In this document: positions 1-36,489 of the stretch, in pieces
Layout: each line of letters starts with the position of its first letter
Numbering within the stretch: the first letter of the stretch is position 1
Virus record (IMG/VR): IMGVR_UViG_3300047319_002135
Coordinates: 1 to 36,489 of that record
Reading direction: 5' to 3' (one strand)
Source of the DNA: a virus
Length of the DNA: 36,489 nucleotides
The notes under the pieces: generated by a model
Databases searched by the model: none
Told to the model about the DNA's origin: nothing
Seen by the model: only the letters and a program-made list of their open reading frames with translations
Program-made: the position numbers and the translations under genes

Positions 1-7149: not shown

Positions 7150-7159
7150 GGTGAAATAA

Positions 7160-7570
7160 GTGTCTTTTACACCAATTCGAGTACCAATTTCAAATATCAC
7201 ACAAGCTAATCCTGCTGTTGTAACGACATCGACAAATCATAATTTAACTACTGGTCAAGTTGTTCGAATAAATGTTCCTAAAAATTATGGGATGGTCGAA
7301 TTAAACCATCAAGCTTTATTGATAACAATTTTATCATCAGTAACTTTCAGCTTACAATATTCACAAATTCCTCCAGCTCTAAATGTTAATTCAACAAATT
7401 TTACAGCTTTTACAACTCCTTCAAATCCACAGTTTACAGCAGAAGTTTTACCAATAGGATCAGGACCTACTCCTATTAATAGTCCAATTTCAAATGCATT
7501 ACGTGGAACATGTGATGATCTTTTAGATGATGCAACAACCAATATATCAACAGTGGAAATACCATTTTAA
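7160..7570 (+). CDS. Paralogue of the second module of the preceding virion protein
   Basis: 136 residues aligning by eye with residues 205-320 of the upstream protein: both have ANP-VVTT-TNH, a TGQ/VGQ turn, VP---GM, TAFT/F, a shared PIGSGP, and LDDATTN near the end. It is thus a tandem duplication that has diverged. The start is GTG (7160) with a weak GGTGA site, so it is likely made at a low level. It is presumably a minor head or neck protein; the role is unknown. Confidence 0.72.
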   Translation: MSFTPIRVPISNITQANPAVVTTSTNHNLTTGQVVRINVPKNYGMVELNHQALLITILSSVTFSLQYSQIPPALNVNSTNFTAFTTPSNPQFTAEVLPIGSGPTPINSPISNALRGTCDDLLDDATTNISTVEIPF

Positions 7571-7582
7571 CAAGGAGAAAAC

Positions 7583-7954
7583 ATGGCAACACAAACAATA
7601 AAGCCGGCAATTCCAAGATCCCCTTTAGTACATTCAAAAATTAATAAAACTCCTGTCAATACAGATTCTATTGAATCTCTGACAAAAGCAACTGATAGGG
7701 CTGTTGTAGGAACATTTGTAAATATTGAATGTCCAGGGCAGCCAGCAAAAATATGCTGTAAATATTATAAAGAGCAAGAATTTTATAGCAAAACATTTGA
7801 AGACGGTCAGAAATATACTGTTCCTTTATCAGTGGCTCGTCATATCAATGAAAGATGCTTTTATGAACCTCATACTTATTTGCAAGATGAGAAAGGTAAC
7901 CCATTAAAAAGTGGTAAAAAACTTCCAAGATATAAATTTACACCTGAATTTTAA
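7583..7954 (+). CDS. Virion-associated protein of unknown role, 123 residues
   Basis: Preceded by AAGGAG. The N-terminal 35 residues are Pro/Lys/Thr-rich and probably disordered, followed by a compact domain with FVNIECPGQPAKICCKYY and VPLSVARHINERCFYEPHTYL, ending in Lys-rich LPRYKFTPEF. Placed between the decoration-type genes and the tail adaptor, it is likely a conserved small structural protein. No function can be assigned. Confidence 0.65.
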   Translation: MATQTIKPAIPRSPLVHSKINKTPVNTDSIESLTKATDRAVVGTFVNIECPGQPAKICCKYYKEQEFYSKTFEDGQKYTVPLSVARHINERCFYEPHTYLQDEKGNPLKSGKKLPRYKFTPEF

Positions 7955-7963
7955 GGATAATAT

Positions 7964-9076
7964 ATGACAGTCTGGGACTTATCACGTCTTAGATATACGA
8001 TAAGAAAGATTACAGGAAAATTTGATGAAACCCAGTTACCATCGGCAAGCCCTGGTGCTGGGTTAGTTACTGTCAATAATCCTCCTGGAATTGATGACTA
8101 TATTAACGATTTTTATATGTACGATATGCCTGAGCATTTTCGTACATTAAAGCTAAAAGATTTTTTTACATTTACTACTCTTCCTAATGTGGGAACATAT
8201 AATATCCCTCAATCTATCTATCAAGTTGAACCTCCCATCTATATCGATAATTATCAATTTGCCTGGTATCAATCCCCAGATGTCTTCTATCGCATATGGC
8301 CCGAATTAAATTTCATTGATCAAGCGATATCTGTAGGAAATGGAGGATTAACTTATGCTTTTACATTGACTCAAACACCTGTTCAACAAGGAACTGTTGT
8401 AATAGGCAATCAACCTAATCAAGATGGAGTTCCTTCTCCTCAATTTGAAACATTTACTGATGTAGATACTCCTTCTCTTCTTGATCAACCTTTAAATCAG
8501 AAATTTACTAATCCTGGAATGTTAACGGGAAATTTAGGTGGAACTGGAACGGTTGATTATTTAACTGGAGCTGTGAGTATTACGTATGCAAATCCTTTAA
8601 TTTCCGGGGTTAACATTAATGCCCACTACCATCCTTATGTTGCGTCCCGTCCAAGAGACATTATGTTCTATCAGCAACAATTATTTTTAAGACCAATTCC
8701 CAATGATGTTTACGCTGTAAAACTTATTGGTTACTTCATGCCCACAGCTGTGATTTCAGCAGCCACCAATGCAGCTGAAAGATCTCTATTAACTCCTTCA
8801 GGAAATCTGCAAGGGGCTTTTAATGGCGCTGCATATTCACTAACCGATGTTCCTCAATTTAATGAATGGTGGCAACTCATTGCTTATGGAGCTGCTTTAA
8901 AAATAATGATTGAAGATGGCGATCATGAGGAATATGCACGCCTTAAAGTCTATTTTGAAGAACAGAAACTTCTTTCACAAAGAAAGGAATTGAAGCAATT
9001 AGCGAATCAAAGAATACAAACACCTTATGCTGAGAATGTTAGTGGTCCAGCATGGCCTATATTTCCCTTATATTAA
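7964..9076 (+). CDS. Head-to-tail adaptor-like protein
   Basis: 370 residues. It starts with a helical segment (LSRLRYTIRKITGKFDETQLP) and continues with IDDYINDFYMYDMPEHFR and a beta-rich middle. It ends with a helical region (FNEWWQLIAYGAALKIMIEDGD, YARLKVYFEEQKLLSQRKELKQLANQR). This helix-beta-helix plan and its gene position between capsid and tail-stabiliser genes match the tail adaptors of podoviruses (the role of P22 gp4 or T7 gp11). Family assignment is by context and pattern, so moderate. Confidence 0.62.
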   Translation: MTVWDLSRLRYTIRKITGKFDETQLPSASPGAGLVTVNNPPGIDDYINDFYMYDMPEHFRTLKLKDFFTFTTLPNVGTYNIPQSIYQVEPPIYIDNYQFAWYQSPDVFYRIWPELNFIDQAISVGNGGLTYAFTLTQTPVQQGTVVIGNQPNQDGVPSPQFETFTDVDTPSLLDQPLNQKFTNPGMLTGNLGGTGTVDYLTGAVSITYANPLISGVNINAHYHPYVASRPRDIMFYQQQLFLRPIPNDVYAVKLIGYFMPTAVISAATNAAERSLLTPSGNLQGAFNGAAYSLTDVPQFNEWWQLIAYGAALKIMIEDGDHEEYARLKVYFEEQKLLSQRKELKQLANQRIQTPYAENVSGPAWPIFPLY

Positions 9077-9113
9077 ATATATAGGAAACATATGTTTTAC
9101 ATATGGAATTTAT

Positions 9114-9290
9114 ATGGTTGAAATTGACTTAAGACAAAGTTATGTGGACAGCAGAAAAAGAGGGGGAAAGTTATTCAATAAACCTTCTAAAAAATCCGGG
9201 CATCTAACTAAAAACGGACAAATTTATAGAAACACCCTTTTAGATGCCGATTGGACATCGCAAACAGGTGTCATTAGAAAAATAAAATAA
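9114..9290 (+). CDS. Small basic protein, 58 residues
   Basis: ATG 9114 is the only ATG in this frame downstream of the adaptor gene; GGAA eight bases earlier is a modest ribosome site. The product is basic and hydrophilic (DLRQSYVDSRKRGGKLFNKPSKKSG). It is encoded in line with the tail genes and closes 12 bp before the next start. Function unknown. Confidence 0.5.
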   Translation: MVEIDLRQSYVDSRKRGGKLFNKPSKKSGHLTKNGQIYRNTLLDADWTSQTGVIRKIK

Positions 9291-9302
9291 AAGAGAATTA
9301 TT

Positions 9303-9875
9303 ATGACTTTTACATTTCAGGATAAGCCTTTAGCAGCAGATCTTTTATCTAATAGCCAAGCAGATCTAAAAGGAAACTTTGATTATTTGCAAGGAGCTCT
9401 TGGAGGTCTTGGAGGTACTGCAAAGGATCATCAAATTGTATTTGGAAATACTAATGTTACAACTTCGGAAGGACGCCATAATTCTGTAGGATTGATTGAT
9501 CATGGCGTACAATCATTTCCATCCGATGGATTAGATAGTTTTTGGTATTCGACAGGTGGAAATACCTTCTGGAGAAACTCTTCTGTGGGACCTGTTCAAA
9601 TGACAAATGCAACAGTTCCTTCTGCTGCTGCTAATGGATATACATTTCTTCCAGGAGGAATATTATTACAATGGGGAAATTTCACAGGATCTTCTAGTCC
9701 TATAACAATATCCTACCCAATAGGATTTACAACTGCTTATCAAGTCGTTGTTACTTCTAATAATACTAATAGTCTCTCTGTTGTTACAGCTGTGGGAAAT
9801 ATCAATTTTACAGTTGCCTTAAACAATCCTGGTGGGGGAATAACTATAAGATGGTTTGCAATAGGAACTAAATAA
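9303..9875 (+). CDS. Tail protein with gp53-like C-terminal domain
   Basis: 190 residues. The N-terminal 45 residues are a tail-binding helical segment (FQDKPLAADLLSNSQADLKGNFDYLQGAL is its span), the middle is Gly/Asn-rich, and the C-terminus from about residue 110 has the pattern of the gp53-like fibre tip domain: GYTFLPGGILLQWGNF, then ISYPIGFTTAYQVV, closing with GGITIRWFAIG. Such domains fold as beta-sandwiches at the ends of tail fibres or needles. Coupled to the next gene by TAATG. It could be a tail needle or short fibre. Confidence 0.72.
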   Translation: MTFTFQDKPLAADLLSNSQADLKGNFDYLQGALGGLGGTAKDHQIVFGNTNVTTSEGRHNSVGLIDHGVQSFPSDGLDSFWYSTGGNTFWRNSSVGPVQMTNATVPSAAANGYTFLPGGILLQWGNFTGSSSPITISYPIGFTTAYQVVVTSNNTNSLSVVTAVGNINFTVALNNPGGGITIRWFAIGTK

Positions 9876-11578
9876 TGACATACGATCCATTTCTTATAGC
9901 TCCTTGGGATTCAGAAGGAGCAGGATTAGTTGAATACTATAAGCCGTGGATGATCGGAAATGATGCCTTTCCTATTTTAGAAGATGCTTACTGTTGGAGA
10001 GGAAGTGTTAGAAAAAGAGAAGGATTTGTTCTTTTAGCTGTATTACCTACAACTCCAGTTCAAGGCCTAAGAACATATTATGTACCTGCAACAGGTGATG
10101 AACAGCTTATTGGGTTTAGTACGACCAAATCTTATCTTTTCAATAATACTACAGGTGTTTTTGACAATATTAGTTTTTTCCAAACATCTGGAGCTGCAAT
10201 TTCTTGGACAGGTGGAAATGATGATTATTTCTGGTCTGCAAATTTTGCAAATTCTTTGTGGGCAACAAATAATGTCGATAATCTTAGATTCTGGAATGGA
10301 AGTACAACACAGGGTTGGAATAACCAAAAACCAATTGTCAATGGTTCTACGAGATTAGATAAATGTTTGATGGTATTTCCTTATAAAGGAAGATTAGTCA
10401 TTTTAAGCACACAAGAAGGGGGAAGTGCATTTAGACAACGCGCCAGATGGTCTCAAATAGGAACTCCTTATGTTTTGGCAACTGGGGGAGATCCTGCAGT
10501 TGTTCCTCCTACACCTTTTACAACAGACGATAATGCTTGGAGAGATGACATTCCTGGAAAAGGTGGGTTCATCGATGCGGATACTAATGAAAGGATTATT
10601 TCAGCAGGAATTGTTAGAGATACATTAATTGTTTTTTTTCAAAGGAGTACTTGGCGCTTAAGATATACAGGAAATGAGATTTTACCATTTATTTGGGAAC
10701 GACTTAATACTCAATATGGCTCAGAGGCAACTTTCAGCACTATTCCTTTTGATGAACATCTATTAACTTTTAGTCGATATGGATTTGTTGCAGCTGATAC
10801 AAACTCTGTTAAAAGAATTGACGAGAAAATTCCAGATCAATCTTTTAATGTTGAAGCAGGAACAACTTTAGCAAGTTTGCAACGTATTCATGGAATTAGG
10901 GATTTTTATAGACAAACAGCTTATTGGGCATATCCCTTAGAAAATACGTCTGTTTATCCTGATAGGATATTGAATTACAATTACCTTGATAGAACATGGG
11001 CAAGATTTAAACAATCCTTTAGAGTTTTTGGATATTACAGAACATTCAATGACTTAACTTGGGCCTCTTCAACAACTGCATGGGAAAATTCAGACTTTCC
11101 TTGGAGTGGTCCTTGGAATCAAGCAGATTTTCCTCAAGTAGTTGCTGCTGATGCTAATACTTCATCAGGTAATGTTTATATTGTTTATGACATTCCTTTT
11201 GAAGATAGAGATAATGGAACGAATTATAACTTTAGCATCTATACTAAAAGGTTTAATCCTTATATAAAAGAAGGAAGACGATGCAAATTAGGATATGTAG
11301 ATATCTATTGCACTGGAACAGAAAATGGTCAAGTTACTGTTAATCATTTTATTGATGATGAAGACGGTTTTCCAATTCTAACTCGAACTGTCGATACATC
11401 CACAACTAATGAGGGAAGATATGTAAGAGTTTATTTAGGAGCAATTGCAAGATTTCATCAACTTCAAATTACATTAAGTGCGGCACAATTAGCTGATGCA
11501 GAACAGGGAACAGCACAATTTGAAATGCAGGGACTTCTTTTATGGACAAGACCAGAGGGGAGACTTAAAACAGGATGA
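9875..11578 (+). CDS. Tail stabilisation protein, P22 gp10-like
   Basis: 567 residues, beta-propeller-like. It opens with a short conserved segment (KPWMIGNDAFPILEDAYCWRGSVRKREGF) that is typical of tail-hub proteins plugging the portal channel in P22-like phages. Propeller blades follow, recognisable by repeated aromatic motifs (NDDYFWSANFANSLWATN; DNLRFWNGSTTQGW; RDTLIVFFQRSTWRL), then WERLNTQYGSEA near 280. Coupled to both neighbours (TAATG before, ATGA after). The protein closes the portal after DNA packaging. Assignment by pattern and context. Confidence 0.72.
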   Translation: MTYDPFLIAPWDSEGAGLVEYYKPWMIGNDAFPILEDAYCWRGSVRKREGFVLLAVLPTTPVQGLRTYYVPATGDEQLIGFSTTKSYLFNNTTGVFDNISFFQTSGAAISWTGGNDDYFWSANFANSLWATNNVDNLRFWNGSTTQGWNNQKPIVNGSTRLDKCLMVFPYKGRLVILSTQEGGSAFRQRARWSQIGTPYVLATGGDPAVVPPTPFTTDDNAWRDDIPGKGGFIDADTNERIISAGIVRDTLIVFFQRSTWRLRYTGNEILPFIWERLNTQYGSEATFSTIPFDEHLLTFSRYGFVAADTNSVKRIDEKIPDQSFNVEAGTTLASLQRIHGIRDFYRQTAYWAYPLENTSVYPDRILNYNYLDRTWARFKQSFRVFGYYRTFNDLTWASSTTAWENSDFPWSGPWNQADFPQVVAADANTSSGNVYIVYDIPFEDRDNGTNYNFSIYTKRFNPYIKEGRRCKLGYVDIYCTGTENGQVTVNHFIDDEDGFPILTRTVDTSTTNEGRYVRVYLGAIARFHQLQITLSAAQLADAEQGTAQFEMQGLLLWTRPEGRLKTG

Positions 11579-12084
11579 CATTCGGACCAGCCAATTCTAG
11601 ATCTAGCTATTTGCCGACAGAATTTCAAGTTGAAGGAGATGAACAATTCTTTAGACAACTGATTGCGGAAAGAGAGAGACTAACTGCCTCTATTTTAAAT
11701 ATAAAAGAAATTGCACAATATGAACTTCAGGAACTTCTATCTGGTAAACAGTACTTTAGCACTCAAGCAGCATCATTGCCAAGAATTAATCGATATGGGT
11801 TTAGAACAACAATTGATCTCGTGGCATTAAATGGTGGACCAATTGGAGCAGGAGCAACTAATTTAGTCTTAACTACAACGACAATTCCTCCTGCAATAAA
11901 TGGTGCAACTATTCCTTTACCTTCTTGGGGTAGTGCAACAACAGCTACTGGAGTTTTTATATTTATAAATGATCCTCAAGTATTTGTAAGATTTACGCCT
12001 TCAACTCAAACAATTACTATAACAAACAATTTTGGGTCTAATCTTAATCAATGTTATTTTGTTCTTGAATATTTAAAACAATAG
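11575..12084 (+). CDS. Tail-associated protein, 169 residues
   Basis: Overlaps the gp10-like gene by 4 bp (ATGA). Residues 15-60 form a helix (GDEQFFRQLIAERERLTASILNIKEIAQYEL is its span), followed by a conserved-looking GKQYFST...RINRYGFRTTIDL and a beta-rich C-terminal half ending NLNQCYFVLEYLKQ. A helix plus beta domain beside the tail hub suggests a needle, plug or small fibre component. No family named. Confidence 0.62.
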   Translation: MTFGPANSRSSYLPTEFQVEGDEQFFRQLIAERERLTASILNIKEIAQYELQELLSGKQYFSTQAASLPRINRYGFRTTIDLVALNGGPIGAGATNLVLTTTTIPPAINGATIPLPSWGSATTATGVFIFINDPQVFVRFTPSTQTITITNNFGSNLNQCYFVLEYLKQ

Positions 12085-12091
12085 GCCATTT

Positions 12092-12799
12092 ATGGTGAAA
12101 ATATCAGATTTTCTCTTCGGAAGAAAAGATCAAATGAAACAGCAACCACTACTTAATCTTCAACAGCAGCAAGCTCTCTCTCAATTCTTGCAACAGGGGA
12201 TTGATAAAAATCCTTTATATGGAGCTGGAAGTAACTACCTTCAAAATCTTCTATCAGGATCACCTGAATCATTTCAAAATTTTGAAGCACCATATTTACA
12301 GAACTTTCAGCAAAATATCGTTCCAGGAATTGCAGAACGGTTTGCTGGTGGTTTAGGTTATGGAGGTACGGGTGCTGGAGCCTTAAGCTCAAGTGCTTTA
12401 AATAATTCTCTTGCTCAAGCTGGAAGAAGTTTACAGGGTGATCTTGCCGGACTTCGAAGTGGTCTTCAAATGCAAGCGCTTCCTCAAGCTTTAGGGTATG
12501 CTCAGCAGCCTTATTCTAATCAACTTGGCGGACTTGGAGTTAGATCTTTTGAAAATACTTATCAACCTGGAAATATTGGATTTTTAGGACAAGGATTGCA
12601 AGGTGCATTAGGTGGTTTAGGAGGAGGATTAGGTTTAGGATTTGGATCTCAATTAGGTGGAAGTTTATTCAACTCCTTATTAGGTGGATTAAATAATCGA
12701 CCACCAACTTCTATAGGAATGACTCCAGGAATGAATCCTGGAGCTAGTAGTCAAATGGGAAGACCTGGATTTAATCTTCCAGGATTAGGAAGGTATTAA
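12092..12799 (+). CDS. Gly/Gln-rich ejection-type protein
   Basis: 235 residues. The amphipathic Gln-rich start (QQPLLNLQQQQALSQFLQQG) is followed by a Gly-rich second half (GLQGALGGLGGGLGLGFGSQLGG near 165-200) able to insert in a membrane. Small Gly-rich proteins preceding two long helical ones recall the P22 gp7-gp20-gp16 ejection set, which leave the head first and build a trans-envelope conduit. The assignment is by gene order and composition, not by sequence similarity. Confidence 0.55.
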   Translation: MVKISDFLFGRKDQMKQQPLLNLQQQQALSQFLQQGIDKNPLYGAGSNYLQNLLSGSPESFQNFEAPYLQNFQQNIVPGIAERFAGGLGYGGTGAGALSSSALNNSLAQAGRSLQGDLAGLRSGLQMQALPQALGYAQQPYSNQLGGLGVRSFENTYQPGNIGFLGQGLQGALGGLGGGLGLGFGSQLGGSLFNSLLGGLNNRPPTSIGMTPGMNPGASSQMGRPGFNLPGLGRY

Positions 12800-12800
12800 A

Positions 12801-14081
12801 ATGGTTACAATTCTACCACCAGCCACAAGTTTAGGAAGTTCTCTTGGACAATCTTTAGGACAAGGACTTAATCAAGGATTACAAAGCGGGATAGGCACAA
12901 CATTTCAGCAGAAATTTCAGCAACATCAAATGCAACAACAACAAGATAAAGAACAAAGTGCTCTTCAACAAGCTATGGCTCAAGCGGAACAAGATCCTCA
13001 ATCTCAATTGCAAGCGCTTTTTTTAGCTCCAGTAAGTAATGAAACAAAAAAGATAATGGGTGAATTAATTGTAAATCAACAGAGAGCAAGTTTACCTAGA
13101 AATCCTCCTGGAGGTCTTTCAGGGCAACCAGTTCCTCCAGAAGTTGGAAATGCAATTCAAAATATCGTTCAAAGCAATCCAAATGCAAATTCTGATCAAT
13201 TGGCAATTGAATTTGATAAAGCTAATATTCCAAGGGCTTATTCTAATTCTTACATTGAAAATAGAAGAAGACAGGATGAAACAAAAGCTTCTAGAGATGT
13301 TGAGGTTGAGAAGTCAAAAAGAAAAGAATTTATTCAAGAAAGAGCTTTTAATACAGGACTTGCAAAAGAAGATATAAAGAAGGTTGAAGGACTTCGTTCA
13401 TCTATTCCTAAAAAAGAAACTGCTCTAAATCTAGCAAGAAATGCCGTTGAAACTGGAGATATAGAATTTTTCTCTAAAGATAAACTTGCAGATGCTACTG
13501 GAATTGACTTATTTCGAACAGCAAAAGGAGCTCAATTACTTACAGCAGGTAAAGAAAATCTTTTAAGTAACATGGATCGTGTTAGTGCAAAGGCTCAAAA
13601 TATCTGGTTCGAACAGCGGTTAAACTCGATGTTTCCAAAAATCGGACAAAGTAGAGAAGCTAATTTAACTACTCAAGAAATGCTGGAAGGTGAGGTTGCT
13701 CTTGATAAAGCATATGTTAGCGAATTCGATAGGTTAGAAAAAGAAGATGAAAAAAACTATGGGTTTATAAAAAAAGATATTTCTAGAAGAGCTCATGAAA
13801 ATATAAAACCATTAGAAAATGAAATATTGAAACGCACAACTTATAGAATGAAAGAAGTAGAAGAACAAGAAAAAGGATTAAGAAGATTAAAAGAAGAAGT
13901 TGGAAAAAATGTCATTAAAGGAACTCCACTTACATTAGCAATGGCAAAGCTATATAAAGATAAATTTGGGGATAAAGCGTTAAAAGAAGCTGAAAAAAAT
14001 GGATATTTTATACCATCTTTAGAAGAATTTAGAATATTTCAATTAAGACCTCAAGAATTTAGAGAAGAAGTGACAAAATGA
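12801..14081 (+). CDS. Long helical ejection/internal virion protein
   Basis: 426 residues, nearly all helical and charged. The N-terminus (LGSSLGQSLGQGLNQGLQSG) repeats the amphipathic Gly/Gln character of its neighbour. A Gln-rich coil (QQKFQQHQMQQQQDKEQ) follows, then a Lys/Glu-rich coiled coil from about 155 to 400. It starts one base after the preceding stop and overlaps the next start (ATGA). Probably the second of three ejection proteins. Family not recognised. Confidence 0.58.
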   Translation: MVTILPPATSLGSSLGQSLGQGLNQGLQSGIGTTFQQKFQQHQMQQQQDKEQSALQQAMAQAEQDPQSQLQALFLAPVSNETKKIMGELIVNQQRASLPRNPPGGLSGQPVPPEVGNAIQNIVQSNPNANSDQLAIEFDKANIPRAYSNSYIENRRRQDETKASRDVEVEKSKRKEFIQERAFNTGLAKEDIKKVEGLRSSIPKKETALNLARNAVETGDIEFFSKDKLADATGIDLFRTAKGAQLLTAGKENLLSNMDRVSAKAQNIWFEQRLNSMFPKIGQSREANLTTQEMLEGEVALDKAYVSEFDRLEKEDEKNYGFIKKDISRRAHENIKPLENEILKRTTYRMKEVEEQEKGLRRLKEEVGKNVIKGTPLTLAMAKLYKDKFGDKALKEAEKNGYFIPSLEEFRIFQLRPQEFREEVTK

Positions 14082-15430
14082 ATAATACAATTTTTGACGT
14101 TTTAGAAGATGAAATTCCTGAAGATAAGAAGGGATATTTTAAAATTGCAGAAAAAGCTCCAGAACCAAAAGACGATGAATTTTTAGAAAATGTAAAAGAT
14201 TATGGTAAGTCGATTTTAAAAGGATCAATAGAAGGAATTTCTCGATTAGGGAAAATGATGGGTCCTATACCATCTTACACAAAAACATCATCGCAAGAAC
14301 TACAAGAACAAACAGAAAATTTAAATAAACTAATTCCTACTGATGAAGGATTTACTCAAAAAGCTTTAAGAAAAGGAATTGGTGAAGCTCCTTCAATGAT
14401 GGCATTTCCTGGGACAGCATTACAAACTTTACCAAGATCATTAGCCGCTGGTTTTTTAGGAGAAGGTGCTAAAGAATTAGGCCTTCCTGAATGGGCGCAA
14501 ACAGCAGCAGAGCTTACAGCTTACATTGGTCCTGATGTTACAAAAAAATTGTTAGAAAAAGGAAATAATGGACAGATAATCAAAGCAGCAAAAGAACTAG
14601 GTCTTTCAGATGAAGCAATAACACCTTTAATACAATCTGAATTTAAACAAAAATGGTTATCCAAATTGGCACCAAGACGAGGTGAAATTAAAGAATCATT
14701 AGCAAAATCTAAATCAGAATTACATCAAGCATATGACACTCTTCAAAAATCAACTGAAGCTACAAAACCATTATCTCAAGAATCTACAAAGAGTCTTATG
14801 AAAGGTTTTTATGATAAACTTATTAAGATGCCTTCAGGAGTTAGAAATAAAATTAAAGAAGATTTCAAAGATTTAACCTCTTCTCCTATAAATGGAGAAA
14901 AGTTGATGAATTTTTATGCAGATATTAATCATTATTTAGGAGAGAACGCTAAACAACTTTCACTTTTAAAAGAACCGATAAAAAAAGCATTAAATGAAAT
15001 TTCTCCTAAACTTGGAAAAGATTTTAATTTGGTGAATGATCTTTATTCAAAATATCATACAATTTCTGCAAAATTAAAACCCACTCTCCTTACTGATCTT
15101 ATAGGAGCATCTGAGGCAATAGGAACTCTTTTTTCTTTAGCAACTGGAAATTATCCTTATATATTTAAAATTGCAGGAGAAAAGACAGGAAGAGAAATAG
15201 CTAAAAATCTTCTTATAAATCCTAGATTTCAACAGATTAGTGAAAAAATTGTCGAATCCCTTAAGCAAAATAAATATGGAACAGTCAAAAAGTTTTCCGA
15301 AGAAATGCAAAAGATGATTGGTAAGATTTCTCCTGAAATAGCCGAAAAATTAGAAAATATTTCTGAAGATGAACTTAAAGAAATAATCAAGCAGAATTCA
15401 GAGGATCGAAAATCAAAAAATATGCAATAG
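14078..15430 (+). CDS. Ejection-type internal virion protein, 450 residues
   Basis: Coupled to the previous gene (ATGA). After an acidic start, residues 40-165 contain a Gly/Ala-rich amphipathic part (GIGEAPSMMAFPGTALQTLPRS) seen in many phage internal proteins, then long helical charged segments (KSKSELHQAYDTLQKS, EILKR-like coils) to a Lys/Glu-rich end. No lytic transglycosylase or peptidase motif is visible. It is likely delivered with the DNA. A leftward gene begins its stop 20 bp after this one ends; no terminator is seen between them. Confidence 0.58.
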   Translation: MNNTIFDVLEDEIPEDKKGYFKIAEKAPEPKDDEFLENVKDYGKSILKGSIEGISRLGKMMGPIPSYTKTSSQELQEQTENLNKLIPTDEGFTQKALRKGIGEAPSMMAFPGTALQTLPRSLAAGFLGEGAKELGLPEWAQTAAELTAYIGPDVTKKLLEKGNNGQIIKAAKELGLSDEAITPLIQSEFKQKWLSKLAPRRGEIKESLAKSKSELHQAYDTLQKSTEATKPLSQESTKSLMKGFYDKLIKMPSGVRNKIKEDFKDLTSSPINGEKLMNFYADINHYLGENAKQLSLLKEPIKKALNEISPKLGKDFNLVNDLYSKYHTISAKLKPTLLTDLIGASEAIGTLFSLATGNYPYIFKIAGEKTGREIAKNLLINPRFQQISEKIVESLKQNKYGTVKKFSEEMQKMIGKISPEIAEKLENISEDELKEIIKQNSEDRKSKNMQ

Positions 15431-15450
15431 CTAAAATAACACAAAGCATA

Positions 15451-15705
15451 TTATTTTCCCTTATTTCTTTCTTCAATCGAACATAAGCGCCCATGGAAAT
15501 CTTTCATTGCTTCATGAAATCCAGTTGATTCTTCTTTCCAAGCAAGCATAAATTGATCAAAACGAGTATTTGTAGAATCCATATGTTGATCCAATCTATA
15601 GTTTGTAGCATCAATTCTAGATCCAAGAAGATAAAATCCTCCAATAAGTGTTATCATTAAAATAACAAATTCTGCGTGAATTCCCCATCCAGTATTATCT
15701 TTCAT
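15451..15705 (-). CDS. Single-TM coiled-coil microprotein (A)
   Basis: 84 residues. One membrane segment at about 12-29 (FVILMITLIGGFYLLGS) is followed by a polar coiled coil with a degenerate RxDxxxxRLDQ pattern (SRIDATNYRLDQHMDSTNTRFDQFM) and a final MKDFHGRLCSIEER motif. It is encoded against the surrounding late genes. Its end resembles the neighbour B (KDFHER) and the microprotein at 27273 (RRLCRLEG). Such N-terminal-anchor coiled coils could be holin-like, spanin-like or membrane regulators; the function is unknown. Confidence 0.68.
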   Translation of the reverse strand: MKDNTGWGIHAEFVILMITLIGGFYLLGSRIDATNYRLDQHMDSTNTRFDQFMLAWKEESTGFHEAMKDFHGRLCSIEERNKGK

Positions 15706-15729
15706 AAATAATTCATTGCCTTAATTTTT

Positions 15730-15894
15730 TTACTTTTTATGTCTCAATGAACGTTCATGGAAATCTTTCAAATCTTCATGGATATCTTTCAGTAAACCAC
15801 GCGCCAATTGAAATTCTAATCGATCCTCAGCTCGTTTCCAGAGGAATAATATTAATATTCCAGAACAAAGAATAACGAATTGAGACCAGTCCAT
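15730..15894 (-). CDS. Single-TM coiled-coil microprotein (B)
   Basis: 54 residues, starting at 15894 (MDWSQFVI) because an AGAGAG site precedes this ATG; an upstream ATG at 15924 would add ten residues. One hydrophobic segment (FVILCSGILILFLW) leads into a charged helix ending LKDIHEDLKDFHERSLRHKK. The KDFH-G/E-R element is shared with gene A, 25 bp further on in the same direction, so these are probably paralogues transcribed together. Function unknown; membrane location likely. Confidence 0.6.
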   Translation of the reverse strand: MDWSQFVILCSGILILFLWKRAEDRLEFQLARGLLKDIHEDLKDFHERSLRHKK

Positions 15895-15954
15895 TTTTTC
15901 TCTCTTTTGGCTATAGATTAGCATAACGGGATTAATTTAAAAAGATAGATAAAA

Positions 15955-16068
15955 TACTTGAATTTTACTGTCAAAAAATTACTTTAATTGATAATGTAAG
16001 AAAAGGTAATGCTTATATACTAATAAGTAATGCTTATATCACTGACATAAAGCACTAGGAGGTGCATC
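15955..16068 (+). promoter_or_regulatory. Tail-fibre operon promoter region with 21-bp spaced direct repeat
   Basis: Intergenic. It holds TACTTGAATTT (15955-15965), also found before the head operon at 3494-3504; TTGAAT with TTTAAT (15958-15963/15983-15988); and TTGATA with TTATAT (15988-15993/16013-16018), both spaced 19 bp. GTAATGCTTATAT occurs twice, 16006-16018 and 16027-16039, exactly 21 bp apart (two helical turns), suggesting a protein binding the same DNA face. The AGGAGGT ribosome site at 16057-16063 is very strong. Confidence 0.5.
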
Positions 16069-17016
16069 ATGACCGGCAAAAATCCATTAGGCAATGGAAA
16101 AGAGCCACAAACCTATGAGGGATTGAATGTTATAGTTCCTATAGGTGGTTGGCAACTCATCAAATCTCCAAGATCTCCAACTTCAAATGATAAAAAATAT
16201 CCTGTAGGCGCAATCTGGGTCAATACAGCAACAAATGCAGCATATATCTTGACAAGTGCTCCAGGAAACTGGTCCTTATTTGGAACTAGTTCTGGTGGAT
16301 CTGTCAATTCTCTTACTGGAGATTCTGGTGGGGCAATTTTACCGTCCGCAGGAAATATCACTCTTGCAGGTACTTCTGCACAAGGTTTAACAACATCTGG
16401 TGCTGGTTCTACCATCACATTTACCAATACAGACTGGACCACTGCACAAAAAGGAGTTGGGGTTTTATCTACAAACGCTCAAGCAGTTACTGGAACAGGA
16501 ACCACTCAAGCAGTAACTCCAGCAGCATTGACAGCACGTTTACAAGCTCCCGGAGCTATAGGTGGAACTACACCAGCTGCAGGTTCCTTTACAACAGTAT
16601 CAGGAACAACAACCATTACTGCAGGAACAACCCTTACAGCTACGTTAGGGGATATTACAGCAACAAATGGAAATTTTGTTGGTTCAACTGCTGGAAAAGG
16701 ACTTATGTTCAATGCCAATACCGCAACCGGTGCAGCAGCAAGCCCTATTGTAATAAATTCAAGAGCTGGTCAAGCAATTTTCACTTCTGTAAGCATTGCA
16801 GCAGCAGCTGATCTTACTCTAACAATCACCAATTCTGCAATAACAGCTTCGACTACCCAAGTGATTTATTCAATGAGCGGCGCTACAACTGGATCGGCAT
16901 TATCAATTAAGAGTGTGACAAATTCTTCTGGTTCTTCAGCGATTGTAGTGACAAATGGTACAGGTGCAACTACAACAACTACAAATATCACTCTTAACTT
17001 TATTGTTGTTAACTAA
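16069..17016 (+). CDS. Tail-fibre protein with repetitive Thr/Gly/Ala beta-structure
   Basis: 315 residues. The N-terminal 85 residues contain YPVGAIWVNTATNAAYILTSAPGNWSLFGT, an attachment segment resembling one in the fibre gene at 18174. A VNSLTGDSGGAILPSAGNITLAG segment and a long Thr/Ala/Gly-rich run (TTQAVTPAAL, GGTTPAAGSFTTVSG) follow, as in trimeric beta-helical fibres. The C-terminal 110 residues are also beta-rich. It is first in a four-gene fibre operon and probably builds the shaft of a receptor-binding fibre. Confidence 0.75.
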   Translation: MTGKNPLGNGKEPQTYEGLNVIVPIGGWQLIKSPRSPTSNDKKYPVGAIWVNTATNAAYILTSAPGNWSLFGTSSGGSVNSLTGDSGGAILPSAGNITLAGTSAQGLTTSGAGSTITFTNTDWTTAQKGVGVLSTNAQAVTGTGTTQAVTPAALTARLQAPGAIGGTTPAAGSFTTVSGTTTITAGTTLTATLGDITATNGNFVGSTAGKGLMFNANTATGAAASPIVINSRAGQAIFTSVSIAAAADLTLTITNSAITASTTQVIYSMSGATTGSALSIKSVTNSSGSSAIVVTNGTGATTTTTNITLNFIVVN

Positions 17017-17026
17017 GAGGTAATCA

Positions 17027-17359
17027 ATGCCAGAATTTAATGTAGCTATCCATGCAGATACTCTTAGAAGTTTAGCATTTGGTTCAATATCAGGAACTTA
17101 TGCAAACGTTGGAACTATTACAACACATCCATTTCGTGTTATTTTTATTACTAATACCACAGATGCTGATGTAATATTTTCTTTAAATGGAGGGATTACG
17201 GATAATTTTGTAATTCCAACGAAACAATCTTTGTCTTTAGATGGAGCATCCAATTGTTTTAGTAATAATGGATATATCCCACAAGGAACTCAATTTGCAG
17301 TTAAACAAGTTTCTGCCCCTTCATTAGGATCTGTTTACGTAGCAGGAGTTTATACATGA
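17027..17359 (+). CDS. Small beta-rich tail-fibre operon protein, 110 residues
   Basis: Follows 10 bp after the first fibre gene with AGAGG upstream and overlaps the next by 4 bp (ATGA). Uncharged and beta-rich (TITTHPFRVIFITNTTDADVIFSLNGG), ending SLGSVYVAGVYT. It looks like a compact beta-sandwich such as a fibre cap or an accessory knob. No family assigned. Confidence 0.65.
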   Translation: MPEFNVAIHADTLRSLAFGSISGTYANVGTITTHPFRVIFITNTTDADVIFSLNGGITDNFVIPTKQSLSLDGASNCFSNNGYIPQGTQFAVKQVSAPSLGSVYVAGVYT

Positions 17360-18177
17360 GCGGAATTTACGGTGGTGGTGGAAGTGGTGGCAGTGGATCA
17401 GGGAATGTAGTAGGTCCTGGATCGTCAACTAATGGTGATATTGTAATCTTCAGTGGAACGACAGGAAAGATAATCGCTGATAGTGGTGTTGCTTTTCCAA
17501 TTCCTGCAACTCAAGGTGGAACAGGGCTCACTACCTATACAACTGGAGATATTTTATATGCTTCAGCTGCTAATACTCTTTCAAAATTAGCCATTGGTTC
17601 AACTAATCAAGTTCCTGTGGTTGCCTCTGGAATTCCTTCATGGGGAGATAATTGGGGAAGAATGGTTAGTCTTTCCAAACAAACAGCCTCCGCATCTGCC
17701 AATATTTCGTTCACTAGTTTCGTCAATGCTGCTTATACAACATATAAAATATATTTTAGAAATGTATTACCTGTAACAGACTCTGTAATACTTAGATTAT
17801 TATTTAGTACTGATAATGGAGCAACATATTTAAATTCTAATTATCAATGGGCATATACTATTGCAACCTCTAGTCCTTTTGGAGGAACGTCAGGGAGTAG
17901 TGGGGATTCTGTGATTCAATTAGCAGATACTATTTCAAACTCTAGTTCAAGAGGAGTTAATGGTGAAATAACTTTATATGATTTAAATAGTGGAACATTT
18001 GCAGCAAGACTAAAAGGAACTTTTATACACCAAGTCGCAACATTTAATGATTTAACTGTAACAAATAATTGTGGAAATAATACAGGTACAACTGCTGTAA
18101 ATGCGATTAGGGTTCAAATGTCTTCAGGAAATATTTCATCTGGAACTATGACACTCTATGGAGTTATCGAAGCATGA
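17356..18177 (+). CDS. Tail-fibre protein with GGTGLTTYTTGD repeat
   Basis: 273 residues. The Gly/Ser-rich start (GGGGSGGSGSGN) leads to ATQGGTGLTTYTTGDILYAS and SKLAIGSTNQVPVVASGIPSWG, a module widespread in phage fibres. The remaining 160 residues are a beta-rich distal domain with a YKIYFRNVLP strand and an SSSRGVNGEITLYDLNSG loop. Overlapped on both sides by 4-bp ATGA junctions, so translation is coupled. Likely the receptor-binding tip or a second fibre. Confidence 0.75.
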   Translation: MSGIYGGGGSGGSGSGNVVGPGSSTNGDIVIFSGTTGKIIADSGVAFPIPATQGGTGLTTYTTGDILYASAANTLSKLAIGSTNQVPVVASGIPSWGDNWGRMVSLSKQTASASANISFTSFVNAAYTTYKIYFRNVLPVTDSVILRLLFSTDNGATYLNSNYQWAYTIATSSPFGGTSGSSGDSVIQLADTISNSSSRGVNGEITLYDLNSGTFAARLKGTFIHQVATFNDLTVTNNCGNNTGTTAVNAIRVQMSSGNISSGTMTLYGVIEA

Positions 18178-19964
18178 CAACATCTTCTGACAGTTTCAGA
18201 AATGTTACGAGATATCAAGGACAAGATTATCGTTTTGTTCCTACTTATCTTCGTCCTAGAGATCCTCATTCTCCCACAAGCGCATCTAATGATATCAAGC
18301 CGAAAGAGCAACAAGGTTATTATCCAGTCACTAGTCTTTGGACCAATAGTACCAATGGAAATATTTGGGCTCTTGCTGGAATTGTCAATAATCTAGCTAA
18401 CTGGGTAATGCTTTCAGGGGGATCTTCTGGGCCTCTTTTAAATATCACTGTTCCTAATGGAACATCTCCTATTGTTCCTGATGGACTGGGTACAATGCAT
18501 TTCACTTCTAATGCTGGAACAGTTGTCATCACAGGATCTAGTGCATCTCCAAATAATCATACAATTAATTTTGATGTTTTAGGAGGAGCCAATCCTATTG
18601 AGAAAATAACTGGTGATGATTTAGTCGTAGTAGTTCCTGATGCAGGTGGTAATATCAATCTTCAAGGATTGGTAGTTGCTAATGGCACACATGCTAAAGC
18701 TGTTTTTACTGAATCACCGATTGCGAACACCGAAAAAATTGATATACAAGTATCCGCAGCAATTGCAGCAACAGATATTACTAAAGTTGGATTGGCAGAC
18801 TTTCGAAATACTCAATTTACTGTTGATGCTAATGGTTTTGTTTCATTAGTTGGAGGAACAACTCCTGCTATTCTTACAGAAACAGCAGATACAGGAGGTG
18901 CCGTCTCACCAGATGGAAGCGGAAACATCAATCACTTTGGTGGAAATAACATCATCACTACAGGAAATCCTGGCACACATACTATCTCATATGCAACTGG
19001 AACTCAATTTGGTATATCAAATATTGGATTCACTCAAAGTGCAGGAACGACTTTCACTGTAGAAAGTGCAAGTGGTGCCGCATTTAGTTCTACCAATCCA
19101 GGTTTTGTAACTCTTCAAAGCTTTGCAAGTCCTGGTCTTCAGGTAAATTATAAAGTCACAGCTAATCAATCTTTTACGCAAGCAAATATTGCGACAAATA
19201 ATTTTGGATTGACAAATGGAGTGGCTAATGCAAATGATATTCCATTTTTTCTATATGCTGTAAGTAATGCTCAAAATGGTGAAAATACAATTGCTTTTAT
19301 GATCAGCCGATTTCCAAATGCAAAAGTTTCTCCAGTAGCAGCTAAAATAGGAAAAACTGGATCTGCAGTTGCAAATTCTCAAGGATCCTTTTTTAGTTTA
19401 GCTAATGTTACCGTTGCAGATTATGCACAAAGTCCTTGTCTTTGTATTGGAAGTTTTAGAATGACTTGGACAGCAGGAAACAATTGGGTAATCACAACAA
19501 TTGATGATGAAGATGGTGTAGGATGTTTCCAAGAAAATCGCGTATTTAATGTTTCAATTGGACAGTTTGGTGCTGCATCTGGTAAATATTTTTATAATAA
19601 TGGAGGCACTGCTCCAGGATTTGCTTCAGTTTCTTATGTTTATTATATTGATAAACAGAACTTCTTAAAATTTTATGCTTCTTTTTTAGATCCTAGTGGT
19701 AGTGCTGGGGCAGGGGCTGTTATTCTACAATTAGCTTTACCTTATGTTGTAAATGGAAATTCTGCTGGAACTTTCTGGTCTACAACAGCAGGTCCTACAT
19801 TTATTGCCGGAGCAACAGTAGTTGTTAATCCTTCCTCTGTAAATAAAATAGAATTTGATTTTTCGGCACCAGCAAGTTTGCATAGCACTTTAAATAATAA
19901 TAATTTTACAGGAGCCACAGATTCATTAGCTCCTTTTGGTCTTGTTCCTATTCTTTATTCATAA
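18174..19964 (+). CDS. Large tail-fibre/receptor-binding protein
   Basis: 596 residues. The N-terminal 90 residues (RYQGQDYRFVPTYLRPRDPHSPTSASND and YYPVTSLWTNSTNGNIWAL) resemble the attachment part of the fibre gene at 16069. Two related shaft blocks follow: DDLVVVVPDAGGNINLQG near 145 and TADTGGAVSPDGSGNINHFGG near 240, each followed by an FTVDANGFVSL- or TISYATGTQFGI-type strand. The C-terminal 270 residues form a different, aromatic-rich beta domain, probably the host-binding tip. Its end overlaps the convergent GT92 gene by 17 bp. Confidence 0.76.
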   Translation: MTTSSDSFRNVTRYQGQDYRFVPTYLRPRDPHSPTSASNDIKPKEQQGYYPVTSLWTNSTNGNIWALAGIVNNLANWVMLSGGSSGPLLNITVPNGTSPIVPDGLGTMHFTSNAGTVVITGSSASPNNHTINFDVLGGANPIEKITGDDLVVVVPDAGGNINLQGLVVANGTHAKAVFTESPIANTEKIDIQVSAAIAATDITKVGLADFRNTQFTVDANGFVSLVGGTTPAILTETADTGGAVSPDGSGNINHFGGNNIITTGNPGTHTISYATGTQFGISNIGFTQSAGTTFTVESASGAAFSSTNPGFVTLQSFASPGLQVNYKVTANQSFTQANIATNNFGLTNGVANANDIPFFLYAVSNAQNGENTIAFMISRFPNAKVSPVAAKIGKTGSAVANSQGSFFSLANVTVADYAQSPCLCIGSFRMTWTAGNNWVITTIDDEDGVGCFQENRVFNVSIGQFGAASGKYFYNNGGTAPGFASVSYVYYIDKQNFLKFYASFLDPSGSAGAGAVILQLALPYVVNGNSAGTFWSTTAGPTFIAGATVVVNPSSVNKIEFDFSAPASLHSTLNNNNFTGATDSLAPFGLVPILYS

Positions 19965-20805
19965 ATCTTTCCATAATTCTGTCTTCTTCTTGATTCATTT
20001 CAATACTTCCTTTTCTAATGTTTTCTTCAGTTAAAACACCCCATTTTTTTGCTCTTGGGATTTTGACTTCATTTAAATATTTTTCATCCCTTGTCCAATA
20101 ATGATTAAGACGAATTTTATCAATGTACACACCTGTATTTTCAATTATTATTTTTTCTAAATTCGCATTCACATGATAATGAGGAAAATTATAATTGCAA
20201 AAATGAGGATTATTGCAATTTACAACAAAATTAGGTCTGACAATCGATTTGAATTTAAAATTTGTTGAGTGATTAGTCGGCATTTTATACATAAGGTTTT
20301 GTAACATGGATTCATTTTCTTTTATTTCATATATATTGGAAGTTCCATACATCTGCCAATTTATACATAAACCCGTAACATGAGGATAATGTTTTTCCAA
20401 AACATCAATTACATTATATTCACAAACCGGCACAATAAATTCATCAAGATCTATTAATGCTAACCACTTAGTTTTCCCCCTTGATCTTGTCAATGAGTCA
20501 TTATAGGCAGAAACCTGGGTATTGAAAGTATAATGAAACCAATTATTTGCTTGTTCATATGAAGGCCATTCAATTAATTCTACAATACCTTCATTAATAT
20601 ATGGGTTCAAAACATCACGAAAATTATCTGTGCTATTGTTATTATAAAGCCAAAAATGTTCAATGCCAACTGATCGATGAAAATCTATCCATTCTTTCAT
20701 AAATCTTGATTCGTTTTGAAAAATTGAACAAACAGAAAGTTCATAAGCATTCCCTTTAGAAAATATAAGATGAAAAGCAACGATAAGCATTGTTAAATAT
20801 TTCAT
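19948..20805 (-). CDS. Secreted or envelope GT92 (DUF23)-type glycosyltransferase
   Basis: 285 residues from ATG 20805, chosen because AAGGA sits 6 bases before it; an in-frame ATG at 20859 would bury the signal peptide. Residues 1-20 (MKYLTMLIVAFHLIFSKGNA) form a signal peptide or anchor. The GT92/DUF23 signature follows: VCSIFQNESRFMKEWIDFH (25-43), GIEHFWLYNNNSTDN (47-61), and the metal-binding DLDEF at 119-123. Later PHYH and LNHYWTRDE elements fit the family. It would transfer sugars outside the cytoplasm. Encoded against the fibre operon, it is a likely moron altering the host surface or a host-cell target. Confidence 0.82.
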   Translation of the reverse strand: MKYLTMLIVAFHLIFSKGNAYELSVCSIFQNESRFMKEWIDFHRSVGIEHFWLYNNNSTDNFRDVLNPYINEGIVELIEWPSYEQANNWFHYTFNTQVSAYNDSLTRSRGKTKWLALIDLDEFIVPVCEYNVIDVLEKHYPHVTGLCINWQMYGTSNIYEIKENESMLQNLMYKMPTNHSTNFKFKSIVRPNFVVNCNNPHFCNYNFPHYHVNANLEKIIIENTGVYIDKIRLNHYWTRDEKYLNEVKIPRAKKWGVLTEENIRKGSIEMNQEEDRIMERFMNKE

Positions 20806-20870
20806 AATTTTCCTTGATAAAACATAATCATTTTTGTATATTAAAAATAAAATAAACAATTGGGGTTTTT

Positions 20871-21050
20871 ATGGCAGCAAAAAAAGTAAAGGGTAAGGCT
20901 AAAATCAAGAAAGTAATGGAAGAGTATAAAAAAGGGGAATTACATTCTGGTTCTAAAATGGGTCCAAAGGTCACAAATCCTAAGCAAGCGATTGCTATAG
21001 GATTATCAGAAGCACGAAAATCCGGAGCTAAAATTCCTAAAAAGAAGTGA
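20871..21050 (+). CDS. Small basic protein, DUF6496-like
   Basis: 59 residues, Lys-rich. The pattern GELHSGSKMGPKVTNPKQAIAIGLSEARKSG is that of the short DUF6496-type proteins found in many phages and bacteria. The length agrees with the family. It starts 65 bp from the divergent GT92 gene and begins a three-gene rightward set ending at 21466. The role of the family is unknown; a nucleic-acid-binding or virion-filling peptide is possible. Confidence 0.75.
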   Translation: MAAKKVKGKAKIKKVMEEYKKGELHSGSKMGPKVTNPKQAIAIGLSEARKSGAKIPKKK

Positions 21051-21057
21051 GGAAAAT

Positions 21058-21264
21058 ATGGAAAGAAGAGAAAGACATGCGCCTATAGATCCTGATAGAC
21101 ATGATAAATTTCAATTCGGAACTAATCCTATGGAAATGACTGAGTTTGAAAGAAGTCGTGTTGCTTTAGAAATAGCTGAAAGAAAAACAGCAAAGATAAA
21201 ATATACTTTAGGCATTCAAGGAGTAGATGGAGGACCTTTAGTTAGAGATAGAATATATGAATAA
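21058..21264 (+). CDS. Small charged protein, 68 residues
   Basis: GAGGAAAA lies 7 bases before ATG 21058. The product is hydrophilic (RRERHAPIDPDRHDKFQFGTNP, then FERSRVALEIAERKTAKIKY) with one predicted helix and no membrane segment. It overlaps the next gene by 8 bp. No family recognised. Confidence 0.6.
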   Translation: MERRERHAPIDPDRHDKFQFGTNPMEMTEFERSRVALEIAERKTAKIKYTLGIQGVDGGPLVRDRIYE

Positions 21265-21466
21265 AATTATTTTAACTATCCCTTTGGTTTTTTTGCCATC
21301 ATGTGGACATATTGCTGAATTTGCAAAAATGTCTTCTGAAATAGATTTTGAGCATTCTTCAAAACAAAAAGAAGACGACAATAACATGAATTTTAATGTT
21401 GATGTCGTCCATAAAAGATTACCCTTATTTCTAGAAAAAGATTACGATTTTTTAGAAAGCCATTGA
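21257..21466 (+). CDS. Small putative lipoprotein, 69 residues
   Basis: The N-terminus (MNKIILTIPLVFLPSCG) is a short hydrophobic signal with a lipobox-like LPSC at 13-16; the remainder is acidic and polar. Small lipoproteins in phages can be outer spanins, but no inner spanin partner with a clear anchor is next to it: the upstream gene lacks a membrane segment. It could also be a superinfection-exclusion lipoprotein. Its end overlaps the convergent bet gene by 25 bp. Confidence 0.55.
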   Translation: MNKIILTIPLVFLPSCGHIAEFAKMSSEIDFEHSSKQKEDDNNMNFNVDVVHKRLPLFLEKDYDFLESH

Positions 21467-22200
21467 TTAAATACACTTTCAGTATAAGCAGGATCTTTTT
21501 TAAAGCTTTCTATACATTTAGAAAAATCCCATTTTCTTTCTTTCATTAGCTCATCCATGAATATTTTGAATTTATCTTTTTTATCTCCCCATGTATTTAA
21601 ATACATTTCAACATTTTCCAAAGATAATTCGTTTTTATCTTGAATTTCTACCTGAGGCTCTTCGATAACGGAAGCTTGACCCATTTCCTCGAAGGTATAA
21701 ATACCAGAAAGATTGGCTGGAAACGCTTTTCTAAGTGCTAAAGCTTCAGCACATTTAGCTAATTGATTATGAGGCATTCTTAACCAAAAACTAGAAGGCT
21801 TTCCATCAAATTTTTGTACGTATTCGGAATAAAAAGCTGTAGCACATACTTCATGCCAAGTTCCATCAGATGTTTTCTTTTTCACATAAGCTGTGGCTGA
21901 AATAAGATTTTTATTATCATCATATTGATAAGAAGGCTCTTTTCCTGGAGAATAATTTTCTGTTCTTTCTGCAATGAGGCGATAGCCATCAATACCTGTT
22001 TGAATGGTCATCGCATTTCCTCTTTTAATCGCATAAATTTGCTTCATAAAAGGATCTAATCCTGTTCTTACACAGGCATGAAGAAATAATTGAAGTTCAT
22101 CATCTGATGATCCTTTGCATACCGTTTGCTTGAGCAATGCGATTTTCTCATCAGAGAAATCTAGAAAATGAACTTTTTTATTTTGTAATAGAGCAGTCAT
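21442..22200 (-). CDS. bet: Single-strand annealing protein, Bet/RecT type
   Basis: 252 residues. LFLHACVRTGLDPFMKQIYAIKR (about 39-61), MTIQTGIDGYRLIAERT (about 65-81), a WHEV...AFYSEYVQ middle and MPHNQLAKCAEALALRKAFP (about 146-165) are hallmark motifs of phage Bet proteins. They anneal complementary strands during replication-linked recombination, partnered by a 5'-3' exonuclease, here encoded just upstream. AAGGA lies 6 bases before ATG 22200. Transcribed leftward like lambda exo-bet. The C-terminal 85 residues are variable and may contact host proteins. Confidence 0.92.
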   Translation of the reverse strand: MTALLQNKKVHFLDFSDEKIALLKQTVCKGSSDDELQLFLHACVRTGLDPFMKQIYAIKRGNAMTIQTGIDGYRLIAERTENYSPGKEPSYQYDDNKNLISATAYVKKKTSDGTWHEVCATAFYSEYVQKFDGKPSSFWLRMPHNQLAKCAEALALRKAFPANLSGIYTFEEMGQASVIEEPQVEIQDKNELSLENVEMYLNTWGDKKDKFKIFMDELMKERKWDFSKCIESFKKDPAYTESVFNQWLSKKS

Positions 22201-22282
22201 ATAAATTCCTTGACTTTTGTATGTTTAATCATTATAAACAAATTGTTTTTCATGAGTTCTTTGTTGTTACGTTTATTTTTGA

Positions 22283-22317
22283 GAAGAGTGATTTAGCAGG
22301 CAGTTAAATCACTCTTC
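22283..22317 (+). terminator. 13-bp perfect hairpin between exonuclease and bet genes
   Basis: GAAGAGTGATTTA (22283-22295) and TAAATCACTCTTC (22305-22317) flank a 9-base loop. On the plus strand it is followed by ATTTTTAT, so it could end rightward transcripts coming from 20871-21466 before they run antisense into the recombination operon. On the minus strand, where the operon is read, it lacks a T-run and might act as a processing or stabilising hairpin between exo and bet. The structure is certain; its role is not. Confidence 0.6.
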
Positions 22318-22321
22318 ATTT

Positions 22322-22870
22322 TTATATAAAATCCAATGCTTCTTCTTTAATATCTTTAAAAAAACATTTGTACATCTCTAAGCATTTGAGAAACATTTCA
22401 AAATCTTCTTCATAAATATGAACTTTTGCCTTTCCTCCGGTTTTTGGCAATCGGACAAATTCTATGCGTTTAATATCGTATCCAGCTTGCTTCGCCATAA
22501 AGGAATAAGCAGAACCCTGTAGTTTCCATGTCTTCCCTTCTTTAGCAGATGTTTTAAGATCAACCAGAACTAATCCTTGATCATCTTCATACACGCAATC
22601 ACATTCACCTGTGATCATGTATTCCTTATTAAAGAATCTTTCTGGCTTATCAATGAATTTTTTTCCTTCAGCCCATTCATTGAAACTTGAAAGGTACCCT
22701 TTGATTTCTTCCTCAAAGCCAAACATTCCAAAACCATTGATAATACTTTCACAGAATTTATGAACTTTTGTTCCACGCTCAGCAGCATTCCAAAGAACTT
22801 GAGCATCGATTTTAGATAATCCTGAGAAGGGGAATAAGACATCTGTAACACGAATATATTCAGAAATCAT
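22322..22870 (-). CDS. PD-(D/E)XK phage exonuclease (RecB-like)
   Basis: 182 residues with the PD-(D/E)XK core: ERGTKVHKF with His37, TGECD with Asp91, VDLKTS with Asp104 and Lys106, then a KLQGSAYSF helix with Gln118 and Tyr122. These match RecB-family nucleases that resect DNA ends for a Bet/RecT partner. GAGGG precedes ATG 22870, which overlaps the upstream gene by 11 bp. It corresponds to lambda exo by position and role, though the family branch differs. Confidence 0.85.
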   Translation of the reverse strand: MISEYIRVTDVLFPFSGLSKIDAQVLWNAAERGTKVHKFCESIINGFGMFGFEEEIKGYLSSFNEWAEGKKFIDKPERFFNKEYMITGECDCVYEDDQGLVLVDLKTSAKEGKTWKLQGSAYSFMAKQAGYDIKRIEFVRLPKTGGKAKVHIYEEDFEMFLKCLEMYKCFFKDIKEEALDFI

Positions 22871-23171
22871 ATGTATCCCTCATCTCTTTATCAAATTCAT
22901 CAAAAGCATCTTCAATAGCCAAAAAATGCAAGTTGCTTAAATTGCATAGATCGATTATTTTTTCTCCTTCGGAAATATTATCCCTTGCATAGGATAAAAT
23001 TTTTGCAAAGTCTTCCACATAGTTGGGGTGCACCATTAAACTGAGTCTGTCGAACGCCTCTTGTTTCAGTGTGTGCATCTCATTTTTTACAAAATCTATA
23101 TTTTGAGATATGCGAAATGCATGATCATAATGATCATCAGCATCTTCATAAGGTTCTCTAAATGCTGTCAT
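22860..23171 (-). CDS. Small helical protein of the recombination operon, 103 residues
   Basis: Start at ATG 23171 (MTAFREPYED) with GAGGA upstream; an earlier in-frame ATG lacks such a site. Wholly helical and acidic (YDHAFRISQNIDFVKNEMHTLKQEAFDRL). Sandwiched one base from the upstream gene and overlapping the exonuclease gene, so part of the same leftward operon. No family recognised; a nuclease-modulating or single-strand-binding accessory protein is possible. Confidence 0.65.
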   Translation of the reverse strand: MTAFREPYEDADDHYDHAFRISQNIDFVKNEMHTLKQEAFDRLSLMVHPNYVEDFAKILSYARDNISEGEKIIDLCNLSNLHFLAIEDAFDEFDKEMRDTYDF

Positions 23172-23172
23172 A

Positions 23173-23334
23173 TTATTTATCCTCTTGAATATCAAAAATA
23201 ATTTCCTGAAGCTGATGAGCAGTCTCTTTTGCTCTATCGCACCATTCTTCTTGCTGTCTTATTTCTATCTTAAGTTGATTCAGACAGTATTGTAGCTCAT
23301 AAAAATTCACGTCTTTTTTGTTTAACGTCCTCAT
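23173..23334 (-). CDS. Small coiled-coil protein, first gene of leftward early operon
   Basis: 53 residues from ATG 23334, six bases after AAGGA; another ATG at 23340 would touch the ribosome site. The product is a single charged helix (YELQYCLNQLKIEIRQQEEWCDRAKETAHQLQEI spans most of it). First gene after the leftward early promoter, the place of lambda N or Ea-type genes, but it has no arginine-rich antitermination motif. Function unknown. Confidence 0.6.
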   Translation of the reverse strand: MRTLNKKDVNFYELQYCLNQLKIEIRQQEEWCDRAKETAHQLQEIIFDIQEDK

Positions 23335-23523
23335 AAGCATTCCTTTTTCTTGAATTATATACTTTAAATTTAAAACTAAACAAACACTCTTTATCAAGTA
23401 TCTTTTTATTACACATGAAACATAATGTTACATATTATGCTATTTTCATGCAATGAAATGTTACTCTTGTCACAAAATGAATGAACCAATATGATGAGGA
23501 TATAAAAAATCAAAGGAAGAAAA
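23335..23523. promoter_or_regulatory. Divergent early control region (PL/PR-like)
   Basis: Leftward promoter candidate: TTGATA (complement of 23392-23397), 17 bp, TTTAAA (complement of 23369-23374). Rightward promoter candidate: TTGTCA (23467-23472), 17 bp, TATGAT (23490-23495). Between them lie CATAAT...ATTATG (23421-23439) and two copies of ATGTTAC (23425-23431, 23458-23464) 33 bp apart, about three turns. These are the likely operators for the HTH protein at 23742. The arrangement mirrors the lambda immunity region without a divergent repressor gene. Confidence 0.62.
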
Positions 23524-23742
23524 ATGAAAGATATTTACGATTTTATTAAATCATTTGATCTTCATACAATCATCGTTGTCGGAATTGCTTTTTGGTGGAT
23601 GAATTCAGGAATGAATGAACAATTCAAAGAAATTCGATCTGATATTTCCGAATTAAAAACGGATATACGGGTCATTAAAACTATTCTTGTCATGAAAGGA
23701 ATTATGCCTCAGGAAATGTGCAAAACTTCCGAGGAAAAATAA
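23524..23742 (+). CDS. Single-TM coiled-coil microprotein (D), first rightward early gene
   Basis: 72 residues with AAAGGAAG upstream. A hydrophobic stretch at about 14-27 (HTIIVVGIAFWWMN) is followed by a heptad coil (NEQFKEIRSDISELKTDIRVIKTIL). Same plan as the microproteins at 15451, 15730 and 27273. It is coupled by TAATG to the HTH gene, so it is expressed from the early promoter, which argues for a role in establishment, exclusion or regulation rather than late lysis. Function unknown. Confidence 0.66.
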   Translation: MKDIYDFIKSFDLHTIIVVGIAFWWMNSGMNEQFKEIRSDISELKTDIRVIKTILVMKGIMPQEMCKTSEEK

Positions 23743-23948
23743 TGGATTTAGGTCTTTATCTTTACAAAAATAAAATTACAGTAAAAAAATTTAGTGAAAT
23801 TTTGGAATGTTCGCGTCCACATCTTTCTGATATTATTCATGGAAGAAGAATTGCTGGTAAAAGACTGGCAAAGGATATTGAAGAAGCCACTGAAGGGCAA
23901 GTCAAAGCTAAAGATCTACTGAAGAAAAAATCCCACGATATAACATAG
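23742..23948 (+). CDS. HTH regulator, Cro/CI-like (XRE type)
   Basis: 68 residues starting at ATG 23742 (TAATG overlap, GAGG ahead). The helix-turn-helix covers VKKFSEILECSRPHLSDIIHGRRIAG (about 12-38), then a helical tail (KRLAKDIEEATEG). Its small size, lack of a C-terminal dimer/protease domain and place right after the early promoter make it more like Cro than CI. It likely binds the dyads in 23398-23466. No second, larger repressor is visible, so this may be the only immunity regulator. Confidence 0.8.
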   Translation: MDLGLYLYKNKITVKKFSEILECSRPHLSDIIHGRRIAGKRLAKDIEEATEGQVKAKDLLKKKSHDIT

Positions 23949-23999
23949 CCAAAGAAATGGCGCTATCCAAACAAGCCATAATTCCTCAAGAATATTCAT
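23916..23999 (-). CDS. Tiny membrane peptide, 27 residues (possible)
   Basis: Begins by ATGA overlap with the stop of the 40-residue peptide gene upstream and reads NILEELWLVWIAPFLWLCYIVGFFLQ in outline: one Trp-rich hydrophobic helix. Its last 33 bp run antisense to the end of the HTH gene. The coupling of two hydrophobic peptides is suggestive, but frames this short arise by chance. Confidence 0.35.
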   Translation of the reverse strand: MNILEELWLVWIAPFLWLCYIVGFFLQ

Positions 24000-24118
24000 A
24001 ACAACATTCCAAATAGAATTACTAACAAGCAAAGAATAAACAAAAACGTGAAAGTAATTATTTTAACATCAGAATATTCTTTAATTGCGTCGTAAATTTC
24101 ATTCCATACATTTTTCAT
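23996..24118 (-). CDS. Small membrane peptide, 40 residues (possible)
   Basis: ATG 24118 to TGA 23996. A polar amphipathic start (KNVWNEIYDAIKEYSDVK) leads into one transmembrane helix (IITFTFLFILCLLVILFGMLL spans it). The polar-then-hydrophobic shape resembles toxic type I toxin peptides, small holins or YkgO-like membrane peptides. No clear Shine-Dalgarno is seen before it. It occupies an otherwise empty 430-bp gap between the HTH gene and the next rightward gene. Confidence 0.42.
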   Translation of the reverse strand: MKNVWNEIYDAIKEYSDVKIITFTFLFILCLLVILFGMLL

Positions 24119-24211
24119 TTTTACACAAAAAAGCATTACGTTTTAAGAGAGAGTTACTTCTCTTTTATATATATAAAATTATTTAAAGCAAACGATTATT
24201 TTATTATTTTC

Positions 24212-24240
24212 TTGAAAAGTTTTTTTTAAAACTTTATATA
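24212..24240 (+). promoter_or_regulatory. Strong promoter before the junction RNA
   Basis: TTGAAA (24212-24217), exactly 17 bp, TATATA (24235-24240), followed by TG. The start point should fall at about 24246-24248, just at the 5' edge of the paired element that begins at 24251. An AAGAGA/TCTCTT hairpin followed by T-rich DNA lies upstream near 24150 and could isolate it from earlier transcription. Confidence 0.68.
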
Positions 24241-24246
24241 TGATTA

Positions 24247-24347
24247 AAAAAAAAGCAGTCAGGTGTACGTCAATACACCCAACCGCAGCAAAAAACACAC
24301 GCATTTAAATTATCACGTGCTGCAAATTTAATTCAAGACTGCTTTTA
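24247..24347 (+). ncRNA. Three-way-junction RNA candidate (sRNA or leader)
   Basis: About 100 nt that fold on inspection into a closed three-way junction. P1 is AAAAGCAGTC (24251-24260) with GACTGCTTTT (24337-24346), 10 perfect pairs. P2 is GGTGTA-cgtcaa-TACACC (24262-24279). P3 is GCAGCA (24285-24290) with TGCTGC (24318-24323), optionally extended by CACG/CGTG. No reading frame fits it. A good promoter starts at its 5' edge, and P1's 3' side ends in four T's. It may be a free small RNA, or a leader controlling the gene at 24381, whose ATG is 35 nt further on. Confidence 0.6.
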
Positions 24348-24380
24348 TAATTAGAATAATAATTGTAGGAGTATGTCTTC

Positions 24381-24674
24381 ATGCATAATTTTCAAGAATA
24401 TCCCCCGTACTTATATCTTACACAAGTTTTAGATCATTGCCCAAAAGCTGGATCTACCTATATGAAAATCTGGCATAAACGCGACAGAAATAATGAAGTA
24501 CGGGTTGTGAAAAAAAATGTCTATTCTGAATATCTAACTTCATTAGCAAAGTTTAGACATGATCTTTTAATGCTTATTAGAGAATCACTTATAAATATCG
24601 ATGAATCTCCTAACGAAATACACATCGAATTAGTCAACTGGGAGATCGATGCAGAAGGACAAACTTTATGCTGA
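24381..24674 (+). CDS. Small early protein, 97 residues
   Basis: AGGAG lies 10 bases before ATG 24381. It contains GSTYMKIWHKRDRNNEV and a helical FRHDLLMLIRESL region, ending HIELVNWEIDAEG. Similar short proteins sit between the regulator and initiator genes of many phages, but I know no function. It overlaps the next gene by 7 bp. It is preceded by the structured element at 24247-24347, whose product may be a cis leader for this gene. Confidence 0.7.
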   Translation: MHNFQEYPPYLYLTQVLDHCPKAGSTYMKIWHKRDRNNEVRVVKKNVYSEYLTSLAKFRHDLLMLIRESLINIDESPNEIHIELVNWEIDAEGQTLC

Positions 24675-25024
24675 ATATTCACTATTGCCAAACTTGTGCT
24701 AAGAAAGTTCTAGAACATAGCCATTTTGCTTTATTTGTTTATCAACAGATTTGTGATCATTTTCTTCAAAAAAATGATTTTTGGGAAATTTTCGATATCA
24801 ATGACGTTTCATCCAATGACATATTTGATGTGCTCTCATTTTTGGAAGAGAGGAAATTTATCATCACAACTGAAAGCAATATTGACACTCTTAAAATCAA
24901 ACCAAATGGCGTAAAAATATTAAATCTTCTTACAAATAAAAAGCACGTTTACAATTACTCAAAGAAAAAAAAGCCTCAATATTGTGAATATGAAATTTGC
25001 GTTAAGGATGGCATACATGATTGA
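24668..25024 (+). CDS. Small winged-helix-like early protein, 118 residues
   Basis: Starts inside the previous gene. It has CQTC near the N-terminus (residues 7-10), then helices and FDINDVSSNDIFDVLSFLEERKFIITTE, a helix-turn-strand shape like a winged helix, and a basic tail. It occupies the place of lambda cII. Whether it regulates transcription is inference only. It ends 40 bp before the leftward terminator of the OOP-like RNA candidate. Confidence 0.62.
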   Translation: MLNIHYCQTCAKKVLEHSHFALFVYQQICDHFLQKNDFWEIFDINDVSSNDIFDVLSFLEERKFIITTESNIDTLKIKPNGVKILNLLTNKKHVYNYSKKKKPQYCEYEICVKDGIHD

Positions 25025-25063
25025 GACATTGACAAGAGGGGAGTTTTTTGGTAATGTCGCGAT

Positions 25064-25093
25064 GAAAAAGAAAAACCCGGTTAGCTTCCGGGT
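25064..25093 (-). terminator. Leftward rho-independent terminator
   Basis: Six-bp GC-rich stem ACCCGG/CCGGGT with a 7-base loop; on the minus strand it ends in TTTTCTTTTTC. The plus-strand side has only TCTTTC, so leftward use is far more likely. No leftward protein gene ends here, which implies a non-coding transcript. Confidence 0.8.
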
Positions 25094-25146
25094 CTTTCAA
25101 CGAACATTATCGCAGATTCTAGCTACGATACCAGTAACAACAATAC
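25064..25146 (-). ncRNA. OOP-like antisense RNA candidate
   Basis: On the minus strand an intrinsic terminator is clear: ACCCGG-aagctaa-CCGGGT (25093-25075) followed by TTTTCTTTTTC (25074-25064). A promoter candidate, TTGCAT (complement of 25176-25181), 18 bp, TAAGAT (complement of 25152-25157), would start an RNA near 25145 of about 80 nt. It lies between the small gene in the cII position and the O-like gene, the same place, direction and length as lambda OOP RNA (77 nt). A perfect TTGACA at 25029-25034 might drive opposing transcription. The terminator is solid; the RNA is inferred. Confidence 0.55.
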
Positions 25147-25170
25147 CTCGTATCTTAGCTAGTATCCTGC
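25112..25170. repeat. 59-bp imperfect dyad before the initiator gene
   Basis: GCAG(25112-25115), CTAGCT(25119-25124) and GATAC(25127-25131) are mirrored by GTATC(25150-25154), AGCTAG(25157-25162) and CTGC(25167-25170) around an 18-base centre. It occupies the gap before the O-like gene and overlaps the proposed OOP-like promoter. It may be a replication-protein or regulator binding site, or an RNA hairpin in either transcript. Confidence 0.7.
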
Positions 25171-25194
25171 ATTTCATGCAAGGAGAAGTTAGCT

Positions 25195-26244
25195 ATGTCT
25201 GAAAAACGTTTCATAAAATCTATAGATTCTGAAGAAAGCGAATGGCTTGCTGAAAAGTATCCTTTTGCATTTCTTCTTCTTTGGAAAATTGCCATAAGAG
25301 CTCGACGATATTCAGGACATCCAGATGGATTACAAGTAGGGGATGCAATAATTGGAGATCCAAAATCCACTGGAATGAGTAGACAAAATTATCGAACGGC
25401 TATCAAAAAACTTGTCGAGAAAAAATTTATAAAAATCATTTACAATGGCAAAAAATTTATTGAACGCGAAAAATCAACCATCAAACTAACCATCAAAGGT
25501 ATGATCGTAAACATACTAGATTCAAGGATATGGGATATAAATCCAGAATCATCTAACCATCACATCAACCAACAGCTAACCAACAGCCAACCAACAGCTA
25601 ACCATAAACAAGAAAGAATAAGAAAGAATAAGAAAGAAATAATAAGAATAGCTCAGACCGATTTGGATGAGATAGATGCAACGTCTGATAATATAGGAAG
25701 AGGAAGCTCTCAGTCGGCTCCGCCGCTTCGAGCAAAAATTTCAGATATTCATTTTTCATTCGAAGAAAGAAGATTTCAAAACATCACAGACCAAGATTTA
25801 GAAGCTTGGAAAATTGCCTATCCCGCAGCAGTTGTCAGCCAAGAACTTCTTCGCATGGGAGAATGGTGCTTGTCAAATACAGCCAAAAGCAAAAGCAAAA
25901 AGCAGTGGAGAAAGTTCATAACTAATTGGCTATCAAGGTCAAACGAAGAATCTATCAACAAAGCAGCTTGGAAAAAGCAAAGTTTCAATGGAACTTCTCA
26001 CGAAATTTCTCCAGAAAATAGGCTTTTTTCTGAAACGATTTCAAAGCTATATTTCTCGGAAAATTGGAAACTAGAAGTTTTATCAAGTTATGTTTTTATT
26101 TCTGGTTCTGGCAATCATCCTGGTTATACACTCAACTACTCAGAAAATGGATTCAAAGAGCAATTAAAGAATTTGTTGATAAAAACGGGTTTCAAGCAAA
26201 AAAGAGAACAAAAGATTCTATCCATAAATTCTAATGCCGTTTAA
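25195..26244 (+). CDS. Replication initiator, lambda O-like
   Basis: 349 residues, AAGGAG 9 bases ahead. Residues 1-110 look like a winged-helix DNA-binding domain (FLLLWKIAIRARR; GMSRQNYRTAIKKLVEKKFIKI). A Gln/Asn/Lys linker (about 120-160) is encoded by frame-shifting iterons. Residues 195-250 (ITDQDLEAWKIAYPAA; WCLSNTAKSKSKKQWRKFITNWLSR) are the C-terminal domain common in phage initiators, which recruits helicase machinery. As in lambda O, the origin lies within the gene. No lambda P-like loader is seen nearby, so host helicase loading may be used directly. Confidence 0.8.
   Translation: MSEKRFIKSIDSEESEWLAEKYPFAFLLLWKIAIRARRYSGHPDGLQVGDAIIGDPKSTGMSRQNYRTAIKKLVEKKFIKIIYNGKKFIEREKSTIKLTIKGMIVNILDSRIWDINPESSNHHINQQLTNSQPTANHKQERIRKNKKEIIRIAQTDLDEIDATSDNIGRGSSQSAPPLRAKISDIHFSFEERRFQNITDQDLEAWKIAYPAAVVSQELLRMGEWCLSNTAKSKSKKQWRKFITNWLSRSNEESINKAAWKKQSFNGTSHEISPENRLFSETISKLYFSENWKLEVLSSYVFISGSGNHPGYTLNYSENGFKEQLKNLLIKTGFKQKREQKILSINSNAV
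25567..25650. other. Probable replication origin: iterons inside the initiator gene
   Basis: Three tandem 11-bp units AACCAACAGC(T/C) at 25567-25577, 25578-25588 and 25589-25599 plus a partial AACCA, then three 10-bp units AAGAAAGAA(T/A) at 25610-25639 and an AT-rich stretch (AATAATAAGAATA). Unit lengths of 11 and 10 are not multiples of three, so successive copies are read in different frames: the repetition is conserved as DNA, not protein. Iterons followed by an A/T-rich purine-biased block within the O-like gene match lambda ori. Confidence 0.78.
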
Positions 26245-26363
26245 ACTAATTTTAAGGCATGTATATTAGAGTAAAAACAGAATTAAATATCTAGGTAGCC
26301 TTAAATAAAAATAATTCAAACAAGGTACCTTAAAATGAGTTTTCAAAAATTAAAGGATTTTGT
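26245..26363. promoter_or_regulatory. Intergenic region with AGGTA dyads
   Basis: Between the initiator and the next gene. It contains AGGTAGCCTTA (26293-26303) and, 30 bp further on, the perfect palindrome AAGGTACCTT (26322-26331) continuing to A. Similar AAGGTA/TACCTT elements occur at 3442, 3472, 27699 and 33782, so a phage regulator may recognise them. No clear terminator or -10/-35 pair is seen. AAAGGA serves the gene at 26364. Confidence 0.4.
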
Positions 26364-26702
26364 ATGATAGAGATTCAAAGTTACAAAGAAGTTAACAAGA
26401 ATTCCCTCACTGGCACCTTCTCTATCAAAATACCAAAATGGGGAAATTTCATCATCAAAGATCTCTGCTACTTCAAGAAAAATACCCAACGATGGATCTC
26501 TTTTCCATCCAGAACTTATGAAGTCGATGGACAAAAGAAATATCATCCTTATGCTCTTTTTGAAGATGCACAAATGATGAAAAGTTTTCAGGAAAAAGTT
26601 CTTCAAGCATTAGATGAATATATTCTGAAAAATAGCACTTCAATAGACCCAGTGCTAAATAAAAACGAAGTCCCAAATAATCAAATGGAGATACCCTTCT
26701 AA
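26364..26702 (+). CDS. Early DNA-metabolism protein with SSB-like EIPF tail, 112 residues
   Basis: A compact strand-rich domain: GTFSIKIPKWGNFIIKDLCYF (about 17-37), RWISFPSRTYEVDGQKKYHPYALF (about 44-67) and a helix FQEKVLQALDEYI. This resembles short SpoVG-like or single-strand-binding phage proteins of unknown function. The last residues, QMEIPF, look like the acidic DIPF tail by which SSB recruits partners, but lack the usual run of acidic residues. Coupled to rusA by TAATG, consistent with a DNA-handling role. Confidence 0.65.
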   Translation: MIEIQSYKEVNKNSLTGTFSIKIPKWGNFIIKDLCYFKKNTQRWISFPSRTYEVDGQKKYHPYALFEDAQMMKSFQEKVLQALDEYILKNSTSIDPVLNKNEVPNNQMEIPF

Positions 26703-27082
26703 TGAATAAAATTCTCGAATGGACTCTTCCTATTCATACAATTAGCGAAGCAAATTCATCCGAGCATTGGACAATGAAACACAAACGACATCAAATTCAA
26801 AAACGATGGATCTGGTTCGCTTTTCAAGATCTTCAAAAGAAAATCATCCTCCCATGTCATATTAAACTCACACGTATCGGCAAACGTCTTTTAGATTCAG
26901 ACAATCTTCCAAGCTCACTTAAGTGGGTTAGAGATGCTGTAGCAGATCATATCATCCCAGGCCTAAAACCAGGACAAGCTGATGGCGATGAAAGAATATC
27001 TTGGGAATATGGACAACAACGAGGAAAAGAATATGCTGTCATCATTAGAATCGATAGCATTATGCCAGAAAAAGCTGCTTAG
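26702..27082 (+). CDS. rusA: RusA-type Holliday-junction resolvase
   Basis: 126 residues. LTRIGKRLLDSDNLPSSLKWVRDAV contains the paired acidic residues (Asp65, Asp67), Lys74 and Asp78, and QADGDER adds Asp94 and Asp96: the RusA catalytic pattern. RusA dimers cut four-way junctions, clearing recombination intermediates before packaging. Length matches the family. Its terminal codons lie in a 26-bp direct repeat whose second copy lies 190 bp downstream. It is the last gene of the rightward early run. Confidence 0.87.
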   Translation: MNKILEWTLPIHTISEANSSEHWTMKHKRHQIQKRWIWFAFQDLQKKIILPCHIKLTRIGKRLLDSDNLPSSLKWVRDAVADHIIPGLKPGQADGDERISWEYGQQRGKEYAVIIRIDSIMPEKAA

Positions 27083-27270
27083 TATTGACAAATAATTTTC
27101 GTGGCAAATTCTTCATAATCTAACTGTATCTTATATGTCGAAATTAGGACAATAGCCAATTTTTGACACCCCAAAAACATATTCGAAAATGATTTAAGAT
27201 TTTGAATATAAGACTATTAGAGAGTTCGACAAAAACCTTTCCCTTAGCATTATGCCAGAAAAAGCTGCTT
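27055..27270. repeat. 26-bp direct repeat flanking a 164-bp insert-like segment
   Basis: TAGCATTATGCCAGAAAAAG plus CTGCTT occurs perfectly at 27055-27080 (the rusA C-terminal codons) and at 27245-27270. The second copy would again encode the rusA ending, with stop TGA instead of TAG. The segment between has no gene. It contains TATTCgAAAAT/ATTTTgAATA and GTCGAA/TTCGAC inverted repeats and two TTGACA sequences. It looks like a small element that inserted at the rusA end and restored its C-terminus, or a duplication remnant. Confidence 0.8.
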
Positions 27271-27272
27271 GA

Positions 27273-27479
27273 TTATCCAGTCTTATTTATTTGACGATCA
27301 TCTTTGATCATGCAGCAATCTTTAGATGAAAATGCTCCCTCTAAACGACAAAGTCTTCGATCAACATCGGTCAGCTTTTCATCAAGTTTATCGATCCTCG
27401 AATTCAAACTATGCCACATCACAAGCATTAATGAAAAGCCACCACCAATTAAATATAAAACCAGATCAATTTTTTCCAT
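27273..27479 (-). CDS. Single-TM coiled-coil microprotein (C)
   Basis: 68 residues. One membrane helix (about 5-22, DLVLYLIGGGFSLMLVMW), then a coil SRIDKLDEKLTDVDRRLCRLEG like those of microprotein A (SRIDATN, GRLCSIEER), and a short Cys-containing tail. Overlaps the upstream leftward gene by 14 bp. Its stop lies 3 bp from the second 26-bp repeat. Encoded against the terminase operon. A membrane-associated regulator, holin-like or exclusion role are all possible. Confidence 0.66.
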   Translation of the reverse strand: MEKIDLVLYLIGGGFSLMLVMWHSLNSRIDKLDEKLTDVDRRLCRLEGAFSSKDCCMIKDDRQINKTG

Positions 27480-27672
27480 AACAAATATTCCTTTCCATTA
27501 TCTTCAAACGCTCTTCTAAGTCCATAATCACCTTATGCAATTCATTCGTCTTTGCATACAAGCCTTTTCGAACTTTATCGCTAGATAATGCCACTTGAGC
27601 CACTTTTTCCTCAATAGCTTTTAACTGGCTTTCATCACTCTCTTCGAAGATATCATATTGCAATTGTAGCAT
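27466..27672 (-). CDS. Small coiled-coil protein, 68 residues
   Basis: ATG 27672 is preferred to two upstream ATGs because GGAG sits six bases before it. The product lacks a membrane segment and is a long acidic helix (EESDESQLKAIEEKVAQVALSSDKVRKG; NELHKVIMDLEERLKIMER). It precedes and overlaps the TM microprotein C and may bind its coiled coil. Function unknown. Confidence 0.58.
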   Translation of the reverse strand: MLQLQYDIFEESDESQLKAIEEKVAQVALSSDKVRKGLYAKTNELHKVIMDLEERLKIMERNICYGKN

Positions 27673-27785
27673 AAAATTCTCCATTTTCTCAAAAAGTATA
27701 CCTAAAAGGTAAACAAAAGGCAAACAAAAACATTGACAAATCAAGCCATATAAATAAAAATATGATTAATAATTCAAAGGAAACT
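27673..27785. promoter_or_regulatory. Divergent control region before the terminase genes
   Basis: 113 bp between leftward and rightward starts. The dyad TACCT-aaa-AGGTA at 27699-27711 resembles the other AAGGTA elements. TTGACA at 27733-27738 is a perfect -35, but the good -10 (TATGAT, 27761-27766) is 22 bp away, so an activator may be needed. AAAGG at 27777-27781 is the ribosome site of the small terminase. Confidence 0.4.
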
Positions 27786-28202
27786 ATGGCAGCACCGAAA
27801 GGTAATCAGTACGCATTAGGAAATAATGGAGGAAGACCTCGAGAGTGGGATCGTCAGGAAGAAGCTAAAGCACTCTTGGAGTGGGCCTCTCAAGAGGATG
27901 CTCTAGTTTTAAGGAAGTTCGCACCCTTAAGAGGATATCCTCCTGAATATCTCTGGGAATGGGAGCAAACTGATCAAGAGTTTTCCAATGCTATTAAGAA
28001 AGCAAGAGCAATGATCGGCGCAAGACGAGAGGAACTACTCATTCAAGGAAAAGGAAATGCCTCTCCATTTCATCGTTATGCAGCACTCTATGATCCACAG
28101 CTTAAATCACATGAAAAAGAGATGAAACAAGCTGAAATTGATAACAAGCAATATGTTTTAGTTAAAGAAACTCCATTCGATCAATCTAAAAAAGCCGAAT
28201 GA
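27786..28202 (+). CDS. Terminase small subunit
   Basis: 138 residues from ATG 27786, chosen because AAAGGA precedes it; an upstream ATG at 27762 lacks a site. It begins AAPKGNQYALGNNGGRPREWD, the common start of phage small terminases that choose DNA for packaging. A helical region (WEWEQTDQEFSNAIKKARAMIGARREELL) and GKGNASPFHRYAALYDP near 100-117 follow. It overlaps the large-subunit start by 4 bp (ATGA), as expected for partners. Which end-cutting mode (cos or headful) is used cannot be read from it. Confidence 0.85.
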   Translation: MAAPKGNQYALGNNGGRPREWDRQEEAKALLEWASQEDALVLRKFAPLRGYPPEYLWEWEQTDQEFSNAIKKARAMIGARREELLIQGKGNASPFHRYAALYDPQLKSHEKEMKQAEIDNKQYVLVKETPFDQSKKAE

Positions 28203-29557
28203 ATCAACCTGAAAATCGTATTAAGATTCCTTATCAGTTCAAATGCCGTGATTATCAAATTCCGGCTTGGAAAGCACTTGACGAGGGTAAAAAGCGCGTG
28301 GTGTGCTGTTGGCACAGGGGTGCCGGCAAAGATCTTTTTGCCCTCAATTATCTGATATGGCGGATGGTAGAATTTCCTGCCGTCTATCTTCACTGTTTCC
28401 CTAAGTATAATCAAGGTAAACGTGCAATCTGGAATAGCGTTCATCAGACAGATGAAGGCCATGCTATGTCCTATCTTGATCATTTCCCAAAAGAGATTGT
28501 AAAGTACAAAAATAGCTCAGATATGCGCCTTGAGCTTACTAACGGTTCAATTTATTGCGTGATGGGAATTGATGGAAAGAATGCCACACAAGCTCGTGGT
28601 ATGAACCCAAGCTTTATTATTCTATCAGAGTATGCCTACATGGATCCTGAAAGCTGGTATACCATAGAGCCTCGTATATCACAGAACAATGGAACTGCTT
28701 TATTTTTAAGCACACCAAACGGCCAGAATCATTTCTATGATTTATTTAACTACGCACAATCTGGACACAAACCAGATTACTTTTCAAGCAAGTTAACTAT
28801 TGAAGATACTAAGGTTTTAGAAGAAGATCATCTTGATAAATTGAGATCCGAGGGCATACCAGAAGACTTTATTCTTCAAGAATACATGTGTGATTTCAAA
28901 AGGGGAGCAGAAGGTTCATATTATGGGAAACTTATTCAAAGCGCTCGTGATGATAATAGAATATATAATGCTAGAATTAATCTCGATCTTCCTTGTCATA
29001 CTTCTTGGGATATCGGCATTGGCGACAGCAGTGCTATATGGATTTTTCAAACTCTCCTCAACGGTACTACAGTCTTTTTGCACTATTATCAAAATAATAA
29101 TGAAGGATTAGAGCACTACATTCGATATTTAGATCGCTGGAAAGATGCCAACAAAGCTGTGTGGGGAACACATTACGTTCCACATGATATGAAAAATAGA
29201 GAATTTACCTCCGGTGTTGATCGATTGAGCGCTGCAAGAAATATGGGCTACAATATGACAATTGTGCCAATGAAACTCATTGAAGAGGGGATTCAAGCTT
29301 GTCGATCATTAATTCCCCATTGTTCATTTCATGCAACAGAGTGCAAGAAGGGGATTCAATGTCTTGATATGTATCACAAAAAGTGGAATGACAGTTTGAA
29401 GGTTTATTATGATGAACCATTGCATGATCGTTGGAGTCATGGTGCTGATGCATTTAGGATGGCAGCAATTGGGATTAAGGCATTAGGAACTCAGACGACG
29501 CATAAGCTATCGGCTGATTCGATTAAAGAAATGAGACAAAGGAATTTAGGGTATTAA
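28199..29557 (+). CDS. terL: Terminase large subunit (packaging ATPase/nuclease)
   Basis: 452 residues. The Walker A-type motif WHRGAGKD is at 38-45, the Walker B FIILSEYA at 139-146 (catalytic Glu144) and the coupling motif LFLSTPNG near 164-171. The RNase H-like nuclease starts near 270 (TSWDIGIGDSS) and continues to a final HDRWSHGADAFR near 418-429. The protein cuts concatemers and pumps DNA through the portal. The length is normal. The Ser before the Walker B Glu is common in this branch and not a defect. Confidence 0.93.
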   Translation: MNQPENRIKIPYQFKCRDYQIPAWKALDEGKKRVVCCWHRGAGKDLFALNYLIWRMVEFPAVYLHCFPKYNQGKRAIWNSVHQTDEGHAMSYLDHFPKEIVKYKNSSDMRLELTNGSIYCVMGIDGKNATQARGMNPSFIILSEYAYMDPESWYTIEPRISQNNGTALFLSTPNGQNHFYDLFNYAQSGHKPDYFSSKLTIEDTKVLEEDHLDKLRSEGIPEDFILQEYMCDFKRGAEGSYYGKLIQSARDDNRIYNARINLDLPCHTSWDIGIGDSSAIWIFQTLLNGTTVFLHYYQNNNEGLEHYIRYLDRWKDANKAVWGTHYVPHDMKNREFTSGVDRLSAARNMGYNMTIVPMKLIEEGIQACRSLIPHCSFHATECKKGIQCLDMYHKKWNDSLKVYYDEPLHDRWSHGADAFRMAAIGIKALGTQTTHKLSADSIKEMRQRNLGY

Positions 29558-29561
29558 TATT

Positions 29562-29822
29562 ATGCAATGGAAAAAACATCCTGAGCATCCTGCGATAACA
29601 GGGAAAGAAATTTTAATTAGAAAATTACATTACATTGACCCTATAAAAAACGATATCTCATATTCCTATAAAATAGCTGAATTCAAAAAGCCACATGACA
29701 AGGAACCTGAAAAATACAATCCTGATTTTTATCAACAATACGAAAAACTCCCTGGAGATCATGTATGGGAATTTGAATGGCTTGATGTAGCAGGACATTT
29801 CGAATGGTGCGAATTAGAATAA
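29562..29822 (+). CDS. Small unknown protein, 86 residues
   Basis: Starts five bases after terL. Mixed sequence rich in Lys, His, Glu and Trp (PITGKEILIRKLHYIDP-like start; GDHVWEFEWLDVAGHFEWCELE at the end). No membrane segment or known motif. First of a series of short accessory genes between terminase and portal. Confidence 0.6.
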   Translation: MQWKKHPEHPAITGKEILIRKLHYIDPIKNDISYSYKIAEFKKPHDKEPEKYNPDFYQQYEKLPGDHVWEFEWLDVAGHFEWCELE

Positions 29823-29863
29823 ATTTAGCAATCATAAACATTAAGCGCTAAAAGGAGAAACGC

Positions 29864-30025
29864 ATGGACAAGCAAATCAATAAAATAAAGAAATCATTAG
29901 ACAAAGGCGAGAAAGACACCAAGAAGCTTTTAAAAATGGATAAGAAACAAGACAAGAAACTTGAGAAGTGCGAGAAGATGTCTTGCTCGGCGAAGATGCA
30001 TTGTAAAGGGATGAAGAAGAAATGA
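29864..30025 (+). CDS. Very small Lys-rich protein, 53 residues
   Basis: AAGGAG lies six bases before ATG 29864, and its stop overlaps the next start (ATGA), two good signs of a real gene. Composition: many Lys, Asp and Glu (KSLDKGEKDTKKLLKMDKKQ), then CEKMSC...MHC, a possible metal-binding Cys/His cluster, ending GMKKK. Function unknown; nucleic-acid or metal binding are guesses. Confidence 0.6.
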   Translation: MDKQINKIKKSLDKGEKDTKKLLKMDKKQDKKLEKCEKMSCSAKMHCKGMKKK

Positions 30026-30378
30026 CTAATGATCGCCGCGAGAAAATAGTAAAAGATCATCCTTTGCTTTTTATCTATCCAATTTATTTCGAATGCGGTG
30101 AAGGATGGCTTGATATTATTGAACGTTTAGCGGCTAAGTTAGAAGAAATAATAAAAAAAAATAAATCAGAAGCATATTCTTCTATGAACGGTTGTACGCA
30201 AGTTAAAGAAAAATATGGTACGATTCGCTTTTATATGGATTATTACAACGAAGAAATAGAAAAAGCGATTGATGAAGCAAGAATAGAAAGCTCGATTACT
30301 TGTGAAGTTTGCGGAAAAAATGGAAAACTTCAAGGCACTTATTGGTATAAAACCGTTTGTGAGGATCATCAGTTATGA
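30022..30378 (+). CDS. Conserved phage-type protein with CxxC, 118 residues
   Basis: The pattern FECGEGWLDIIERL (about 23-36), QVKEKYGTIRFYMD (about 61-74), then CEVCG and a final WYKTVCEDH is a recurrent phage protein type of unknown function with a C-terminal zinc-ribbon-like Cys/His set. Overlaps both neighbours by 4 bp. Its wide occurrence suggests a useful accessory role in the cell, but none is known to me. Confidence 0.68.
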   Translation: MTNDRREKIVKDHPLLFIYPIYFECGEGWLDIIERLAAKLEEIIKKNKSEAYSSMNGCTQVKEKYGTIRFYMDYYNEEIEKAIDEARIESSITCEVCGKNGKLQGTYWYKTVCEDHQL

Positions 30379-30575
30379 TGTGGATAAGCGTAAGAAATAA
30401 ATGGCCTGAAGAAAAAGGAGAATATAGAGTAAAAGACTGCCGTCATAATCTTGAAGGCACTGCAAAGTATGATGGATATGAATGGGAAGAGCCTAATTAT
30501 ACTTTACCAACAACAGGTTCTTTATTATATCAACGATACACAATAACTCATTGGAGATCAGAAACTGAAAAATGA
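30375..30575 (+). CDS. DUF551-like protein, 66 residues
   Basis: MMWISVRNKWPEEKGEYRV at the start and ITHWRSE near the end are the hallmarks of the DUF551 family, short phage/prophage proteins with Trp-rich strands. Length is typical. Overlapped by ATGA on both sides, in an operon with a metallophosphatase. Function of the family is unknown. Confidence 0.75.
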   Translation: MMWISVRNKWPEEKGEYRVKDCRHNLEGTAKYDGYEWEEPNYTLPTTGSLLYQRYTITHWRSETEK

Positions 30576-31330
30576 TCATTGATTGCATATCCGATTTACA
30601 TGGATTCTATCCCAAACTTAAAGGTGGAGATCTGTTGATTGTGGCAGGGGATTTTACAGCAAAGGATTCTGCTAAGTGTTGGATAAATTTTGAGAAATGG
30701 ATTCGTAAAACAGATTACAGAGAAAAGATAATTATTGCAGGAAATCATGATTCATTTCTTTCCTCGAGAGAAATTCATGATATACGGAAATATTGGAATG
30801 ACGTTGGAATTACATATCTCTGTGATTCAGGAGTTAAGATGTTCTATTATGATGATTCCCCTAAAAAATATAATGAATCATTTATAGATATTGAAGATCT
30901 TTTTCCCCCAAAGATAAAATCTTTAAAGATTTGGGGATCTCCGTGGACGAAATGGTTTCCTGAGGTTAATCCTGAAAGCATAGCATTTATGCTTAAGACC
31001 GAAGAAGAGTTGGCTAAAAAATGGGAATTGATTCCAGATGATGTAGATATTTTAGTAACGCATGGACCCCCATATACAATGCTTGATAGGACAATCGATG
31101 GAGATTATGCTGGAAGTAAAACATTAAGCGATAGAATTTTAGAACTTAAAAAAATAAAACTTCACGTTTTCGGCCATATTCACGAAAACTATGGCGAATG
31201 TCATCAAGGATATAGGAGTAAGCATCCTTTTGATGAAGATTTAAAGCCAATTGGACATCTTTCAGTTAATGCAAGTTACGTCAATGAGAAATATAAACCT
31301 GTGAATAAGCCTATTAGAGTGATTTTATAG
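30572..31330 (+). CDS. Calcineurin-like metallophosphatase
   Basis: 252 residues with all five metal-ligand motifs: SDLHG (Asp8, His10), AGDF (Asp27), GNHD (Asn58, His59), THGPP (about 163-167) and FGHIHE (about 197-202). These cytosolic enzymes hydrolyse phosphomono- or diesters using two metals. In phages such enzymes may process nucleotides, RNA ends or signalling molecules; the substrate here is unknown. Coupled by ATGA to the DUF551-like gene, so presumably co-expressed with it. Confidence 0.87.
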   Translation: MIIDCISDLHGFYPKLKGGDLLIVAGDFTAKDSAKCWINFEKWIRKTDYREKIIIAGNHDSFLSSREIHDIRKYWNDVGITYLCDSGVKMFYYDDSPKKYNESFIDIEDLFPPKIKSLKIWGSPWTKWFPEVNPESIAFMLKTEEELAKKWELIPDDVDILVTHGPPYTMLDRTIDGDYAGSKTLSDRILELKKIKLHVFGHIHENYGECHQGYRSKHPFDEDLKPIGHLSVNASYVNEKYKPVNKPIRVIL

Positions 31331-31399
31331 AGAATATCCATAGAAAAAAATGTTTGAAGATTTTATACTCTCTTTAATAACAACAAAAGGAGAGGTTTT

Positions 31400-32149
31400 A
31401 TGGAGCAAATAGAGAAAACAAAAGAATATGGAAAGTTTAAATTTCTCGACGGAAATAGACCCATCGATAAATATCACGTAAAGAAATTAAAACAGTCTAT
31501 CGAAAAGTCAAATCATCTCAATCTTCATCCAATAATCATTAATCATAATTATGAAATTATCGATGGACAGCATAGACTAGAGGCCGCTAAGCAACTTGAT
31601 GTAGAAATATTTTTCATAAAATCTGGTCTAGTCAATGACGATCATTTAATCGATTGTAATGTCAATCAAAAATCATTTGATGTTGAGAATTACATTGATT
31701 ACTTTGCTATCAAGGAGAAAAAATCCGAATACATTCTACTCAAGCAAATGCTGAAATCTTCTGGATTAAAACCGAAAGCACTTCTGACGCTAATATTAGG
31801 AACTGTTAGCAATAGTATATTAGAATTTTTAAAAACAGGAAAATTTAAATTTCCTTCTAGTGAAGAACCAAATCAAGTATTGAATTTCTATTTTGATTTT
31901 TCATCTTATGTGAAGGATAAACGGCTAAAACCTTTTAGTATGTTTACCAATCACAATTTTACAAGATCTTTGCGCTGGTTATTTAAAACAAATGGTTTTG
32001 ATTCTGTTGTTTTTTTCAAAAAGCTTGATATGCGCTGGTTTGATTTAAAACCTCAGAGAACAGCTGAAGAATGGTATGAGTTATTAACATCAATATATAA
32101 TTACAAAAATCACAATAGGATTGAAGCAGAATATGGGATTACGTCTTGA
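31400..32149 (+). CDS. ParB/sulfiredoxin-fold protein
   Basis: 249 residues, with AAAGGAGAGG upstream. The ParB-like motif IIDGQHRLEAAKQL lies at 53-66, preceded by a KLKQSIEKSN helix and NLHPIIIN strand. This fold is a CTPase or nucleotide-binding module. The rest (about 95-249) is helical with no clear parS-binding HTH. It lies over 5 kb from parA on the circle, so it is probably not the partition partner; phage genes of this type act as transcription or DNA-modification regulators. Overlaps the next gene by 17 bp. Confidence 0.76.
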   Translation: MEQIEKTKEYGKFKFLDGNRPIDKYHVKKLKQSIEKSNHLNLHPIIINHNYEIIDGQHRLEAAKQLDVEIFFIKSGLVNDDHLIDCNVNQKSFDVENYIDYFAIKEKKSEYILLKQMLKSSGLKPKALLTLILGTVSNSILEFLKTGKFKFPSSEEPNQVLNFYFDFSSYVKDKRLKPFSMFTNHNFTRSLRWLFKTNGFDSVVFFKKLDMRWFDLKPQRTAEEWYELLTSIYNYKNHNRIEAEYGITS

Positions 32150-33245
32150 AACTAAAATCGGCGATAAGAACAGTTCTTATGAAGTAGTAGATATTATAAA
32201 TGTTAATGGGAGATATAAGTATAAAATAAAATGTATTTGTGGAAATGAGAGATTTATTGAATCATGTTTGTTTAAAAAATTAAACAAATGCGTTTTTTGC
32301 GAACCAAAAAGTTTTGAAGGTAAAAGAAATGATAAACTGATTTTTTTAAAATATATCGGAAAAAGCTTATATAATGCGAAATGTGATTGTGGAAAAGTAT
32401 GCATTGTCAGAAAAAGATCAAAATCATGCGGTTGCCATATTTTAGAAGAATATAAAAAGAAAGCTGAAAATTTAATCGGTAAGAAAATCAACATGCTAAA
32501 AATAAATGGAATAGATAGACATGAAAATAAAGCTTTATGGTTAAAAGCAAAATGTAAATGTGGTAATAAAGCAACAATAAGAAATGGTTGTTTTGAAGCG
32601 AAAAAATCATGTGGATGTCTACAAAAAAAACAAATTTTGAGAGGTTCTAGTGTTCATAATTCTAAATACAAAGAATCTGAAATTTCAACAATGAAAGAAT
32701 TGTATTTAACTGGTCTTTATAGTAAAAAAGAAATATGCAATATTTTTAGCATGAACATAGCATCCTTAACGAGAATTTTAAAAGGAAAGGCATGGAAACA
32801 TGTAGAAACTGACAAAAAAGTTCTCAAAAATGCAAATAAAGAAATCCTTTTTGAACTTTCACATGTAAAATCATTTGCTAAACATAATTATGAATCATTG
32901 ATAGGAAAACGTTTTGGTTCAAGAACATTAATACAATTAATTAAAGAACCAGGAAAATCCATAAAAGCATTAGTTAAATGTGATTGTGGAAAAGAATCTA
33001 AAATTAATGTATATCCTATTTTAAATGGAAGATCAAAAAAATGTCTTAGTTGCTCAATAAAAAAAGATAAAAATGATCTTATAGGAAAGAAATTTGGATC
33101 GCAGACAATATTAAATATATTTCCACATTCAAGGAATCGTTTGAAAGGTTTAGTGAGATGTGACTGTGGAAATGAAAGAGTAATTCATCTTCACCATATC
33201 ATATATCAAGAATTTCATGATTGTCCTAAATGTTACAAAAAATAA
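32133..33245 (+). CDS. Zinc-ribbon array protein with central HTH
   Basis: 370 residues from ATG 32133 (TTG 32121 would sit on the AGGA site). Five repeats of about 50 residues share G-K/R-x-F/I, a strand, then K-C-x-CG-N/K and a second CxxC or CGC: CICGN...CVFC; CDCGK...CGC; CKCGN...CGC; CDCGK...CLSC; CDCGN...CPKC. Between repeats three and four lies a helix-turn-helix (KELYLTGLYSKKEICNIFSM) like the one ending the HNH enzyme at 2220. No nuclease motif is evident. Probably a DNA-reading protein, maybe a homing endonuclease that lost its catalytic part, or its partner. Confidence 0.7.
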   Translation: MGLRLETKIGDKNSSYEVVDIINVNGRYKYKIKCICGNERFIESCLFKKLNKCVFCEPKSFEGKRNDKLIFLKYIGKSLYNAKCDCGKVCIVRKRSKSCGCHILEEYKKKAENLIGKKINMLKINGIDRHENKALWLKAKCKCGNKATIRNGCFEAKKSCGCLQKKQILRGSSVHNSKYKESEISTMKELYLTGLYSKKEICNIFSMNIASLTRILKGKAWKHVETDKKVLKNANKEILFELSHVKSFAKHNYESLIGKRFGSRTLIQLIKEPGKSIKALVKCDCGKESKINVYPILNGRSKKCLSCSIKKDKNDLIGKKFGSQTILNIFPHSRNRLKGLVRCDCGNERVIHLHHIIYQEFHDCPKCYKK

Positions 33246-33308
33246 AATTATTTTATTTTAAAAATAATAAAGATTTGTCAAAATGCATTCAACCAATAAG
33301 GATGAAAA

Positions 33309-33638
33309 ATGAAATGTAAACTCTGCGGAAAATCTCACGAAAAAGGAACTCCTCACTGGCAAACTATTTCTAAACTTACTGATAAAGGATTTCCTCTTAA
33401 TACTAGAGGATATAAGGAAGCACATAGAGAAGCCAACAAAGCAGAAAAGAAAAAGTTTGGTAAAAAAGCATTCAATGAAATGAAAAAAGTTGATTCTAAA
33501 TTACATTCTCATGAGCTTGCAGGAAAGAATTCAAAAACTGGAAAGATTGAAGTATCAAAGAAAGTTCCTTCGAAATATCGCAAAGAAGTGGCTTATCACG
33601 AAGAAGTTGAAAACAAAATTCTAAGAAAGAAAAAATGA
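33309..33638 (+). CDS. Small basic protein with Cys-pair start, 109 residues
   Basis: MKCKLCGKSHEKGTPHW gives a CxxC plus His near the N-terminus, a half zinc ribbon. The rest is Lys-rich and helical (GYKEAHREANKAEKKKFGKKAF), with VPSKYRKEVAYHEEVENKI near the end. Overlaps the next gene as ATGA. A 63-bp AT-only gap with an ATTATTTT/AAAATAAT hairpin separates it from the preceding gene. Function unknown. Confidence 0.65.
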   Translation: MKCKLCGKSHEKGTPHWQTISKLTDKGFPLNTRGYKEAHREANKAEKKKFGKKAFNEMKKVDSKLHSHELAGKNSKTGKIEVSKKVPSKYRKEVAYHEEVENKILRKKK

Positions 33639-33781
33639 AATATACTGAAAACGAAATAAGAAATCATTTTTGCGCAAATGATTTCTCCATAGAAATACTT
33701 GAAGATAAAATTATTGTAGATAAATCAAATCTCGATATTTCTGATATAATCTATATTCTTTCTCAAAAGTTTAAAATCTAA
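33635..33781 (+). CDS. Small acidic protein, 48 residues
   Basis: Starts by ATGA overlap with the preceding gene. Mixed acidic sequence (KYTENEIRNHFCANDFSIEILEDKIIVD), ending DIIYILSQKFKI, likely a small alpha/beta peptide. Its stop codon lies within the CTAACCTTA arm of the portal control region. No family recognised. Confidence 0.55.
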   Translation: MKYTENEIRNHFCANDFSIEILEDKIIVDKSNLDISDIIYILSQKFKI

Positions 33782-33853
33782 CCTTACCTTTATCCTAGAC
33801 AAGATCTCTTTTTTTGAGTAAAGTGACAAGTAAATACTTTACTATAAGGTTAG
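33779..33853 (+). promoter_or_regulatory. Nested inverted repeats controlling the portal gene
   Basis: Outer arms CTAACCTTA (33779-33787) and TAAGGTTAG (33845-33853) enclose inner arms AGTAAAGT (33817-33824) and ACTTTACT (33836-33843). The outer right arm carries the AAGG ribosome site one base before the portal ATG, so RNA pairing would hide it. CCTTACCTT (33782-33790) and the AGTAAAGT dyad both recur before the head operon at 3472 and 3532. It may be a late operator in DNA, an RNA switch, or both. Confidence 0.55.
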
Positions 33854-33854
33854 C

Positions 33855-35957
33855 ATGACGTGGCCTACTTCAAATCCTGTTGCTAGGGAGTTAGATGATT
33901 TCTGGAAAGAAAGTCAGGCGCTTTGGCAGCAATGGTGGTATGAAGCTGATTTAGATACTAAGATGGCCACAGGTCAACAGGATTATTGGAATACCTTCTA
34001 TAACGTCAATTATCGAAATCAAAAGATGTTGATGTTCAATAAGATCCTTCGCATCATTAATATGATTGGGGGATATCAGCGCGACAATCGATTAGCCACT
34101 ATTGTATCTCCAGGCGATAACGATCCTGACACAGGCCAAACAGCAGATCAACTTACAAAAGTTCTTAGCTGGGTTACAAGAAAAGATGGAACCTACGAAA
34201 AAATATCGGAGTGTTTCGATGGAGCCAATACATGTGGTCTTAATCTGCTTAATGTATGGATGGATTTTAGAGAAGATCCTGAAAACGGAGAAATAAAAAC
34301 TGATCGCATCCCTTTCAATTCTTTCTTAATGGATAACTATTGGACTAAGCCTGATTTATCTGATTGCAATCGAATCTGGACAAGAAAATATATCACAACG
34401 AGACAATTAAGAAGCCTTTTTCCAAAGATTGAAAAAGATCTTCCCTATCTTGGCAAAGGATATGCTGCAAAGGATGGGAAATTTCAATTCTTAGCTCAGA
34501 ATTGGTATCAATATCAGCAGGAAATGTACGCTTATGATGAGTATTGGGTAAAAGATTATAAGGAAGTTAGAAAACTTCTAGATAAGGCGACAGGTGAGAC
34601 TGCTGATTGGAAGGGGACTAAGGAGCAATTTCAGCTTTTAAAGCGTTTTAATCCGAATGTTGAATTAATCAAAGCCTCTGTTCCGACTGTTAAACTGCAT
34701 GTCTTGGTAAATAACCATCTTATTTATGAAGAAAAATCTCCATATGGTCTTGATCGATTTCCCTTTGTCCCATTTATTTGTTACCATTATCCAGAAGTGC
34801 AAAATTATGCTTATCGTTATCAAGGAGTAGTGAGGAATATACGTGATTCGCAAATTGAGCTCAATAGACGGCGAAACAGACTCTTGGATATCATGGATGC
34901 GCAAATCCAATCGGGTCTTATGGTCAAAGAAGACGCCCTCGTCAATCCTGAAGATGCTTTCATGCAAGGACCGGGTAAGGTTCTATATTTCAAGCAATCC
35001 GCCAATCTTGCATCAGATGTTGCACCAATTCCGCCGCCTCCAGTTGCACAAGGATGGATGGAGCTCATTCAAACGATTGAAAAAGAAATCATGGACATTG
35101 TTGGACCAGAAGAGCTCTTTGCACAAAATCTTGGCGCACAAGATATGTCTGGAATCATGATGAAGTTAAAAATGGGAGCAGGTCTTACAGGACTCAGAAA
35201 TATCTTTGATAGACTTAATCAATCGCAAATGTTAGTGGGCGATATCATGTTAGATATGGTTCAAAATAACTTTGGGATTGGAAAAGTTGCAAAGATAATA
35301 GGAGAAAGACCAACTGAGGAATTCAATCAATCTTGGATGACTAAATATACCTGTGCAACAGAAGAGGCTGAACTTACAACATCTCAAAGACAGCTTCAAT
35401 TCCTTCAAGCGATGCAATTTAAGAAGATGGGAATACCTATATCAAATAAATACTTGATTGAAAAGAGCACTCTGCAAGGTAAGAAACAGATCATCGAAGA
35501 TATCATGCAGCAAGAAAAGCAAGCAGGACAAATACAACAAATACAAATGCAACAGCGGCTTGAACATGACGAGATTCTTACTAGATCTTTGGAAGCTAAA
35601 GCTCAAAATGATTTTGCAGCTGCAGAAGAGAGGAGAGCACGAGCAACATCAGATATTGCTCTTGCAAAGGAAAGAACATCTCAAGCAGTGCATGATAGAG
35701 CATCTGCTGCCTTGGATAATGCTAAAGCATTTAAAGAATTGGAAAGCATCGAAGAGGATCGCTTAATTAAACTTGCAAACTTTGTAGTTGATCTCCAAGC
35801 ACGTCAAAAACAGCTTCAAGGTGGAGAGGAAGAAGATTCTATTCAAGAAGCATTAGCTTTAAGCTTACCTGTTGAGCAGTCTAAAGCTGAAAGCAAACCT
35901 AAAAAAATGCAACTTCCCCAACAACCCTCTGGTTTATCCCAGGCTATTTCTCAATAA
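33855..35957 (+). CDS. Portal protein, P22-like
   Basis: 700 residues. The wing/stem region includes YWNTFYNVNYRNQKMLMFNKI and RIINMIGGYQRDNR (about 44-82), FDGANTCGLNLLNVWMDF (about 116-133) and YAYRYQGVVRNIRDSQIELNRRRN (about 316-339), typical of P22-like portals. Residues 500-660 are a long Gln/Ala/Glu coil (QQEKQAGQIQQIQMQQRLEHDE; AAAEERRARATSDIALAKER) like the helical barrel of P22. A Pro/Gln tail ends it. Twelve copies form the DNA channel. Unusually it is separated from terL by 4.3 kb and from the capsid gene by cargo and partition genes. Confidence 0.9.
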   Translation: MTWPTSNPVARELDDFWKESQALWQQWWYEADLDTKMATGQQDYWNTFYNVNYRNQKMLMFNKILRIINMIGGYQRDNRLATIVSPGDNDPDTGQTADQLTKVLSWVTRKDGTYEKISECFDGANTCGLNLLNVWMDFREDPENGEIKTDRIPFNSFLMDNYWTKPDLSDCNRIWTRKYITTRQLRSLFPKIEKDLPYLGKGYAAKDGKFQFLAQNWYQYQQEMYAYDEYWVKDYKEVRKLLDKATGETADWKGTKEQFQLLKRFNPNVELIKASVPTVKLHVLVNNHLIYEEKSPYGLDRFPFVPFICYHYPEVQNYAYRYQGVVRNIRDSQIELNRRRNRLLDIMDAQIQSGLMVKEDALVNPEDAFMQGPGKVLYFKQSANLASDVAPIPPPPVAQGWMELIQTIEKEIMDIVGPEELFAQNLGAQDMSGIMMKLKMGAGLTGLRNIFDRLNQSQMLVGDIMLDMVQNNFGIGKVAKIIGERPTEEFNQSWMTKYTCATEEAELTTSQRQLQFLQAMQFKKMGIPISNKYLIEKSTLQGKKQIIEDIMQQEKQAGQIQQIQMQQRLEHDEILTRSLEAKAQNDFAAAEERRARATSDIALAKERTSQAVHDRASAALDNAKAFKELESIEEDRLIKLANFVVDLQARQKQLQGGEEEDSIQEALALSLPVEQSKAESKPKKMQLPQQPSGLSQAISQ

Positions 35958-36144
35958 TATTTTCTTTATTTTCTTGGCATTTACATGTTTGTTTTTTACG
36001 TGAAGTATAAAGAACAAAAAGGATGACAAAAAGATACACAATTACATGTAAAAATCTATCTAAAGGATAGGAAATATTTCTATCAATATAAATAAAAATA
36101 AATCCTACTAAAACAAAAAATAATATCTGAACAATTTTTCCCAT
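35944..36144 (-). CDS. Two-TM small membrane protein, 66 residues
   Basis: Two hydrophobic helices (QILFFVLVGFIFIYI, about 6-20; FLHVIVYLFVILFVLYTS, about 31-48) with a short loop and a charged C-terminal tail with CKC. Starts 4 bp after the secreted Cys-rich protein gene ends, in the same direction, so likely in one operon with it. The topology is compatible with a holin, but also with a membrane partner of the secreted protein. Its end overlaps the portal 3' end by 14 bp on the opposite strand. Confidence 0.66.
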   Translation of the reverse strand: MGKIVQILFFVLVGFIFIYIDRNISYPLDRFLHVIVYLFVILFVLYTSRKKQTCKCQENKENIIEK

Positions 36145-36148
36145 ATTT

Positions 36149-36352
36149 TCATCTACACTTTTGGGCAGGAGGTTTAGGACAATCAGGTTGCTCTTTACTA
36201 TAATCTAATTTCCATGTTTGGAAATTTTTCCAACATTTTTCCTCATAACCACCGTGATAACAACACCATTCGCAAGCTTGTTTGATTTGTTCTACAAACA
36301 TAACACAAGCTATTTTACATCCTACGTAGAAAGGATGAGGATTTGTTGACAT
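36149..36352 (-). CDS. Secreted Cys-rich protein, C-terminal part (continues from base 1)
   Basis: The last 66 residues of the protein starting at 693; codon 231 (ATG) is at 36352-36350, equal to bases 3-1. Read alone it looks like a small gene with an ATG, but no ribosome site precedes that ATG and the frame is continuous with the larger gene. It carries nine cysteines in 66 residues (GCKIAC, CEWCCYHG, KCWKNF, DCPKPP, final CR), indicating a compact disulphide-bonded domain outside the cytoplasm. Confidence 0.82.
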   Translation of the reverse strand: MSTNPHPFYVGCKIACVMFVEQIKQACEWCCYHGGYEEKCWKNFQTWKLDYSKEQPDCPKPPAQKCR

Positions 36353-36489
36353 ACACGCACATATAATATTAGCAGAAACAGCAAATGTGCTACAGGTGTT
36401 ACAACATGCTCTTTCTTGCTCAGGTCCTCTTGTTTCTCGTATATCGTCAGCATACCCTGCGTTGATATTTTTCTTAGTTATATCAATTG
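36350..36489. repeat. Terminal direct repeat, right copy
   Basis: Same 140 bases as 1-140 with one mismatch (36363 A versus 14 T). Removing one copy closes a circle of 36,349 bp. See the left copy for reasoning. Confidence 0.93.

Follow-up and report, generated by a model that had tools for sequence, protein, structure and literature searches.

The stretch of DNA analyzed here, hereafter the window, is virus record IMGVR_UViG_3300047319_002135 at its full length of 36,489 nt. It encodes a terminase (28199 to 29557), a portal protein (33855 to 35957), a major head protein, and a phage exonuclease, along with ParA (818 to 1465, plus strand) and ParB (31400 to 32149), and no integrase was found among the 30 window proteins scanned. 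The phage is best read as a ParA/ParB phage-plasmid. The element under study lies about 2 kb from the RecT gene (21442 to 22200, minus strand), in a region where the leftward RecT operon is followed by an XRE-type repressor gene (23718 to 23948, plus strand; phrog_35), the element itself, and genes that start at 24381, 24668, and 25195 (rep). A sequence-only reading of this DNA had placed the element in a gene-free gap. This holds for the plus strand, where no gene intervenes between the XRE gene and 24381, but a small minus-strand open reading frame at 23996 to 24136 may be real.

Several side observations concern the surrounding genes. The small minus-strand frame encodes a stretch that looks membrane-like (VWNEIYDAIKEY, close to the start of the frame). 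L061 (MWETIKQMAEDIKADPM) and L068 (MRDVWKEIAEELVRI), two of the related loci described below, seem to have minus-strand frames with a similar start at the corresponding position. A 59-amino-acid frame at 20871 to 21050 (plus strand) is unusually conserved among related phages, with up to 82% identity (in L019). Adjoining RecT is a gene for a Family 92 glycosyltransferase (19948 to 20859, minus strand), homologues of which occur in L037, L017, L081, and L082.

The gene directly downstream of the element (24381 to 24674, plus strand) encodes a 97-amino-acid protein that an AlphaFold2 model (pLDDT 89.9; order of elements H-H-E-H-H-E-E) confidently folds as a winged helix. Its best Foldseek neighbors are ArsR-like and CodY winged helices, all of them weak and none reaching an E value of 0.001 or lower; the protein matched no family, and its own family had no match in three host genomes. 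Single-protein searches of viral contigs with the 24381 and rep proteins returned no relatives, and RecT was therefore taken as the anchor. This gave 87 loci with RecT relatives, some of them near-duplicates and most of them uncultured metagenome contigs, which are labeled here with L-numbers. Ten of these phages carry a homologue of 24381, and the second operon gene (24668 to 25024, plus strand; 118 amino acids) is kept next to these homologues. The rep gene (25195 to 26244, plus strand) is a candidate replication initiator, as judged from its position, its homology among related phages (L037, L035, and L008), and one weak family match (phrog_270).

A leader with two mutually exclusive folds

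The sequence-only reading described a promoter followed by a three-way junction. A promoter-like TTGAAA-17-TATATA is indeed present on the plus strand at 24212 to 24240 (TTGAAA at 24212 to 24217; TATATA at 24235 to 24240) and predicts a plausible start at about 24246 to 24247, but such sites are no commoner in the AT-rich element region than in shuffled sequence (10 found versus 10.2 expected), and the consensus match by itself means little. This promoter-like site adjoins the end of a predicted minus-strand RNA, an arrangement paralleled in L013, L023, and L028, where TATAGT is followed by an A-run.

The junction itself is exact. A 10-bp closing helix, P1, joins AAAAGCAGTC (24251 to 24260), which we call the pre-emptor, to GACTGCTTTT (24337 to 24346), with a stacking energy of -17.1 kcal/mol. 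It encloses two perfect 6-bp hairpins on the plus strand, namely, GGTGTA-CGTCAA-TACACC at 24262 to 24279 (stems 24262 to 24267 and 24274 to 24279) and GCAGCA/TGCTGC with a 27-nt loop at 24285 to 24323 (stems 24285 to 24290 and 24318 to 24323). The 101 nt from 24247 to 24347 fold at -26.6 kcal/mol, compared with -12.4 ± 2.7 kcal/mol in 200 shuffles, none of which did as well (z = -5.2), which bears out the earlier description of the helices. The Rfam covariance models, any for plasmid countertranscribed RNAs among them, gave no match at the gathering score in the window and only chance-level matches at relaxed thresholds; across 12 related loci, they detected one tRNA and nothing else. Searches by DNA similarity found no sequence homologous to the element in phage records or related loci. 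A structured RNA leader that belongs to no known Rfam class stands as proposed.

The same leader also folds in a second way, which the earlier reading had missed. Because the 3′ strands in the L017 and L061 leaders are tied to the Shine-Dalgarno (SD) sequence, the window's full leader was refolded. The minimum-energy fold of 24247 to 24420 is not the junction. Instead, an anti-SD strand (24340 to 24353) pairs with 24360 to 24373 and hides AGGAG (24367 to 24371) in the SD region (24360 to 24380) directly before the ATG at 24381. The 3′ half of P1 and the anti-SD strand overlap as one shared strand (24337 to 24353), and the pre-emptor, anti-SD, and SD strands therefore form mutually exclusive helices. 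The computed energies of the two states are nearly equal, at -33.5 kcal/mol with the junction forced (ON) and -34.2 kcal/mol with the SD hidden (OFF). When the transcript is lengthened stepwise, the junction remains the favored fold until the end passes about 24382, after which the SD-hidden fold takes over, and a leader shortened by its first 56 nt (24303 to 24420) folds directly into the SD-hiding hairpin. The OFF hairpin is not followed by a U-run, and control should thus be translational.

We scored this arrangement with a three-strand test, in which two helices share one strand, the second helix covers the SD, and the weaker of the two is scored against shuffled upstream sequence. None of 200 shuffled versions of the 24381 leader reached the arrangement. 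Since the junction is one of two states that the mRNA leader can adopt, the free-standing plus-strand RNA of about 100 nt that had been envisaged is not supported; the suggested control of gene 24381 is most likely, and that of copy number probable. Overall, the earlier interpretation is partly supported.

The opposite strand and a second element before rep

Also absent from the sequence-only reading was the opposite strand. The reverse complement of the junction region folds at -30.5 kcal/mol (z = -3.2) into an uninterrupted stem of 14 bp, three of them G-U pairs, with T9 directly after it. This predicted intrinsic terminator (24246 to 24286, minus strand) sits exactly at the 5′ end of the leader. 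It would end an antisense, or countertranscribed, RNA of about 57 nt (24303 to 24246, minus strand) whose complement is the initial ~55 nt of the leader. Ending 5′ of the pre-emptor, such an RNA must cover it. A candidate promoter for this RNA, TTGAAT-16-GATAAT (24336 to 24309, minus strand), has 9 of 12 matches, a level that AT-rich DNA reaches by chance. Averaged around the terminators, promoter signals show weak peaks only, and for this reason, promoters were not counted as evidence.

A second antisense/leader element with the same layout occupies 25029 to 25195, directly 5′ of rep. Its plus-strand promoter-like TTGACA-17-TAATGT (25029 to 25057; predicted start at about 25063) carries the strongest -35 sequence of the region, TTGACA. 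Its predicted antisense RNA (25066 to 25143, minus strand) would end at a terminator hairpin (25093 to 25075) with a T-rich tail. In the leader (25119 to 25195, plus strand), the helix CTAGCTA.GATAC/GTATC.TAGCTAG (25119 to 25131 and 25150 to 25162) competes with a hairpin that hides the SD, AAGGAG, at about 25180 to 25185. Folding gave -41.4 for the ON state and -37.5 for the OFF state, and the ungapped three-strand shuffle test was not significant for this leader (P = 0.12). The first copy of the layout thus precedes the winged-helix gene of the rep operon and the second precedes rep itself; in L035 and L052, minus-strand terminators likewise lie before both genes.

Recurrence of the architecture in related phages

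The switch logic recurs among related phages in unrelated sequence. The 24381-type leaders of 11 phages, the window included, do not align, and only small local groups of leaders do. In L017, a helix of AAAGAGAGGC and GCCTCTTTTT in the corresponding position closes two hairpins, and its 3′ strand shows complementarity to the ribosome site AAGAGG as well. L061 pairs GAAAGGTTGGA with TCCAACTTTTC, the 3′ strand of which lies within a hairpin with the SD AGGAGAGG. The pre-emptor helix of L054 comprises 23 nt. In L013, L023, and L028, GAGGAAAGUUC pairs with GAAUUUUCCUC (or variants thereof), and the 3′ strand of this pairing continues into the one covering the ribosome site UUGAGG. The nearest homologues of 24381 by protein, L035 and L053, have no significant switch at the 24381 leader, that of L035 carrying an antisense terminator only.

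For a systematic comparison, we scored a rep set of 50 leaders, free of redundancy, each from the first long gene that follows RecT; this set consists mostly of rep leaders and includes some terminase leaders, such that the counts are diluted. The control set comprised 260 leaders from the same loci; some genomes are common to the test and control sets. At a three-strand P of ≤0.01, 16 of the 50 rep leaders scored, as opposed to 6 of the 260 controls (Fisher's P = 8e-10), as did 3 of the 11 leaders of the 24381 type (P = 0.004 against the same controls). About two-thirds of the rep leaders fall below significance. Three cases (the window, L017, and L061) had been seen before the threshold, the leader length of 170 nt, and the SD window of 21 nt were fixed; the rep set was scored afterwards, and dropping these three would change its result little. 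The rep leaders of the window, L013, and L023 had been noticed by eye before that scoring.

Minus-strand terminators show a pattern of their own. Within -250 to +10 of the rep start, they occur in 21 of 50 loci, compared with 0 to 2 in five rounds of shuffling and none on the plus strand. They are present in 14 of 17 loci with a switch and 8 of 33 others (P = 2e-4), and in the switch loci, they mostly end 1 to 26 nt 5′ of the pre-emptor. L017 and L061 have a switch without a T-tailed minus-strand terminator. Among hairpins picked solely by their Watson-Crick pairs, a choice free of strand bias, and accompanied by a minus-strand T-run, wobble pairs read as G-U on the minus strand in 11 instances and on the plus strand in 1 (P = 0.006).

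Further observations were made along the way. L013, L023, and L028 have a near-identical leader (with a GACCTG hairpin) before their rep proteins, of which that of L023 is only 21 to 24% identical to the other two, which suggests that recombination moves leaders and rep genes independently, as modules. When more leaders of this group were sought by pattern scan, a single additional copy turned up, and it is identical to the L013 leader. The reverse complement of L013 at about 4240 to 4500 holds two tandem leader elements; the first resembles the rep leader of L018 and L027 and is followed by a short open reading frame (MKSLSKSIRMFYQLRVKKYIVD), while the second is the rep leader proper. Elsewhere in the window, the leader of the 109-amino-acid gene before the portal gene (33309, plus strand) scored P = 0.02 in the three-strand test, and that of parA (818, plus strand) scored P = 0.05.

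Mechanism, known systems, and biological meaning

We propose, as the probable explanation, that the leader is a two-state translational switch under an antisense RNA and provides negative feedback on the replication genes of the phage-plasmid. The element would be the 5′ leader of the 24381-24668 message and probably of rep too. In the nascent leader, the pre-emptor (24251 to 24260) would capture 24337 to 24346, building the junction and leaving the SD free, such that the gene is translated. In the OFF state, 24340 to 24353 would pair with the SD region and conceal the ribosome site. The antisense RNA, running leftward from about 24303 to 24246, would pair with the first ~55 nt of the leader, trap the pre-emptor, and thereby impose the OFF state. 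Its level should rise with gene dosage, and the resulting negative feedback would amount to copy-number control. The two folds, their near-equal energies, the terminator, the recurrence of the layout in relatives, and the co-occurrence of switch and terminator are results of computation; we infer the activity of the two promoters, the pairing of antisense RNA and leader in the cell, and the role in setting copy number.

A switch that does without the antisense RNA, either as a kinetic timer that permits translation before the leader refolds to its SD-hidden form or under the control of a protein, seems unlikely, although the ON state does form first, the two states are nearly equal in energy, and L017 and L061 lack the T-tailed terminator; what it leaves unaccounted for is the T9 terminator exactly at the 5′ end of the window leader and the co-occurrence of terminators and switches across loci. 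We regard as quite doubtful the idea that the minus-strand RNA is the working molecule, be it a trans-acting or an OOP-like small RNA, with the plus-strand junction as its mirror image. The stronger minus-strand hairpin, its T9, and the G-U bias all fit that idea, as does a position before the replication gene that recalls lambda OOP (PMC5869508), but the plus-strand arrangement of P1, anti-SD, and SD is significant by itself and is not explained by mirror symmetry. Very improbably, the hairpins could have no regulatory RNA function and instead belong to a replication origin, which would suit a region preceding a replication gene, or insulate transcription, given that the minus-strand terminator could merely stop stray leftward transcription; neither accounts for the SD switch with its three competing strands or for a terminator that keeps its place immediately 5′ of the pre-emptor. 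A riboswitch, that is, the ligand-binding leader suggested earlier, has in its favor a closed three-way junction and an SD-hiding expression platform, but we rejected it as the least probable explanation since it has no Rfam match and no conserved aptamer core, with L017, L061, and L048 keeping the helices and sharing no junction or loop sequence.

The preferred reading, an antisense-governed SD switch, has counterparts in plasmid biology. In pT181, stem-loop IV holds the ribosome site, and its 5′ arm is the strand for which a pre-emptor competes; binding of RNAI lets stem-loop IV form and ends transcription (PMC5703833). The window resembles RNAI/repC of pT181 in having a predicted antisense RNA to the leader and a pre-emptor that competes for an arm of the SD stem-loop; unlike in pT181, this stem-loop lacks a U-run and is expected to work at the level of translation, and there is no sequence or Rfam match. 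Closest in mechanism is pSK41, one of the RepA_N plasmids of staphylococci, in which an RNAI of ~83 nt directed at the rep leader brings about a stem-loop that sequesters the SD, with translation as the step affected (PMC5703833). The two differ in host, rep family, and sequence, and the tailed-phage operon has the layout twice, the first copy standing before a winged-helix gene. pIP501, of the Inc18 group, combines the XRE-type CopR and RNAIII with a long rep leader that has an antisense promoter at its middle (PMC5703833). The window likewise has a small XRE-type repressor gene upstream, a long leader, and a candidate antisense promoter midway in it, but pIP501 works by transcription attenuation, in contrast to the translational control predicted here.

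Among phages, the nearest parallel by position is lambda OOP, a short antisense RNA that runs leftward to a terminator of its own and is encoded between the cro-side genes and replication gene O (PMC5869508). OOP is antisense to the 3′ end of cII, the gene preceding O, and not to a 5′ leader. Neither predicted RNA of the window is antisense to the 3′ end of an upstream gene in this manner: 24303 to 24246 lies upstream of 24381, and the second ends at about 25066, beyond the point where 24668 stops (25024). To our knowledge, no SD switch has been described for OOP. Mycobacteriophages with parABS maintain an extrachromosomal prophage whose replication depends on a noncoding RNA (PMC7157519); that RNA is thought to initiate replication, whereas the window RNA would control protein expression. 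In the open literature that we searched, there is no description of such switches in phage replication operons.

A RecT relative is present on a Parachlamydia contig, and 6 of 234 genomes of the same phylum carry RecT relatives. These sequence matches make chlamydial hosts likely for the phage group, as a statement about the group and not about the window phage specifically. Phage regulatory RNAs are, as far as we know, almost unstudied in such probable hosts. More broadly, we see an even chance that these leaders represent an undescribed, sequence-diverse class of antisense-governed SD switches over the replication operon of a large environmental group of phage-plasmids that probably infects Chlamydiota, sometimes with two switches in series and possibly choosing between plasmid-like and lytic replication.

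The three-strand test, run against shuffles and control leaders, can find such switches where covariation analysis fails. If the proposal is true, a broad group of phages would have acquired plasmid-style antisense copy control or invented it anew, and Rfam-type searches would miss it because the layout is conserved but the sequence is not. The element would also allow one to test directly how phage-plasmids maintain their copy number and how they leave the plasmid state.
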